Of a DNA stretch of 64,000 nucleotides, positions 1-64,000 are shown piece by piece; position 1 is the first letter of the stretch; the number at the start of each line of letters is the position of its first letter. Source of the DNA: Clostridium mediterraneense (GTDB lineage Bacteria > Bacillota > Clostridia > Clostridiales > Clostridiaceae); assembly GCF_900091705.1 (NCBI RefSeq), contig NZ_LT594785.1, positions 1,468,858 through 1,532,857 on the forward strand, in the 5' to 3' direction. Below the pieces are notes generated by a model, which was given only the letters and a program-made list of their open reading frames with translations, made no database searches and was not told the DNA's origin. A program made the translations under genes and the position numbers.

Positions 1-78
1 TTTCATCCTGAAGCTGTTATGACTGAATTTGGACATGAAATTATAAATAATTTTATAAATATGTGTAAGGAGAATTAA
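1..78 (+). CDS. pabA: Aminodeoxychorismate/anthranilate synthase glutamine amidotransferase, C-terminal end (partial)
   Basis: Only the last 25 codons lie in the window, ending with TAA immediately before the ATG of the next gene. The fragment opens with Phe-His-Pro-Glu, which matches the His/Glu part of the catalytic triad of class I glutamine amidotransferases, followed by the short helix that closes these domains. Because pabB follows with no gap, the natural reading is the PabA/TrpG subunit that supplies ammonia to PabB. The catalytic cysteine is outside the window, so the call rests on this motif and context. Confidence 0.8.
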   Translation, partial: FHPEAVMTEFGHEIINNFINMCKEN

Positions 79-1431
79 ATGAATTTTAAAATTAAAGAAA
101 TAAGCAACGATTTAAATATAGATGAAATTTATAGATTATGGAAAGATGAAAAGGATACTATACTGTTAGATAGCTCAAAAGAAGATAGTCAGTATTCAAA
201 TTATTCATTTATAGGTATAAATAAGTTTTTAAAATTTACTTCACTAGGAAATATGTGTTTTATAGATGATGAAAAAATAGAAGGGGAACCTTTTAAGATT
301 TTAGATGAATTAATTAAAGAATATAAATTTGATTCTGATGTTGATATTCCATTTATATCAGGAGCTATTGGATATTTATCTTATGATATAGGAAGAGTTT
401 TAGAGGATTTACCTAATAATACAGAAAATGATATCGATATATTAGATAGTTATTTTTTATTCTTTGATAATTTAATTATTAAAGATCTTAAGAAGAATAA
501 AACATATATAACTGCTTTAGGAATTCTTGATGATCCTGAAAAATCAATAAATAATATAGAATTAAAAATAAAATCTATAAATAAGAAGGAAGAGAAGTAT
601 CTATATAATGATTCTTTAAATAAATTTAAACCAAACTTTACTAAAGATGAATATATCAAAGCACTAAGAAAAATAAAAAATTATATTTTAGAAGGACATA
701 TATATATCGTAAATATGACTCAACGCTTTGAATGTATTTCAAAAGAAGATTCATTTAAAATATATTCTAAATTAAGAGAAATAAATAAGGCTCCTTTTTC
801 ATGTTATATGAATTTAGAGGATATCCAAGTAATAAGTTCTTCACCAGAAAGATTTTTAAATATAGTAAATAGAAAAGTTGAGACAAGACCGATAAAAGGA
901 ACAAGACCTAGAGGAAAAGATGCTATAGAAGATAATAAAAATAAAGTTGAACTTTTAAATAGTGAGAAAGATAAATCAGAGCTACTTATGGTTGTTGATT
1001 TAGAAAGAAATGACTTAAGTAAAGTTTGTAAGATAAATTCTGTTAAGGTTACTGAGTTATTTAAATTAGAAGAATATGATACAGTTTTTCATTTAGTATC
1101 AACAATAATAGGAGAATTAGATGATGGGGAAACAGCAGTAAATTGTATTAAAAATTGTTTTCCAGGAGGATCTATTACAGGTACACCTAAGATAAGAGCT
1201 ATGGAAATTATAGAGGAGCTTGAAAAGATAAGAAGGGGACTGTATACTGGCTGCATAGGATATTTTGATTTTAGGGGGAATTGTGATTTTAGTATAGTTA
1301 TACGAACTATTATAAAAAAAGATGATAAGGCATATTTTGGTGTAGGTGGGGGTATAACAATTGAATCAGATGAAGAAATGGAATATCAAGAGACCTTAGA
1401 TAAGGCTAAGGCTCTTATGAGGGTTTTATAA
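79..1431 (+). CDS. pabB: Aminodeoxychorismate synthase component I
   Basis: This 450-residue chorismate-binding enzyme turns chorismate plus ammonia into 4-amino-4-deoxychorismate, the first step to p-aminobenzoate. The C-terminal chorismate-binding domain is clear: the RPIKGTRPRG motif near residue 268 and PGGSITGTPKIRAMEII near residue 361. The N-terminal part (about 1-150) is the weaker TrpE-like N domain. It directly abuts the amidotransferase gene upstream and its stop overlaps the start of pabC by one base, so it is part of a translationally coupled folate operon. TrpE is the alternative, but the pabC-folE-folP neighbours make PabB the better call. Confidence 0.93.
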   Translation: MNFKIKEISNDLNIDEIYRLWKDEKDTILLDSSKEDSQYSNYSFIGINKFLKFTSLGNMCFIDDEKIEGEPFKILDELIKEYKFDSDVDIPFISGAIGYLSYDIGRVLEDLPNNTENDIDILDSYFLFFDNLIIKDLKKNKTYITALGILDDPEKSINNIELKIKSINKKEEKYLYNDSLNKFKPNFTKDEYIKALRKIKNYILEGHIYIVNMTQRFECISKEDSFKIYSKLREINKAPFSCYMNLEDIQVISSSPERFLNIVNRKVETRPIKGTRPRGKDAIEDNKNKVELLNSEKDKSELLMVVDLERNDLSKVCKINSVKVTELFKLEEYDTVFHLVSTIIGELDDGETAVNCIKNCFPGGSITGTPKIRAMEIIEELEKIRRGLYTGCIGYFDFRGNCDFSIVIRTIIKKDDKAYFGVGGGITIESDEEMEYQETLDKAKALMRVL

Positions 1432-2183
1432 TGATAAAATATATAAAAGATTTAGAGAATGAATATATAAGCATAGATTCAGGGATACAGTTTTCTAAAG
1501 GAGTATTTGAAACAATACTTATAAAGGATAATGCAGTATTTTTAAAAGAACATATTATAAGATTAAATGATTCTTTAAAAAAAATATATATAGATAAGAA
1601 AATTAATTGTGATCAAGTAAATGCCTTAATAAAAAATAATAATATTAAAAATTGTGCATTAAAAATAATAATTACTGAAAAAAATTCTATAGCAATAAGT
1701 AGGAAATTAATATACACTAAAGAAGATTATATTAAAGGATTTAAATTATCTATAAGTAAAGTAAGACGAAATTCTACATCTATGTTATCTTATATTAAAT
1801 CAATATCATATGTAGAGAATTTAATTGAACGAGAGAAGGCATTAAATATAGGGAAAAATGAAATTTTATTTCTAAATGAAAAAAATTTTATTGCAGAATG
1901 TAGTATGAGTAATATTTTCTTTATAAAAGATGGAGTTATAAAAACGCCGAGGATTTCTGATGGAATTTTAAATGGGATAATTAGAGAGTGGGTAATAAAT
2001 AATTTTGATGTTGAAGAAGGTAGTTATACTATAGAAGAAATTCTAAGTGCAGATGAAGTGTTTATAACTAATTCTTTAATTGGAATAATGAGTGTTATAG
2101 AGATTGAAAATATAAATTATATAAAAAATAATATAACTAAAAATATACAAGATAAATATAAAGAAAAATTGGAGGATTTATAA
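1431..2183 (+). CDS. pabC: Aminodeoxychorismate lyase
   Basis: A 250-residue fold-type IV PLP enzyme predicted to split 4-amino-4-deoxychorismate into p-aminobenzoate and pyruvate. Family marks are the N-terminal FSKGVFETI segment, the lysine near residue 123 ([11 protein letters not shown]) that aligns with the PLP lysine region, and [12 protein letters not shown] near residue 155, typical of PabC and branched-chain aminotransferases. The ATG overlaps the last base of the pabB stop, and folE starts one base after its own stop. A D-amino-acid or branched-chain aminotransferase would look similar; position in the folate operon decides for PabC. Confidence 0.88.
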
Positions 2184-2184
2184 A

Positions 2185-2739
2185 TTGGATAGGAATAAAA
2201 TATTAGAGGGCGTAAGGCTTATATTAGAAGGAATTGGAGAAGAGATAGAAAGAGAAGGGTTAATCGAAACTCCAGATAGAATGGCTAGAATGTATGAAGA
2301 GATTTTTTCAGGTATAGGAAAAACAGCAGAAGAGGAATTAGCAAAAACATTTACTGTAGATTCAAATGATTTAGTTCTTGAAAAAGATATAACATATTAT
2401 TCAGTTTGTGAACATCATTTAGTACCTTTCTATGGAAAAGCTCATATAGCATATATACCTAATGGAAAAGTAGCAGGACTTTCAAAATTAGCTAGAACTG
2501 TAGAAATTTATTCTAAAAAACCTCAAATTCAAGAAAATTTAACTAAAGAAATAGCTGATGCTATAATCAAATATTTAGATGCAAAAGGTGTTATGGTAGT
2601 AATAGAAGGTGAGCATATGTGTATGACTATGAGAGGTGTTAAAAAACCTGGTACTAAAACTGTAACAACTACTTATCGAGGTGTATTTAAGAATAATGAT
2701 TCATTGAAAAATGAAGTTTATAGAATGTTATCAATATAG
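2185..2739 (+). CDS. folE: GTP cyclohydrolase I (TTG start)
   Basis: This enzyme converts GTP to 7,8-dihydroneopterin triphosphate, the committed step of the pterin branch of folate synthesis. The 184-residue length is normal. The zinc and catalytic residues are visible in [20 protein letters not shown] (about residues 72-91) and in HMCMTMRGV (about residue 143), which carries the second zinc cysteine. The start is TTG at 2185, chosen because GGAGG lies about 9 bases upstream (2171-2175) and the protein then begins [18 protein letters not shown], as in the family. The gap to pabC is one base. Confidence 0.96.
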
Positions 2740-2748
2740 GAGGATTTT

Positions 2749-3558
2749 ATGTTTATAGGTAATAAAGAGTTTAAAATAGGTGAAAGAACTTATATTATGG
2801 GGATTTTAAATTTCACTCCAGATTCTTTTTCCGATGGAGGAAAATTTAATTCTATTGAAAATGCACTTAGTCATGTCGAAAAAATGATATCAGAGGGAGT
2901 AGATATTATAGATATTGGTGGAGAATCAACTAGACCTAATTATACAGTTGTAGAGGAAGAGGAAGAAATTAAAAGAGTTGTACCAATAATAAAAGCAATA
3001 AAAGCAAGATTTGATATTCCTATATCAATTGATACATATAAAGGAAAAGTAGCTGAAGCAGCTATAAAGGCAGGAGCAGATTTAATAAATGATATTTGGG
3101 GATTTAAAAAGTGCACTTATATAAGTGAGGTTGCAGCAAAGTATAATGTAGCTTGTTGTTTAATGCATAATACAGAAAATCCAGTATATGAAGATGATAT
3201 TATAAAATGGATGATAAATGATATTAATGAAAGTATAAATATTGCAATTAATGCAGGAGTTAAGAAAGAAAAAATAATGATAGATCCAGGTATAGGATTT
3301 GCAAAAACTTATGAAGATAATTTAGAAGTTATGAGGAGACTAGATGAATTAAAAGAGATAAAATTACCAATACTTTTAGGAACATCTAGAAAATCAATGA
3401 TTGGATTAGCCTTAGATTTACCAGTAACTGAGAGATTAGAAGGAACTATAGCAACAACAGTTTTAGGAATAGCTAAAGGTGTAGATTTTGTTAGAATCCA
3501 TGATGTTAAAGAAAATAAAAGAGCAGCTATTATGACAGATGCTATTTTAAGAAAATAA
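2749..3558 (+). CDS. folP: Dihydropteroate synthase
   Basis: This enzyme joins p-aminobenzoate to 6-hydroxymethyl-dihydropterin diphosphate and is the sulfonamide target. The 269 residues show the two family signatures, GILNFTPDSFSDGG near residue 19 and GGESTRPN near residue 63, followed by the TIM-barrel motifs IDTYKG, NDIWGF and GTSRKSMIG. AGGAGG sits 6-7 bases before the ATG. It follows folE by 9 bases, so both substrate branches (PABA from PabABC, pterin from FolE and FolBK) meet at this enzyme within one operon. Confidence 0.97.
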   Translation: MFIGNKEFKIGERTYIMGILNFTPDSFSDGGKFNSIENALSHVEKMISEGVDIIDIGGESTRPNYTVVEEEEEIKRVVPIIKAIKARFDIPISIDTYKGKVAEAAIKAGADLINDIWGFKKCTYISEVAAKYNVACCLMHNTENPVYEDDIIKWMINDINESINIAINAGVKKEKIMIDPGIGFAKTYEDNLEVMRRLDELKEIKLPILLGTSRKSMIGLALDLPVTERLEGTIATTVLGIAKGVDFVRIHDVKENKRAAIMTDAILRK

Positions 3559-3569
3559 GGAGAAGATAT

Positions 3570-4382
3570 ATGGATAAAATAGTTATAAAGGATTTTGAAC
3601 TTTTTGCCAATCATGGCGTATTTAATGAAGAAAAAGTATTAGGACAAAAATTTGTTTTAGATATAGAGCTTTATCTTTCAGTAAGAGAAGCAGGAAAGAC
3701 AGGTAATTTAACAAAGTCTGTTCATTATGGTGAATTAGTACATATGTTAGAAAAAAATTTTAAATCAGAAAGTTATGATTTAATAGAAACTGTAGCAGAA
3801 AAGATGGCGGAATTTATCCTAAAAACTTATTCATTGATAAGTAAGGTTTTAATACGAGTAAAAAAGCCATGGGCTCCTATTCATAGATCGTTAGATACTG
3901 TATATATAGAAATAGTAAGACAATGGAATACATCTTATATTTCATTTGGATCTAATCTTGGAGACAGAGAAAAAAATATAAATGAAGCACTTAAATTAAT
4001 TAATGATTCAGATGATATTGAAATAATAAAGGTATCTAAAATAATAGAAACAGAACCATGGGGATATTTAGAACAAGATAATTTTTTAAATGGTGTATGT
4101 GAAATAAAAACATTATTATCTCCAAAAGAATTAATTAGGTTTTTACTGAGTATTGAAAAAAAATTAAAAAGAGAAAGAGAAATAAAGTGGGGGCCTAGAA
4201 CTTTAGACTTAGATATTATCTTTTATAATGATATTATAAGTGAAGATGAAGAAATAATTTTACCTCATCCAAGAATGCATCTAAGAAGATTTGTATTAGA
4301 ACCAATGAACGAACTTGCACCATATAAAATACATCCACTTTATAAAAAAAGAGTCTTTGAGTTACTTGAAGAATTAGTTTAA
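3570..4382 (+). CDS. folBK: Bifunctional dihydroneopterin aldolase / HPPK (FolB-FolK fusion)
   Basis: A 270-residue two-domain protein. Residues about 1-117 are a FolB-type dihydroneopterin aldolase (FELFANHGVFNEEKVLGQKF, then the conserved Glu in YDLIETVAE). Residues about 122-270 are 6-hydroxymethyl-dihydropterin pyrophosphokinase (ISFGSNLGDREKNI, then KWGPRTLDLDIIFY and LPHPRMHLRRFVLEP). The two steps are consecutive in the pathway, so the fusion couples aldol cleavage to pyrophosphorylation. It is the last gene of the folate operon and is followed by an A/T hairpin terminator. FolC and dihydrofolate reductase are not in the window. Confidence 0.95.
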   Translation: MDKIVIKDFELFANHGVFNEEKVLGQKFVLDIELYLSVREAGKTGNLTKSVHYGELVHMLEKNFKSESYDLIETVAEKMAEFILKTYSLISKVLIRVKKPWAPIHRSLDTVYIEIVRQWNTSYISFGSNLGDREKNINEALKLINDSDDIEIIKVSKIIETEPWGYLEQDNFLNGVCEIKTLLSPKELIRFLLSIEKKLKREREIKWGPRTLDLDIIFYNDIISEDEEIILPHPRMHLRRFVLEPMNELAPYKIHPLYKKRVFELLEELV

Positions 4383-4431
4383 TAGTAAAGAATTATTAAC
4401 AAAATATTAAAAAATATATATTTAAAAAATT

Positions 4432-4467
4432 AAAAAGAAAAAAAACTTTTGTTTTTTTTCTTTTTTT
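4432..4467 (+). terminator. Terminator of folate operon, nearly GC-free hairpin
   Basis: A perfect 15-bp stem (4432-4446 with 4451-4465) closed by a TTTT loop. The left arm is almost all purine, AAAAAG then A8 and C. Only two of the fifteen pairs are G-C. T-rich sequence follows. It lies about 50 bases after folBK and is the only terminator-like structure before the permease. Confidence 0.7.
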
Positions 4468-4587
4468 ATATTTTTTTATTGTTTAATTTTAATATAACTT
4501 AAAAAATGCTATAATTAATAAATAAAATATTAATTTTTAATAAATTAAAGTCCAAAATTAAAACAATTTTTGAAAGGAGAAATATAC

Positions 4588-6000
4588 ATGAGTGGAAAAA
4601 GTAGTGATAAACTACAAAAAGGTTTAAGGGCAAAAGAAATTAGTATGATAGCCCTTGGAGGAGCCATGGGTACCGGTATATTTCTAGCTATGGGAAATAC
4701 TATAAAAGATGGTGGTGTTGGATATGCTGCCTTAGGTTATGCTCTTATGGGTATAATAGTTTATTTTGTATGTACTAGTTTAGGTGAAATGGCAACTTTA
4801 TCACCTGATTCTGGTTCAGTTGGTTCTTATGGAGCAAGATTTATAGATCCAGCATTAGGATTTGCTCTAAGTTGGGATTATTGGTTTAATAAAACAGTTG
4901 CGATTGCTACTGAAATGGTAGCTGGTACAATGATAATGAAATTTTGGTTTCCACATATATCATCAATACTTGCAAGTGCAATATTTTTAATATTAATAGT
5001 AGCATTTAATCTTTTATCTTCAAAATTATATGGGATAACAGAATATTGGTTTACTGCAATAAAACTTGTGACAGTAATTGTATTCATAATAATTGGAATA
5101 TTGATGATAGTTGGGATATTAGGAAAAGAAAAAATAGGTATTTCAAATTATTTCTTAGATGGAGGACCATTTATAGGAGGATTTAAATCTTTATTTAATA
5201 TTTTCTTAATAGCAGGATTATCTTTTGTAGGAACAGAATTAGTTGGAGTTGCAGCTGGTGAATCAGAAAATCCTAAAAAAGAAATTCCTAAAGCTATAAA
5301 TATGACATTTAGAAGAATTTATATGTTATATCTCGGAACAATACTTATAGTTGGTGCTGTAATACCTCCTTCACAAGCTGGAGTAAATACAAGTATATTT
5401 ACTTTAGTATTTGAAAATTTAGGTATTCCTGGAGCAGCATCTATAATGAATATTATAATATTAAGTTCAGTATTATCAGCAGCTAACTCTGATATGTATG
5501 CTTCATCAAGACTATTATATTCAATGGCTGAAAATAAGCATGCACCAAAGATATTTGCAAAATTAAATAAAAAGGGTATACCTATTTATGGAATTTTATT
5601 AGCTATAGTTATATCTGCGTTATGTTTTTTAACAGGTATATATGCAGAAGATACTGTTTATATGTGGTTAATAGTTTTATCTAGTATATCAGGATTTATT
5701 GGTTGGTTTGGAATATCATTAAGTCATTATAGATTTAGAAAAGCTTATGTTGTTCAAGGAAATAAAATTAAAGATTTACCTTATCGTGCTAAGTTATTCC
5801 CATTTGGCGTTATTTTATCAATCATATCTCTTATAATTGTTATAATTGGTCAAGGGTACATATATATACAACAGGACAATATATCAGGATTTATAGCAGC
5901 GTATTCAGGAATAGTTATTTTTATTTTATTATGGCTAGGATATAAAGTGAAATATAAGACAAAAGTAATTAAATTAAAAGATATTAAATTAGAGAATTAG
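4588..6000 (+). CDS. Amino acid permease (APC superfamily)
   Basis: An integral membrane amino-acid transporter of 470 residues with about 12 predicted hydrophobic segments. The first segment carries the APC unwound-helix motif (MIALGGAMGTGIFLAMG), and a later segment has the typical FVGTELVGVAAGESENPKK signature of the LysP/GabP-like group. An in-frame TTG exists at 4570, but AAGGAGA (4574-4580) sits 7 bases before ATG 4588, so the ATG is preferred. It is monocistronic, flanked by terminators. The substrate cannot be read from sequence; lysine, aromatic or other cationic amino acids are possible. Confidence 0.9.
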   Translation: MSGKSSDKLQKGLRAKEISMIALGGAMGTGIFLAMGNTIKDGGVGYAALGYALMGIIVYFVCTSLGEMATLSPDSGSVGSYGARFIDPALGFALSWDYWFNKTVAIATEMVAGTMIMKFWFPHISSILASAIFLILIVAFNLLSSKLYGITEYWFTAIKLVTVIVFIIIGILMIVGILGKEKIGISNYFLDGGPFIGGFKSLFNIFLIAGLSFVGTELVGVAAGESENPKKEIPKAINMTFRRIYMLYLGTILIVGAVIPPSQAGVNTSIFTLVFENLGIPGAASIMNIIILSSVLSAANSDMYASSRLLYSMAENKHAPKIFAKLNKKGIPIYGILLAIVISALCFLTGIYAEDTVYMWLIVLSSISGFIGWFGISLSHYRFRKAYVVQGNKIKDLPYRAKLFPFGVILSIISLIIVIIGQGYIYIQQDNISGFIAAYSGIVIFILLWLGYKVKYKTKVIKLKDIKLEN

Positions 6001-6008
6001 ATATATTT

Positions 6009-6047
6009 AAAAGGAATTGATTTAAATTTAAAATCAATTCCTTTTTT
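6009..6047 (+). terminator. Terminator after amino acid permease
   Basis: A 15-bp perfect stem, AAAAGGAATTGATTT (6009-6023) with its complement at 6031-6045, 7-base loop, ending in a T run. Confidence 0.85.
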
Positions 6048-6113
6048 ATTAAAAATATTCTAAAAATGCTGTATACTATATAATATAAATAAGTTTATAA
6101 CGAAGGAGAAGAT

Positions 6114-7649
6114 ATGGGAAAAATACTAAAATTTTTATTCAGTAGAATGGTAATTGTAGGAATTTTAATTTTAATACAATTAGGTGTATTAATTTTTGCT
6201 ATTTGGGAATTAAGTGAATCATTTATGTATCTATATATTCTTTTTGTAGCATTAAGTATAGTAGTAGTAATATACATATTAAGCAGAAATGATAATCCAT
6301 CATATAAACTTGCATGGACTATACCGGTACTTATTATACCTGTATTTGGAGGCTTATTTTATTTAATATTTGGTGGTAATAAAACTAGTAAAAAATTTAA
6401 GAAGAAAATAGAATTTGCATATAAAGAGCATGAAAAATTAATTAAGCCTGATGAATCACTAATTGCAGAGATTGAAAAGGATGATAAGATAGTTGCAAAT
6501 CAGATGAGATATATTGAAGAATATGCTTCTTATCCTGTATATAAAAATACTATAACAAAATATTTATCTCCAGGTGAAGAATTTTTTGCTAAACTAATTG
6601 AAGAATTAAAAAAAGCTGAGCACTATATATTTATGGAATACTTTATAATAAATGAAGGATATATGTGGAATACAATACTAGATGTACTTGAACAGAAGGT
6701 AAAGGAAGGTGTTGAAGTAAGGGTAATGTATGATGATTTTGGATGTCTTCAAAAGTTACCATATAAATATAATGAGCTTTTAAAATCTAAAGGTATAAAA
6801 TGTGAAGTATTTAATCCATTTGTCCCTTTATTATCTTTAAGAATGAATAATAGAGATCATAGAAAGATAACAATTATAGATGGCCATACTGGATTTACTG
6901 GGGGAATAAATCTTGCAGATGAATATATCAACAAAATAGTTAAATTCGGACATTGGAAAGATTCAGCAATATATCTAAAAGGAGATGCTGTATGGAGTTT
7001 AACATTAATGTTTTTACAATCATGGAATTTTAATAATTCTGGAACAGAAGATTATAAGATATTTAAGCCTAAAATTCATTGTAGTGAGAAGTTTGAGTCA
7101 GATGGATATGTTCAACCGTATGGTGATAGTCCTTTAGATGGAGAAACAGTTGGAGAAAATGTATATTTAAATATGATAAATAAGGCAAAAGATTATATTT
7201 ATATCACTACACCTTATTTAATAATAGATAATGAATTAGTTACAGCCTTAATATTAGCAGCTAAGAGTGGAGTAGATGTTAGAATAATTACTCCACATAT
7301 TGAAGATAAGTGGTATGCTCATACTATGACAAGAGCACATTATGCTCATTTAATAGAAGGTGGAGTTAAGATATATGAATATACAAATGGATTTATTCAT
7401 TCAAAAACCTTTGTATCAGATGATAAAATAGGAACTGTTGGAACAATTAATATGGATTATAGAAGTTTATATTTACATTTTGAATGTGGTGTATTTTTAT
7501 ATAATACTAATTCTGTAAAAGAAATAAAAAAAGACTTTTTAGATACTTTAGAAATAAGTCAATTATTTACTCTAGAAGATTGTAAAAATATTAAATGGTC
7601 TAATATAATAATAAGATCAATATTAAGGGTTTTTGCACCATTGTTATAA
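6114..7649 (+). CDS. cls: Cardiolipin synthase (PLD family)
   Basis: A membrane enzyme that condenses two phosphatidylglycerol molecules into cardiolipin and glycerol. The 511 residues begin with two hydrophobic segments (about 10-65), as in bacterial Cls, followed by two phospholipase D domains. Both HKD motifs are intact: HRKITIIDGHTGFTGG near residue 247 and HSKTFVSDDKIGTVGT near residue 426. GAAGGAGA precedes the ATG by 4-6 bases. It stands alone between terminators and shows no operon link. Confidence 0.95.
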   Translation: MGKILKFLFSRMVIVGILILIQLGVLIFAIWELSESFMYLYILFVALSIVVVIYILSRNDNPSYKLAWTIPVLIIPVFGGLFYLIFGGNKTSKKFKKKIEFAYKEHEKLIKPDESLIAEIEKDDKIVANQMRYIEEYASYPVYKNTITKYLSPGEEFFAKLIEELKKAEHYIFMEYFIINEGYMWNTILDVLEQKVKEGVEVRVMYDDFGCLQKLPYKYNELLKSKGIKCEVFNPFVPLLSLRMNNRDHRKITIIDGHTGFTGGINLADEYINKIVKFGHWKDSAIYLKGDAVWSLTLMFLQSWNFNNSGTEDYKIFKPKIHCSEKFESDGYVQPYGDSPLDGETVGENVYLNMINKAKDYIYITTPYLIIDNELVTALILAAKSGVDVRIITPHIEDKWYAHTMTRAHYAHLIEGGVKIYEYTNGFIHSKTFVSDDKIGTVGTINMDYRSLYLHFECGVFLYNTNSVKEIKKDFLDTLEISQLFTLEDCKNIKWSNIIIRSILRVFAPLL

Positions 7650-7655
7650 AAAAAT

Positions 7656-7686
7656 AAAAAAGGGAAATATTTTGTTTCCCTTTTTT
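7656..7686. terminator. Bidirectional terminator between cls and GNAT
   Basis: AAAAAAGGGAAA (7656-7667) pairs perfectly with TTTCCCTTTTTT (7675-7686) around a 7-base loop. A and T runs on the two sides let it serve the convergent genes on both strands. Confidence 0.8.
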
Positions 7687-7727
7687 ATTCAATTAATACT
7701 CTTAATTAATATCCTCGTAAAAGATTA

Positions 7728-8138
7728 TTAAAATTTCAAAATATAAAAAACCTCGCCAATACCTGAATTAACAGAAGAAATAAAACCACATTCCTTAAAT
7801 CCCATATGAATATGCCAATTTTGAGAACTTATAGCATTTGTCATAGTAGAGCTTAACAAATAATTATATCCTCTTGATTTTAAAAATTCTTTTAAAAAAT
7901 CTAATAACTTTCTTGAAATATTTTTATTTTTAAAATTTTTATCTACTACTATATAACTTATAAATGGTACATGAGTCCAAATATATTCTATTTTAAGACA
8001 GGCTACTATATCTTTATCTATATTACAAACTATAACTTCATTATTAATTATTTTATTTTTTATTCGTTCTTTTTTCTTATGTAAATCTAACTCTAAACAT
8101 CTTTCTAAATCATTTAAACAAGCAAATCTAATATTCAT
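7728..8138 (-). CDS. GNAT-family N-acetyltransferase
   Basis: A 136-residue single-domain GNAT. It begins IRFACLNDLERCLELD as many GNATs do. The acetyl-CoA loop region is weak (NKNISRKLLDFLKEFLKSRG in place of the usual QxxGxG/A), while NAISSQNWHIHMGFKECG is a typical GNAT C-terminal segment. A TTG at 8153 could start the frame, but GGAG overlaps its second codon and lies 9 bases before ATG 8138, so the ATG is chosen. The substrate is unknown. The lipoprotein gene immediately upstream on the same strand may be cotranscribed. Confidence 0.75.
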   Translation of the reverse strand: MNIRFACLNDLERCLELDLHKKKERIKNKIINNEVIVCNIDKDIVACLKIEYIWTHVPFISYIVVDKNFKNKNISRKLLDFLKEFLKSRGYNYLLSSTMTNAISSQNWHIHMGFKECGFISSVNSGIGEVFYILKF

Positions 8139-8160
8139 TTTATATTTCTCCAATCATAAA

Positions 8161-8622
8161 TTATTTATTTTCAAATAAATATTTTGCTATAGATTCAGCT
8201 TTTAAAGATAAAGCTAAATCTTTAATACTATATATTTCTTTTGCATAATTTCCATCCCACGGATATATTGATATTACATCATCACCATAAATATCAATAA
8301 CAAACTTATCAGTAGAAATGTCTATATATATCCTATATAAGGGATTATCACTTAATTCATATTTTTCCAATATATTTTGTTTATTAATCTCTCCTAACAT
8401 ATCATAAATTAAATTAAAATCTTTTTTATTGACTTCTATTTCTTTAAAAAAATTACTTTCTACTATTCTTATAGAGTTTATATTTTCACTAGTCTCCTTC
8501 ATTTTATCAAGATAATATGTTGCATTAGGTTTTTTAGAGTAATTTATATATTCATAAGTTGAACAAGAAGTAAAAAATATACTTATAAAAGTTAATAAAA
8601 AAATGTATATAATTTTTTTCAT
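8161..8622 (-). CDS. Putative lipoprotein of unknown function
   Basis: A 153-residue protein starting MKKIIYIFLLTFISIFFTSC, a lipoprotein signal peptide with a lipobox ending at the cysteine near residue 20. The mature part is hydrophilic, with no motif I recognise. An in-frame GTG at 8631 overlaps the AAGGGGG ribosome binding site, so ATG 8622 is the real start. The GNAT gene follows 22 bases downstream on the same strand. It is predicted to be anchored on the outer face of the membrane. Confidence 0.75.
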   Translation of the reverse strand: MKKIIYIFLLTFISIFFTSCSTYEYINYSKKPNATYYLDKMKETSENINSIRIVESNFFKEIEVNKKDFNLIYDMLGEINKQNILEKYELSDNPLYRIYIDISTDKFVIDIYGDDVISIYPWDGNYAKEIYSIKDLALSLKAESIAKYLFENK

Positions 8623-8771
8623 TTTAAACACCCCCTTTATATAATTACTAATCGTATATTATTTATAGAACTAAAGATTTCGTATTTATATTTTATAATT
8701 ATCTTTTGGAAGTAATATTTATAGGATTAAAATAATATAAGTTAAAAAGAGTAAGTTTATAAGGAGTAACT

Positions 8772-9818
8772 ATGTATTTAATTGCAACTATAGGACCAAG
8801 ATCTTGTGATAATAAAACGATAGATAAAATAATAAAAGGCGGAGCAAATACAATAAGAATTAATTTATCTCATGGAATTTATGAGGAGATAGATAAAGTT
8901 ATAGGATACATAAGGAAAAATTATCATGACATTAATTTATTGATGGATTTACAAGGACATAAAATAAGAGTTTCTGATAAACTAAAACAACCCTTTTATG
9001 CCAAGAAAAAATCAATTATATATTTTTGTTCAGAGGATAGTTATTCGGATTTGTATATAAATATTTTAAAAGATAAAAGTCTTATTCCTCTTAATATATC
9101 AACCGAAAGATTAAAAAGTACAGAATTTAAAAATATATATATGAAAGACGGAACAATGAAATTTACTGTAATAAATTCTGATAAAGATTATATAAAGACT
9201 ATTGTAAATCAAGAAGGGATGGTTAGGGCTGAAAAAGGTTGTAATTTGCCTGGAATATCTAGAAAAAATTTAGAACTAACTGAAAAAGATAAAAAAGATA
9301 TTCAATTTGCTTTAAATGAAAAAGTAGATATTCTATGTTATTCATATTGTTCTTCATTAGAAGATTGTAATAAATTTAAAGAGCAAGTTTTTAAAACTTT
9401 ACGAAGGGGAGATAAAATTCCAAAGCTTTTTGCTAAGATTGAAACAAAAGAGGCTGTAATTAATATAAAAGATATAGCAGATAATTTAGATGGAGTAGTG
9501 ATTGCTAGAGGTGACCTAGTTCCAGAAAGTACTTTGTATGCAATACCGATAATTCAGGACAAAATAGTATATAACTTAAAAGAAAGAAATAAAGATATAA
9601 TTATTGCTACTCATGTATTTGATTCAATGAAAAAGGATCTATATCCAACAGTTAATGAACTTAGTGATATATATAATATGGTCAAAAAAGATGTAAGTGG
9701 TTTTATGTTAACTAGTGAAACTACGGTAGGAAATAATCATTTTGAAGTAGTTAGAACTTTAAAAACAACATTAGATTATTATAAAAAAGTAAATAATAAA
9801 ATTAAAAAGAACAACTAA
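8772..9818 (+). CDS. Short pyruvate-kinase-like protein
   Basis: A 348-residue homologue of pyruvate kinase carrying the A and B domains but lacking the whole C-terminal domain; full enzymes are about 470-590 residues. Conserved elements are LIATIGP at the N terminus, IRINLSHG (Arg, Asn and Ser ligands), LLMDLQGHKIR, FAKIETKEAV with the catalytic Lys and Glu, and VVIARGDL. Several positions deviate: DLQGHKIR for DTKGPEIR, ATHVFDSM for ATQMLxSM, LTSETT for LSGETA, and SFVR is lost. It may be a non-allosteric kinase, a related phosphotransferase or a non-catalytic paralogue. GGAGT precedes the ATG. Confidence 0.7.
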   Translation: MYLIATIGPRSCDNKTIDKIIKGGANTIRINLSHGIYEEIDKVIGYIRKNYHDINLLMDLQGHKIRVSDKLKQPFYAKKKSIIYFCSEDSYSDLYINILKDKSLIPLNISTERLKSTEFKNIYMKDGTMKFTVINSDKDYIKTIVNQEGMVRAEKGCNLPGISRKNLELTEKDKKDIQFALNEKVDILCYSYCSSLEDCNKFKEQVFKTLRRGDKIPKLFAKIETKEAVINIKDIADNLDGVVIARGDLVPESTLYAIPIIQDKIVYNLKERNKDIIIATHVFDSMKKDLYPTVNELSDIYNMVKKDVSGFMLTSETTVGNNHFEVVRTLKTTLDYYKKVNNKIKKNN

Positions 9819-9833
9819 TTATTTAGTTGTTCT
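9808..9833. terminator. Bidirectional terminator overlapping both stop codons
   Basis: AGAACAACTAA (9808-9818) pairs with TTAGTTGTTCT (9823-9833) around TTAT. The hairpin contains the stop codons of the convergent pyruvate-kinase-like and PAP2 genes. Confidence 0.7.
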
Positions 9834-10373
9834 TTTATGTATATACTTATTATAAATAAAATCAATTAATCTAATAGAAAGGGTAGCGCTTATTATTCCT
9901 AGTAGTATTCCTCCAATTATATCACTTGGATAATGCACTTGAAGATATAATCTAGAAATAGCTATAGTTACAGCTAATGATATTGAAGGGATGAATAATT
10001 TCCTTAAATAATATACTATAACAATAGCACATGCAAATGAAGAAGAAGTATGTCCTGATGGAAACGAATAAGAAGTTGGTGCAGGTATTAGAAGATTAAT
10101 ATTATTAATCTTAGTAAAAGGTCTTGGTCTTTGAATTATATTTTTTATTAATCCTTCTCCAAGCATAGAATTAATAATTAATGCCGTAATCGTAGTAATT
10201 CCTATTTTTCTATACTTTTTCTTTATAATTAATATAAAGCTAATGAAAATCCATATTAGCCCCATATCTGCTATTTTAGTAAAAAATATCATTATAGGAT
10301 TTAAAAAAGAATTTTGTATTTTATATCCGAAAAATAATATTATGTTTGAATCAATATTTTCAATAAAGTTCAT
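9819..10373 (-). CDS. PAP2-superfamily membrane phosphatase
   Basis: A 184-residue membrane protein with about five hydrophobic segments and all three PAP2 phosphatase motifs: KNIIQRPRP (KX6RP), PSGHTSS (PSGH), and SRLYLQVHYPSDIIGG (SRX5HX3D). Such enzymes dephosphorylate lipid phosphates, for example undecaprenyl pyrophosphate or phosphatidylglycerol phosphate. Which substrate applies cannot be told from the sequence; UppP, encoded later in the window, is an unrelated enzyme with a possibly overlapping role. GGGGG precedes the ATG. The gene is monocistronic and convergent with the pyruvate-kinase-like gene. Confidence 0.88.
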   Translation of the reverse strand: MNFIENIDSNIILFFGYKIQNSFLNPIMIFFTKIADMGLIWIFISFILIIKKKYRKIGITTITALIINSMLGEGLIKNIIQRPRPFTKINNINLLIPAPTSYSFPSGHTSSSFACAIVIVYYLRKLFIPSISLAVTIAISRLYLQVHYPSDIIGGILLGIISATLSIRLIDFIYNKYIHKRTTK

Positions 10374-10506
10374 AATTCCCCCTAAACTATTTGTTTTTAG
10401 CAGCTCTTATAGCTTTTCTAAGTATTTTATTATATTATGTGTATTTTTTGTTAATAAAAAAAGCTTATAGAAATTATTCCTACAAGCGTTAAGGTATTAA
10501 TATTAT

Positions 10507-10590
10507 TGGTACTGAAGACGGGACTTGAACCCGTACGAGTAATCTCGGTAGATTTTGAGTCTACTGTGTCTGCCATTCCACCACTCCAGC
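10507..10590 (-). tRNA. tRNA-Leu (anticodon CAA)
   Basis: On the minus strand, GCTGGAG (5' arm) pairs with CTTCAGT before the discriminator A and an encoded CCA. The anticodon stem GTAGA/TCTAC holds the loop CTCAAAA, giving anticodon CAA (reads UUG). GGTTCAAGTCC forms the T loop, and a variable arm of class II length is present (84 bases in all), as expected for leucine. Confidence 0.96.
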
Positions 10591-10778
10591 ATAATAACTA
10601 ACATAGAATATGTTATCATATTTTGTATTCTAAATCAATATTTTTTTCCTTATTTTATATAAAACTTAGTAGTTATTTATTTATTCCTCTTTTTAAAATT
10701 AATATATAAAAGTAATAATAATTATATTTACAAAATAAAATTATATTATTAGTTTTTAATAATAGGAGTAATTTATAA

Positions 10779-11066
10779 ATGCCTTTTGATATCTATATAG
10801 TAATTGTAGTAACCTTAATATTACTTTCCATAATTAGTATTATAAAAAATATAAAAGAAGGAGTTATTGCTTGTATAATCTCTGGTGGAATAACAATTGT
10901 ATTTTTTTTAATACATTATATGTATATAACTATTAATAACTTTTTTCATAAAAGTGGTATTAGCTTTAAAGATATATTTTTATGGATTATATATATGGCT
11001 TTAACTTGTTTGGTATTTCTAATTATAATTTTTTTCATAAAATTTACAGGAATAAAAAAAAGATAG
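10779..11066 (+). CDS. Small hypothetical membrane protein
   Basis: A 95-residue protein with three hydrophobic segments (about residues 4-22, 28-52 and 65-90) and a basic C terminus (FTGIKKR). TAGGAGT lies 9-10 bases before the ATG. I recognise no family. It ends just before a bidirectional terminator shared with gatD. Function unknown; the good ribosome binding site and flanking terminator support a real gene. Confidence 0.6.
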   Translation: MPFDIYIVIVVTLILLSIISIIKNIKEGVIACIISGGITIVFFLIHYMYITINNFFHKSGISFKDIFLWIIYMALTCLVFLIIIFFIKFTGIKKR

Positions 11067-11085
11067 GTATCTACCTATCTTTTTA
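11057..11085. terminator. Bidirectional terminator (small membrane protein / gatD)
   Basis: AAAAAGATAGGTA (11057-11069) with TACCTATCTTTTT around a 2-base centre. It overlaps the end of both convergent genes. Confidence 0.75.
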
Positions 11086-11814
11086 TTTTTTTTCAGCTAA
11101 ATTTATTATATATTCTTTAGCTTTTAATTCTAGAGTATCATCTAAAGGTTCTAATTCTATATCCTTATTATATTTCTTATTTAAAGCAAGTGTTAGTAAT
11201 CTATCAGCAAGCTCTGGATTCTTAGAAAGTAAAGAACCATGGAAGTATGTACCTATAGTATTTTTATAGATACATCCTTCAAATCCATCTTTACCATTAT
11301 TCCCGAAACCTGAAATACATTTACCAAGTGGTTGTAATCCTTCTCCTAGGAATGTTCTTCCTGAATGATTTTCAAATCCAACATATATTTGATTTAAATA
11401 TTCATTAAATATAACAGTATTACCTATAAAACGAGTATCACCTGCTTCGGTATAGATATCTAAAATTTTAAGTCCTTCTAGCTTTTCACCATCTGGAGTA
11501 GTATAATAATTACCAAGTAATTGATAGCCACCACATATAGCAAGTAAAACTTTTTCCTCTTCTATATAATCTTTTATTGAATCTCTTTTTAATGCTTTTA
11601 AGTCATCTGAAACTATAGATTGTTCGTAATCTTGTCCACCACCAAAGAATACAATATCATAATCATCTTTATTAAATTTATCATTTAATGACACATTTAT
11701 TATATTAACATTTATTCCTCTTGCTTCAGCTCTATATTTAAGTATTAATATATTCCCCATATCTCCATATACATTTAATAGATCAGGGTAGAGATGACAT
11801 ATATTAAGTTCCAT
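11083..11814 (-). CDS. gatD: Lipid II isoglutaminyl synthase, glutaminase subunit GatD
   Basis: Predicted to release ammonia from glutamine for MurT, which amidates the D-Glu of the lipid II stem peptide at the cytoplasmic face. The 243 residues show a CobB/CobQ-type amidotransferase fold: NICHLYPDLLNVYGDMGN at the N terminus, VFFGGGQDYEQ near residue 56, the nucleophile elbow LLAICGGYQLLG with Cys near residue 94, and the histidine in TYFHGSLLSKNPELADRLL near residue 190. It follows murT by 19 bases with AAGGTG before its ATG. The pairing with murT makes the role firm. Confidence 0.94.
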   Translation of the reverse strand: MELNICHLYPDLLNVYGDMGNILILKYRAEARGINVNIINVSLNDKFNKDDYDIVFFGGGQDYEQSIVSDDLKALKRDSIKDYIEEEKVLLAICGGYQLLGNYYTTPDGEKLEGLKILDIYTEAGDTRFIGNTVIFNEYLNQIYVGFENHSGRTFLGEGLQPLGKCISGFGNNGKDGFEGCIYKNTIGTYFHGSLLSKNPELADRLLTLALNKKYNKDIELEPLDDTLELKAKEYIINLAEKK

Positions 11815-11833
11815 AAAATAACACCTTCCTATC

Positions 11834-13180
11834 CTACCAAAGTTTTTCTATATATCCTTTAGAATGAAGATATTTTCTAAAATCAATCATAGCTGTATAT
11901 GTTGCTAGAACATATACTTTATTTTCTTTACAGTTTTCAATATCATTGGTTAATTTTTCATATTCTTCAGATATAACAAATTTCTTTGGATCCATACCAG
12001 CTATTTTTAATCTTATAGCCATATCATATCTTCTAACTCCAGAAACAAAAATTTCTTTCATTTCCATTTTACTTAATTTTTCAAAATCAACATCCCAAAG
12101 CCATGAAACATCTCTTCCATCAGCATATTTATCATTAACAAGAAATGCAGCTGCAAATGAGCCAGAGTTTAAGCATAAAGTATCTAAAGCTTGATTATAT
12201 CCAGCTGGATTTTTAACAAGAATTATCTTTACATCTTTTCCATTAATATTAATGGTTTCTTGACGTCCAAAACTTGAGCTTTGTTTTGTAAATGAATTTT
12301 CTATTATAATATCATTTATATTAAATTCTTTTGCAATTCCATAAGCACAAAGAGCATTATATATATTATAAACTCCTGATTGAGTTACTGTAAAAATTGA
12401 ATTGTTAAATTTCACTTTAGATCCTTCTGGTGTAAGCTCTAATATTTCATTCATTGCATAATCAATATGAGCTCTTTTAAATCCACAATTAGGGCAATAG
12501 AAATCTCCTAAATGATTATAAGTTATAAAATTATATTCATATGCTGACTTACAGAACTTACAGAACTTAGCATCTGCATTAACATCAATTTTCTTATCTT
12601 TATTTGGTGATTCATTAAATCCATAGTATTTAACTGGATTTTTTACTTTTAAATCTCCAAGTAATGATTCATCACCATTTAATAGAAGAGTTGTATTTGG
12701 AACTTTATGTACTCCCTCTAATATTTTATTAAGAGTTGTATAAACTTCACCATATCTGTCTAATTGATCTCTAAATAAATTTGTTATTGTTATTATCTCT
12801 GGCTTTATATGTTCAGTTATAAATTTAACATTAGCTTCATCAACTTCTATAACTGCATATTTTTGTTTATTATCAAAAAATCTATAATTATCAATAAATG
12901 TTCCAACAATTCCTGTATACATATTTGCACCAGTATTATTAGTAATAACATTTAATTTATTTTCTTTTAAAATATTATAGATCATTGAGGTAGTTGTTGT
13001 TTTACCATTTGTACCTGTAACAAGAATTACTTTATAATTTTTAGAAACTTTTTTTAATATATTTTTATCTAATTTTAAAGCAACCTTTCCAGGAAAACTA
13101 CTTCCACCTTTAAACAAAGTTTGAGAAAGACTCTTTGTTAACTTTGTTATTATTATTGTTAAAAAAGATTTAATACCTAT
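11834..13180 (-). CDS. murT: Lipid II isoglutaminyl synthase, MurT subunit (probable AUA start)
   Basis: A Mur-ligase-like ATPase that, with GatD, converts the D-isoglutamate of lipid II to D-isoglutamine. Visible are the P-loop VTGTNGKTTTTSM, the MurT-specific four-cysteine zinc ribbon (CKFCKSAYEYN then CPNCGFKR, about residues 205-240 from the start used here), NPAGYNQALDT and the C-terminal DUF1727 region. The first canonical in-frame start is TTG 13117, with no ribosome binding site, and a protein from there would lack the usual N-terminal helix. The open frame continues upstream as GIKSFLTIIITKLTKSLSQT, and AAGGTGG (13190-13196) lies 9 bases before an in-frame ATA at 13180. I therefore place the start at ATA, giving 448 residues; the start is inference. 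Confidence 0.82.
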   Translation of the reverse strand: MGIKSFLTIIITKLTKSLSQTLFKGGSSFPGKVALKLDKNILKKVSKNYKVILVTGTNGKTTTTSMIYNILKENKLNVITNNTGANMYTGIVGTFIDNYRFFDNKQKYAVIEVDEANVKFITEHIKPEIITITNLFRDQLDRYGEVYTTLNKILEGVHKVPNTTLLLNGDESLLGDLKVKNPVKYYGFNESPNKDKKIDVNADAKFCKFCKSAYEYNFITYNHLGDFYCPNCGFKRAHIDYAMNEILELTPEGSKVKFNNSIFTVTQSGVYNIYNALCAYGIAKEFNINDIIIENSFTKQSSSFGRQETININGKDVKIILVKNPAGYNQALDTLCLNSGSFAAAFLVNDKYADGRDVSWLWDVDFEKLSKMEMKEIFVSGVRRYDMAIRLKIAGMDPKKFVISEEYEKLTNDIENCKENKVYVLATYTAMIDFRKYLHSKGYIEKLW

Positions 13181-13385
13181 TTTAAAACACCACCTTATAT
13201 CATTTGAGTTACTTAAATTATTAACAAATACTAATAAAAATAGTCAATGAAACAATATTTATAGTATAGCATAAAGATATTAAATTACCAATATATTAAT
13301 CCTATAGACTAATAAGTATAAATTTGGTAATATATACACATAATAAAAAAATATCAAAATTTAAGTTAGCTTTAGGGGGAAAAGT

Positions 13386-14363
13386 ATGTATCCAATTAAA
13401 TTTAAAAATATTTACTTTGATAAAATATGGGGAGGTAGAGATCTAGAAACTTTTAGAACTAACCTACCTGATGGTAATATAGGTGAGAGTTGGGATATTG
13501 CATGTCATAAAAATGGGATGAGTATTGTTGAAAATGGCGAATTTAAAGGAATAAAATTCAATGATTTAATAAAAAAATATGGAAGTGAATTATTAGGAAG
13601 TAAGATAGACACTAATAACTTTCCTTTATTAGTTAAAATAATAAATGCAAAAGATAAATTATCTGTACAAGTTCATCCAAATGATGAATATGGTATACAA
13701 GTAGAAGGTGATCTTGGTAAGACAGAAGCTTGGTATGTTATTGAGGCGTTTGAGGGTGCAAACCTAGTAGTTGGAACTAATGGATGTTCTAAAGAACAAT
13801 TTAAACAAGCAATTATAGATGGGAATTGTGAAAAACTACTTAATAGAATACCAGTAAAAAAAGGTGATGTATTTTTTGTTAAAAGTGGATTAGTTCATGC
13901 AATTGGTGAAGGAGTTATTATAGCTGAAATACAACAGAATAGTGATACAACTTATAGAGTCTTTGATTATAATAGAGGAAGAGAAATTCATGTAGATAAA
14001 GCTATGGATTGTATAGATTTCTCTTTAAATGGTGAAGTTTCAAATGGAATTTCAATAAAAAAAGATGGATTTGAAAAAATTTTTATAAATGTGTGTGAGT
14101 ATTTTTCATTAGAAAAATATAATATTAATTCAAAATGTACAGAAACTAGTGATTCAGAAAGATTTTTTGTATTTACTTGTGTTGAAGGAAATGGTTTTAT
14201 AACATCAGATAATTATAAATTAGAAATAAATAAGGGAGATAGTATTCTGATACCAGCAACTCTTGGTGCATATACTATTGAAGGAAAATTAGAATTATTA
14301 AAAAGTTATGTTCCTAATATTGAAAACGTTACTAAAGAAATTATGAGTAATATAGTTAAATAA
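13386..14363 (+). CDS. manA: Mannose-6-phosphate isomerase, class I
   Basis: This enzyme interconverts mannose-6-phosphate and fructose-6-phosphate. The 325 residues fit the short Firmicutes class I enzymes. Motifs are IYFDKIWGGRDLETF at the N terminus, the zinc-binding segment LSVQVHPNDEYG near residue 95, LGKTEAWYVIEA, and the second metal-ligand region VKSGLVHAIGEGVIIAEIQQNSDTTYR split across residues 160-190. AGGGGGA precedes the ATG. It stands alone and is followed by a strong terminator. Confidence 0.95.
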   Translation: MYPIKFKNIYFDKIWGGRDLETFRTNLPDGNIGESWDIACHKNGMSIVENGEFKGIKFNDLIKKYGSELLGSKIDTNNFPLLVKIINAKDKLSVQVHPNDEYGIQVEGDLGKTEAWYVIEAFEGANLVVGTNGCSKEQFKQAIIDGNCEKLLNRIPVKKGDVFFVKSGLVHAIGEGVIIAEIQQNSDTTYRVFDYNRGREIHVDKAMDCIDFSLNGEVSNGISIKKDGFEKIFINVCEYFSLEKYNINSKCTETSDSERFFVFTCVEGNGFITSDNYKLEINKGDSILIPATLGAYTIEGKLELLKSYVPNIENVTKEIMSNIVK

Positions 14364-14413
14364 AATAAGAAGAGGGTTATATACTTTTAAATATAATCCT
14401 CTTCTTATTTTTT
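14362..14413 (+). terminator. Terminator after manA
   Basis: A 21-bp stem (14362-14382 with 14391-14411) containing a single G-T wobble, 8-base loop and trailing T run. Its A run on the other side could also stop minus-strand transcription. Confidence 0.85.
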
Positions 14414-14525
14414 ATATAATAATTAAATATTATTTAACAAATAAATTACGAATAGACATATATTATATTTCTTTAGTATAATAAAAATGTTACAAAACTT
14501 AATATAATGGTGAGGAGAAAAAAAT

Positions 14526-15413
14526 ATGGGGATTAATTTTTTATTTGTATTAAAAGCTATAATAATTGCCATAGTAGAAGGATTAACAGAATTTGTTCCA
14601 GTATCATCTACAGGACATATGATTTTAGTTGGAGATCTTATAGGATTTAGAGAATCACAAAATCTTAATTTTTCTAGTATGTATGAAGTAGTTATTCAGC
14701 TAGGTGCTATTTTAGCTGTAGTAGTGTTATATCGAAAAAAAATATTTACATCAATAGTTGAATTTATAAGATACATGGTAGCATTAATGACTAAAAATAC
14801 TAAAGTTCAAAAAGAGACTGAAGTTGGATTTAAGTTTGGAATTAATGTTATTATAGGAAGCTTACCTGCTATGGTAATAGGATTATTATTCTACGATAAA
14901 ATAAAGAGTTTATTTAATATAAAAGCTGTAGGTATAGCTTTTATTGTAGGTGGATTACTTTTATTAATTATAGAAAGTTGGCATAGAAAAAATAATAAAA
15001 GAAAAGTTATTGAAAGTGTGGATAATATAAGTTACAAGCAATCATTTATAGTTGGTATTTTTCAATGTTTAGCAATGTGGCCAGGTATGTCAAGAAGTGC
15101 ATCTACTATAATGGGAGGCTGGGTTGCAGGATTTACAACAACTGTTGCAACTGAATTTACATTTTTCTTAGCAATTCCAGCAATGATAGGCTCTTCAGCT
15201 ATGGATTTATTAGAGTTTGATTATAGTATTATGAATAGTACTTATTGGGTTTCTCTTATAGTAGGATTTATAATTGCTTTTATAGTTTCATTAGTAGTGA
15301 TAGATAAATTTATTTCTTATTTAAAAAAGAAACCTATGAAAGTTTTTGCTATTTATAGAGTATTAGCTGGTATTTTATTGACAGTTCTTTTATATACAAA
15401 CATAATATCTTAA
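14526..15413 (+). CDS. uppP: Undecaprenyl-diphosphatase UppP/BacA
   Basis: A polytopic membrane enzyme that dephosphorylates undecaprenyl pyrophosphate so the lipid carrier can be reused for peptidoglycan; overexpression in other bacteria gives bacitracin resistance. The 295 residues show the two family motifs: EGLTEFVPVSSTGHMILVG near residue 20 (catalytic Glu-rich segment) and PGMSRSASTIMGG near residue 188. About eight hydrophobic segments are present. GAGGAG precedes the ATG. It is monocistronic with its own terminator. Confidence 0.97.
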   Translation: MGINFLFVLKAIIIAIVEGLTEFVPVSSTGHMILVGDLIGFRESQNLNFSSMYEVVIQLGAILAVVVLYRKKIFTSIVEFIRYMVALMTKNTKVQKETEVGFKFGINVIIGSLPAMVIGLLFYDKIKSLFNIKAVGIAFIVGGLLLLIIESWHRKNNKRKVIESVDNISYKQSFIVGIFQCLAMWPGMSRSASTIMGGWVAGFTTTVATEFTFFLAIPAMIGSSAMDLLEFDYSIMNSTYWVSLIVGFIIAFIVSLVVIDKFISYLKKKPMKVFAIYRVLAGILLTVLLYTNIIS

Positions 15414-15418
15414 TAGCT

Positions 15419-15472
15419 AAAAAGCTGTTTTACTAATTTATATATTATATATTAGGTAAAATAGCTTTTTTT
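15419..15472 (+). terminator. Terminator after uppP
   Basis: AAAAAGCTGTTTTAC-type stem (15419-15434) pairs with a complement at 15455-15471, allowing a G-T wobble, around an AT-rich loop of about 20 bases; a T run follows. Confidence 0.75.
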
Positions 15473-15597
15473 ATTTAATATAAAAACTTAATATCAAATG
15501 ATTCTTTATTAGAATATTCAGGGAATAGTTTGAATAAAATAAAACAGTTAAAGATACTCTTAATTTATTAAATGAATTAGCTAAGGGGGATTTATTT

Positions 15598-16695
15598 ATG
15601 TTAAATAAAAAAAAGAAAATAGCTTTATTAACAGGTGGTGGAGATTGTCCAGGATTAAATGCTGTAATTAGAGCTGTAACAAGAACTGCTATTTTACAAT
15701 ATGATTATGACGTAATAGGATATAAATTTGGATATAGAGGATTATATAATAATGATTATGTTAATTTAAACATCGATAGTGTTTCTGGAATATTGCATAA
15801 AGGAGGAACTATTTTACATAGTTCTAATAAAGATAATTTATTCGATTATCAAGTAGAGGAAAATGGAACTTTAGTTAAAAAAGATGTATCTGATACTGCA
15901 ATAGAAAATATGAAAAAAGAAGGTGTTGATGCATTAATAGTAATTGGAGGAGATGGAACACTAACTTCTGCAAGGGATTTTTCTAGAAAAGGTGTAAATG
16001 TTATAGGTGTTCCTAAAACTATAGATAATGATTTATTAGCAACTGATACTACCTTTGGATTTAATACAGCTACTGAAATTTCCTGTGAAGCATTAGATAG
16101 ATTACACACAACTGCTGAATCACATCATAGAATAATGATACTTGAAGTTATGGGAAGAAATAGTGGATGGATAGCTCTTGATTCTGGTATAGCAGGTTCT
16201 GCTGATGTGATTTTAATACCTGAAATACCTTATGATATTAATAAAATTGTAGATAAAGTTAAGGAAAGAGAAGAATGTGGTAAGCAATTTACTATAATAG
16301 TAGTTGCAGAAGGAGCTAAACCTAAAGATGGTGAAGTTATTGTATCTAAAATAGTAAAAGATAGCCCAGATCCTATCAGACTTGGAGGTATTGCGAGTAA
16401 GCTTGAAAATGATCTAGAGGAGTTAATAAAAAATCATGAAATTAGAAGTACAGTATTAGGACATTTACAAAGAGGTGGAAATACATCTGCTTATGATAGA
16501 ATTCTTTCAACTAGATATGGAGTTAAAGCAGCAGAACTTGTTAATGAAAATTTATTTGGAAATATGGTTTGTTTAAAAGGACAAAATATAGAGTATGTTA
16601 GCTTAGAAAATGTTATAGGAAATACTAAACGTATTGATTTAAATGATGAGAAAATTAAAGCAGCCAGACAGATAGGAATTTGTTTTGGTGATTAA
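15598..16695 (+). CDS. 6-phosphofructokinase (GGDG/PKTIDND subtype)
   Basis: This enzyme phosphorylates fructose-6-phosphate at C1 in glycolysis. The 365 residues open with LLTGGGDCPGLNAVIRA. The phosphoryl-donor loop is VIGGDG with Gly120, at the position equivalent to Gly104 of the E. coli enzyme. The catalytic loop is VPKTIDND with Lys140 and Asp143, equivalent to Gly124 and Asp127. Gly120 points to ATP use, while Lys140 is typical of pyrophosphate enzymes; this combination marks the mixed group III kinases, whose donor has to be tested. It is longer than PfkA of about 320 residues. AGGGGG precedes the ATG. Confidence 0.92.
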   Translation: MLNKKKKIALLTGGGDCPGLNAVIRAVTRTAILQYDYDVIGYKFGYRGLYNNDYVNLNIDSVSGILHKGGTILHSSNKDNLFDYQVEENGTLVKKDVSDTAIENMKKEGVDALIVIGGDGTLTSARDFSRKGVNVIGVPKTIDNDLLATDTTFGFNTATEISCEALDRLHTTAESHHRIMILEVMGRNSGWIALDSGIAGSADVILIPEIPYDINKIVDKVKEREECGKQFTIIVVAEGAKPKDGEVIVSKIVKDSPDPIRLGGIASKLENDLEELIKNHEIRSTVLGHLQRGGNTSAYDRILSTRYGVKAAELVNENLFGNMVCLKGQNIEYVSLENVIGNTKRIDLNDEKIKAARQIGICFGD

Positions 16696-16702
16696 TATGT
16701 AG

Positions 16703-16770
16703 AAAATACGATGGCGAACAAAATTTAAATTAGTTTTGTTTATCCCTCGTATTTTTTCGCATAAATACGA
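16703..16770 (+). terminator. pfk-purB intergenic hairpins (terminator and a competing stem)
   Basis: Segment A (AAAATACGA, 16703-16711) can pair with segment B (TCGTATTTT, 16747-16755) in a long hairpin that also pairs AACAAAA with TTTTGTT, ends in a T run and looks like a terminator for the kinase gene. Segment C (AAATACGA, 16763-16770) can pair with the same segment B in a smaller stem. The two structures exclude each other. The promoter of purB lies downstream of both. Confidence 0.55.
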
Positions 16771-16797
16771 ATATTAATTATTTTTATCTATTAATAG

Positions 16798-16826
16798 TTC
16801 ACTTATTAAACTTATTATGATATAAT
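16798..16826 (+). promoter_or_regulatory. Sigma-A-type promoter of purB
   Basis: TTCACT (16798-16803), a 17-base spacer and TATAAT (16821-16826), followed 37 bases later by the purB ATG. I see no purine riboswitch core or PurR box in this leader. Confidence 0.6.
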
Positions 16827-16863
16827 AAATTCAATAATTTGTATTTTCTGGAGGTAATTAATA

Positions 16864-18294
16864 ATGAAAGTTTTATATGATAATCCATTAAGTTCTAGAT
16901 ATTCATCTAAAGAAATGTCATTTATTTTTTCTGAAGATAAGAAATTCTCAACTTGGAGAAAATTATGGGTCGCACTTGCAGAAGCTGAAAAAGAATTAGG
17001 CTTAAATATTACAAATATTCAAATTCAAGAATTAAAAAAATACATAAATGATATAAATTACGATATTGCTATTAATAGAGAAAAAGAAGTACGCCATGAT
17101 GTTATGAGTCATGTTTATGCTTATGGTATACAGTGTCCAACAGCTAAAGGTATTATACACCTTGGTGCTACTAGTTGTTATGTTTGTGATAATACTGATA
17201 TAATCTTAATGAAAGAAGGATTATTATTAATAAAAGGAAAGTTAATTTCTATTATTAATAATTTAAAAAAGTTTGCCTTAGAATATAAGGATATGCCTAC
17301 TTTGGGATTTACGCATTATCAAGCAGCTCAACTAACAACAGTTGGTAAGAGAGCTAGCCTTTGGATGCAAGACTTGATTTTAGATATTGAAAACTTAGAT
17401 TTTGTTATAGAAAAATTAAAGTTAAGAGGAGTGAAGGGGACAACTGGTACACAAGCTAGTTTTATGAATTTATTTAATAATGATGAAGAAAAGGTGAAGA
17501 AGTTAGATAAATTAGTTGCAAATAAAATGGGATTTGATAAATGTTATTCAGTAACAGGACAAACTTATTCTAGAAAGGTTGATTCTATAATTTTAAATAC
17601 ATTATCAGAAATAGCTCAAAGTGCTTATAAATTTTCTAATGATATAAGATTATTACAGAATCTTAAAGAAATAGAAGAGCCTTTTGAGAAGCATCAAATA
17701 GGTTCTTCTGCAATGGCGTATAAAAGAAATCCTATGAGGAGCGAAAGAATGGGATCACTAGCAAGATATGTGATTATAGATTCATTAAATCCTGCAATTA
17801 CAGCATCTAATCAGTGGTTTGAAAGAACTTTAGATGATTCAGCTAATAAAAGATTATCAATCGCCGAAGGCTTCTTAGCTTTAGATGGTGTTTTAAATTT
17901 ATATATGAATATCTCTGAAAATTTAGTTGTATATGAAAAAGTAATAAAAAAACATGTAGAAACTGAACTTCCTTTTATGGCCACTGAAAATATTATGATG
18001 GAGGCTGTAAAAAAAGGTGGCGATAGACAAGAACTACATGAACTTATAAGAGAACACTCTATGTTAGCTTCTCAAAGAGTAAAAAAAGATGGTTTAGATA
18101 ATGATTTAATAAGTAGAATAATAGGAGATTCTAGATTTGGATTAAGTGAATTAGAAATACAAAATATTATTGATCCAGTAAAGTTTATTGGTAGAGCACC
18201 AAACCAAGTAATTGACTTTATAAATGAATATGTAAATCCTATACTAGAACATAATGTAAAATGCCTTAATATGAAAAGTGAAGTATTAGTTTAG
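16864..18294 (+). CDS. purB: Adenylosuccinate lyase
   Basis: This enzyme removes fumarate from SAICAR and from adenylosuccinate in purine synthesis. The 476-residue fumarase/aspartase-superfamily protein starts YDNPLSSRYSSKEMSFIFS, has TGQTYSRKVD near residue 235, and carries the superfamily signature SSAMAYKRNPMRSERMGSLA near residue 283. TGGAGG lies 9 bases before the ATG. It is monocistronic here and not linked to other pur genes. The length fits the longer human-like PurB class rather than the B. subtilis form of about 430 residues. Confidence 0.96.
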   Translation: MKVLYDNPLSSRYSSKEMSFIFSEDKKFSTWRKLWVALAEAEKELGLNITNIQIQELKKYINDINYDIAINREKEVRHDVMSHVYAYGIQCPTAKGIIHLGATSCYVCDNTDIILMKEGLLLIKGKLISIINNLKKFALEYKDMPTLGFTHYQAAQLTTVGKRASLWMQDLILDIENLDFVIEKLKLRGVKGTTGTQASFMNLFNNDEEKVKKLDKLVANKMGFDKCYSVTGQTYSRKVDSIILNTLSEIAQSAYKFSNDIRLLQNLKEIEEPFEKHQIGSSAMAYKRNPMRSERMGSLARYVIIDSLNPAITASNQWFERTLDDSANKRLSIAEGFLALDGVLNLYMNISENLVVYEKVIKKHVETELPFMATENIMMEAVKKGGDRQELHELIREHSMLASQRVKKDGLDNDLISRIIGDSRFGLSELEIQNIIDPVKFIGRAPNQVIDFINEYVNPILEHNVKCLNMKSEVLV

Positions 18295-18597
18295 ATTTTA
18301 TAAAGAAGAGGAAAAAATAAATAACCTCTTCTTTTTTCTTAATTAATTAATTAATTTATTTTTATTACCTAAATATTTTATTTAAATACATAAATCTACT
18401 TTCTTATATTTATAATAAATTATATCTACTTGTTGGTTTAGTCTCATTACTTTTAAATTTAAAGTTTCCAAATAATATTAATGTTCAAAAGAAATTCAAA
18501 TTTGTGTGGTATTTTTAAAGAAATTAAAAAAATAATAATTATATAATAATAGATACTTTTAAGAAAAATTAATATAGAAAATATAGAGGTCGATAAA
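18295..18597. other. 303-base intergenic region purB-gshF
   Basis: It contains the purB terminator (18302-18338), a short ATTA microsatellite at 18341-18358, and a TATAAT element at 18542-18547 that may be the gshF -10 box; no matching -35 was found. I see no RNA gene or reading frame with a ribosome binding site in the rest. Confidence 0.6.
18302..18338 (+). terminator. Terminator after purB
   Basis: AAAGAAGAGG (18302-18311) pairs with CCTCTTCTTT (18325-18334); T run follows. Confidence 0.85.
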
Positions 18598-20862
18598 ATG
18601 AATACTTTACAACAAAAAATAATAACAAAAATTAAAAATGATAAATTACAAAAGTTTTTAATGTTTTGTAACTTTGGTTTAGAAAAAGAAAATCTTAGAA
18701 TTGATTTACAAGGGAATTTAGCTTTAACAGATCATCCAGAAGTTTTTGGTAATAAAAAATATAATCCTTATATAACAACAGATTTTTCAGAGAGTCAGGT
18801 AGAAATGGTGACACCACCTTGTAATACTTTAAATGAATTATATGATTTTATGGGCGCTTTAAATGATATAGTTTCTTCAGAATTAAAAAATGAAGTTCTT
18901 TGGCCACAAAGTAATCCACCTATATTACCAGAAGAACAACTTATCCCTATAGCAAAATTTAATGGAGAAGTAGAAGAAAAATACAGGGAATTACTAGCTG
19001 AAAAGTACGGAAGAAAGAAGCAACTTATAAGCGGTATACATTATAATTTTTCATTTAAGAATGAATTCCTACAAAAACTTTACGAAGATTTTGAAGAAGA
19101 ATTAACTTTTAAGGAATTTAAAAATAAAATTTATTTAAATATATCTAAAAATTTCTTTAAATATAAATGGTTATTAATTTATTTAACAGGAGCTAGCCCT
19201 GTATTTCATGAAAGTTATATAAAAGATCTAGTTAATTCTGCTGATAAATTAGATAATATAACAGATGGTTATTATTTTAATAATATAAATTCACTTAGAA
19301 ATAGTAAGTTTGGATATAAAAATACATTAGATTTTTCTGTTTCTTATAATTCTTTAGAAGAATATATATCTGATTTAAGTACTGCAATAAATAATGGTAC
19401 TATAAATAATGAAAAAGAGTATTATAGTCCTATAAGACTTAAAGCGATTACAGGTAAAGGTAATGTTGAAGATTTAAAGAAATATGGAGTAGAATATTTA
19501 GAAATAAGAATTCTTGATTTAGATCCTTTATCAGAGTTTGGAATCTCATTAGATACACTTAAGTTACTACATGCATTTGTTCTAAGTATGGCATTTATGG
19601 ATACAAAATTTGAAGTTTCAAACTTCAGTCAAGATAATGACTTTATTTCTAAATCTTTAGATATGATAAATGAAGTTATATCATTGTTAGATAATCTTGA
19701 AGTATTTAATGATGATATAAAATTAATTTTAGAAAAAGCTAAAGAAGAGGTTATAGATCCTACTAAAACTAAGGCTTATAAAATAATAAGTGAGATTAAA
19801 AAATCTTCATTTATAGATTTCCATCTTAATAGAGCAAAATTTTCATTAAATGAAAGTAATAATAGAATCTTTAGTTTAAGAGGATTTGAAGATATGGAAC
19901 TTTCAACTCAAATTCTTTTGAGAGATGCTATTAAAAGAGGGATAAAATTTGAAATAGCTGATAGATATGAAAACTTTATTTCTTTAAAGAAAGATAATAA
20001 AGTAGAATATGTAAAACAAGCTACTAAGACATCAAAAGATACTTATATAACAGCATTACTTATGGAAAATAAAGAAGTTACTAAGAAAATTCTTTCAAGT
20101 AACAATATAAGAGTTCCAAAGGGTGAATTATATTTAAAACCTGAAGATGCTAAATTAGATTTTAAATTATTTGAAAATAAAGCTATTGTTATAAAACCTA
20201 AAACAACCAATTTTGGATTAGGAATAAGTATTTTTAAAAATGAATTTACTAAAGAAGAATTTGAAAAAGGAATAGATATTGCTTTTTCAGAAGATAGTTC
20301 TATTTTAATAGAAGAATTCATTTCAGGTAAGGAATATAGATTTTTAGTTATAGATGATGAAATTGTAGGAATATTACACAGAGTTCCAGCTAATGTAACC
20401 GGAAATGGAGTAAATACTATTAAAGAATTAGTAGAAATAAAGAACGAAGATTTTTTAAGAGGTGTAGGGTATGTAAAACCTCTTGAAAAAATAAAACTTG
20501 GTGTAGCAGAAGAAATGTTTTTACATGGACAAAATTTAGATTTCAATTATATTCCTAAGAAAAATGAAATTATATATTTAAGAGAAAATTCAAATATTAG
20601 TACTGGAGGAGATAGTTTAGATTTTACTGATCAAATCCATAATTCTTATAAAGAGGTAGCTATTAAAGCAGCTAAAGCAGCTAATGCTAAAATAACTGGA
20701 ATAGATATTATGATACAAAATATATCAGAAGAGGCTAATGAATTAAATCATGCCATTATTGAAATGAATTTTAATCCGGCTATCCATATACATTGCTTCC
20801 CATACAAAGGTATAAATAGACATGCTGGAGAAAAAGTATTAGACTTATTATTTAATAAATAA
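18598..20862 (+). CDS. gshF: Bifunctional glutamate-cysteine ligase / glutathione synthetase
   Basis: A 754-residue fusion that makes glutathione from glutamate, cysteine and glycine in two ATP-dependent steps. Residues about 1-480 are a GshA-type ligase (FGLEKENLRIDLQGNLALTD, TTDFSESQVEMVTPP, then KYGVEYLEIRILDLDPLSEFG). Residues about 490-754 are an ATP-grasp domain (VIKPKTTNFGLGISIF, IEEFISGKEYRFLVIDDEIV, and ITGIDIMIQ with IIEMNFNPAIHIHCFPY), the GshF type found in some streptococci, Listeria and clostridia. AGAGGT precedes the ATG. It is monocistronic. Confidence 0.96.
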   Translation: MNTLQQKIITKIKNDKLQKFLMFCNFGLEKENLRIDLQGNLALTDHPEVFGNKKYNPYITTDFSESQVEMVTPPCNTLNELYDFMGALNDIVSSELKNEVLWPQSNPPILPEEQLIPIAKFNGEVEEKYRELLAEKYGRKKQLISGIHYNFSFKNEFLQKLYEDFEEELTFKEFKNKIYLNISKNFFKYKWLLIYLTGASPVFHESYIKDLVNSADKLDNITDGYYFNNINSLRNSKFGYKNTLDFSVSYNSLEEYISDLSTAINNGTINNEKEYYSPIRLKAITGKGNVEDLKKYGVEYLEIRILDLDPLSEFGISLDTLKLLHAFVLSMAFMDTKFEVSNFSQDNDFISKSLDMINEVISLLDNLEVFNDDIKLILEKAKEEVIDPTKTKAYKIISEIKKSSFIDFHLNRAKFSLNESNNRIFSLRGFEDMELSTQILLRDAIKRGIKFEIADRYENFISLKKDNKVEYVKQATKTSKDTYITALLMENKEVTKKILSSNNIRVPKGELYLKPEDAKLDFKLFENKAIVIKPKTTNFGLGISIFKNEFTKEEFEKGIDIAFSEDSSILIEEFISGKEYRFLVIDDEIVGILHRVPANVTGNGVNTIKELVEIKNEDFLRGVGYVKPLEKIKLGVAEEMFLHGQNLDFNYIPKKNEIIYLRENSNISTGGDSLDFTDQIHNSYKEVAIKAAKAANAKITGIDIMIQNISEEANELNHAIIEMNFNPAIHIHCFPYKGINRHAGEKVLDLLFNK

Positions 20863-20863
20863 T

Positions 20864-20902
20864 AAAAAAGGTGTATAGTTATAATGACTATATACCTTTT
20901 TT
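20864..20902 (+). terminator. Terminator after gshF
   Basis: AAAAAAGGTGTATAGT (20864-20879) pairs with ACTATATACCTTTTTT (20887-20902), one G-T wobble. Confidence 0.85.
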
Positions 20903-20935
20903 ATTATAGATTATTAAAGTACAAAGGAGAATATT

Positions 20936-21850
20936 ATGGATTTTGTCGCTATTGATTTTGAAACCGCTAATGAAAATAGAAATAGCGCTTGTTCGTTAGG
21001 GATTACAGTAGTTAGAGGAAATAAAATTGTAGAAAAGTTTTATACATTAATTAAACCTAAAAAAAATATTTTTAAACCTATGAATATTTGGATACATGGA
21101 ATTTCAGCTGAAGATGTAGAAAAAGAAAAAACATTTAAAGAATTATGGCCTATAATAAAAAAATATCTAGAAAATAATCTAATAGTAGCTCATAATGCTT
21201 ACTTTGATATAGAAGTTTTAATTAATACCTTAAATGATTATGATTTAGAAATTAATAAATGTCTATATCTATGTACTGTAGATATTTCTAAAATAGTTTA
21301 TAAAGGATTACCTAATAATAAACTTATAACGTTAGCTGAAATGCTAGGAATAGAATTTAAACCCCATAATGCTGGAGATGATTCTATGATAGCTGCATCT
21401 ATATTTATAGATGTTTGTAATTATTTGGGTATAAATAAACTTTCAGATATAAGCAAAAAGTTGTCTATAACTCCAGGATTAATACTTTCTAATGTAAATA
21501 TAAAACCACAAATAAAAAAGACTAATTTAATAATTCCTAAAGAAGTTAGTTTAATAAATAAAGATGAGTTAAATGATACTGATTTTTTTAGAAAAAAAAC
21601 TGTTGTATTTACAGGTCCTTTAAAAAGTTTATCTAGGGCTAAGGCTAGTAATAAAGTTTTATGCTTAGGGGGATTTATATCTAATAGAGTTTCTAACAAT
21701 ACTGATATATTAATAACTAATTTAGATTTAAATTCAAAGTATTTGACAAATAAATTAATTAAAACAAAAGAAATTTTAGAATCTGGAAAATCGATAAAAA
21801 TTTTATCAGAAGAAGAATTTTTGAATTTATGTAATAATAAAAATTTTTAA
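20936..21850 (+). CDS. DnaQ-like 3'-5' exonuclease with C-terminal BRCT domain
   Basis: A 304-residue protein. Residues about 1-165 are a DEDDh exonuclease: FVAIDFETANENRNSACSLG (Exo I, Asp-x-Glu), LIVAHNAYFDIEVL (Exo II) and FKPHNAGDDSMIAASIF (Exo IIIe with His and Asp). Residues about 215-304 form a BRCT domain (KKTVVFTGPLKSLSRAKA, GGFISNRVSNNTDILITN). Free-standing epsilon-BRCT proteins are common in Firmicutes, where PolC has its own exonuclease; a repair or RNA-trimming role is likely but unproven. AAAGGAG precedes the ATG. A 19-bp hairpin terminator follows. Confidence 0.9.
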   Translation: MDFVAIDFETANENRNSACSLGITVVRGNKIVEKFYTLIKPKKNIFKPMNIWIHGISAEDVEKEKTFKELWPIIKKYLENNLIVAHNAYFDIEVLINTLNDYDLEINKCLYLCTVDISKIVYKGLPNNKLITLAEMLGIEFKPHNAGDDSMIAASIFIDVCNYLGINKLSDISKKLSITPGLILSNVNIKPQIKKTNLIIPKEVSLINKDELNDTDFFRKKTVVFTGPLKSLSRAKASNKVLCLGGFISNRVSNNTDILITNLDLNSKYLTNKLIKTKEILESGKSIKILSEEEFLNLCNNKNF

Positions 21851-21859
21851 GAATACGTA

Positions 21860-21911
21860 ATACAATATTAAGTAATACCATATGTATTACTTAATATTGT
21901 ATATTTTTATA
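21860..21911 (+). terminator. Terminator after DnaQ-BRCT gene
   Basis: A perfect 19-bp stem (21860-21878 with 21884-21902) around CATAT, followed by ATTTTTAT. The stem has only three G-C pairs but is long. Confidence 0.7.
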
Positions 21912-22049
21912 TCTTTTTTGGAGGTATTATTTGAAAGGGGAATAAATTTTAAAATTCTTTATGTAATAAAATAAATCAAAAGATAAAATTTTAAAACTTA
22001 TTTATTTCTGAAAATCGATTAGATTTTAAAATGAAAAGTTTATATTTTT

Positions 22050-22103
22050 TTCGTTTAATCTACATTTGTTAAATAACAATTTAACAAATGTAGATTAAAC
22101 GAA
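22050..22103. repeat. Perfect inverted repeat, 25-bp arms, 4-base centre
   Basis: The left arm (22050-22074, beginning TTCGTTTAATCTAC) and the right arm (22079-22103, ending GTAGATTAAACGAA) are exact reverse complements around AACA. No T run follows on either strand: a T run precedes it on the plus strand, and an A run follows it on the minus strand. It is therefore not a normal intrinsic terminator. It ends 123 bases before the GTG of a tyrosine recombinase gene. A recombination or binding site is possible (inference). Confidence 0.85.
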
Positions 22104-22226
22104 TTTTAAGTGATTTAAACGGCATTATAACTAACTTTACATACATTTTCATAATTTAAAATGATAAATATAAATTTTTATATGATATAATAAAAGAAAT
22201 ATAGAAATATATAGAGGTATTAAAAA

Positions 22227-23525
22227 GTGCAAAAAAAACATAGATATTCAAATTTAAAATATCCAACAAATATAAAGAAATTACTTAAATATACTTTATC
22301 ACAAGAAGAACAAATGAGATTAAAAGATATATACACTGCATATGAAAATAAAAAACTTAATAAATCTTATGAAGATATTATAGAAGATCTATTTATTCTT
22401 TTTGAACTTAACTCATTAAGTACAAAACAACTTTCTGAGATATATTCAGTAAGTGTACGTTCTATACAGATTTGGATTAAAGAATTAGGATTAAAAAAGA
22501 AAAGTACAAAAATAAAAGAATCATCAACAAATAAAAAACCATACTTTAATATATTGGAATATAAAAATGAACTCCCAGAACCTGTTGAAGATTTCTTGAA
22601 TTATTTAGAAACAATAAAAGGTAAATCTAAAAATACAATAATAGCTTATAAAACAGATCTCAAATTATTCTTTAGAGTTATGAAAATTCTTAAAGGATTA
22701 GAATCACCTGAAAAAGAGATTAAATTAATAGATATCAGTGATATAGATATTGAGTTTATAAAAACTATCAAATTAAGAGATTTATATTCATTTTTAAAAT
22801 ATATAGATAATATAAGATTAAACCATAGTCATGCTAAAGCTAGAAAAGTAGCAACTTTAAAATCATTTTTTAATTTTTTAAACTTAAAGTTAAAGGTTAT
22901 TTCCGAGAATCCGGCATCAGAATTAGAGAGTCCTAAAATTGAAAAAAGACACCCTATTTATTTATCTCTTAACGAAAGCCAGCACTTATTGAATTCATTA
23001 GATAAAAACAATAAAAATTATTATAGAGATTATTGTATATTAACCCTCTTTTTAAATTGTGGTTTACGTCTTTCTGAACTTTGTAGTATAAAAATAAGTA
23101 AAATTAATGGAGATATATTAAAAGTAATTGGTAAAGGAAATAAAGAAAGAAGTATTTATTTAAATGATTCATGTATTAAAGCGATAGAAAATTATATTAA
23201 CTTCAGAGATTCAAGTAAAATAGCTGTTGAAGATAGAGATAACTTATTTATATCTAGACAAAATAGAGCAATCAATAAAGTTACAGTAGAAAATTTAGTG
23301 AAAAAACACATACGAAATGCAGGTCTAATGAATGATAAATATAGTCCACACAAGTTAAGACACACAGCTGCTACCCTTATGTATAAACACGGTAATGTAG
23401 ATATAAGAACTTTACAAGCCATATTAGGCCATGAAAGCGTGTCTACAACTCAAATATATACACATTTAGATGATGATACTTTGAGAGACGCTGTTAAATC
23501 AAATCCATTATCTAATATAAAATAA
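22227..23525 (+). CDS. Tyrosine recombinase with N-terminal HTH-like segment
   Basis: A 432-residue site-specific recombinase of the XerC/XerD-integrase family. Residues about 60-95 look like a helix-turn-helix (LSTKQLSEIYSVSVRSIQIW). Residues about 120-240 are a SAM-like core-binding domain (FLNYLETIKGKSKNTIIAYK). The catalytic domain keeps all six residues: Arg in GLRLSEL, Lys in GKGNKER, His and Arg in HKLRHTAAT, His in ILGHES and Tyr in QIYTH. Start is GTG 22227 with AGAGGT 9 bases upstream. The extra N-terminal segment makes it longer than XerC/D of about 300 residues. No other phage or transposon gene is nearby. Confidence 0.9.
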   Translation: MQKKHRYSNLKYPTNIKKLLKYTLSQEEQMRLKDIYTAYENKKLNKSYEDIIEDLFILFELNSLSTKQLSEIYSVSVRSIQIWIKELGLKKKSTKIKESSTNKKPYFNILEYKNELPEPVEDFLNYLETIKGKSKNTIIAYKTDLKLFFRVMKILKGLESPEKEIKLIDISDIDIEFIKTIKLRDLYSFLKYIDNIRLNHSHAKARKVATLKSFFNFLNLKLKVISENPASELESPKIEKRHPIYLSLNESQHLLNSLDKNNKNYYRDYCILTLFLNCGLRLSELCSIKISKINGDILKVIGKGNKERSIYLNDSCIKAIENYINFRDSSKIAVEDRDNLFISRQNRAINKVTVENLVKKHIRNAGLMNDKYSPHKLRHTAATLMYKHGNVDIRTLQAILGHESVSTTQIYTHLDDDTLRDAVKSNPLSNIK

Positions 23526-23549
23526 AAAGCCGTTTAATACGGCTTTTTA
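23525..23549. terminator. Bidirectional terminator (recombinase / acidic protein)
   Basis: AAAAAGCCGT (23525-23534) pairs with ACGGCTTTTT (23540-23549) around TTAAT. It overlaps the stop of the convergent acidic-protein gene. Confidence 0.85.
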
Positions 23550-23888
23550 ATCTTTTTTCTTTAATATCCTAACCCCAGGGAATAATTCTTCCGTTGAATC
23601 ATCTAAATCAAACTCATCTAAATCTTCTATATCCGCTAAATACTCTACATTTTCAAAAGCATCTAAATATTCTTCTTCATCTAATTCTAGAATTTCTTTT
23701 TCATATTCATTATATTTAGAAAAATTCATCTTTTCATTTTCAACAACTTCATCAGTATCTATCTCGGATAATAAAAAGTTACTTTCTAATTCATCAACTG
23801 CGATAGCATCTATATTTATAGCTCTAGTTGCTAATTCTTCATCTTCAATATATTCCTTTAAATCTTCCACTTTCGAATCTCTACTCAT
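23547..23888 (-). CDS. Highly acidic protein of unknown function
   Basis: A 113-residue protein, very rich in Asp and Glu (for example EDEELATR, ELDEEEYLDAFENVEY, DLDEFDLDD) and nearly without Arg or Lys until its end (RILKKKD). No family recognised. An in-frame GTG at 23900 overlaps the ribosome binding site AAAGGTGG, which lies 8 bases before ATG 23888, so ATG is the start. It is convergent with the recombinase and downstream of the RHH/coiled-coil gene on the same strand (67-base gap). The charge suggests a partner for a basic protein or a DNA-mimic role, but that is speculation. Confidence 0.7.
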   Translation of the reverse strand: MSRDSKVEDLKEYIEDEELATRAINIDAIAVDELESNFLLSEIDTDEVVENEKMNFSKYNEYEKEILELDEEEYLDAFENVEYLADIEDLDEFDLDDSTEELFPGVRILKKKD

Positions 23889-23955
23889 ATACAAAACCAC
23901 CTTTATAATTAAATAGAATTAAATTATATCAAATCTATAATTCAATTTCAAAATT

Positions 23956-24837
23956 TTATTTTTTTAATTCTAACTCCCTAATTTTTAATTCTAATTCTTT
24001 TTTATCTAATTCATACTCTCTTTTTAAAAGCATTTCTCGCTCATTTAAAGCCTTTAAATAATCCTCTTTATATTTACTCTCCATAGCTTCTATTTCGGCT
24101 TTAGATTCTCTTCTAACTCCATCTAATAAAGATTTATAAGAGTTTATCTCATTTGTTTTATTATCATTCTTTTCTCTTAAACTTTTTATACTCTCTTCAT
24201 AACTTTCATTTTTTAATTTTAAATCATTTATAATATTATTTTTACCATCAATTTGTTGTTTTAAACCTTTAAATTCATCTAAATATTTCTCATTTTCTTT
24301 TTTTAAATCTTTATATTTAGATAATTGTTTTTTTAATCCCTCTAATTCCAACTTTAATCTATCGGCTAAGTCTGAGTTTCTATTAGCTAATTGTGTTAAG
24401 GTGTTTTTATTTTCTTCTAATTCTACAATTTTAGTTTTAAGTTCTTTAGCTTCATTAATCAAAATTTTATTTTCTTCCAAAAGTTTTTTATTTTCTATTT
24501 TATTTTCATCTAATTTTGATTTTAAAGTTTCTAAAAGTCCATCTTTAGTTTCTATTTTTTTTAAAAATACTTCTTTAGCCCTTTCTTCGGCATCAGAACT
24601 CATTTGAAGTGAAGTTATAAATAATCTATTTATTTTATTTATATAATCCTGGAAAGTCTCTATTTCTAATTCACGATTAATTAATATAGTTTTAGCCTCT
24701 TCAGTTTCGTAAATATTAATTAAAGCCTCTAAACATTGAGATTGATTTCCAAACTCTTTTGATGCGATTTCTTTAAATTTTGCAAATGTATTTTCATCTA
24801 CTCTAAAAGACTTTACTTTTAACTCTTTATTTTCCAA
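23956..24837 (-). CDS. Ribbon-helix-helix-like protein with long coiled coil
   Basis: A 293-residue protein. Residues about 8-48 resemble a ribbon-helix-helix DNA-binding unit (KVKSFRVDENTFAKFKEIAS then QCLEALINIYE). Residues about 95-293 are almost continuous heptad-type coiled coil rich in Glu, Lys and Leu and end in a charged repeat (ELDKKELELKIRELELKK). The layout resembles plasmid KfrA-type proteins, but homology is not shown. The start is TTG 24837 with AAAGGAG 7-9 bases upstream. It is divergent from lexA and has its own promoter at 24900-24928. Confidence 0.75.
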   Translation of the reverse strand: MENKELKVKSFRVDENTFAKFKEIASKEFGNQSQCLEALINIYETEEAKTILINRELEIETFQDYINKINRLFITSLQMSSDAEERAKEVFLKKIETKDGLLETLKSKLDENKIENKKLLEENKILINEAKELKTKIVELEENKNTLTQLANRNSDLADRLKLELEGLKKQLSKYKDLKKENEKYLDEFKGLKQQIDGKNNIINDLKLKNESYEESIKSLREKNDNKTNEINSYKSLLDGVRRESKAEIEAMESKYKEDYLKALNEREMLLKREYELDKKELELKIRELELKK

Positions 24838-24858
24838 TCTACTACTCCTTTCATAAAG

Positions 24859-24878
24859 TACTACAAATAGTAATACTA
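24859..24878. repeat. TACTA/TAGTA repeat cluster upstream of the RHH gene
   Basis: TACTA-CAAA-TAGTA (24859-24872) forms a short palindrome, followed at once by another TACTA (24874-24878). The cluster lies between the predicted -10 box and the TTG start of the RHH/coiled-coil gene. RHH proteins often bind such short repeats and repress themselves, so this may be its operator (inference). Confidence 0.35.
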
Positions 24879-24899
24879 AGTAATGTAATACATATTATT

Positions 24900-24928
24900 A
24901 GTATATAATTTTAATTTATTAAATTCAA
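24900..24928 (-). promoter_or_regulatory. Promoter of the RHH/coiled-coil gene
   Basis: On the minus strand: TTGAAT (24923-24928), a 17-base spacer and TATACT (24900-24905). The TTG start codon is about 60 bases further down. Confidence 0.6.
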
Positions 24929-24967
24929 GAAATATTAATAAAGAAATAAAACTATTATTTAAGTATA

Positions 24968-24981
24968 CGAACACAGGTTTG
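24968..24981. promoter_or_regulatory. SOS box (LexA operator)
   Basis: CGAACACAGGTTTG fits the Gram-positive LexA box pattern CGAAC-N4-GTTYG. It overlaps the -35 element of the lexA promoter, the expected place for autorepression. It lies about 40 bases upstream of the divergent RHH gene promoter. Confidence 0.85.
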
Positions 24982-25007
24982 ATATAAAGTAGATTATATG
25001 CTATAAT
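24979..25007 (+). promoter_or_regulatory. lexA promoter
   Basis: TTGATA (24979-24984), a 17-base spacer and TATAAT (25002-25007), 30 bases before the lexA ATG. The -35 box overlaps the SOS box. Confidence 0.75.
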
Positions 25008-25036
25008 GTTCACAATAACAATATGAGGTGTACAAT

Positions 25037-25645
25037 ATGACTGAAAATATTAGTCAAAAGCAAAAAGAAATTTATGATTTTTTAGTTAAATATACTACTG
25101 AAAAAGGATATCCACCTTCAGTAAGAGAAATATGTTCTGCTGTTTCACTTAAATCAACATCAACAGTTCACGGACATTTAAAAAGACTTGAGAAAAAGGG
25201 ATTTATTTATAGAGATCCAACTAAACCAAGAGCATTGGAGATCTTAGAATTAAATAACTCAAAAAAAGAAATTTTAGATATCCCTATAGTAGGAAATGTA
25301 ACAGCTGGTTTACCTATATTAGCTACTGAAAATATAGAAGATACTTTTCAATTACCATTGAATTATGTTAAACATGATAAAGATTTATTTATATTAAAAG
25401 TACTAGGAACTAGTATGATAGAAGCTGGAATATTAGATGGAGATTTAGCAATAATAGAACAAACTAATGTAGCTCAAAATGGTGATATAGTAGTAGCTCT
25501 TATTGATAATGAAGCTACAATTAAGACCTTTTATAAGGAAAAGAATTTTTTTAGATTACAACCTGAAAATTCAACAATGGAGCCTATTATAGTTAATGAA
25601 TGTTCTATTTTAGGTAAATTGGTAGGTATATATAGAGAATATTAA
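25037..25645 (+). CDS. lexA: SOS repressor LexA
   Basis: The repressor of the DNA-damage response; it binds SOS boxes and self-cleaves when RecA filaments form. The 202 residues hold a winged-helix domain ([20 protein letters not shown], residues about 25-45) and an S24 peptidase domain. The Ala-Gly cleavage bond is in [11 protein letters not shown] near residue 90, the Ser nucleophile in [13 protein letters not shown] near residue 126, and the Lys in ATIKTFY near residue 163. A GTG at 25028 overlaps the GAGGTG ribosome binding site, so ATG 25037 is the start. An SOS box overlaps its promoter. Confidence 0.97.
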
Positions 25646-25646
25646 T

Positions 25647-25682
25647 AAAAAACCTTAGATATAAAATATCTAAGGTTTTTTA
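25647..25682. terminator. Terminator after lexA
   Basis: AAAAAACCTTAGATAT (25647-25662) pairs perfectly with its complement at 25666-25681 around AAA. The flanking A and T runs let it also serve the convergent GH113-like gene. Confidence 0.85.
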
Positions 25683-25724
25683 TATTAACTTTATTTTTAT
25701 AAAAATTAGAATTCTAAAAATAAA

Positions 25725-26765
25725 TCAATTCCAATTTTTAATAACTTTTTTACTTTCAAGGGATGGGTAAAATAGATGTGTATCATTATTTATACCGATA
25801 GAAAAAACAGAATATCCCTTAAACCATCTCTTATTTCCAAATACCTTTTTATAAGCCTCAAAACATCTTGCTTGCTCTTCTCCATTTATTATGTTAGAAC
25901 ACTCCGGATTCCATGGTTCCATAGCGGCTCCATCTTTTCTTGGAAAACCTAGTTCACCAAAATATATAGGTTTATTCCATTTTCTATAAAGTTGATAAAT
26001 TTGTTTATAAACATCTTGTTTTCTATTATAGCTAGTTGTACTATATAAATCAGAAACTAGTTCATTAACAGTATTAACTTGTTTATTACTTAACTCAAAA
26101 TAAGCTGCAATACTAATAAAATTAACATACTTAAAAACTTTATCATTAAGTATTTGTTTAAATCTATTATCATCATTTTTATCCCAAATAGCAGTTTTCC
26201 ACCACGATACTTTATAAGTAATATTACCTTTATAAATTTTCCTTACATTTTGTATAGTACTTATCCAATTATCCTCATATTTATCAAGCAAATTAAAATT
26301 AGATGCAACAATAACAGTATACACATTATATGGATTAGCAACTTGCTTTATTATTGGTGTTAGAATATCATCATTCCATTTTTTAAAAAATTCTTCTTTA
26401 TTATATGGATTATATTCTGTTTCACTTATAGAACCATTTTTTATCCAAGGATATGGTTCTATAATAATTTTAATTTTACTTCCTTGTAATTTTTTTATAA
26501 GCTCTATAGCCCTATCTAAACTCCATTTTTCAATTGTTATATTATTTGATGTTTTATCTGGAATATTAACTACAATTGGTATATTAATAGTATTTAAATT
26601 TAAAGATTTTATATCCTCTAATGCTTGATTAACACTATAATCAGTTGCTAAATCTCCTGATTTAATAATTTTATGATTATTTTTTATATTAAAAAATAAA
26701 TATAAAATTATTAAGATAATACTTAAAGTGATTATCCCTAATATAATAAATATTTTCTTTTTCAT
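25725..26765 (-). CDS. Membrane-anchored GH113-like TIM-barrel protein
   Basis: A 346-residue protein with one N-terminal transmembrane segment (residues about 4-27) and an extracellular domain that resembles glycoside hydrolase family 113 (beta-mannanase-like): KIKIIIEPYPWI, VSWWKTAIWDK, and IYFGELGFPRKDGAAMEPWNP, split near residues 270-290, with the presumed nucleophile Glu. The usual GTEL acid/base segment appears as VASNFNLL, so the acid/base Glu seems to be missing. It may bind rather than cleave glycans, or use another residue. TCCGTATAATATT-type leader; GGAGA precedes the ATG. Monocistronic. Confidence 0.72.
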   Translation of the reverse strand: MKKKIFIILGIITLSIILIILYLFFNIKNNHKIIKSGDLATDYSVNQALEDIKSLNLNTINIPIVVNIPDKTSNNITIEKWSLDRAIELIKKLQGSKIKIIIEPYPWIKNGSISETEYNPYNKEEFFKKWNDDILTPIIKQVANPYNVYTVIVASNFNLLDKYEDNWISTIQNVRKIYKGNITYKVSWWKTAIWDKNDDNRFKQILNDKVFKYVNFISIAAYFELSNKQVNTVNELVSDLYSTTSYNRKQDVYKQIYQLYRKWNKPIYFGELGFPRKDGAAMEPWNPECSNIINGEEQARCFEAYKKVFGNKRWFKGYSVFSIGINNDTHLFYPSLESKKVIKNWN

Positions 26766-26861
26766 AAAAATTCTCCGTATAATATTAATTAAATTTTACA
26801 TTACTTATATAGTGTACTAAATATATCTAACTTCTAAAAAATAATATATTCTTTTTTATAC

Positions 26862-26898
26862 AAAAAATAGAGATTATAACTTTATACTATAATCTCTA
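26862..26898 (-). terminator. Terminator after yccF
   Basis: TAGAGATTATA (26868-26878) with TATAATCTCTA (26888-26898); a T run follows on the minus strand. Confidence 0.8.
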
Positions 26899-26907
26899 TA
26901 AAATAAA

Positions 26908-27276
26908 TTATTTTGATATTACATCTTTCCCAAATGGCATTAATGAAAGTTTTGCAAGTTTTAATGATTGTTTAGCGAAAGGTATACCTACTATTGTTAT
27001 TGCTAAAACAATAGCTGTTGTTAAATTAGTTATAGCCATACCAAATCCACCAAAAATAAACCATAATATATTTAGAATTAAACTTACTGAACTATCACTA
27101 GTTGTAACAACTTCTTTACCAAATGGGAAAAATTGAAGTCTAGCTAATTTAAAACATTGTATTCCAACTGGAATACCTACAATTGTAATTGACCACAAAA
27201 CTCCAAAAAGTACCCAAAGCAATCCTTGAACACATCCACCAAAAATAAACCATAATATATTTCCTATTAGTCTCAT
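26908..27276 (-). CDS. yccF: YccF-family membrane protein
   Basis: A 122-residue inner-membrane protein of the YccF (DUF307) family, function unknown. It is an internal duplication: NILWFIFGG followed by ITIVGIPVGIQCFKLARL and PFGKEV in the first half, NILWFIFGG followed by ITIVGIPFAKQSLKLAKL and PFGKDV in the second, 63 codons apart. A 29-base exact direct repeat underlies it (27045-27073 and 27234-27262). GGGAGTG lies about 10 bases before the ATG. It follows the methionine gamma-lyase-like gene by 36 bases on the same strand and likely shares its transcript. Confidence 0.85.
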   Translation of the reverse strand: MRLIGNILWFIFGGCVQGLLWVLFGVLWSITIVGIPVGIQCFKLARLQFFPFGKEVVTTSDSSVSLILNILWFIFGGFGMAITNLTTAIVLAITIVGIPFAKQSLKLAKLSLMPFGKDVISK

Positions 27277-27312
27277 CTATAACGTCACTCCCTAATTTAA
27301 TCACTTATTATA

Positions 27313-28596
27313 TTATTCAATTATATTGTTTAATGCTATTAAAATACCTATCTTAGCATGATCAAAAGTTAATCCCCCTTGAAGATATGCTATATATGGT
27401 TCTCTTATTGGAGCATCAGCAGATAATTCTATTGATGATCCTTGTATAAATGCACCAGCAGCCATTATAACTTCATCTTCATATCCAGGCATTGCCCATG
27501 GTTCACATTCTACAAATGAATCTATAGGTGATCCTTTTTGTATCCCTTTGCAAAATTGTATAAGTTTATCTTTATCTCCAAATTTAATAGCTTGAATTAT
27601 ATCACTTCTTTTATCATTATATTTTGGAAGAACTTCAAATCCAGCTAATTCCATTATTCTTGAACATAAAACTGCTCCTTTAACAGCTTCCATAGCTATA
27701 TGAGGAGCTAAGAATAAACCTTGATAGAACTCTCTCATTACATTAAATGTTGCACCACATTCAGCCCCTATACCAGCTGCTGTTAATCTATATGCCGCTT
27801 GATCTACATACTCTTCTTTTCCTACTATATAGCCACCAGTTTGTGAAATTCCTCCACCTATATTTTTGATAAGTGATCCTGCCATTAAATCAGCACCAAC
27901 TTCTGTAGGCTCTTTAATATCTATAAATTCACCATAGCAATTATCTACAAATACTATTACATCATTTCTAACTGCTTTTATTTCTCTTATTGCCTCTTCA
28001 AGTTCTTCTATTAAAAACGCATTTCTCCATCCATATCCAGTAGATCTTTGCATATGTACTAGAGTTATACTTTTATCTTCAATTAAAGCTTTTTTTACTG
28101 ATTCAATATCTATCTTACCATCTATTAAATCAACTTGTTTATAAGAAACACCATATTCTTTTAATGATCCAACTTTTTTTGTATTTTCATTTATTCCTAT
28201 TAATGTATGTAATGTATCATACGGACTTCCCGTGGCAGCTAATATTGTATTACCTGGTCTAAGGTTACCAAATAAAGCTGCTCCTATAGCATGAGTTCCA
28301 CTTACGAAATGTGGTCTTACCAACGCTTTCTCACATTTAAATATATTAGCGTAAACTAAATCAAAAGTATCTCTACCTATATCTCCATACCCATATCCTG
28401 TTGAATTAGTAAAATGAGAATCCGAAACCTTCTCATCTTGAAATGCTTTTAATACCTTTAACTGATTAAATTCTCTTATATCATCATAATTTTTAAAGCT
28501 TTCTTTAACATCATTAATAGCTTTATTATATAAATCAATTGTTTTATCTTTTAAATTATAAGTTGATTTTAATAAACCAGCTGTTTGATTAATCAA
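27313..28596 (-). CDS. Methionine gamma-lyase-family (aluminium resistance) PLP protein
   Basis: A 427-residue PLP-dependent protein of the Met_gamma_lyase family often labelled aluminium resistance protein; the true reaction is uncertain. Visible are the glycine-rich cofactor region FVSGTHAIGAALFGNL near residue 98, VFVDNCYGEF with the PLP aspartate near residue 215, and the lysine region MAGSLIKNIGGGISQTGGY near residue 238. The start is TTG 28596 with GGGGGTG 8 bases upstream. It sits just after miaA, but a terminator separates them. In clostridia this gene commonly neighbours mutSL-miaA. Confidence 0.87.
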   Translation of the reverse strand: MINQTAGLLKSTYNLKDKTIDLYNKAINDVKESFKNYDDIREFNQLKVLKAFQDEKVSDSHFTNSTGYGYGDIGRDTFDLVYANIFKCEKALVRPHFVSGTHAIGAALFGNLRPGNTILAATGSPYDTLHTLIGINENTKKVGSLKEYGVSYKQVDLIDGKIDIESVKKALIEDKSITLVHMQRSTGYGWRNAFLIEELEEAIREIKAVRNDVIVFVDNCYGEFIDIKEPTEVGADLMAGSLIKNIGGGISQTGGYIVGKEEYVDQAAYRLTAAGIGAECGATFNVMREFYQGLFLAPHIAMEAVKGAVLCSRIMELAGFEVLPKYNDKRSDIIQAIKFGDKDKLIQFCKGIQKGSPIDSFVECEPWAMPGYEDEVIMAAGAFIQGSSIELSADAPIREPYIAYLQGGLTFDHAKIGILIALNNIIE

Positions 28597-28654
28597 AAAA
28601 ACACCCCCGTAACTTTTATTATGTCTATTTCATAAATTATATTAGCATAGCAAA

Positions 28655-28689
28655 CAAAAATAGGCAAATCTCATAATTAATTTGCCTAT
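28655..28689 (-). terminator. Terminator of the mutS-mutL-miaA operon
   Basis: ATAGGCAAAT (28660-28669) with ATTTGCCTAT (28680-28689); TATTTTTGT follows on the minus strand. Confidence 0.8.
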
Positions 28690-28697
28690 CTTTGTAA

Positions 28698-29624
28698 TTA
28701 TTTAATATTATTAATTATCATATTGATAATTTCATTTTCATCTTTAAAATCATCTTTATTTATAAATATAGCCCTTGGATCTTTTTTAAACCAAGTTAAT
28801 TGTCGTTTAGCATAATTTCTACTACCTTGTTTTATATCATCTATAGCCTGCTCTAAGCTAATTTTATTATCTAAATAATTTAAAATTTCTTTATAACCTA
28901 TGCCTTTCATAGATTGCATATCACTATTTAAACCAAGTGATTTAAGATATTTAACTTCATCTAAAAGTCCTTTTTCAATCATTATATCTACTCTATCATT
29001 AATCCTATTATAAAGTTTTTGTCTATCTAAATTTAAAACATAATAATTAATATTGAATTTAGATTTATATATACTTTCTTCTTCCTTAAATGAGCTAAAT
29101 GGTCTACCTGTCTCTTTATATACCTCTAAAGCTCTAATTACTCTTTTTTGATTATTAGGATGAATATTATTAAAACTTTCTATATCAATATCTTTCAATA
29201 ACCCATGTATATATATATTACCTTTTTCATTAGCTAATTTAATTAGTTCTTGTCTGTACTCTTCATTTTTATTTCCCTCAGCAAAATTCATAGTACATAT
29301 TATAGAATTTATATAAAGGCCTGTTCCACCTACTAAGATAGGAAGTTTCCCTCTCCTTTGTATATCATCAATAGTCTTAAGTGCTAAATCTTTAAATTCA
29401 GATACACTAAATTCATCCTTAGGATCTATAAAATCTATTAGATGATGAACTACCCCTTGCATTTCCTCTTTTGTAATTTTTGCAGAACCTATATCCATAT
29501 ACTTGTAAATTTGCATTGAATCAGTAGATATTATTTCTCCATTTAATCTTTTTGCTAATTCTATAGAAATGGATGTCTTTCCAACTGCAGTTGGTCCTGC
29601 TATTATTAATAAATTATTATTCAT
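28698..29624 (-). CDS. miaA: tRNA dimethylallyltransferase
   Basis: This enzyme adds a dimethylallyl group to N6 of A37 in tRNAs that read codons starting with U. The 308 residues carry the P-loop [18 protein letters not shown], then [18 protein letters not shown], the prenyl-binding region [11 protein letters not shown] near residue 101 and [11 protein letters not shown] near the C terminus. It follows mutL by 14 bases with AAGGAG before the ATG. MiaB, encoded upstream of mutS, performs the next step on the same base. Confidence 0.97.
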
Positions 29625-29638
29625 TAAATTTCTTCTCC

Positions 29639-31549
29639 TTAAACGATTCTTTTAAACATTTTATCTATTTCATAACTAGAAAACTTTAGTATAGTAGGTC
29701 TTCCATGAGGGCAATGAAATGGATCATCTAGATATCTTAAATCGTATAATAATTTTTCCATCTCATCTCTTGAAAGTTCATCATTTGCTTTTACAGCTGC
29801 CTTACATGCTAAATTAGCTATTTTATTATACTTAACTTCCACAGTCCTACCACTTCCTAAATTCTTAAGATTATCTAAAATTGATAAAAAGAATTGTTTA
29901 GCATCAAGTTTACCTAAGAAATATGGAACCTCACTAAGTTTTATAGAACTTAATCCAAAACTTTCAACTTTAAATCCTGCACAAGAGAAAATATCACTAT
30001 TTTCTTCATAATATCCATAATCATTTAAAGATAATTCTATAATAATTGGAACTATAAGAGGTTGTATTATTAATGTATTATCCTCAATAGATTTTAAATA
30101 TTTCTCAAATAAAAGTCTTTCATGTGCTGCATGCTGATCTATTAAATATAACGTAGCTTCTTTTTCAGCTATTATATAAGTTTTATTATATTGTCCTATT
30201 ATATTTAATATAGGAAATTTAGGTATATTACTTTCTTCTCTTGAATATCCTGCATAAATACTAGTTTCATAATTTTTATTACTTTCTTCCCTTACAAATT
30301 CAGTATTCTCTTTAATATTATCCATATAATTAAGGGTGTCCTTATATTCTTCCTTTACGGGTTGTAAATTTTCATTAGATACTATACTTATAGGCATATT
30401 ATCTATATTTATTTTTCTTTCCTTATATAACCCTTCAACATTTTTAAGATTTTCTTCTAATCTATTTAATTCTTCTAATCTTTTTTCAAAAGATACCTGA
30501 GTTACTTCTTCTTGTTTTTTCTCTTCTTTTAGAAACTCATCTCCCGAAAAATCTTTTCTTATAAAATCTCCTAGAACCTTATGTATAGCAGAGAATATAA
30601 CAGAAAATACCTCTTTATCATTTCTAAATTTTATTTCTGATTTAGCTGGATGGACATTGACATCTATAAGTTCAGGATAAACTTCTATAAATAAAACAAA
30701 AAAAGGATACTTATCTCCTGTATTAAAAGATTTATATGCATTTTCTACAGCCACTGATAGAGTTCTATTTTTTATATATCTCTTATTTACAAAAATACTT
30801 TGATTATTTCTAGATTTTCTAGCAAGTGAATCTTTTCCTATATATCCATAGACAGTTACTGTATCACCTGAATTTTCAAAATATAATAATTCATTTGCTG
30901 TATTTTTACTATATATACTTCTAATAGAGTCAATTAGCTTACCTGTACCATAAGTCTGTAAAACTTTCTTTCTATTATTAAAAAGTGTAAAAGCTATATT
31001 GGGATTTGCTAGAGCTATTCTACCTATTAAATCATTTATCATAGCTGCTTCCCTAGAAGCTGTTTTTAAAAATTTCTTTCTTGCTGGTATATTAAAAAAT
31101 AAATCTCTTACTTCTATTATTGTTCCTAGATTAGTACCTATTTCACCATCATAAAGGACTTTACCACCTTCTATATGTATTTCCCAACCATTATCCTCAT
31201 CTAATGTTTTAGATTTCATATTCACTTTAGAAACCGATGAAATAGATGGCAAAGCTTCTCCCCTAAATCCTAATGTGTTTATTCTATATATATCTTCTAT
31301 ATTATTAATTTTAGATGTAGCGTGAGGTAAAAATGCTTTTTTTAAATCTTCATTTAATATACCTATTCCATCATCTATAACTCTTATTAAGGATATACCT
31401 CCTTCTTCAATTTCAATAGTTATATTTTTACTTTCTGCATCAATAGAATTTTCAACTAATTCTTTAACAACAGAAGAGGGACGCTCTACTACCTCTCCTG
31501 CTGCTATTTGATTAGAAGTGTGTTGATCTAATAAATTTATTCTATTCAA
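29639..31549 (-). CDS. mutL: DNA mismatch repair protein MutL
   Basis: A GHKL ATPase that links MutS to strand incision. The N-terminal domain shows [26 protein letters not shown] and [14 protein letters not shown] variable linker covers about residues 335-445. The C-terminal domain has the endonuclease motif [14 protein letters not shown] near residue 473 plus [12 protein letters not shown] and FHCPHGRPT, so this is a nicking-type MutL of an organism without MutH. The start is TTG 31549; GGTGT-type binding site just upstream. It follows mutS by 17 bases. The 636 residues are normal. Confidence 0.97.
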
Positions 31550-31566
31550 AACACCACATCCTTAAA

Positions 31567-34275
31567 TTATTTTATTTTTTTTGCATCTTTACATAAATTA
31601 TATAATGTATTCATAGCATCCATTGGAGTAAGAGACATTATATCTAGTTGAGCTAATTCTTTTATTAAATTATCTTTTTCTATGGACATAAAGTCTAATT
31701 GAATATCTAAATTATCAGATTTTTCTTTTACCTGATCACTAATATCCTTCTTTGAATTACTTACTTCAATAATAGCTATTTCCTCTTCTATTTCTGAGAA
31801 TTCACTTGGAACAATTTGCATTTCAACTTTTTCTTTTATATCATTATTATTTAATTCTTTTTTTTCTACTTTAATTTCTACTGAATTATTTTCTAACCCA
31901 CTTAATATCTCTTTAGCTCTATTTATAACATTATTAGGTACCCCTGCTAGTTTAGCAACCTCAATACCATATGATTGATCTGCACCACCACTAATTATTT
32001 TTCTAAGGAATATTATATTTTCATCTATCTCTTTCACAGAAACAGAATAATTTTTAACTCCTTCTATTAAACCTTCTAATTTTGTTAATTCATGATAGTG
32101 AGTTGCAAATAAAGTTTTACATTTTATTTTACTAGAAATATACTCTATAACTGCCCATGCTATACTAAGTCCATCATATGTGGATGTTCCTCTTCCTACT
32201 TCATCAAGTAGAACTAAGCTGTTAGAAGTTGCATTTTTAAGAATATTTGAAACTTCCCACATTTCTACCATAAATGTAGATTTACCACCTGCTAAATCGT
32301 CTGAAGCTCCTATTCTTGTAAAAACTTTATCACATATAGAAATATTAGCCTCTTTAGCTGGAACAAATGATCCTAGTTGAGCCATTATAGTTATTAAAGC
32401 TACTTGTCTCATATATGTTGACTTACCAGCCATATTAGGACCTGTTATAAGAAGCATTTGATTATCTTTATCATCAACTATAGTATTATTAGATATAAAT
32501 TCTCCTTTATCAATCACTTTTTCTACAACTGGATGTCTACCTTCCTTTATATCTATAACTCCATTTTCATTTATAATAGGCTTAACATAGTTATTTTCTA
32601 TAGCTATTAAAGCAAATGTAGATAAAACATCTATTTCTCCTAAAATTTTCGCTGTCTTTTGTAATCTTGAAATTTCTTGTTCAACTTTATTTCTTATATC
32701 AATAAACAATTCATATTCTAATTTAGTTAATTTATCCTCTGCACCAAGAATTTCTTCTTCAATTTTTTTTAATTCTTGAGTTATAAATCTTTCAGCATTA
32801 GCAAGTGTCTGTTTTCTTACATAACGGCCCTCTGGTATTGAGGAATAATTAGATTTAGAAATTTCTATATAATATCCAAATACCTTATTGTAACCAACCT
32901 TTAATGATTTAATCCCAGTAAATTCTCTTTCTCTATTTTCTAAAGATGCTATCCATTGTTTCCCATTAAATTTAGCTTCTCTTAATCTATCAACTTCAGC
33001 ATTATATCCACTTTTTATTATATTTCCATCTTTTATAGTAAGAGCAGGATCTTCTATTATAGAATTTTCTAATAATATCTTAATATCTTCTAATTCATCT
33101 AAATTTTCAAAATAATTCTTTAGCATTTTAGAATTGCAAGATGATAATTGTTTTTTTATTTCTGGAACCTTTTCTAAAGATATTTTTAAGGAGTTTAAAT
33201 CTTTACCATTTACATTTTGATTAGATATTTTCCCAACTATACGTTCAATATCATAAATATTTTTTAATAATTCCCTTAAATCTTCATTAAAATAAACTTT
33301 ATTTTTTAATTCTTCTACTGCTTCTAATCTATTCTCTATCTTTGTCTTAACTATTAAAGGCTCTTCTATCCATCTTCTTAATGTTCTACCTCCCATTGAA
33401 GTAGCACTCTTATCCATAACCCAAATAAGACTTCCTTTTTTACTCTTTTCCTTTAAACTTTCTACTAATTCTAAATTTCTTCTAGAGTTACTATCTATAG
33501 TCATATAATTAACTATATAATATCTCTCTAATACATTTATATTAGATAAATTCATTTTTTGAGTATCAAATATATATTTTAATAATACTCCTGAAGATTT
33601 AATACAGTAAGTATCTAGTTCTTCAATAGCTTGTGGTGTGAATTTTTCTCTCAACTCCTCTATTGTAGCTATATCTTCATCATAATTTCTAGTTGTTATA
33701 AGTGCAGGTATATTATGTTTTATTATTTTTAATAATTCAACTGACATACCAGAATCAACTAAAATTTCTTTAGGAGAAATTTTAGATAATTCATCTAAAA
33801 GTAATGATGAATTATTCTTAAATGAAGTAACTTTAAACTCACCAGTTAATATATCTGAAGAGGCTATTGATAGAAAATCATTTTCTTCAACTATAACTGA
33901 TATATATGTATTCATATATTGTTCATTATTTTCATCAACAAAAGTACCAGGTGTTATAACTTTTATAACATCTCTTTTTACTATTCCTTTAGCTACTGAT
34001 ACATCTTCAACCTGCTCGCATATAGCAACTTTATATCCTTTGGCTATTAGTCTTGATATATATCCTTTAGATGAATGAAACGGTACCCCACACATAGGAG
34101 CTCTTTCTTTTAATCCACAATCTCTACCTGTTAATACAAGCTCTAATTCTCTAGATGCTGTTTTTGCATCTTCAAAGAACATTTCATAAAAATCTCCTAA
34201 TCTAAAAAATAATATACAATCTTTATATCTATCTTTAATTTCTAAATATTGTCTCATCATGGGAGTTAACGCCAT
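31567..34275 (-). CDS. mutS: DNA mismatch repair protein MutS
   Basis: The mismatch-recognising ATPase, 902 residues. The N-terminal mismatch-binding motif is [17 protein letters not shown] (Phe-x-Glu near residue 30), and the clamp and lever regions fill the middle. The ATPase has the Walker [14 protein letters not shown] near residue 610, [16 protein letters not shown] and the Walker [16 protein letters not shown]. The C-terminal tail after about residue 810 is low-complexity and acidic, then [15 protein letters not shown] as in other clostridia. GGAGGCG lies before the ATG. First gene of mutS-mutL-miaA. Confidence 0.98.
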
Positions 34276-34353
34276 ATTTTCGCCTCCATTTTATAAAAGT
34301 AATAATAATAATACATTTTACACTAATTATTAAATTTTATCTATTTATATATG

Positions 34354-34383
34354 AAAATAGGATAGAGTATATTTTCTATCCTA
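34354..34383 (-). terminator. Terminator after miaB
   Basis: TAGGATAGA (34358-34366) with TCTATCCTA (34375-34383); TTTT follows on the minus strand. It separates miaB from mutS. Confidence 0.75.
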
Positions 34384-34395
34384 CCAAAAATTATA

Positions 34396-35769
34396 TTATA
34401 AAACCTCTCCATATAAAGAAAAAGCTTTTGCTTTTGTAACCTTTATATTTACAAGCTTTCCTATTAAACTTTTATCACCAATAAAGTTAATAAGTTTACC
34501 ATTTCTAATTCTACCACTTAAAATTTTATTATTATTTTTACTTAATCCTTCAACTAAAACTTCAACTATTTGTCCTTCATAGGTTAAATTACTTGAAATT
34601 GCATTATTATTAACAACTTCTAATAGTTTATTAAATCTTTTATGTTTAATACTATCCTCTATTTGATTAGTCATTCTATCTGCAGGAGTATAATTTCTTC
34701 TTGAATATATAAAAGTAAATGCTGAATCATATTTAACCTCTTTTACTAGCTCTAAAGTATCATTAAAGTCCTTTTCACTTTCCCCAGGGAACCCTACTAT
34801 TATATCAGTTGTTATACTTACACCAGGTATTTCATTTCTTATTTTTCTTATAATCTCTAAATATTGTTCTCTTGTATAATGTCTATTCATGTCCTTTAAA
34901 ATTTTATTTGATCCACTTTGTACTGGTAAATGTATTTGCTCACAAACTTTATCACATTCTTTTATAGCCTTAATAAGGCTATCACTTATATCTTTAGGAT
35001 GTGAAGTCATAAATCTTATTCTTTCTAATCCATCTATCTTATTAATTCTTCTAAGTAATTCAGCAAAATTAATTTGCTCATCTAAACCTTTCCCATAAGA
35101 ATTAACATTTTGTCCAAGTAACGTTATTTCTTTATAACCTTTTGAAACTAAATCTATAATTTCTCTCTCTATTTCTTCAGGTTTTCTACTTCGTTCTCTT
35201 CCTCTTACATATGGAACTATACAATATGTACAAAAATTATTACAGCCATACATAATAGTAACAAATGCTTTTATATCACTTTTTCTATCTATAGGTATAC
35301 CTTCTATTATACCTTCTTCTTTATTCTTAATTTCTTTTATTTGTATTTTTTCTTGAATAACTCTATTTAAGTATTCAGGAAACTTATAAGAATTATGTGT
35401 ACCAAAGATAATATCAACAAAAGGATATTTAAATAAAATCTTATCTGCCATTTCTTTTTGTTGCATCATACATCCACATATTGCTATAACAGTATTAGGA
35501 TTTTTTTTCTTTAACTTTTTTAACTCTCCTAGGTTTCCTAAAACTTTATTTTCTGCATTTTCTCTTACACAACAAGTATTAAGTATTACTATATCAGCAT
35601 CATCTTTTTTATCTGTTTCTATATAATCTATGGCCTTTAACATACCTGATAATTTTTCTGAATCCTCTTCATTCATTTGACACCCATATGTTTCAATAAA
35701 AAAAGTTTTTTCTATCCTAATTTCTTCTTTAGCTCTATTAGTTTTCTCTTCAATAATATTTTTTAACAT
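34396..35769 (-). CDS. miaB: tRNA-2-methylthio-N6-dimethylallyladenosine synthase
   Basis: A radical-SAM methylthiotransferase that converts i6A37 to ms2i6A37. Of 457 residues, the N-terminal UPF0004 domain supplies three Fe-S cysteines ([33 protein letters not shown]). The radical-SAM motif is [20 protein letters not shown] near residue 174. A TRAM domain ends the protein (about 390-457). AGGGGG precedes the ATG. It lies upstream of mutS on the same strand, with a terminator between them, so MiaA and MiaB are encoded around mutSL. Confidence 0.97.
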
Positions 35770-35887
35770 TAAAATCCCCCTATTTCAACCAACTTATATA
35801 TAAAATTTAGCATAAAATATATATATTTACAAATTATAAGTTTAAAAAAGTTTTAACTTATGAAACCTTTTGTATATAACTTTGTAT

Positions 35888-35925
35888 AAAAAAATAAAAT
35901 CTTAGTATTATAACTAAGATTTTAT
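35888..35925 (-). terminator. Terminator after GNAT gene
   Basis: ATAAAATCTTAGT (35894-35906) pairs with ACTAAGATTTTAT (35913-35925). The stem includes the stop codon of the GNAT gene; T run on the minus strand. Confidence 0.8.
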
Positions 35926-36735
35926 CTCAAAAATATGTTGATTCTCAATCACTTTAAAACCTATTTTTTTATATAGTGATAATGCTACCGTATTATCACT
36001 ACTAACCTTTATATAAATATCATATATATTTTGCTCAAAACATTTTAATAATAGATATTTTAATAAAATTTTTCCATATCCTTGTCCCTGAAATTTATTT
36101 TTAATACATAAATTAGCTACAGTGTATCTTCCATTTAAATCCATAACCTGACCATATCCAATATACTCATCATTCATTTTAATAAAATATGATAAATCCT
36201 CTAAGAAACAATTTCTACTTACCTCATATTTTATATCTTTTAAATTTAAAGGGATTCTATTAACTTTAAAGAATGCTTCATTCTGTATATTACATCTTTC
36301 GATATCATTTAAACCTAGTATTAATTTCTCAAAGTTAATATCATCAAAACTTAACTTATCAATATTAAAATTTTTTAAATTTATTTTCATATACAAATTA
36401 CAATTTCTCTCCTTAAATCCCCAATCACTTATATTATCTAGGTTATACTCTTTATCATTACAAATATATATAAAATGATCTTTTCTATAATTTTTACTCT
36501 TTATAGTCTTATTTAATTTATTTTTATTCTTATATATCTTATATATTAAAAATTTTCCTGAATTTATTTTTTTAGTTTCCCAAAATATATTATAACCATT
36601 AGAATAAGTAACTATAAAAATATACTTATTTAATATAAGTAATTTTATATACTTCAATATGCCTATTTCTAAAGTCTTTTTTAATTCTTTTCTAAAAGAA
36701 AAAAAGTCTAGAATTGTAAGTAATTTTATATCCAT
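35914..36735 (-). CDS. GNAT-family acetyltransferase with unknown N-terminal domain
   Basis: A 273-residue protein. Residues about 150-273 form a GNAT domain with the acetyl-CoA loop NKFQGQGYGKILLKYLLLK near residue 212 and the C-terminal SSDNTVALSLYKKIGFKVIE. Residues 1-150 are Lys/Asn/Ile-rich and unrecognised; they may be a degenerate second GNAT fold, as in some two-domain acetyltransferases. AAGGAGT precedes the ATG. It is the last gene after ispH on the same strand (58-base gap). Substrate unknown. Confidence 0.8.
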   Translation of the reverse strand: MDIKLLTILDFFSFRKELKKTLEIGILKYIKLLILNKYIFIVTYSNGYNIFWETKKINSGKFLIYKIYKNKNKLNKTIKSKNYRKDHFIYICNDKEYNLDNISDWGFKERNCNLYMKINLKNFNIDKLSFDDINFEKLILGLNDIERCNIQNEAFFKVNRIPLNLKDIKYEVSRNCFLEDLSYFIKMNDEYIGYGQVMDLNGRYTVANLCIKNKFQGQGYGKILLKYLLLKCFEQNIYDIYIKVSSDNTVALSLYKKIGFKVIENQHIFEIKS

Positions 36736-36793
36736 AATACTCCTTTTTTGATTACTACAGAATAATTTTACCGTAATTCTAGACCTAATTCAA

Positions 36794-37639
36794 TTAATTA
36801 TTTTCTAAAATTTTAATTACTTCTTCTATTATATAATCAGGTGTTGATGCTCCAGCTGTAACCCCTATAGTTTCGCATTCAAAATTTATAATATCTTCTG
36901 TTAAGTCGTTAGCATTTTCTATATGATATGTGTTTTTACAATTTTTCTTACAAATTTCAAATAATTTCGTTGTATTAGAGCTGCTCTTACCTCCAATAAC
37001 AATAACCATATCTGCTTTCTTTGAGATTTCTTCTGCACTACTTTGTCTTACATCTGTAGCAGCACAAATTGTATTAAATGCAACAAGTTCTTTAGCAAAC
37101 ATTGCTACTCTAGCGACAACCTTATTCCAATTCTCTTTTTTTTCAGTAGTTTGAGAAACTAGACAAACTTTCTTTGGAAACTCACTTTCTATATCATCTG
37201 CTGTTGTGATAATAGCACTATCATTACACCAGCCATTAATACCTATAACTTCTGGGTGATTTTTATCCCCCATAATAACTATTTGATATCCTTTATTATA
37301 ATATTCATTAACCTTTTTATGAATATTAGTAACATAAGGACATGTTGCATTATCAACAACGAGCCCTTTACTATTTAAAGTTGCTATTACATTTTCTTTA
37401 ACTCCATGAGAGCGAATTACAATAACGTCTTCTTTATTTAATTTATCTATATTATCAAAATCTATAGCTTCTATATTTTTCTCTTCTAAGTCCTTAACAA
37501 CATCTTTATTATGAATTAATGGACCAAGTGTATAAATTTTTTTATTATATTTATTTTTAGCATTTAAACTTTCATCTACTGCTCTTTTTACACCAAAGCA
37601 AAATCCAGCATTTTCGGCTAAAATAACTTTTCTTTTCAT
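36794..37639 (-). CDS. ispH: 4-hydroxy-3-methylbut-2-enyl diphosphate reductase
   Basis: The last enzyme of the MEP isoprenoid pathway, an Fe-S protein making IPP and DMAPP. The 281 residues contain the three conserved cysteines: ENAGFCFGVKRAV near residue 14, DNATCPYVTNIHKKV near residue 98 and NTICAATDVRQSS near residue 193. In some clostridia IspH is fused to ribosomal protein S1; here it is not. AAGGAGT precedes the ATG. It follows cmk by 22 bases. Its product feeds UppP-dependent carrier lipid and the prenyl donor of MiaA. Confidence 0.97.
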   Translation of the reverse strand: MKRKVILAENAGFCFGVKRAVDESLNAKNKYNKKIYTLGPLIHNKDVVKDLEEKNIEAIDFDNIDKLNKEDVIVIRSHGVKENVIATLNSKGLVVDNATCPYVTNIHKKVNEYYNKGYQIVIMGDKNHPEVIGINGWCNDSAIITTADDIESEFPKKVCLVSQTTEKKENWNKVVARVAMFAKELVAFNTICAATDVRQSSAEEISKKADMVIVIGGKSSSNTTKLFEICKKNCKNTYHIENANDLTEDIINFECETIGVTAGASTPDYIIEEVIKILENN

Positions 37640-37661
37640 ATAAAATACTCCTTTAATTTTA

Positions 37662-38312
37662 TTATTTTATATAAGATGAAATTTTTAAAACAACCTCTTC
37701 AATATTTAATCCTGTAGTATCTATTTCTAAAGCATCCTCTGCCTTTCTTAAAGGATCAACTTCTCTAGTTGAATCATATTCATCTCTTCTTATTATATCA
37801 TCTAATATTTCTTTATAATCTACTTTTAAACCTTTTTCTAAAAGTTCCTTATATCTTCTATCAGCTCTTTCTTCCGCACTAGCTGTTAAGAAAAATTTAT
37901 ATTTAGCATCTTTTAATACAACAGTACCTATATCTCTACCATCCATGATAACATTAAATTTACTAGACATCTTTCTCATAAGATCTACTAATTTAACTCT
38001 AACTTCCTTAATTGAAGCATATTCTGAAACATTTTTAGTTATTTCTGGCATAGTAAGTTTATCATTTATATTTTTTCCATTAAGAATTAAATCATCATTA
38101 TCAAAATGTATTTCCATATTATCTATTAAATCCTCTAACTTACTAATATCAGAAGAGGATATCTTATATTCTAATGCTTTTAATGTTACTGCTCTATACA
38201 TAGCACCAGTATTTATATACATTAATCCTAAATTTTTAGCTATTATTTTAGCTATTGTACTTTTTCCTGCTCCCGCTGGTCCATCTATTGCTACATTTAT
38301 TTTATTATTCAT
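37662..38312 (-). CDS. cmk: Cytidylate kinase
   Basis: This kinase phosphorylates CMP and dCMP. The 216 residues have the P-loop AIDGPAGAGKSTIAK, MYINTGAMYRAVTLKAL, VIMDGRDIGTVVL near residue 116 and RRDEYDSTREVDPLRKAEDA near the C terminus, all typical of bacterial Cmk with its NMP-binding insert. AAAGGGAG precedes the ATG. It lies between the BaiN-type flavoprotein gene (18-base gap) and ispH (22-base gap); cmk-ispH pairing is usual in clostridia. Confidence 0.97.
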   Translation of the reverse strand: MNNKINVAIDGPAGAGKSTIAKIIAKNLGLMYINTGAMYRAVTLKALEYKISSSDISKLEDLIDNMEIHFDNDDLILNGKNINDKLTMPEITKNVSEYASIKEVRVKLVDLMRKMSSKFNVIMDGRDIGTVVLKDAKYKFFLTASAEERADRRYKELLEKGLKVDYKEILDDIIRRDEYDSTREVDPLRKAEDALEIDTTGLNIEEVVLKISSYIK

Positions 38313-38330
38313 ATTTACTCCCTTTCTATT

Positions 38331-39557
38331 TTAAATATTTTCACCTGCTAAATAACCTGTTGATAAGGCTATTTGTATATTATAGCCTCCTGTAAGTGCA
38401 TCAACATCTATTACCTCTCCTGCAAATGATAAGTTATCTATCAACTTAGATTTCATTGTTGATGGATCTATTTCTTTAGTAGAAACTCCACCCGCTGTTA
38501 CAATAGCTTCGGATATTCCTCTAAGTTTCTTTACTTTAAATCTTAAGTTTTTTATTATTCCAACTAATTTTTTTCTTTCTTCTTTTGTTATTGAATGAAC
38601 TTTCTTCTCTTTATCTATTTCAGATAGTTGTATTATCAAAGGGATTAATCTTTGCGGAAATAGTTTATTTAAAGAATCTTTAAATTCAGAATTGAGATTT
38701 AAATTAAAATCTTTTTGGATTCTTAAATCTAAATCTTTCTCATTAAGAGCAGGCTTTAAATCTATATTTATATATAAATTCTTATTTGTATCTATATATC
38801 TACTTCCACTTAATACAACAGGCCCTGATACTCCATAATATGTAAAATTAAGTTCTCCTTGTTTTTGATATATTACCTTTTCTTTATTCCCTACTTTATC
38901 TAGTATACTAAAAGAAATATTTTTAAGTGTAACACCAACAACTATATTTGCATATTCATTTTCCACTTCTATTGGTACTAAAGAAGGGGTTAAATCTACT
39001 ATCTTATGACCTAAATTTTCTAATAAAGAATAGCAAAAGCCATCCGAACCAGTTTTAGGATAAGATTTACCACCTGTACAAACAATTAAATGATCAACAT
39101 TTAAGCTTTTGCCATTTTCTAATTCTATAGAATATACTTTATTTTTATCTTTTATTATATTAACTACCTTTGAATTAAGTAATACTTTTACTTTTTTCTT
39201 ATTTAATTCTTTTTTAAATGCTGAGATAATATCTGAAGATTTATCACTACAAGGGAATACTCTTCCGCCTCTTTCACTTTTTAGCTTTACTCCCAGTTCC
39301 TCAAAAAAATCTATAACCATTTTATTATCATATGTATATAAAGCACTATAAAGAAAATGTGGATTACCAGGTATATAATCAAAAAATTCACTTATATCCT
39401 TTGAATTTGTTATATTACATCTTCCTTTACCTGTTATATAAAGTTTTTTTCCAATTTTATCGTTCCTATCTAATAAAATAACATCATGATTTTCAGCTGC
39501 TTTTATTGCTGCCATCATTCCAGCAGGGCCTGCGCCTATCACTACTACTTTAGCCAA
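38331..39557 (-). CDS. BaiN/HI0933-family NAD(P)/FAD-dependent flavoprotein
   Basis: A 408-residue flavoprotein. The FAD dinucleotide motif is VVIGAGPAGMMAAIKAAE at the N terminus; family marks are GRCNITNSKDISEFF near residue 48, GGRVFPCSDKSSDI near residue 95, IVCTGGKSYPKTGSDGFCY near residue 160 and the C-terminal DVDALTGGYNIQIALSTGY. Relatives include BaiN, proposed in bile-acid reduction, but most members have no known substrate. The start is TTG 39557 with AGGAGATG 6-7 bases upstream; the nearby ATG is out of frame. First gene of a run ending with ispH and GNAT. Confidence 0.87.
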   Translation of the reverse strand: MAKVVVIGAGPAGMMAAIKAAENHDVILLDRNDKIGKKLYITGKGRCNITNSKDISEFFDYIPGNPHFLYSALYTYDNKMVIDFFEELGVKLKSERGGRVFPCSDKSSDIISAFKKELNKKKVKVLLNSKVVNIIKDKNKVYSIELENGKSLNVDHLIVCTGGKSYPKTGSDGFCYSLLENLGHKIVDLTPSLVPIEVENEYANIVVGVTLKNISFSILDKVGNKEKVIYQKQGELNFTYYGVSGPVVLSGSRYIDTNKNLYINIDLKPALNEKDLDLRIQKDFNLNLNSEFKDSLNKLFPQRLIPLIIQLSEIDKEKKVHSITKEERKKLVGIIKNLRFKVKKLRGISEAIVTAGGVSTKEIDPSTMKSKLIDNLSFAGEVIDVDALTGGYNIQIALSTGYLAGENI

Positions 39558-39619
39558 ATAATCATCTCCTAATATTAATCTAAAACAAGTTTATGATAAA
39601 CTCTTAATATATTTTTGTC

Positions 39620-39668
39620 AAATAAAGTTAAGCTGCTTATAGATAATATAAACAGCTTAACTTTATTT
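39620..39668 (-). terminator. Terminator after RpiR-type regulator
   Basis: A perfect 16-bp stem, AAATAAAGTTAAGCTG (39620-39635) with its complement at 39653-39668; the stem includes the regulator stop codon. Confidence 0.85.
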
Positions 39669-40541
39669 TTCAATATTATTTTTATTGTAAGAATATACAT
39701 TATATTCTTTCCATATATCTTCTAAATCTTCAAAAGTATGTGTTATCTTTTCTTTTTCTCTCATCCCTACAGATATAACTAAAGCATTAATTATACTAAG
39801 AGGTGCTACTAGGGAATCTACAAATGAAGCCATATTACTTTGAGCAATTAATGTACAGTCCGCATTTGTAGCTAATGGAGAAATCAAACTATCTGTTAAT
39901 GCAATTGCTTTTGCATTTCTACTTCTAGCAAAAGCTAGAGCATCAATAGTCTTTGTAGCATATCTTGGAAAACCTATCCCTATAACTACATCTCCTTTAC
40001 CAATATTAATCATTTGTTCAAACAAGTCGCTCATACCATTTGAAACAACTTTTACATCTTCTAAAATTAAACTTAAATAAAATCCTAAAAATTCTGCAAG
40101 TGATGTAGAACTTCTAAGACCAACTATATATATTTTTTTAGCATTAAATAGATCATCTACTACCTGCTCAAAATCATCATAGTTTATTTTTTCAAGTGTT
40201 GATCTTATGTTTTCCATATCAGCTTTAAGTACACCTTTAAGTGGATTTTCTTCTTTTATGAAATCTTTTGATAACTCTAATCTCTGAACTGTTGTTAATT
40301 TATTTTTTATTAATTCTTGTAATGATTTCTGTAATTTAGGATAACCTGAAAATCCAAGCTCAATAGCAAATCTAACAACTGTTGATTCACTTACTCCAAC
40401 ACTTACTCCTAGCTTAGCTGCTGTCATAAATGCCGCTTTATCATAATTACTAAGTATATACTCTGCTATTAATTTCTGACCTTTACTAAGTTTAGGGAAT
40501 TTTAATTGAATTAGCTTCATCAAATCTTGACTATTTTCCAT
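39663..40541 (-). CDS. MurR/RpiR-family transcriptional regulator
   Basis: A 292-residue regulator. Residues about 1-80 are an RpiR-type helix-turn-helix (GQKLIAEYILSNYDKAAFMT, SVGVSESTVVRFAIELGFSG). Residues about 125-255 are a SIS sugar-phosphate isomerase domain (KKIYIVGLRSSTSLAEFLG, DVVIGIGFPRYATKT) that should sense a phosphosugar. No sugar genes adjoin it, so its targets lie elsewhere. AAGGAAGG precedes the ATG. It follows the MnmM-like gene by 67 bases. Confidence 0.88.
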   Translation of the reverse strand: MENSQDLMKLIQLKFPKLSKGQKLIAEYILSNYDKAAFMTAAKLGVSVGVSESTVVRFAIELGFSGYPKLQKSLQELIKNKLTTVQRLELSKDFIKEENPLKGVLKADMENIRSTLEKINYDDFEQVVDDLFNAKKIYIVGLRSSTSLAEFLGFYLSLILEDVKVVSNGMSDLFEQMINIGKGDVVIGIGFPRYATKTIDALAFARSRNAKAIALTDSLISPLATNADCTLIAQSNMASFVDSLVAPLSIINALVISVGMREKEKITHTFEDLEDIWKEYNVYSYNKNNIEK

Positions 40542-40608
40542 AAATATTTCCTTCCTTAAAATAAAATGAATTATTTAATTTTAATTCTATCATTTACTTA
40601 CATAAGCT

Positions 40609-41163
40609 TCAAGAATTATTTTTTTCTATTATAATTAAGCAAGGTGGATTATTAGGTCTATTTATAAACTCTTGATATAGTACTCCATATTCACGAGTAT
40701 TTAATTTTTTTGCAAGTTTTAATATTTCTTCTTTCTCCCTTAATCCTTCTTCATGTCCAGGATACATAGCAATTAAAATTAATCCATTTGGATTTAATAA
40801 TTCTAAAGCAATTTCTATACTTTTTATAGTGCTCTCTCTTTTAGTAGTTATAGACTTATCACTTCCAGGTAAATAACCTAAATTATATACTATGCAATCT
40901 ATTTTAATATCATTAGAAATATATTTATTAAAATATTCGTGACTATCTAGTATTACTTCAACATTATATATAGACTTCTTTTTATAAGAATTTACAGCTT
41001 TTTCTTGTATATCAAAACTATACACTTTACTAAATCTATCTTTTAAAAAATCTGTATCATATCCATTACCAAGTGTCGCATCTATTGCTATATTTTTATT
41101 TTTAATATTATTTTCTATAATACTATGTACAATATTATTAAAACTATTTATATAATTAAACAT
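40609..41163 (-). CDS. SAM-dependent methyltransferase, MnmM/YtqB family
   Basis: A 184-residue Rossmann methyltransferase of the rRNA-methylase-like family that includes B. subtilis YtqB, identified as MnmM, which methylates nm5s2U34 in tRNA. SAM-binding motif: AIDATLGNGYDTDFLKD near residue 25 with acidic SFDIQEKAV. NLGYLPGSDKSITTKREST near residue 93 and AMYPGHEEGLREKE are typical of the family. AGGAGG precedes the ATG. It follows the pseudouridine synthase gene by 14 bases, so two RNA-modifying genes share a transcript. Confidence 0.85.
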   Translation of the reverse strand: MFNYINSFNNIVHSIIENNIKNKNIAIDATLGNGYDTDFLKDRFSKVYSFDIQEKAVNSYKKKSIYNVEVILDSHEYFNKYISNDIKIDCIVYNLGYLPGSDKSITTKRESTIKSIEIALELLNPNGLILIAMYPGHEEGLREKEEILKLAKKLNTREYGVLYQEFINRPNNPPCLIIIEKNNS

Positions 41164-41177
41164 ATTAACCTCCTAAC

Positions 41178-41888
41178 TTATAAGTTATTTAAATATATAA
41201 TTTCTTCTGTAGTAAGATATCTCCATTGTCCCTTTTTTAGATCATTTAATTTTAGATTTCCAATTGAAATACGCTTTAACTTTTTAACTTCATGACCTAA
41301 TGCAGAACACATCCTTCTAACTTGTCTATTTTTTCCTTCATGTATCTTTATTTCTACAGTACATTCCTTCTCTTTTTTTTCTAATAGTCTTATATTAGCT
41401 TTAGCTGTAATATATCCACCTATATCAACTCCATTTTTGAATTTTTCCATTTCTTTTGGTGTAAATAGTCCTTTTACTACAGCTACATATGTTTTATCAA
41501 TTTCTTTTCTAGGATGAATTACTTTATTATATATATCACCATCATTAGTAAGTAATAATAAACCAGATGTATCATAATCAAGTCTACCTATTGAATAAAT
41601 TCTCTCATTAACCTTAACTAAATCTAAAATAGTTTTTCTATTTTTTTCATCATTATTACTAGTTATATATCCCTCTGGTTTATTTAACATTATATATATC
41701 TTATTTTCTTCTAAATATATTCTTTTACCATAAACTTCAACGATATCATTATTATTATTGATTTTAGTACCAAGTTCAGTAGTAACTATTCCATTTACAT
41801 TAACTTCTCCACTTTTTATTATTTCCTCACATTTACGTCTAGAAGCAACACCACATCTAGCCATATATTTCTGAAGTCGCTCTTCCAT
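41178..41888 (-). CDS. rluB: RsuA/RluB-family rRNA pseudouridine synthase
   Basis: A 236-residue enzyme that isomerises a specific uridine in rRNA. The N-terminal S4 RNA-binding domain starts RLQKYMARCGVASRRKCEEI. The catalytic motif GRLDYDTSGLLLLTNDG near residue 100 holds the Asp, and EGKNRQVRRMCSALGH near residue 185 is typical of RluB/RsuA. Length and S4 domain suit the Firmicutes RluB group (23S position), but RsuA (16S) cannot be excluded by eye. GGAGGA precedes the ATG. Confidence 0.9.
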   Translation of the reverse strand: MEERLQKYMARCGVASRRKCEEIIKSGEVNVNGIVTTELGTKINNNNDIVEVYGKRIYLEENKIYIMLNKPEGYITSNNDEKNRKTILDLVKVNERIYSIGRLDYDTSGLLLLTNDGDIYNKVIHPRKEIDKTYVAVVKGLFTPKEMEKFKNGVDIGGYITAKANIRLLEKKEKECTVEIKIHEGKNRQVRRMCSALGHEVKKLKRISIGNLKLNDLKKGQWRYLTTEEIIYLNNL

Positions 41889-41950
41889 CTATATTCCTCC
41901 ATTTATTATTAATATATTAATTGTAATTAATTAAAAGTTTTTCTTCAAGT

Positions 41951-41984
41951 AAAATAACAGTAGATAATATCTACTGCTATTTTT
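41951..41984 (-). terminator. Terminator after the Cys-rich peptide gene
   Basis: ATAACAGTAGATA (41954-41966) pairs, with one mismatch, with TATCTACTGCTAT (41968-41980); flanked by A and T runs. Confidence 0.7.
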
Positions 41985-41997
41985 AGATAGACTATTT

Positions 41998-42189
41998 TTA
42001 GAAGAATCTACCGCATCTTCCTCCGAATCCGCCAATTCCACCAAATAAAAATAATAATAATAATGGGTTACATGATGAACCAAATCCTCCTCCAAAGCAG
42101 TTATTTCCTCCACAAGGATTACAACAGCCTCTATTACAAGGATTACAACAATTATTACATGGACAACAGCATCCTCTTCTCTTTGACAT
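41998..42189 (-). CDS. Small Cys/Gly/Asn-rich protein
   Basis: A 63-residue peptide with a cysteine-dense N-terminal half (RRGCCCPCNNCCNPCNRGCC, CNPCGGNNC) and a hydrophobic then glycine-rich tail (PLLLLFLFGGIGGFGG). AAGAGGTGAT lies just before the ATG at 42189. A longer overlapping frame to 42197 has no binding site. The composition resembles cysteine-rich spore-coat or metal-binding peptides, but no family is recognised. It is divergent from a PadR-type regulator gene and shares a mirrored start region with it. Confidence 0.75.
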   Translation of the reverse strand: MSKRRGCCCPCNNCCNPCNRGCCNPCGGNNCFGGGFGSSCNPLLLLFLFGGIGGFGGRCGRFF

Positions 42190-42318
42190 AATATCACCTC
42201 TTTTACATCTTAATATATGTTATTCTTAATATATTTTTTTGTTCCATTTTATTTTTATGTAAATTAATTTACTCACTTTTATAAACTATGTATAATATAT
42301 TTAAGAGGTGATATTATG
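42187..42318. repeat. Mirrored ribosome-binding/start regions of divergent genes
   Basis: CATAATATCACCTCTT at 42187-42202 is the exact reverse complement of AAGAGGTGATATTATG at 42303-42318. Each arm carries the ribosome binding site and ATG of one divergent gene (Cys-rich peptide, PadR-type regulator). The spacer is AT-rich. Confidence 0.8.
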
Positions 42319-42705
42319 AGTTCAAGAACTAGAATGGTTGCTCCTAGAAATATAGTTAATACAAAACAATTATATAGCTTTTATATACTTAAAGAATTGT
42401 CTAAAGGTCAGGAAATATTCGGGAATAAAGTTTTAGAAACTTTTAAATTAACATTTGCTAATTCCCCATTACCTTTTCCAGTATCGTCAAGTACAATTTA
42501 TGATACTCTCTATTCATTAGAGGAAAATGGATTGGTAGTTAGTAATTGGATAGGTGATCAGTTTGTAAATAAGCGTAGTAAAAAAATTTATAGAATAACT
42601 GATGAAGGAATAAGATATTATAAAACTCATATTTCAAATTATGTAGATGCACTACATAAAAATAAAGCTACTTTAGATATTCTTATAAAAATGCTAAGTA
42701 ATTGA
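42316..42705 (+). CDS. PadR-family transcriptional regulator
   Basis: A 129-residue winged-helix protein. YSFYILKELSKGQEIFGNKV, SSSTIYDTLYSLEENGLVVS and SKKIYRITDEGIRYYKTHI are the PadR pattern: recognition helix, wing and following C-terminal helix. Most PadR proteins repress a neighbouring gene, so the divergent Cys-rich peptide gene is the likeliest target (inference). AAGAGGTGAT lies before the ATG. It is followed by a bidirectional terminator. Confidence 0.85.
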   Translation: MSSRTRMVAPRNIVNTKQLYSFYILKELSKGQEIFGNKVLETFKLTFANSPLPFPVSSSTIYDTLYSLEENGLVVSNWIGDQFVNKRSKKIYRITDEGIRYYKTHISNYVDALHKNKATLDILIKMLSN

Positions 42706-42742
42706 AAATACTCCTCTTTTTAAAAAGAGGAATATTTTTTTA
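42705..42742. terminator. Bidirectional terminator (PadR / flavoprotein)
   Basis: ATACTCCTCTTTTT pairs with AAAAAGAGGAATAT around the centre at 42721; T run on the plus side and A run on the other serve both convergent genes. Confidence 0.75.
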
Positions 42743-42750
42743 TTTATTGA

Positions 42751-44028
42751 TTAAATAAGTTTAGTAAAAAAGATATTTTCTAAATTTAATTTCTTAATTC
42801 TATTTTCAATTTCTTTAGTATCAATTGTATACAAGTTTTTTTCAATCATTCTATTAAAAAAGACTGATCCTGCAAAAGTAAATCTAGTCATTCTTCCTGC
42901 TTTAGAATCCATTAAACTATTGGCATATGATATTATATCACCTGTACATATAGCTGAAGGTAATATAAGAAGAGGCATACCTAACGCTTGTCTTACAGCA
43001 TTATATCCAGCTAATGTACCGGTTACTATAGCTTCTGTATGACCTACAAATAAACCTGATTTTTCTCCAGCACAAAAAAGATTATCTACACCTTTTACTC
43101 TCATATCATTTGTTCTTGGTGCAACTGATAAATATCTCACAGAATTACCCTTACCACCAGCGTAAGGATCTATATATTTTGCATTTTCAAGACCTTTTAT
43201 TTTTCTTAATTTATCTAAAGGGTAATATGTTGTCATAAGTTTAGCATCTCCAGTATCTAATAACACTAAATTTTCAGCAAATTCTTTTAATGCATATTGT
43301 TGGCATACTTTTTTATTAAGTTTATCATAATTTATATCCTCTTCAGGTATCTTTAATATAACTACTCCTTTAGTATTTAGTTCATTTTGTATTTCTTCTG
43401 ACAAGGTTTCTTTAGCTAATTTACAAGATCCACTAAAAGCTCCAAGTTCATTTCCTTCTCTTTCACCTTGTATATCTTCTATACCACATCTATTGCTAAT
43501 ACTTATTCTTGGCCCAAAAGATGGACATCTTAAAACACACATAGCACAGCCATTACCATATCTTAAGCAATTTCCCATTGGGCCTGTTGAACCAGTTGTT
43601 TCTATAAATACATCTCCAGGATAAAAATTTTGTTCACTATCTATTAATCCAATAATTTTTTTATCCTCTAACTTTATATCTATTATCCTAGTCACAGAAT
43701 GTACTATTATTCCAAGTTCCTTAATATATCTAGCTACTTCTCCTTCTATTAAATTAGCATCATAAAGCCAAGCATGTTTATGTCCTGGAAATTCTATGTC
43801 TTTATGCCTAGTTAATTTATCACAGATATCTATTAACTCTCCAGCTCCCATTGCTTTCAACTCTTCTGCCGCAGTATATCTTCCGTTATTTCTCATTATA
43901 CCACCAACGTTACCAAGTCCTAATAAAAAATCTGTTTTTTCAAATATTTCTACATCTGCTCCTATTTTTTTTGCTTCTATAGCTGCTGCTACTCCAGCCC
44001 AGCCTCCACCTATAATTAAAACTTTCAT
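42751..44028 (-). CDS. Uncharacterised FAD-dependent oxidoreductase, TrmFO/GidA-like fold, with Cys cluster
   Basis: A 425-residue flavoprotein. The FAD motif is VLIIGGGWAGVAAAIEAKK at the N terminus. The C-terminal part (GLFVGHTEAIVTGTLAGYNA near residue 345) resembles the GidA/TrmFO flavoprotein fold. A distinctive middle region near residues 153-180 contains five cysteines in NCLRYGNGCAMCVLRCP and NRCG, plus one in FSGSCKLA, suggesting an Fe-S cluster or redox disulfide. Its ATG overlaps the stop of the electron-transfer gene by four bases, so the two are translated together. Substrate unknown; not TrmFO itself, which lacks this cluster. Confidence 0.82.
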   Translation of the reverse strand: MKVLIIGGGWAGVAAAIEAKKIGADVEIFEKTDFLLGLGNVGGIMRNNGRYTAAEELKAMGAGELIDICDKLTRHKDIEFPGHKHAWLYDANLIEGEVARYIKELGIIVHSVTRIIDIKLEDKKIIGLIDSEQNFYPGDVFIETTGSTGPMGNCLRYGNGCAMCVLRCPSFGPRISISNRCGIEDIQGEREGNELGAFSGSCKLAKETLSEEIQNELNTKGVVILKIPEEDINYDKLNKKVCQQYALKEFAENLVLLDTGDAKLMTTYYPLDKLRKIKGLENAKYIDPYAGGKGNSVRYLSVAPRTNDMRVKGVDNLFCAGEKSGLFVGHTEAIVTGTLAGYNAVRQALGMPLLILPSAICTGDIISYANSLMDSKAGRMTRFTFAGSVFFNRMIEKNLYTIDTKEIENRIKKLNLENIFFTKLI

Positions 44029-45017
44029 ATAAATCTCCTTCCTTCAAAAATATTTTTAGGATCTGATTGTACTTTGCATAATCTCTTTATATTATGACTT
44101 GAAAATCTTGCTGAACAACTTCCACAAACGCCTTCTCCACAACACATTTTTGAATTATTTGAACAACTTAATTTAATATCTATTTTATTTATAGATTCTA
44201 AAAATTCTAATAATCTATATGCTAAAATATCCGCTCCCGAACAATGTATTAACTCTACCCCTGAATCTATTTCTTTTTTTATTAAGCTTTTTATATCCTC
44301 TGTAAGTTCACCTTTATTAATAATATTTAGATATTCTGCACTGATATTCAATGAGCTTAATCTATCTTTTAAATAATCTTCTTTAAATGGTTTTATATCA
44401 TTTATAACTTTTATAGAATTATTTGATGTTATTAATTTATTAATTACAGGCATAGCTGGTGCTATCCCTATCCCTCTAGCTAAAACTAATGCTTTACTAT
44501 TTGTAGTATCATTTATATTCTTTATTCCAAAGCTACCATTAAAATAAGGACCTCTAATAGTTAATATATCTCCTACTCCCAATTTTACAATTTTCTTTGT
44601 TTTAATACCTCGTATTTCTATAAATAAAGTTAATGTATTATCATTAGAATTTGCTTCTTCTATAGATATTGGGAAATCAAAATATTCATTATCTACATTT
44701 CCTCTTATAAATATAAAAGAACCCGGTGCTATAAGGTCCATTACAAGTTTATGTGGAGATTCAATAACTAATTTTAATAAATTTTCATCTAGAATAACTT
44801 TTTCTTTTATATTAACTTCATAGATTTTTCTTCCAGGCTTCGCTTTAAAATTATTATTTTTAAACTCTTGATAAATACAAACACCCTTCCAATTTTTACA
44901 ATCACAAAAGCATTTTCCTTGTAATTGAGAACATAATATACATTCCCCTGCTTCCGCTAAATGACAGGGACAGAACTCTGTTCCACAATCTATACAATCT
45001 ATATTTTCGTAATTCAT
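44025..45017 (-). CDS. FAD/NAD-binding electron-transfer protein with N-terminal Cys cluster
   Basis: A 330-residue reductase related to the PyrK/sulfide dehydrogenase family. Residues about 8-47 carry ten cysteines (CIDCGTEFCPC, CILCSQLQGKCFCDC, GVC), enough for one or two Fe-S clusters. Residues about 60-280 form FAD- and NAD-binding domains. Near the C terminus, MCCGEGVCGSCSARF plus a later Cys matches the PyrK [2Fe-2S] site. ATGs exist at 45035 and 45029, but only 45017 has a binding site (GGAGA, 6-7 bases upstream), so it is chosen. It likely passes electrons from NAD(P)H to the flavoprotein encoded by the overlapping gene. Confidence 0.82.
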   Translation of the reverse strand: MNYENIDCIDCGTEFCPCHLAEAGECILCSQLQGKCFCDCKNWKGVCIYQEFKNNNFKAKPGRKIYEVNIKEKVILDENLLKLVIESPHKLVMDLIAPGSFIFIRGNVDNEYFDFPISIEEANSNDNTLTLFIEIRGIKTKKIVKLGVGDILTIRGPYFNGSFGIKNINDTTNSKALVLARGIGIAPAMPVINKLITSNNSIKVINDIKPFKEDYLKDRLSSLNISAEYLNIINKGELTEDIKSLIKKEIDSGVELIHCSGADILAYRLLEFLESINKIDIKLSCSNNSKMCCGEGVCGSCSARFSSHNIKRLCKVQSDPKNIFEGRRFI

Positions 45018-45090
45018 AAAATTCTCCATAATCATACTATTACTATAGCTTATCGTTTATATATATTTTTTGTTACAAAAACAGCTAATA

Positions 45091-45123
45091 AAAAATAGAG
45101 TACCTATATATAGATACTCTATA
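45091..45123 (-). terminator. Terminator after short D,D-carboxypeptidase
   Basis: TAGAGTACCTATA (45096-45108) with TATAGATACTCTA (45109-45121), one mismatch; T run on the minus strand. Confidence 0.65.
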
Positions 45124-45128
45124 AAAAA

Positions 45129-45926
45129 CTATAAATCTTTTTTTATATAATCATAAATCTTTTCAGTTACTTTCCATCTTTCTGGACAATTTAAAACTAC
45201 TATAATGATATTTCTATTATTATGATTTACAGATGTAACTAAACATTTTCCAGCCTGACCTGTATATCCTGTTTTTATACCATTAGCACCAGGTATTCTC
45301 CAAAGTATTTTATTTATATTATTATAATCTCTAGAAAATCCTGATGTACTTTTAGGTAATTCTTTTGAACTAACAATTTCTTTAAAAGTTTCATTCTCCA
45401 TAGCCTTAGCTCCAAGAACTGCCAAATCATATGCTGAAGAAAAATGCATTTGACTATCTAGTCCATGTGGAGACTGAAAGTTAGAATCTATTATACCTAT
45501 CATTTTCGCAAAATCATTCATTATAACAGAAAATCCTTCTACAGATCCACCTAAATGTTCTGCAATAGCTATTGCAGCGTCATTTCCTGATTTAAACATT
45601 AAGCCCCATGTTAATTCTCTTAAACTTATTTTTTCTCCAGTTCGATATCCAACCTTAGATCCTCTAATAGAAGCAGCATTCTTAGATATCTCTACTTGAT
45701 CATCTAGATTCCCATAATTTATAGCAATTAACGCTGTTAACATTTTAGTAGTACTTGCCATAGGTACATTTTCAAAGCCCCTCTTCTCATAAAGTATCTT
45801 TTTTGTTTTCCCATCAATAGCTATTGCATAATGAGCTTCTGGTGTTATATCTTTAGAAAAAGCTAGTACTGAAGTACTATTTAAAATTAGTATACTTAAT
45901 AAAAAAAATATTATAAATTTTTTCAT
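45129..45926 (-). CDS. Short serine-type D-Ala-D-Ala carboxypeptidase
   Basis: A 265-residue penicillin-binding protein of the S11 family, exported by an N-terminal signal peptide (residues about 1-22). The three active-site motifs are MASTTK (Ser near residue 57), SGNDAA near residue 114 and GIKTGYTG near residue 215. It lacks the C-terminal beta-domain and membrane anchor of DacA/DacF, so it may be soluble outside the membrane. AAGGAGGAG precedes the ATG. A longer paralogue is encoded 3 kb away on the same strand. Confidence 0.9.
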   Translation of the reverse strand: MKKFIIFFLLSILILNSTSVLAFSKDITPEAHYAIAIDGKTKKILYEKRGFENVPMASTTKMLTALIAINYGNLDDQVEISKNAASIRGSKVGYRTGEKISLRELTWGLMFKSGNDAAIAIAEHLGGSVEGFSVIMNDFAKMIGIIDSNFQSPHGLDSQMHFSSAYDLAVLGAKAMENETFKEIVSSKELPKSTSGFSRDYNNINKILWRIPGANGIKTGYTGQAGKCLVTSVNHNNRNIIIVVLNCPERWKVTEKIYDYIKKDL

Positions 45927-46049
45927 TTTTTCTCCTCCTTAGTTTAAAGCTCTTTCATTAGTTTGTGCTATTAAATAAATAAGTATAAATTTTTTTATAG
46001 TTATTTTTTTAAAAATGCACATACTTAATAAAGAAAGGAGGGATATACT

Positions 46050-46634
46050 ATGATTCTAGCACTCATTATATTAATACTTATATTTATAATACCAGTAAAA
46101 ATAAGATTGAAGATTACTTTTTCAAATAAAAAGTTGAATATATACTTATATAAATTTAAGATATATTCAAATGATAAAAATATAGTTAATGATAATTTGA
46201 ATTCAAAATATGATAAAGAAAATATTGAAGAGGAAACACCTATAAAGAAAAATAAAAAAATAAATATAAAATTTAATATTGAAAATCTTATAACGATGTT
46301 TAGAAATAATAAAATAAAGCCTATTTCAAATTTAACACTTATTTCAGACTATTCTTTATCAGATTGTGCCTTAACGGCACAAGTATATGGATTAATAAAT
46401 ACTGTGGTATATAGTCTTATAAGTGTTATGGGGTTATTTGTAAAAATAAATAAAAGTAATATTTCAATAACACCATCATTCACAGATAATTCCAATTTAA
46501 ATTTCGAGTTTGAAAGTATAATATATATTAATTTAGCACAAATTATATATATCGCATTTATATTATTAATAAATATCGAAAAAAAGGGAGGTGCCCCTAA
46601 TAGGGAGTATTATGGAAAACAAACATCCAATTGA
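46050..46634 (+). CDS. ytfI: DUF2953 membrane-associated protein (YtfI-like)
   Basis: A 194-residue protein with an N-terminal hydrophobic segment (residues 1-17), a Lys-rich polar middle and a hydrophobic C-terminal segment near residues 167-181. The family (DUF2953, B. subtilis YtfI) is found beside ytfJ in spore-formers; its function is unknown. AAAGGAGG lies 6-10 bases before the ATG. Its last 23 bases overlap the start of ytfJ, indicating coupled translation. It is divergent from the short carboxypeptidase gene. Confidence 0.75.
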   Translation: MILALIILILIFIIPVKIRLKITFSNKKLNIYLYKFKIYSNDKNIVNDNLNSKYDKENIEEETPIKKNKKINIKFNIENLITMFRNNKIKPISNLTLISDYSLSDCALTAQVYGLINTVVYSLISVMGLFVKINKSNISITPSFTDNSNLNFEFESIIYINLAQIIYIAFILLINIEKKGGAPNREYYGKQTSN

Positions 46635-47178
46635 AAATTTAATGAAAACTACTATGGAAAATTTAAAAGATATGATAGATGTAAATACAGTCATAGGTGA
46701 TGGAATAGAAACTGCTGATGGTGGATATATAATTCCAATATCAAAAGTATCATTTGGTTTTGCATCTGGTGGATCAGATTTCCCTAAAAATAGAGAAAAT
46801 GCAACTCCTGATGGAAGATTCCCATTTGGAGGAGGTTCTGGTTCTGGTGTAACAGTAAAACCAGTAGCATTTTTAGTTCTACAAAATGGTGGTGTAAGAC
46901 TACTACAAGTTGATCAAAATAATACATATGATAGAATTATTGATACTATCCCTCAAGTTATGGATAGATTAAAGGATCTTTTAAGTAAGGATAAAAATTC
47001 TCAACAACAAAATACATCTGGAAATCAAGCACAAAATACACAAACTGCTACAAATATGCAAAACACTCAAAATAGTACAAATATGCAAAATACCCAAGCT
47101 ACACAAAGTACTCAAAATAATCAAACTCAATCTAAGATGTCAGCTACACAAAATAGTTCAAATACTCAAAAATCTTAA
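46612..47178 (+). CDS. ytfJ: Sporulation protein YtfJ/GerW family with Q/N-rich tail
   Basis: A 188-residue protein. Residues about 1-125 match the spore-former family YtfJ/GerW (HPIENLMKTTMENLKDMID, PISKVSFGFASGGSDFP, GGGSGSGVTVKPVAFLV). GerW is needed for normal spore germination in B. subtilis. The last 55 or so residues are almost only Gln, Asn, Thr and Ser, with NMQNTQ-type repeats. GTG 46591 is also in frame, but AGGGAG (46602-46607) points to ATG 46612. The gene ends at a strong bidirectional terminator. Confidence 0.88.
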   Translation: MENKHPIENLMKTTMENLKDMIDVNTVIGDGIETADGGYIIPISKVSFGFASGGSDFPKNRENATPDGRFPFGGGSGSGVTVKPVAFLVLQNGGVRLLQVDQNNTYDRIIDTIPQVMDRLKDLLSKDKNSQQQNTSGNQAQNTQTATNMQNTQNSTNMQNTQATQSTQNNQTQSKMSATQNSSNTQKS

Positions 47179-47185
47179 AATAGCT

Positions 47186-47230
47186 AAAAAATATGCTCTA
47201 GATAATTTTGTTATCTAGAGCATATTTTAT
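47186..47230. terminator. Bidirectional terminator (ytfJ / scpB)
   Basis: A perfect 18-bp stem (47188-47205 with 47211-47228) around TTTTG, A run before and T run after. The scpB stop codon lies in the right arm. Confidence 0.9.
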
Positions 47231-47799
47231 AGTTCTTCATAATTTTCATATAATTCTAATGATGGTAACTCATCTATATCTGTTAAAGCAAAATGTCTTA
47301 AAAATTCATCAGTAGTTCCATATAGAATAGGTCTTCCCGCTACCTCTAATCTACCTGTTTCTTCTACTAAATTTTTTTCTATTAATCTTTGTATCGCGCT
47401 ATCACTTTTAACCCCTCTTATTTCATCAATTTCTACTCTAGTAATTGGCTGTTTATATGCAATTATTGCAAGACTTTCTAGAGAAGCTTGAGATAATGAC
47501 TGTCTTACATTTTTCTTCAATAATCTTTGAATAAAATTACTATTTTCATTCTTAGTTACTAATTGATACATGCCATTCAATAAAATAAGCTTTATTCCCC
47601 TATCTTCTGCTTCTTCATATTTTATACTTAATTCTTTTAAATAGTTTATAGTATCATCTGTACTTAATCCTATTATTTTGGAAATATCTGATGAAGAAAG
47701 TGGTTCTCCTGATACAAATAATAGTGATTCTATTACCGAAAATATCTTTTTTCTATTAGAGGCCTCTTCAAATTCTAATTGTTCTGAAATATTATTCAT
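47227..47799 (-). CDS. scpB: Segregation and condensation protein B
   Basis: The kite-type winged-helix partner of ScpA in the SMC condensin complex that compacts and separates chromosomes. The 190 residues show two winged-helix units: VIESLLFVSGEPLSSSDISK near residue 21 and SLESLAIIAYKQPITRVEID near residue 107, followed by GVKSDSAIQRLIEKNLVE and GRPILYGTTDEFLRHFAL. It overlaps scpA by 8 bases; AAAGGTGG precedes the ATG. Confidence 0.96.
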   Translation of the reverse strand: MNNISEQLEFEEASNRKKIFSVIESLLFVSGEPLSSSDISKIIGLSTDDTINYLKELSIKYEEAEDRGIKLILLNGMYQLVTKNENSNFIQRLLKKNVRQSLSQASLESLAIIAYKQPITRVEIDEIRGVKSDSAIQRLIEKNLVEETGRLEVAGRPILYGTTDEFLRHFALTDIDELPSLELYENYEEL

Positions 47800-48541
47800 A
47801 ATTGTCCACCTTTTCTATTATTATTTCTTCAAAATTATCATATTGTAAAACTTTTATTTCTTCGATTTTTATCATTTCAAGTATAGCAAGAAAAGTAACA
47901 ACTAGTTCTAATTTACACTCACATTCATAAGATAAATCTGAAAATCTAATTATACTATTAAACTTTAGTCTTCCTCTTATAAGATTAACTTTATCTTTTA
48001 TTTTATATTTATCAACACTAATCTTCTTTTCGATAATATTTGTATTTTGTTTTTCATTATAACTTTTAATAAGCTTTTTATATAATTCATACAATTCTAC
48101 CATAGTTATATTTTTAAAATATGATTTATCAATTTCTATATTATCTATTATTTCAATAACCTCAGCTTTTTTAGTAAATACTTCGCCATGTATAAGATCT
48201 TTTTCCTTAAAATACTCTGATGCTTTTTTAAATTTCTTATATTCTAGAAGTTTATTCATAAGATCTTTCTGTAAACTTTCTGAATCTACCTCTTCTTCTT
48301 CTTTTTTCTCAACTGGAAGTAATGTCTTAGATTTTATCTCAATTAAAGTTGCCGCCATAACTATAAATTCAGATGTTATTTCTAAATCTAATTCTTGCAT
48401 TAAAGATATATATTCAAGATATTGACTTATAATCTCTTCTATTTTAATATCATTTATGCTCATTTCATTTTTTTTAATTAAATGTAATAAAAGATCAAAT
48501 GGGCCATCAAAATTAGATATTTTTATAATAGGCATCCCCAT
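47792..48541 (-). CDS. scpA: Segregation and condensation protein A
   Basis: The kleisin that bridges the SMC heads. The 249 residues start ISNFDGPFDLLLHLIKKNEM, the family hallmark, with the helical N domain contacting the SMC neck, a charged linker (about 80-165), and a C-terminal winged helix (VVTFLAILEMIKIEEIKVLQ). AAGGAG lies before the ATG at 48541. The gene overlaps scpB by 8 bases, so the two subunits are made together. The SMC gene is not in the window. Confidence 0.96.
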   Translation of the reverse strand: MGMPIIKISNFDGPFDLLLHLIKKNEMSINDIKIEEIISQYLEYISLMQELDLEITSEFIVMAATLIEIKSKTLLPVEKKEEEEVDSESLQKDLMNKLLEYKKFKKASEYFKEKDLIHGEVFTKKAEVIEIIDNIEIDKSYFKNITMVELYELYKKLIKSYNEKQNTNIIEKKISVDKYKIKDKVNLIRGRLKFNSIIRFSDLSYECECKLELVVTFLAILEMIKIEEIKVLQYDNFEEIIIEKVDNYE

Positions 48542-48605
48542 AATTATTACTCCTTACCATATTAATCTCAAACTATATAATATCAAAATAATAATATATA
48601 AAGCA

Positions 48606-48640
48606 ACAAAAAGTAGCGATAATATACAATTATCGCTACT
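48606..48640 (-). terminator. Terminator after dacF
   Basis: AGTAGCGATAA (48612-48622) with TTATCGCTACT (48630-48640); TTTTTGTTG follows on the minus strand. Confidence 0.85.
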
Positions 48641-48646
48641 CTGATA

Positions 48647-49804
48647 TTATTTATCTATTAAATTTAATATTTTATCCTTAGTATTAGATATTAAACCATT
48701 CTTCTTACATTCTCTATCAGAATATAAATCTACACTTGCTATCTTCTTATCATTTAGATAAAAATCATATGTTCCTAATATATCACCTTTTTTGATATTT
48801 TTATTTTTAATATCATTTAACTCTATTTTAGTTTGTATATCTGATTTTTTACCTTTTTCTGTTGTTATTAAGACATCATTACAAGCTTTTAAAATTATAT
48901 ATTTATCCCCTTTTTTATTTAAAGAAATTTTTTCTACATCTTCATCTTTTGAAACAACTTTTGTTGTTTCATATTTAGAAAATCCATAATTCATAAGCAT
49001 ACTTGCATCTCTATTTCTTATTTTAAATGTTGGAGCTCCCATGATTACTGTTAACATTCTTGTACCTTCTCTTGTTGCAGTTGCAGAAATACAATACTTA
49101 GCGTCATTTGTAAAACCTGTTTTTAATCCATCACAACCTTTAAAGAATCTTACAAGTTTATTATGATTAACTAATTCAATAGGTGACTTTCTTCCTTCTG
49201 ATATAGTTTCCATATATATACTTGTATATTTTAAAATAGTATCATGCTTTAATAATTCTCTAGACATAAGTGAGATATCATATGCAGTTGATAAATGTCC
49301 TTCTATAGGTAATCCTGTACAATTTTTAAATACAGTATTGTTCATTCCTAATTCTTTTGCCCTTTTATTCATCATAGATACAAAGTTTTGTTCTGTTCCT
49401 CCTAGATACTCTGCTAATGCCACTGCTGCATCATTTCCTGAAGCTATACCTACACCCTTTATAAGATCTTCAACAGTTCTAATTTCACCAACATCTAAAA
49501 GCATAGTACTTCCCCCCATTTTTTTAGCTGTTTCACTAATAGTAACTTTATCATTTAGTGATATTTTACCTGAATCTATAGCTTCCATAGTTAATAACAT
49601 AGTCATTATTTTAGTCACAGATGCTGGGGCATATTGCTTATTAGAATTTTTTTCATATAGAACATTCCCACTAGAAACTTCAATCAATAATGCTGAATTA
49701 GCTTCAACTTCTAAACTTTCATCAGCAAATGCTGGTACTACAATGAAAAAACTCATTATTATACTCATTATTATAACTATTATGTTGTTAAATATTTTTT
49801 TCAT
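48647..49804 (-). CDS. dacF: D-alanyl-D-alanine carboxypeptidase (DacF/PBP5 type)
   Basis: A 385-residue low-molecular-mass penicillin-binding protein that trims the terminal D-Ala of peptidoglycan stems outside the membrane. Signal peptide at residues about 1-27; active-site motifs are APASVTKIMT (Ser near residue 63), ASGNDAAVALAEYLG and GLKTGFTNDAKYC. Unlike its neighbour it keeps the C-terminal beta-domain (about 280-385). AAAGGAGG precedes the ATG. Vegetative DacA and sporulation DacF cannot be separated by eye; the symbol is tentative. Confidence 0.9.
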   Translation of the reverse strand: MKKIFNNIIVIIMSIIMSFFIVVPAFADESLEVEANSALLIEVSSGNVLYEKNSNKQYAPASVTKIMTMLLTMEAIDSGKISLNDKVTISETAKKMGGSTMLLDVGEIRTVEDLIKGVGIASGNDAAVALAEYLGGTEQNFVSMMNKRAKELGMNNTVFKNCTGLPIEGHLSTAYDISLMSRELLKHDTILKYTSIYMETISEGRKSPIELVNHNKLVRFFKGCDGLKTGFTNDAKYCISATATREGTRMLTVIMGAPTFKIRNRDASMLMNYGFSKYETTKVVSKDEDVEKISLNKKGDKYIILKACNDVLITTEKGKKSDIQTKIELNDIKNKNIKKGDILGTYDFYLNDKKIASVDLYSDRECKKNGLISNTKDKILNLIDK

Positions 49805-49887
49805 TTTAAACTCCTCCTTTACATATAAATTATTTTTTCCTAAAATAATTTATTTATTAAAAAATAAAGAAATTGTTTAATTATAAT

Positions 49888-49922
49888 AAAAAAGAACTAT
49901 CTATTTACAGATAGTTCTTTTA
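49888..49922 (-). terminator. Terminator after DUF368 gene
   Basis: AAAAAAGAACTATCT (49888-49902) pairs with AGATAGTTCTTTT (49909-49921). Confidence 0.85.
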
Positions 49923-49926
49923 ATAA

Positions 49927-50814
49927 TTATTTACTTTCAAAATATGTTTTCATTTTTTGAAGACCTATTATTATTATTCCTCCAATTATAAAGAATAAAA
50001 TGCTAAAACTACTTAAATTCATAGCTGGTTTATATTCCTCTAGTGTAGTTGGTCCCATAAATACAGCATATATAGAACCAATCATTAATCCTAAAATTAA
50101 ATAAATCATTTGTGCTCTAAATCTAGATAATAAATATTTTATTAACTTAATAGTTGTAACAACTCCTACAATAATACCTAATCCAAATATCACAGTCATA
50201 GGTAAATATTTAAAATTAAAAGTTAAAACTTCTTTAACAGCAGTTATTATAGGAGCATATAAGCCTAATATTAATAATATTGTTGATCCAGATATACCTG
50301 GTAAAACCATTGCTGATATAGCTATCATTCCAGAGAAGAATAAATATATAGCCAATGGTAATGAAAATCCTTGTAATGTAACTCCACTATCACCAGTACT
50401 ATTTGCAGGATTAAAATATGTTAATAAACATACTATACTGATACCTATAATAGTAAAGATTAAAAATGTATATCTCCCTTTTATTTCATCCTTTTCCTCT
50501 TTTAAAATTATAGGTATAGAACAAACAATAAACCCTGTAAATAAAGAACTTATATTATATATTTCTTTATTAAATATAGATCCAATAAATAAAATAGATA
50601 TTACAAATCCAAATACCCATCCTATTCCTAGTTTTATTAAAAATAAAATAGATTTTTTCTTAGATTGTATACTTGATCTAGAAGTTAAGTTATTTAAAGC
50701 ACTTATAAAATCATTATAAAAGCCTAATATAAATGCTATTGTCCCTCCTGAAACTCCTGGTACACTATCAGCTAAAGCCATCATAAAACCACGTATAAAA
50801 TTAATTATATACAT
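49927..50814 (-). CDS. DUF368 membrane protein (PopT-like carrier-lipid transporter)
   Basis: A 295-residue polytopic protein with about eight to nine hydrophobic segments. It opens FIRGFMMALADSVPGVSGGT, and VLPGISGSTILLILGLY near residue 171 is the repeated half, both diagnostic of DUF368. Members named PopT have been shown to recycle undecaprenyl phosphate across the membrane; that role is inferred here by family. GGGGGAATT precedes the ATG. It fits with UppP, which makes undecaprenyl phosphate on the outer face. Confidence 0.85.
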   Translation of the reverse strand: MYIINFIRGFMMALADSVPGVSGGTIAFILGFYNDFISALNNLTSRSSIQSKKKSILFLIKLGIGWVFGFVISILFIGSIFNKEIYNISSLFTGFIVCSIPIILKEEKDEIKGRYTFLIFTIIGISIVCLLTYFNPANSTGDSGVTLQGFSLPLAIYLFFSGMIAISAMVLPGISGSTILLILGLYAPIITAVKEVLTFNFKYLPMTVIFGLGIIVGVVTTIKLIKYLLSRFRAQMIYLILGLMIGSIYAVFMGPTTLEEYKPAMNLSSFSILFFIIGGIIIIGLQKMKTYFESK

Positions 50815-50849
50815 AATTTTAAAATTCCCCCTTTTATTAAATTTTTAAA

Positions 50850-50878
50850 GAAAAAAGGTTCTGTTATTACAGAACCTT
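50850..50878 (-). terminator. Terminator after tRNA-Trp
   Basis: AAGGTTCTGT (50855-50864) with ACAGAACCTT (50869-50878) around TATT; TTTTTTCTTT follows on the minus strand. Confidence 0.85.
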
Positions 50879-50881
50879 CCT

Positions 50882-50957
50882 TGGCAGGGGCAGCAGGACT
50901 CGAACCCGCAACCAATGGTTTTGGAGACCACTACTCTACCAATTGAGCCATACCCCT
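50882..50957 (-). tRNA. tRNA-Trp (anticodon CCA)
   Basis: On the minus strand, AGGGGTA pairs with TGCCCCT before discriminator G and an encoded CCA. The anticodon stem GTGGT/ACCAT holds loop CTCCAAA, anticodon CCA. GGTTCGAGTCC forms the T loop. 76 bases, all arms normal. Confidence 0.97.
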
Positions 50958-50971
50958 ATAAACTATACATA

Positions 50972-51000
50972 ATTATAATACATAAAAATATATAATTCAA
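50972..51000 (-). promoter_or_regulatory. Promoter of tRNA-Trp
   Basis: Minus strand TTGAAT (50995-51000), a 17-base spacer and TATAAT (50972-50977), ending 14 bases before the tRNA 5' end. It sits in the 48-base gap after accA. Confidence 0.65.
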
Positions 51001-51005
51001 CATTT

Positions 51006-51821
51006 TTATATGTTACATTCAATTTTTCTAAATTTATTATATCTATCTTCTAATAATTCTTTTACACTTTGCCCTCGTAATTCACTTATAGCTTTTATTA
51101 TAGTCTTTTTTATCATTAATGACATTCTAACAGGATTTTTATGTGCTCCTCCCCACGGTTCTTTAATAACACCATCTATTATATTAAAGTTTTTAAGGTC
51201 TTGAGCTGTTATTTTCATTACTTCTGCTGCATCTTTAGCTTTAGTTACATCCTTCCATAAAATTGTTGCAAATCCTTCAGGTGATAATATAGAATAAATT
51301 GAATGTTCTAACATAAAAATTTTATTAGCTACTGATAGCGCTAAAGCACCGCCGCTTCCCCCTTCTCCAATAACTATTGATATTATAGGAACTTTTAATC
51401 CCATCATTTCTACTAAATTTTGAGCTATAGCTTGCCCTTGCCCTCTTTCTTCTGCTGCAACTCCACAAAATGCACCAGATGTATCAATAAAACATATAAT
51501 AGGTCTATTAAACTTTTCTGCTTGTTTCATAAGACGTAAAGCCTTTCTATATCCCTCTGGATGTGGCATCCCAAAATTTCTTTTTATATTTTCTTTAGTA
51601 GTATTTCCTTTACAAATTCCTATTACAGTAAAATTAATAGAATCTATTCTAGCTAATCCACCAATTATAGATTTATCATCACCAAAATTTCTATCTCCAT
51701 GTAATTCTATAAAATCATCAAAAATATTATTTATATAAAATTCAGCATTTGGTCTATCAATTCTTCTAGCCGTTTCAACCTTTTCCCAAGCATTCATAGT
51801 CCTAATTAACTCTCTTTTCAT
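51006..51821 (-). CDS. accA: Acetyl-CoA carboxylase carboxyltransferase subunit alpha
   Basis: With AccD, it moves the carboxyl group from biotin to acetyl-CoA to give malonyl-CoA. The 271 residues show the crotonase-fold marks [20 protein letters not shown] near residue 110 and [17 protein letters not shown] near residue 149, then [16 protein letters not shown]. The start overlaps accD by 20 bases with GAGGTG before the ATG. No hairpin follows its stop before the tRNA-Trp promoter, so transcripts may run into the tRNA terminator. Confidence 0.96.
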
Positions 51822-52686
51822 AATTCACCTCATGCATTTTTAAAATTCTATAAATAGTATTTTTCATTTCCTTCCTATTAACTATTTTATCTATAAATCC
51901 CTTTTCTAATAAAAATTCAGATTTTTGAAAATTATGTGGTAAATCAGTATTTATAGTTTTTTCTATTACTCTTCTCCCTGCAAATCCAATTAAACAATTG
52001 GGTTCACTTAATATTATATCTCCAGACATTGCAAAACTTGCTGTAACTCCTCCTGTAGTAGGATCTGTTAATACTGATATATATAAGCCTCCTGTTTCTG
52101 AATGTCTTTGTATAGCTCCACTTATTTTAGCCATCTGCATTAATGAATATATACCTTCCTGCATTCTAGCTCCACCTGATGCTGTAAAAATTATAACTGG
52201 TAACCTTTCTTCTGTAGCCTTCTCTATTGCTCTAGTTATTTTTTCTCCTACAGCTGTCCCCATACTTCCCATCATAACTTCTGAATCCATAATACATAAA
52301 ATTATTTTTTTATCTCTAATTTTACCAATACCACTAACTACAGCTTCATTTAAACCAGTACATGCTCTAATCTTCTTTAACTTTTCATCATAATTTTTAA
52401 ACTGAAGAGGATTTCTCCCGATTAAATTTTTATCTAACTCCTCAAAACTATCTTTATCAAGCAATATTTCAATTCTTTTTTTAGAATTTATTCTAAAATG
52501 ATAACCACACTTAGGACATATGTTAAAATTATTTTCTATATCTTCAGTATAGAGTATATTATTACATCCTAAACATTTACTCCACATCCCAGTAGGAATA
52601 TTAGGCTTATGCTCTTCTTTTTTTAATTCAACAGTACTAACTGTTATAAATTTTTTTTTATTTTTACTTAAAAATCCTTTAATCAT
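51802..52686 (-). CDS. accD: Acetyl-CoA carboxylase carboxyltransferase subunit beta
   Basis: The 294-residue beta subunit of the carboxyltransferase. The four-cysteine zinc ribbon is intact ([10 protein letters not shown] and [11 protein letters not shown], residues about 37-65). The crotonase core follows with [20 protein letters not shown] and [18 protein letters not shown]. It overlaps accC by four bases and accA by 20, so the three subunits are translationally coupled. Confidence 0.96.
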
Positions 52687-54032
52687 TTATTCTCCACCAA
52701 CTCACTTATTAAAAATGATGTAGTATAATCACCCTTTAAAAACCTCTCATTATTTAAGATTTTTAATTGATAATTTATATTGGTTTTTATTCCACATATA
52801 TTAAACTCTTCTAAGGCTCTTTTCATTTTTTGTATAGCTTCTGTTCTGTTACATCCATGAACAATTAATTTAGCAATCATTGAATCATAGCAATGAGGTA
52901 TTGTATATCCAGAATAAACACCACTATCAATTCTTATTCCATTTCCCCCAGGAAAATGTATATTATCTATAGTACCTGGAGAAGGTAGAAATCCTCTATC
53001 AGTATCTTCTGCATTTATTCTACATTCTATTGAATGCCCATTAATAGTTAGTTCATCTTGAGTAATTGATAGTTTTTGCCCACTAGCAATCTTAATTTGT
53101 TCTTTTAATAAATCAATGCCTGTAATCATTTCTGTTATTGGGTGTTCAACTTGTATACGTGTATTCATTTCCATAAAATAAAAATTATTATTCTTATCTA
53201 CTAAAAATTCTATAGTCCCTACATTTTTATAAGAAACGGCTTTAGCAGCACTTATTGCCATATTCCCCATTTCTCTTCTTAAATCTTCATCTAATACTAA
53301 GGAAGGTGCTTCTTCTATAACTTTTTGATTTTTACGTTGAATTGAACAATCTCTTTCAAATAAATATAAATAATTTCCAAATTCATCTGCTACTATTTGT
53401 ATTTCTATATGCTTAGGATTTTCTATGAATTTTTCTATATACATAGTATCATCAGAGAAATTTACTTTTGCTTCTGCTTTTGCTTGATTATAATTTTCTT
53501 CAAAATCTTTTATTTCTCGTACTATCCTAATCCCTTTTCCACCTCCACCAGCAGCTGCTTTTATCATTAGAGGAAATCCAATATCCTTAGCGATACTTAA
53601 AGCACTATCTATAGATTTTATCTTCCCTTCATAGCCAGGTATAACAGGTATCCCAGTTTTTTTCATTATCATTCTAGCATTAGCTTTATTCCCCATAAGA
53701 TCTATAGTTTTATAGGAAGGTCCTATGAATTTTATATTACATTCTTCACACATCTTTGCAAATCTAGAATTCTCAGATAAAAATCCAAAACCAGGATGTA
53801 TAGCTTCTGCTCCTGTCAGCACACATGCACTTAATATATTTTTTATATTTAAATAACTATCAAGAGAATTCCATGGTCCTATACATACTGCTTCATCCGC
53901 TAATTTAACATGTAAAGAATCCTTATCAATTTCAGAATAAACAGCAACAGTTTTTATATCTAACTCTTTACATGCTCTTATTATTCTTACTGCTATTTCT
54001 CCTCTATTAGCAATTAATATTTTATTAAACAT
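52683..54032 (-). CDS. accC: Acetyl-CoA carboxylase, biotin carboxylase subunit
   Basis: An ATP-grasp enzyme that carboxylates biotin on AccB. The 449 residues start [20 protein letters not shown] and contain the ATP-binding loop [14 protein letters not shown] near residue 160, [19 protein letters not shown] near residue 230 and [19 protein letters not shown] near residue 285. A GTG at 54041 overlaps the ribosome binding site TAGGTGAT; ATG 54032 is the better start. It follows fabZ by 9 bases. Confidence 0.97.
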
Positions 54033-54041
54033 AAATATCAC

Positions 54042-54464
54042 CTACTGTATAGCAAATAGGATTTCACCAGAACAAACAACTTCATCATTTACAGTTGCAA
54101 TACCAGTTCCTATTCCTATTGGTCCTCTTAATTTAATTATTTCGACTTCTAATTTTAGAATATCACCTGGAATAACTTGTTTTTTAAATCTTGCCTTATT
54201 TATCCCTGCAAATAAAGGTATCTTACCTTTAAATTCATCCTTAGTTAAGATTGCAATTGCTCCTGCTTGTGCCAATGCTTCTATTATAAGAACCCCTGGC
54301 ATAACTGGATAATTTGGAAAATGTCCATTAAAAAACTCTTCATTTATTGATACATTCTTATATGCTATTATTTTTTTACCAACTTCAATATTTTCAACCT
54401 TATCAACTAGTAAAAAAGGATATCTATGAGGTAATATTTCTTTTATTTCTTTTATTCCCATCAT
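54042..54464 (-). CDS. fabZ: 3-hydroxyacyl-ACP dehydratase FabZ
   Basis: This dehydratase forms trans-2-enoyl-ACP in each elongation round. The 140-residue hot-dog protein begins with [17 protein letters not shown], and the active-site His and Glu lie in [19 protein letters not shown] near residue 48. AAGGAG precedes the first of two adjacent ATGs. It follows accB by 2 bases. No FabA, FabM or other isomerase is present in the operon. Confidence 0.96.
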
Positions 54465-54466
54465 AA

Positions 54467-54955
54467 TTATAATCTCCTTATCTTAAATAATTCTGAACCA
54501 TATTGAATCATTTGCTCATTTTGCTGTAAGATTTCAACTATCTCACCTGATACTTCACATTCAATTTCATTCATAAGTTTCATAGCTTCAATTATACATA
54601 AAGTATCTCCAGGTTTAACCTTATCACCTACATTTACAAATTGCTCTAATCCAACACCAGGAGCTAAATAAAATGTTCCTACCATTGGTGATTTTACAAT
54701 ATAAAAATCTTCTGTATTTTTATTATCAACTTTATTTTTATCTTCAATATCATATTTATTTTCTATATTAGTATCAGGTATATCTTCATTATTGGAAAAT
54801 TTATTTTTTTCTACATAGTTATTGTTATTTTCTGAAGAATTTCTAGTTAATGATTTATCCATTTTAATATATATATTATCAATTTTAACTTCAAATAAAC
54901 TAATATCAGATAAATTAACTTTATCTATAAGTTGTTCAATATCCTTTAAATTCAT
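54467..54955 (-). CDS. accB: Biotin carboxyl carrier protein
   Basis: The 162-residue carrier that shuttles carboxyl-biotin between AccC and AccA/D. The biotinyl domain (about 90-162) carries the biotinylation site [14 protein letters not shown] with the target Lys, preceded by [11 protein letters not shown] and the thumb region. A flexible Asn/Asp/Glu-rich linker fills about residues 35-85. An upstream ATG at 54976 overlaps the fabF stop and lacks a binding site; GAGGTG before ATG 54955 decides the start. Confidence 0.95.
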
Positions 54956-54966
54956 ATTAGACACCT

Positions 54967-56211
54967 CTAATTCCATTTTTTAAATAATAATGATACATTA
55001 TGCCCACCAAATCCAAGAGAATTACTAATAGCATAATTAATAACTGATTTTCTTCCTTTATTAGGAACATAATCAAGATCACATTCCTCATCATCATTCT
55101 TTAATCCTATAGTTGCTGGAATAAATCCTTCTTGTAATGCTTTTATACATACAATTGATTCAACAGCCCCTGCTGCACCAAGTAAATGTCCAGTCATTGA
55201 TTTTGTTGAAGAAATAGCCAAATTTTTAGCATGATCCTTAAAACATAATTTAATAGCCTTGGTCTCAGTTCGATCATTTATTAAAGTACTTGTTCCATGA
55301 GCATTAATATAATCAATTTGAGGTTTCTCTATTCCATATTCATTTATAGCATTTTCCATAGCTTTAGCTGCTCCTATACCTTCTGGATGTGGAGCTGTTA
55401 TATGGTATGCATCACTTGTTGCACCATATCCTACTATTTCCGCATAAATTCTAGCATTTCTTTTATTTGCACTTTCTAAACTTTCAAGAATTAATATGCC
55501 CGCACCTTCTCCTAAAACAAAACCATTTCTATCTTTATCAAAAGGTATTGAAGCTCTTAAAGGATCTTCACTTGTACTTAATGCTTTAAGATTACTAAAA
55601 CCAGCTATAGCAGAAGGAACTATTGCCGCTTCTGTTCCTCCAGCAATAATTATATCCATATAACCATGCTTTATCTGTCTAAATGCATTACCTATAGCAC
55701 TTGTTCCAGTAGCGCAAGCTGTTACTACTGATTCACATATTCCTTTTACTCCAAACCTCATTGACAATGTACCAGCTACACTATTTATTATTGAGCTAGG
55801 TATATAAAACGGAGATACTCTTCTAGGACCTTTAGTAACTAGAGTTCCTATTTGTTCTTCCATAGTGTTATAGCCACCTATTCCTGCTCCTACTATTACC
55901 CCAATTCTATCTATATTAAGTTCTGTAATATTTAATTTTGCATCACTTACGGCTTCATCTGCTGCCTTTATAGCTAAATGTGTAAATCTATCACTTCTTC
56001 TTGCTTCCTTCTTCCCTATGTATTCTTCTATATCAAAATTCTTAATTGTTCCAGCTATCTTAACTGGATAATCACTTGTATCAAAATATTTATCTTTATC
56101 TATTTTCTCTATTCCACATTTACCAAGCTTTGTATTAGTCCAAAATTCATTTATATTATTACCTATAGGAGTTATTGCTCCAATACCTGTTATTACTACT
56201 CTATGTTCCAT
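54967..56211 (-). CDS. fabF: 3-oxoacyl-ACP synthase II
   Basis: The main chain-elongating condensing enzyme. Of 414 residues the catalytic triad is visible: Cys in VTACATGTSAIGNAF near residue 165, His in INAHGTSTLINDRTE near residue 305, and His in SMTGHLLGAAGAVES near residue 340. RVVITGIGAITPIGN opens the protein. AAGGAG precedes the ATG. It follows fabG by 12 bases. Confidence 0.97.
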   Translation of the reverse strand: MEHRVVITGIGAITPIGNNINEFWTNTKLGKCGIEKIDKDKYFDTSDYPVKIAGTIKNFDIEEYIGKKEARRSDRFTHLAIKAADEAVSDAKLNITELNIDRIGVIVGAGIGGYNTMEEQIGTLVTKGPRRVSPFYIPSSIINSVAGTLSMRFGVKGICESVVTACATGTSAIGNAFRQIKHGYMDIIIAGGTEAAIVPSAIAGFSNLKALSTSEDPLRASIPFDKDRNGFVLGEGAGILILESLESANKRNARIYAEIVGYGATSDAYHITAPHPEGIGAAKAMENAINEYGIEKPQIDYINAHGTSTLINDRTETKAIKLCFKDHAKNLAISSTKSMTGHLLGAAGAVESIVCIKALQEGFIPATIGLKNDDEECDLDYVPNKGRKSVINYAISNSLGFGGHNVSLLFKKWN

Positions 56212-56223
56212 GTTTTCTTCTCC

Positions 56224-56964
56224 TTACATTACCATTCCACCATCAACATTTATAACCTGACCCGTTATATAATCAGATTTATTTGATGCTAGAAATACTA
56301 CTAAATTTGCAACATCCTCTACCATGCCTAATCTTTTTAATGGCAAATTAGTTTTAATAAAACCTTTCATATTATTTGAAAGTTGTGATGTCATATCAGT
56401 TTCAATAAAACCAGGTGCAATAGCATTAACAGTTATTCCTCTTCCCCCTAATTCTTTAGCTAATGATTTAGTAAGCCCTATAACTCCAGCTTTAGAAGCT
56501 GAATAATTCACCTGTCCTGCATTACCTGTAATCCCTATAACTGATGACATATTTATTATTTTTCCATATCTTTGCTTTATCATAAATATAGAAGCTTCTC
56601 TAGAACAATAAAATGTTCCTTTTAAATTTGTATCAATTACTGAAGAAAAATCTTCATCCTTCATTCTCATTATTAAACCATCTTTAGTAATACCAGCATT
56701 ATTTATTAAAACATCAATACTTCCTAATACTTCTTTACATTTGCTAACTAATTCTTTAGCATAATTACTCTCTGTAACATCACCTTTTACAATTAATGCT
56801 TTAGAGCCATATGATTCTATTTCTTTTTTTAATTTAATAGCATCTTCTTCTGAGCTTCTATATCCAACAACTATATTAGCTCCTTCTTTAGCTAATTTTA
56901 AAGCTATTTCTCTTCCAATCCCCCTTGATGCTCCTGTTATAATTATATTTTTACCCTTAAGCAC
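56224..56964 (-). CDS. fabG: 3-oxoacyl-ACP reductase (GTG start)
   Basis: An NADPH-dependent reductase of the SDR family, 246 residues. The cofactor loop is TGASRGIGREIALKLA near residue 11; NNAG and the catalytic Ser/Tyr/Lys follow in MSSVIGITG and YSASKAGVIGLTKSLA near residue 155. The start is GTG 56964, which shares its base with the fabD stop (TAGTG); GAGGTG lies about 8 bases upstream. The one-base overlap couples fabD and fabG translation. Confidence 0.96.
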   Translation of the reverse strand: MLKGKNIIITGASRGIGREIALKLAKEGANIVVGYRSSEEDAIKLKKEIESYGSKALIVKGDVTESNYAKELVSKCKEVLGSIDVLINNAGITKDGLIMRMKDEDFSSVIDTNLKGTFYCSREASIFMIKQRYGKIINMSSVIGITGNAGQVNYSASKAGVIGLTKSLAKELGGRGITVNAIAPGFIETDMTSQLSNNMKGFIKTNLPLKRLGMVEDVANLVVFLASNKSDYITGQVINVDGGMVM

Positions 56965-57911
56965 TAACTAATCACCTCTAACCCTTTTAATTTATTTATT
57001 GTAACTTCTAAACTTTTCAAATCTTCTACATTTAGCACTGTAAGTGATTTATCAATCTGTTTAACAAATCCACTTAAAATTCTACCTGGTCCTATTTCTA
57101 CAAATATATCTACACCTAAACTCTTTATATATTCAATATTATTCATAAATAATACCGAACTTTCAACTTGATTTTTTAATATATATTTTATATCATCATA
57201 CTCATTATAATTATCACCTTTAGTATTAGATAACACTACTCCATGCGGCTTTTTTATAGTAATATTTGTTAGTTCTTTATATAAATTATCTGCTGCATCT
57301 TTTAACATAGATGAATGAAATGGGGCTGATACATTTAATCTTATAGCTCTTCCATTATTTTTATTTATAAGATTAATAGCTTTATCTAATGCATGATTCT
57401 CACCTGATATAACAATTTGAGATGGTGAGTTAAAATTAGCTATTTCAATAATTCCACTCTCTTTACATTCATCAATAATTTCTTCTATTTTTTCTTTAGA
57501 AAGTTTTAAAACTGCCACCATCCCCCCAAGTCCTTCCTCAACAGAATTTTGCATAAATCTTCCTCTTTTTCTTACGATATCAACAGCATCAGCAAATTCT
57601 ATCATTTCATCATTAAGTAATGCAGAATACTCTCCAAGACTTAATCCACAACTAATATCTGATTTTACTCCTAGAGAATTTAAAGCTTTTAATATAGCCA
57701 TATTTGTAGTAATAATACATGGTTGTGTATATTCTGTTCTATTTAGTTTATTATCTACATTTTTAAAACATATATCTGAAATACTTATGCCCAGTTTCTT
57801 ATTTGCTATTTCATATATATTTCTACTTTCTTTAAAATTTTCATAAAAGTCTTCCCCCATTCCTTTATATTGAGAACCCTGACCTGCAAATAAAAAAGCT
57901 ATTTTTTTCAT
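56964..57911 (-). CDS. fabD: Malonyl-CoA:ACP transacylase
   Basis: This enzyme moves malonyl from CoA to ACP. The 315 residues begin KKIAFLFAGQGSQYKGMG; the Ser nucleophile is in SCGLSLGEYSALL near residue 92 and the His in VSAPFHSSMLKDAADNL near residue 199. AGGAGG precedes the ATG. It lies 57 bases after acpP; that gap holds a hairpin and a 12-bp palindrome but no enoyl reductase gene, which commonly sits here in related operons. Confidence 0.96.
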   Translation of the reverse strand: MKKIAFLFAGQGSQYKGMGEDFYENFKESRNIYEIANKKLGISISDICFKNVDNKLNRTEYTQPCIITTNMAILKALNSLGVKSDISCGLSLGEYSALLNDEMIEFADAVDIVRKRGRFMQNSVEEGLGGMVAVLKLSKEKIEEIIDECKESGIIEIANFNSPSQIVISGENHALDKAINLINKNNGRAIRLNVSAPFHSSMLKDAADNLYKELTNITIKKPHGVVLSNTKGDNYNEYDDIKYILKNQVESSVLFMNNIEYIKSLGVDIFVEIGPGRILSGFVKQIDKSLTVLNVEDLKSLEVTINKLKGLEVIS

Positions 57912-57922
57912 AAAAAACCTCC

Positions 57923-57934
57923 TACTTTAAAGTA
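57923..57934. repeat. 12-bp palindrome TACTTTAAAGTA between acpP and fabD
   Basis: A perfect palindrome next to the fabD ribosome binding site. Its half TACTTTAAA shares TACTTT with the two FabT-like operators at the operon promoter, but the central TGA/TCA is absent, so it may be chance. Confidence 0.3.
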
Positions 57935-57941
57935 AAATTAT

Positions 57942-57962
57942 AGAGGCCAGTAATTAGCCTCT
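57942..57962 (-). terminator. Weak hairpin downstream of acpP
   Basis: AGAGGC (57942-57947) with GCCTCT (57957-57962), 9-base loop, only a short T-containing tail on the minus strand. It could act as a partial terminator or mRNA end stabiliser raising acpP expression over later genes (inference). Confidence 0.45.
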
Positions 57963-57968
57963 TATTAA

Positions 57969-58187
57969 TTATTTAGTCATATTTTCAACATATTTAACAG
58001 CATCATTAACTGTTTTTATTTTTGTAGGATCATCTAACTTTATATCAAATTCTTCTTCAATATCCATAATAACTTCAAATAAATCTAATGAATCTGCTCC
58101 TAAATCCTCAAAACTAGTTTCTAAATTTACCTTATCTTCACTAATTTCTAACTTTTCACATATTATTTCTCTAATTTTTTCAAACAT
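57969..58187 (-). CDS. acpP: Acyl carrier protein
   Basis: A 72-residue acidic helical protein that carries growing acyl chains on 4'-phosphopantetheine. The attachment serine is in the DSL motif of [19 protein letters not shown] near residue 36. GGAGGA precedes the ATG. It follows fabH by 18 bases. Confidence 0.97.
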
Positions 58188-58205
58188 TTTTATTCCTCCA
58201 ATATT

Positions 58206-59201
58206 TTAATATTTAATTAAAGTAGCTCCCCAAGTAAGTCCCCCACCAAAACCAACTAAAATTATATTATTTCCTTTTTTTATTTTTCCACATTTAACAG
58301 CTTCATTTAGAGCTAATGGAATACTTGCACTAGAAGTATTACCATACCTATCTAAATTAATAATAAATTTAGATGAATCTATTTTTAATTTTTTCCCTAC
58401 ATAGTCTAATATCCTATAATTTGCTTGATGTGGAATTATATAATCTATATCTTTTAAATCAATATTTGCTTTAGCTATAATATTATTAATTGATTCCTCC
58501 ATTATTTTAGTTGCAAATTTAAATACATCGGCACCATTCATATTTATATAATTACTATCAGAATCGCTATATAAATCTATAAAAGGATTATCTAATATAA
58601 AAGGATTATCTAATTTAATATTCCTAGCAATTAAGGAATTTCCTCTAGTTCCATCAGAACCAGTTAAAGTAGAAATTATTCCTTCATCTTTAGTAGATAA
58701 ACTTAAAACTACAGCACCAGCTCCATCTCCAAATAAAACACAAGTTGATCTATCCTTCCAATCAATAATCCTAGATATAGTCTCAGAACCTATAATTAAT
58801 ATATTTTTAGCAATACCAGACTTTATTAAAGAGTCTCCTATTTCTAAAGCATATATAAATCCAGTACAGGCAGCATTTATATCTAGAGCAGAGGCATTTA
58901 CTGCTCCTATATTACTTTGAACTATACTTGCTGTAGATGGTGTGTAGGTATCTGATGTAATAGTGGCAACTATTATATAATCAATTTGATTTACAGATAA
59001 GCCTGATAAGTTTATAGCATCTAATGCTGCTTTAGTAGCTAAATCAGCTGTTCCTTCTCCCTTAGAAATTCTTCTTTCTCTTATTCCAGTTCTAGAAACA
59101 ATCCATTCATCATTAGTATCAACTATTTTTTCTAAATCAATATTAGAAACTATATTTTCTGGAACATATGAACCTGTACCTATAATTTTAGAATTAATCA
59201 T
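58206..59201 (-). CDS. fabH: 3-oxoacyl-ACP synthase III
   Basis: The initiating condensing enzyme, joining acetyl- or branched acyl-CoA to malonyl-ACP. The 331 residues have the Cys in NAACTGFIYALEIGD near residue 112, the His in IPHQANYRILDYV near residue 253 and the Asn in RYGNTSSASIPLAL near residue 287. SKIIGTGSYVPENIVSNIDL opens the protein. AAGGAG lies before the ATG. It follows the regulator gene by 17 bases. Confidence 0.96.
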   Translation of the reverse strand: MINSKIIGTGSYVPENIVSNIDLEKIVDTNDEWIVSRTGIRERRISKGEGTADLATKAALDAINLSGLSVNQIDYIIVATITSDTYTPSTASIVQSNIGAVNASALDINAACTGFIYALEIGDSLIKSGIAKNILIIGSETISRIIDWKDRSTCVLFGDGAGAVVLSLSTKDEGIISTLTGSDGTRGNSLIARNIKLDNPFILDNPFIDLYSDSDSNYINMNGADVFKFATKIMEESINNIIAKANIDLKDIDYIIPHQANYRILDYVGKKLKIDSSKFIINLDRYGNTSSASIPLALNEAVKCGKIKKGNNIILVGFGGGLTWGATLIKY

Positions 59202-59218
59202 AATAATTCTCCTTAATA

Positions 59219-59665
59219 CTAATTTAAGTATTTATCTTTAAAGAACTCTTTCATATTATTCAGAGCCTTACATAAAACATCTTCCTCTTCTTTAGTTAAT
59301 GATTTTGTAGTTTCTTTTATCATTTCTAAATGAAATCTTGCATGCAGTCTATAAGCTATCTTACCTTTTTTAGTTAAATTAACAAGAACAACTCTTCTAT
59401 CACTTTCAATTCTCATTCTTTCTACATACCCTTTTTTTATAAGCTTATTAATAGCTGTTGTTAATGTACCAACTGTAATATTTAAATCACTAGCTATTTC
59501 TGACATAGTTCTTGATGAATTATATCCAATTGCTTCAATAGTATGTATTTCTGTAACAGATAAATCTGATAAAATACCCTCTTTTAAAGTTTTTTGTTCT
59601 ATAAGTAAAATATCATTAAAAACTTCTACAAAAAGTGAATTTAATATTTCTTCATTTTTATTCAA
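59219..59665 (-). CDS. fabT: MarR-family regulator of fatty-acid synthesis (FabT-like)
   Basis: A winged-helix MarR protein of about 148 residues. SDLSVTEIHTIEAIGYNS, MSEIASDLNITVGTLTTAIN and KKGYVERMRIESDRRVVLVN are the MarR pattern. It is the first gene of the fatty-acid operon, as FabT is in streptococci, and two FabT-like operators cover the start of its transcript. An ATG at 59674 touches AAGGAG with no spacing; TTG 59665, three codons later, is 9 bases from it and is used here, although the ATG cannot be excluded. Confidence 0.85.
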   Translation of the reverse strand: MNKNEEILNSLFVEVFNDILLIEQKTLKEGILSDLSVTEIHTIEAIGYNSSRTMSEIASDLNITVGTLTTAINKLIKKGYVERMRIESDRRVVLVNLTKKGKIAYRLHARFHLEMIKETTKSLTKEEEDVLCKALNNMKEFFKDKYLN

Positions 59666-59746
59666 TTCTGTCATCTCCTTATTATATAGTTATTACTTTT
59701 ATTATAATATCAGTATTATAAGGATTTTGAAATATATTTAATATTT

Positions 59747-59763
59747 ACTTTGAAAATCAAAAT
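59747..59763. promoter_or_regulatory. FabT-like operator 1
   Basis: ACTTTGAAAATCAAAAT, close to the streptococcal FabT consensus ANTTTGATTATCAAATT. It is the one nearer the fabT start. Confidence 0.75.
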
Positions 59764-59767
59764 AATT

Positions 59768-59784
59768 ACTTTGATAATCAAAAT
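59768..59784. promoter_or_regulatory. FabT-like operator 2
   Basis: ACTTTGATAATCAAAAT, exactly 21 bases from operator 1, so both lie on the same face of the helix. It overlaps the -10 box of the fab promoter by three bases. Confidence 0.8.
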
Positions 59785-59810
59785 ATACTATAAGCAAAAT
59801 ATTTTGTCAA
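59782..59810 (-). promoter_or_regulatory. Promoter of the fatty-acid operon
   Basis: Minus strand TTGACA (59805-59810), a 17-base spacer and TATATT (59782-59787), followed at once by the two operators and, about 110 bases later, the fabT start. The -35 box is a perfect consensus. Confidence 0.8.
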
Positions 59811-59894
59811 TATATTTTTTTCTTTTTCAAGAAATAAAATTAGAATTTACCATTAATTATTAACAATGATAATTAGTTATATACTTTTAAAAAT

Positions 59895-59928
59895 AAAAAA
59901 ACAATAACCATTATGGTTATTGTTTTTC
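59895..59928 (-). terminator. Terminator after dCMP deaminase gene
   Basis: AAAAACAATAACCAT pairs with ATGGTTATTGTTTTT (59913-59927); T run follows on the minus strand. Confidence 0.85.
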
Positions 59929-59929
59929 T

Positions 59930-60424
59930 CTATACATCATTAGGATCAAATGAAATATTTATATTGCTTAATTGACTATCTAAAAATCTAAACTTAACTC
60001 CTGAAGATTGAAACATCTTCTTAGATGCTTTTACTATATCAGTATTCTTATATTTATCTGAAAGATATATCACTTCCGAAATACCTGATTGAATTATCGC
60101 TTTAGCACATTCATTGCATGGGAATAATGTAGCATAAACTTTGCAACCTTTTAGCTCCTTTCCTACACTATTTAAAATTGCATTTAACTCAGCATGACAA
60201 GTATAAGGATATTTAGTATCTAAAAATTCCCCAGTATTATCCCAAGGGAATTCTTCATCAGAGCATCCTATTGGAAATCCATTATATCCTATTCCTATTA
60301 TTTTATTATTATTATCTACAATACAAGCTCCTACTTGAGTATTAGGATCTTTACTTCTTTTAGCACTTATTAAAGCTACTCCCATAAAATATTCATCCCA
60401 TGAAATATAATCTGTTCTTTTCAT
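59930..60424 (-). CDS. Deoxycytidylate (dCMP) deaminase
   Basis: A zinc deaminase that makes dUMP for thymidylate synthesis, 164 residues, ComEB-like. The zinc motifs are YTCHAELNAILN near residue 76 and LFPCNECAKAIIQSG near residue 100. YFMGVALISAKRSKDPNTQV opens the domain. GAGGAGG precedes the ATG. It stands apart from the fab operon, separated by a terminator. Confidence 0.94.
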   Translation of the reverse strand: MKRTDYISWDEYFMGVALISAKRSKDPNTQVGACIVDNNNKIIGIGYNGFPIGCSDEEFPWDNTGEFLDTKYPYTCHAELNAILNSVGKELKGCKVYATLFPCNECAKAIIQSGISEVIYLSDKYKNTDIVKASKKMFQSSGVKFRFLDSQLSNINISFDPNDV

Positions 60425-60483
60425 AAAAAAAACCTCCTCAGCTTAATATACATTTATATTAAAACTACATAATTATTCCATTA

Positions 60484-61455
60484 TTATTTCTCAATATAAT
60501 CTTTATATACTTTTGAAAAATTTCTTTTTAAGAGTAAAAATTCCTCTAAATCATTTAAAAAGTGAATTAATTGTGCTCTATTCTCAAACTCATCTCTTGT
60601 TTTAGGAAGCTCCATAGTTTTAAAACTTTTATTTAATGCATCTAATTCCTCTAAAAGTATTTTACAATCATTGAATTCACTTATATTCTCAGAAACTCTT
60701 AGTGTAAAATCAGATATTAGTTTAGTTTGCTTATATGACATATAAAATTTTTCAAAATGTTTTCTCATTTTTTTTATTATTTCAAATTGATTCTTTCTCA
60801 TATTTATATAATCAATATAATAATTATTATTTTTTAAAAGTTTATTATTAACTATTTCATGAGCTGTTTTTTCACAATCTAGAATTCTTTTTTCGAGATT
60901 ATATATTATCTTTTGCTCATCTATATCTACTGTTTGAGTAAGTAGGTTATTACCTATTTTAGCAACTATTGTTTTCAATTCACTTTCTATATATAACTTA
61001 TCTTCATCGTATTTTTGATCAAATGAAGGCATAAATAAATTTGCTATAAATGCTACAAAAACACCTATTATCATAATCAATAATTCATTTATCATTAAAT
61101 TTAAATCTAATTTATCAGCAACTAATAAATGATTTGATAATACAACAGCTGGTACCATTCCTTCTTCAATTTTAAATTTAGATGTTATAGGAATATATAT
61201 AAGTAAAAATACTCCGAATATTACTGGTGAATTTCCTAAATATTTATATAATACAAAAGATAATATTAAAGCAATTACTCCAGCAAGTATTCTATTTTTA
61301 CTTACTAGTAGTGCTTTCCTCTTCGTACTTTGTATACTTAAAATTGCAATAACAGCTGAAACTGTACCATATTGTATATTAAGAAAATTACATATAATTA
61401 ATGCTATGGTAGCTGAAAGAGCCATTTTAACTGCTAAATTATATATGTATTTCAT
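60484..61455 (-). CDS. FUSC/ArAE-family membrane protein (aromatic acid exporter-like)
   Basis: A 323-residue protein. Residues about 5-145 hold five or so hydrophobic segments (YGTVSAVIAILSIQSTKRKA near residue 31 is the family segment), and the C-terminal half is a long cytoplasmic alpha-helical, partly coiled-coil domain. This is the layout of Gram-positive ArAE_1/DUF939 proteins, some of which are labelled aromatic acid exporters; transport is not shown. GTG 61458 is also in frame, but GGGGGA 6 bases before ATG 61455 sets the start. Confidence 0.8.
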   Translation of the reverse strand: MKYIYNLAVKMALSATIALIICNFLNIQYGTVSAVIAILSIQSTKRKALLVSKNRILAGVIALILSFVLYKYLGNSPVIFGVFLLIYIPITSKFKIEEGMVPAVVLSNHLLVADKLDLNLMINELLIMIIGVFVAFIANLFMPSFDQKYDEDKLYIESELKTIVAKIGNNLLTQTVDIDEQKIIYNLEKRILDCEKTAHEIVNNKLLKNNNYYIDYINMRKNQFEIIKKMRKHFEKFYMSYKQTKLISDFTLRVSENISEFNDCKILLEELDALNKSFKTMELPKTRDEFENRAQLIHFLNDLEEFLLLKRNFSKVYKDYIEK

Positions 61456-61559
61456 CACTTGTCCCCCAAAAGTTATTTTTTAAATTATACTACAAAAATA
61501 TATATCAAATAATATCTAATATATTTATACTTACTATAACTATACTCTAATTTTAAATA

Positions 61560-62291
61560 TTAATAAATAATCTCTTTTAAAAATAACCCTTTAGCTACTG
61601 CCCTTTCACCTGCTTTATTTCTATCTACATCAATAAATAATTCTTTTATTGATTCAATAGTTCTTTTTTCTAATCCAACTTCGACTAGGGTACCAACTAT
61701 TATTCTAACCATATTTAAAAGAAAGCTATTTCCATTTACTTCAATAGATATTTTTTCATTATATTTATCTATATTTATAAAATTTATAGTTCTAACAGTA
61801 TTTTTATTTTTAGATTTATTAGTAAAAGATTTAAAATCATGAGTACCTTCTAATAACTCTGCTGCTAACTTCATTTTTTCAATATTAAGGATTTCAGGAA
61901 TATGCCATGAATATTTTCTATCAAAAACATTCCCATATAGTGAGTTATCAATATTATAAATATAAGTTTTAGATTTAGCATTATATCTTGAATGAAATCT
62001 ATCCCCTACTTTTTTTATTTCCTTTATTCTTATATCCTCTGGTAAATATCTATTAAAATACTCAAATAATTCATTTAAATTCACTTCATTAGAAGTTAAA
62101 AAATTCGCTGTATAATCTAATGCATGAACACCTGCATCTGTCCTTCCAGCTCCTATAACTTGTATATATTCATTAAATTTTTTATATAAAATATTCTCTA
62201 TTTTTTCTTGAATAGTTGAATCAATATTCTTTTGTTTTTGCCACCCCAAATATCTTGTTCCATCATATTGTATTTTAATTTTATAATTCAT
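61560..62291 (-). CDS. truA: tRNA pseudouridine synthase A
   Basis: This enzyme makes pseudouridine at positions 38-40 of the tRNA anticodon arm. The 243 residues begin KIQYDGTRYLGWQKQKN, the catalytic Asp is in VIGAGRTDAGVHALDYTANF near residue 50, and GNSFLLNMVRIIVGTLVEVG lies near residue 186. AAGGAG precedes the ATG. It follows the FUSC-like gene region with no shared transcript evident. Confidence 0.96.
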   Translation of the reverse strand: MNYKIKIQYDGTRYLGWQKQKNIDSTIQEKIENILYKKFNEYIQVIGAGRTDAGVHALDYTANFLTSNEVNLNELFEYFNRYLPEDIRIKEIKKVGDRFHSRYNAKSKTYIYNIDNSLYGNVFDRKYSWHIPEILNIEKMKLAAELLEGTHDFKSFTNKSKNKNTVRTINFINIDKYNEKISIEVNGNSFLLNMVRIIVGTLVEVGLEKRTIESIKELFIDVDRNKAGERAVAKGLFLKEIIY

Positions 62292-62313
62292 ACTATTTCT
62301 CCTTAATAACTAT

Positions 62314-62345
62314 AAAAAAACTATCCAAATTAATGGATAGTTTTT
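62314..62345 (-). terminator. Terminator after CofE-like gene
   Basis: AAAAAAACTATCCA (62314-62327) pairs with TGGATAGTTTTT (62334-62345) around a short loop. Confidence 0.85.
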
Positions 62346-62349
62346 AGTA

Positions 62350-63528
62350 TTATTTTGTTGCGTAATTATCAAAATATCCTTGAATTAAGATAATAGGAGT
62401 TCCCTTATCCCCACTACCACTTACTAAATCACATAAGCTTCCTAATAAATCTGTGATTTGTCTTGGTGTAGTTCCTAAAGCTTCATTTCCTACTTTTTCT
62501 CTATTCTTCTTAGCATTAATCTTTTCTATTATTTGTTCTTCTCTTGAAGCATCATCATTTAAAGTATTATCTGCTATATATTTTATCTTTATTTCATCTG
62601 GTGTTCCAACAAGACCATCTGTGAATCCAGGTGAAACTACCGGGTCAGCAAGTTCCCATATCTTACCTACTGGATCTTTGAAAGCACCATCTCCATAAAC
62701 CATAACTTCTATATTCTTTGATGTTTTTTCTTTTAATTCAGCTTGAATTTCATAAACTAATTCTCTACATCCTCTTGGGAATAATTTAATTGAATCATCA
62801 GTTGCCATATTTGAACCTAATAATCCATATTCATTATTATATCCACTTCCATCAATTGATTCATTTACTATTTCATCTAAAGTAAGAACTTTTTTAGCTC
62901 CTGCTTTTTCCATTAATCTCTTAGTTCTGAATCTTTGGTGGATATTACATACTATTGCTTCATCAGTATATTTTAAAGCTACTCTTGGATCATTTGTTAG
63001 ATATACATCTATATTATCTTCTCCAACAATTTCCTTATACATCTTTATATAATCAATTCCTGTAAATGGATGTGCTACTTCTTCACCAAATATTCTTCTA
63101 TAATCAGCTTCTGTTAAATGATCTGTATAAGGATTAACTCCTGCTTCATCCATAATATCTAAATTCATTAAATGATTTCCAACTTCATCTGATGGATAAT
63201 TTAAGAATAAATGAATTTTCTTACCTGTTAATGATATTGCCTTTAATATTGGAGCAAATCTATTTCTACTTAATATAGGGAATACTACTGCTATATCTCC
63301 TTCTAGCTTACTATTTATATCTTTAGCAATTTGTTCTAGTTTAACATAGTTTCCTTGAGCTCTAGCAACAAGTGATTCTGTTACACCTACAACATCTCCA
63401 TCTCTTAATTGGATATTGTCATTTTCAACAGCTTTTAGAATTGAATCTACTACTACGCTTTTTATATCGTCTCCACTTTTTATTATTGGAGCTCTTACTC
63501 CCATTGCTACTGTTCCAATTGTTCTCAT
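62350..63528 (-). CDS. CofE-like (F420-0:gamma-glutamyl ligase family) protein
   Basis: A 392-residue protein of the family whose characterised member CofE adds gamma-linked glutamate to coenzyme F420. It begins GTVAMGVRAPIIKSGDDI, then RDGDVVGVTESLVARAQGN near residue 42, GDGAFKDPVGKIWELADPVV near residue 282 and SGSGDKGTPIILIQGYFDN at the C terminus. Clostridia of this kind are not known to make F420, so the real substrate is open. It is longer than archaeal CofE, which is about 250 residues. GAGGGGG precedes the ATG. Monocistronic. Confidence 0.82.
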   Translation of the reverse strand: MRTIGTVAMGVRAPIIKSGDDIKSVVVDSILKAVENDNIQLRDGDVVGVTESLVARAQGNYVKLEQIAKDINSKLEGDIAVVFPILSRNRFAPILKAISLTGKKIHLFLNYPSDEVGNHLMNLDIMDEAGVNPYTDHLTEADYRRIFGEEVAHPFTGIDYIKMYKEIVGEDNIDVYLTNDPRVALKYTDEAIVCNIHQRFRTKRLMEKAGAKKVLTLDEIVNESIDGSGYNNEYGLLGSNMATDDSIKLFPRGCRELVYEIQAELKEKTSKNIEVMVYGDGAFKDPVGKIWELADPVVSPGFTDGLVGTPDEIKIKYIADNTLNDDASREEQIIEKINAKKNREKVGNEALGTTPRQITDLLGSLCDLVSGSGDKGTPIILIQGYFDNYATK

Positions 63529-63760
63529 TGATAATTCCCCCTCAGTTTAAACTGATTTTTTTATTATCTCCTACAAGATAATTCGTATTTTTATTTTGAC
63601 CACTTAAGATTATATATTAAGAGTTTTCTATTTTCAACTATTTTTATAAATTTCATAAAAAAACATCTAAAACATACGTATATTGATAGTTATATTTACA
63701 CATATAATTCGTGAAAATATTTTCTTAAATATAGTATTTGTTAGATGTTTTAAATATATT

Positions 63761-64000
63761 CTATTTTAATAAAATTTCTTTAAAAAATTCTGGTCTATGA
63801 AAAGATGGTTTATGATAATCTATATTTTCTAGGCAAGCATAATGAGGAATATCTGTCTTATCTCCACATTTATAAAAATTACATTTTATAATTTTGTCTT
63901 TATCAGTCTTAAATAAAGGAAAGTATTTTTTTATCAAATCAAAAGATATTACTAATTCTACATTCCAAGGTTTAAAATTATCAAATTCTAAAATATTGTC
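63761..64000 (-). CDS. Carbohydrate-binding family 9-like protein, C-terminal part (partial)
   Basis: An open frame enters from the right edge and ends at TAG (63761-63763), giving 79 residues. KPWNVELVISFDLIKKY, CNFYKCGDKTDIPHYAC and HKPSFHRPEFFKEI resemble the C-terminal part of CBM9-like domains (FYKCGD then PDFHRPEYFG). The 5' part lies beyond the window. No start or partner genes can be seen. Confidence 0.7.
   Translation of the reverse strand, partial: DNILEFDNFKPWNVELVISFDLIKKYFPLFKTDKDKIIKCNFYKCGDKTDIPHYACLENIDYHKPSFHRPEFFKEILLK

Follow-up and report, generated by a model that had tools for sequence, protein, structure and literature searches.

The murT-gatD locus and the start of murT

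The window, by which we mean the whole 64,000-nucleotide stretch of Clostridium mediterraneense DNA analyzed here, carries on its minus strand an operon containing murT and gatD: murT (11834..13180, 448 aa counted from an ATA codon) encodes the ATPase subunit of lipid II isoglutaminyl synthase, and gatD (11083..11814), located 19 nt downstream of murT, encodes the glutamine amidotransferase partner subunit. Both genes are essential in Staphylococcus aureus (PMC3266927). The murT product contains both the Mur ligase central domain (Pfam Mur_ligase_M, 9.8e-18) and the MurT C-terminal domain (MurT_C, 4.4e-40), and matches MurT chains of solved structures (PDB 6fqb, 2.5e-111; 6gs2/7q8e, about 1e-78); the gatD product matches GATase_3 (1.8e-45), and its gene begins at an ATG served by a Shine-Dalgarno (SD) sequence. 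At the aligned start column of gatD in 134 relatives, we find ATG in 94, TTG in 10 and ATT in 1, with the remainder mostly alignment offsets.

The beginning of murT is less conventional. Its reading frame is open on the minus strand from 13243 to 11834, and the only canonical start codon in that frame upstream of the conserved core is a TTG (13115..13117); from the upstream stop to this TTG there is no ATG, GTG or TTG. A sequence-only reading of the window had observed that the frame stays open above a TTG lacking a ribosome binding site, and indeed the SD/anti-SD energy at TTG 13117 is just -2.6 kcal/mol. That reading had instead proposed initiation at the ATA codon at 13178..13180, pointing to AAGGTGG (13196-13190) nine bases away with no canonical start in between, and the coordinates check out. 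The SD does lie where it had been placed, but is longer than was claimed: the full element, TAAGGTGGTG (13188..13197, minus strand), has a single mismatch to UAAGGAGGUG, the full complement of the anti-SD, pairs with the 16S 3' end at -10.6 kcal/mol, and ends 7 nt before the ATA, from which it is separated by the spacer TTTTAAA (13181..13187). Corresponding spacers in relatives are mostly 6 nt long, with 7 nt in several lineages. Two GTG triplets fall within TAAGGTGGTG, but because of the extra T in the 7-nt spacer the SD's GTG is out of the murT frame in the window genome, as is the other triplet.

Could MurT simply be shorter in the window genome, and begin at TTG 13117? The proposal has in its favor that this TTG is the first canonical codon of the frame. 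However, besides having no SD, it would delete the conserved N-terminal helix: the 21 codons from ATA to TTG, which encode GIKSFLTIIITKLTKSLSQT after the initiator as the sequence-only reading had it, specify a protein segment that is conserved throughout the family, and most homologues have no start at the corresponding column. Solved MurT structures likewise match the upstream segment from chain residue 4, and since it is query residue 6 to which this residue of the S. aureus chains (6gs2/7q8e) aligns, the segment between ATA and TTG is part of a normal MurT. We therefore assign a TTG start next to no probability.

Conservation of the start codon across Clostridiaceae

We compared the murT 5' ends of the window genome and of other Clostridiaceae; the counts below cover 156 genomes in 38 genera, with one genome whose frame is broken near the start (G136) and one genus (g31, considered separately below) left out. 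The codon aligned to ATA 13180 is ATT in 122 genomes, ATA in 32 and ATC in 2 (collectively ATH), and is never ATG, while the codons flanking this column vary. The alternative offered by the sequence-only reading, namely that a sequencing or assembly error had turned a true ATG into ATA, would need only a single base change, but is refuted by this column: with ATT, ATA or ATC in 156 of 156 homologues from independent assemblies, and ATG in none, a one-base assembly error is excluded, and we regard the probability left to it as vanishingly small. The same reading's main proposal, AUA initiation of murT, is on the contrary strongly supported, both by this column and by the lack of any canonical alternative in the window genome.

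The distribution of the trait has a clear boundary. Ruminiclostridium, Acetivibrio and other distant clostridia have ATG at the ATH column in a gap-free alignment, and very distant homologues in g40 (26-27% identity) also have ATG; in the sister family we found one murT, whose candidate starts are only TTG or ATG. Within Clostridiaceae, g31 (L249, L250 and L251, with genomes of 1.5-1.7 Mb) is the sole genus with clear murT homologues (48-49% identity) starting at ATG, which lies two codons further downstream than the ATH column, and for this reason the ATH start cannot be indispensable in the family. Among the three ATH codons, ATT is favored over its share of internal isoleucine codons in the same genes (ATT/ATA/ATC, 783/803/163; p = 6e-15 for the difference in the mix, uncorrected for kinship).

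A few genomes have irregular murT genes. In L190 (G136) a break interrupts the frame close to its 5' end, next to a T homopolymer, possibly through a sequencing error, while the closely related L161 has an unbroken frame. The murT of G146, a genome of good quality apart from this and assembled as a single contig, is split between two reading frames (G146:C1:2579922-2581264). No murT match was found in a genome (G001, about 96% complete) of the same genus as the window, which points to either a lost gene or a gap in the assembly. Among named species of the window's genus, the nearest is Clostridium tarantellae.

An in-frame GTG upstream of the ATH codon

The most serious competitor to the ATH codon is a GTG three codons upstream, which forms the 3' end of the SD; in 124 of the 156 genomes it is in frame, with no stop before the ATH codon. 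It could be proposed that this GTG is the true start throughout the family, and that it is masked in the window by the extra spacer T, itself either an error or a frameshift; the GTG would also be the choice of gene finders. In 32 genomes from 12 genera, however, it is unusable, due to a TGA or TAA before the ATH codon, a 7-nt spacer, or some other displacement from the frame. In 26 of these genomes, from 11 genera and with the window included, there is no ATG, GTG or TTG in the stretch that runs from the upstream stop through codon +9; a usable canonical start with an SD is thus missing from the window's murT and from that of 25 other genomes. The state of the GTG changes 17 times on a quick tree built from the remaining sequence, an approximate number given that the tree is short. 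Repeated loss of a sole start codon with no canonical replacement is implausible, and the ATH codon would therefore already have to work where the GTG was lost.

Substitution patterns between the two codons bear on the same question. In close pairs, the codons from GTG to ATH show 10 synonymous and 29 non-synonymous differences, compared with 233 and 211 downstream (p = 0.0014), and in genomes with no usable GTG the same codons show 0 and 13, as would be expected if no amino-acid constraint acted on them. Mismatches between GTG and ATH are nevertheless fewer than further upstream and lean toward third positions. This would fit some coding in the interval and is a point in favor of a GTG start, although the synonymous and non-synonymous counts argue against such coding. 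Against such a start it also counts that the GTG sits within the SD, leaving no SD to serve it, that the same in-frame GTG occurs in infC (see below), and that the invariance of the ATH codon would go unexplained. Taking these observations together, we judge a family-wide GTG start to be very unlikely. We also considered a prfB-like +1 frameshift from GTG TTT TAA in the window genome, and rejected it, because in other lineages the in-frame stop occurs without any offset of the frame.

A milder variant would have both codons used in GTG-compatible species, yielding MurT forms 3 residues apart, with the ATH codon alone used in the window genome and others like it. The retention of the in-frame GTG in most species, and the slow change of its surroundings, speak for dual use. 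However, the GTG belongs to the SD and persists also in genomes where a stop codon comes after it (e.g., GGTGGTGTGAAAAATT), and for that reason its conservation requires no start function. Dual initiation accordingly keeps only a slim chance, and it is initiation at the ATH codon that we consider in what follows, with ATA 13180 strongly supported by comparison of sequences as the start of murT in the window.

Strength and specificity of the initiation signal

The weak start codon of murT goes together with a strong SD: the median SD energy across the 156 ATH-start homologues is -11.9 kcal/mol, as compared with -7.4 kcal/mol for 19 ATG-start murT outgroups and -9.8 kcal/mol for 56 long open reading frames (ORFs) of the window. 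Among those 56 ORFs, murT alone has no canonical start near its SD; the other ORF flagged in the window, at ATA 46600, proved to have an ordinary ATG (46612) after GGGAG. Extending the search to the whole of the same genome by sequence pattern (AAGGNGGTG-N5-8-ATH) rather than by a full survey of starts, we obtained 15 sites, of which only murT opens a long frame with no canonical start.

At the murT start region itself, we detected neither an Rfam element nor a stable structure (the folding z-score of +1.2 indicates folding weaker than that of shuffled sequences), as would fit an open start site. Upstream of murT, matches to promoters did not exceed chance.

The parallel with infC

The gene for initiation factor IF3, infC, is the classic gene with an AUU start. 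In all 30 of the clostridial infC copies that we compared, GGAGGTG is followed after 6-7 nt by ATT, ATA or ATC. The infC gene of the window genome reads GGAGGTGAAAAAAATT, and likewise has an in-frame GTG; its ATT start (L122 1473-1520) is preceded by GGAGGTGAAAAA, with the GTG three codons upstream. This GTG would mislead annotation just as its counterpart would in relatives' murT. The comparison with infC drawn in the sequence-only reading is thus an apt one, since infC in these clostridia is laid out in the same way, and the site found at murT in Clostridiaceae is, judged by its layout, of the infC type.

Many Clostridiaceae have two IF3-like genes (three in one genome): examples are G099, G101, G105, G111, G112 and G125, along with G129, G130, G132, G155 and G183, the last with one IF3-like copy reported to contain an internal TAA. 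A second IF3 could matter for the control of non-canonical starts.

Proposed mechanism and implications

We propose that murT is translated from AUA 13180, with initiator fMet-tRNA accepted at a near-cognate codon. The extended SD (UAAGGUGGUG, 7-nt spacer) would position the 30S subunit on the AUA, as at the AUU, AUA or AUC of infC, and IF3, because it destabilizes initiation complexes at such codons, would hold MurT yield low and make it vary with IF3 activity; gatD, the partner gene that follows, has an ATG start. This account as a whole, namely fMet initiation at the AUA or AUU of murT, with an extended SD compensating for the codon and an output that would be low and probably sensitive to IF3, appears to us highly probable. 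Methionine as the first residue of MurT would follow by analogy with known starts of this kind, from which we also infer a reduced yield, and one that is probably IF3-sensitive.

The conservation of the ATH start suggests that translation of this cell-wall gene is being throttled deliberately, as is known for the IF3 gene itself. The benefit would presumably be that MurT is kept limiting or is tied to translation capacity: of the two subunits of MurT-GatD, MurT may be the limiting one, or lipid II amidation may follow the capacity for translation. More tentatively, and by analogy with infC, lipid II amidation might be under IF3 control across Clostridiaceae through the infC-type signal of murT, a possibility that we raise while rating it somewhat doubtful. 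If it were true, MurT output would follow the level of IF3 or the cell's initiation capacity, thus linking the modification of cell-wall precursors to translation and growth state.

To our knowledge, very few bacterial genes are known with a non-canonical start that has been kept over long evolution, and murT would appear to be a new and unusually well conserved case in this small class; our search of the open-access literature (closed-access papers were not covered) returned no earlier report of a murT with a non-canonical start. A metabolic enzyme with an AUU or AUA start in nearly a whole family would extend the class beyond regulators and IF3, and the reason for keeping such starts would become directly testable. 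There is also a practical consequence: because gene finders, so far as we are aware, accept only ATG, GTG and TTG, the murT starts of Clostridiaceae in databases are probably mis-annotated, being either three residues too long or truncated.

Comparison with known non-canonical starts

Of the known cases, infC resembles murT at the level of the signal: both have a near-cognate AUH codon, preceded at a distance of 6-7 nt by an extended SD whose last bases are GGUG. The two differ in that murT encodes a cell-wall enzyme, so that any effect of IF3 would be cross-regulation as opposed to feedback, and in the SD itself: in the murT of most relatives, U or C (AAGGTGGTG/AAGGCGGTG) takes the place of the central A of GGAGG, a conserved departure from perfect pairing, while infC keeps GGAGGTG. 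IF3 makes initiation at non-canonical codons less stable, which is how infC comes to be autoregulated (PMC5472188).

A second instructive case is Streptomyces sigR, which has an IF3-repressed GTC start with a conserved AGGAGGTG as its SD and was misannotated to an upstream codon (PMC5472188). Like murT, it has a start codon that is non-canonical yet conserved, together with a long SD, and its annotation had wrongly been placed at a nearby upstream canonical codon; unlike murT, it involves another codon, another gene and another phylum, and its repression by IF3 was established experimentally, where that of murT is proposed by analogy. Closer in phylogeny are three genes of S. aureus, infC (AUA), cvfC1 (AUU) and ccpN (AUA), whose starts have been mapped and which have extended SDs; in reporters, cvfC1 and ccpN yield roughly 10-30% of the output of AUG, the upper value of 30% being reached by ccpN in rich medium (PMC13009471). 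The parallel of ccpN and cvfC1 with murT lies in conserved AUA or AUU codons and extended SDs within Firmicutes (PMC13009471). However, the products of these two genes are a regulator and a small protein, and their starts come from ribosome profiling and their yields from measurement, whereas the murT start is read from sequence. AUU has furthermore served as a working start codon in experiments with C. butyricum and C. sporogenes (PMC11040787).

Finally, the murT-gatD systems of S. aureus (PMC3266927) and of other clostridia share both operon and enzyme with those of Clostridiaceae, and the difference lies in the start: the codon at the aligned column is ATG in the murT of Ruminiclostridium and Acetivibrio, and ATT, ATA or ATC instead in that of Clostridiaceae.
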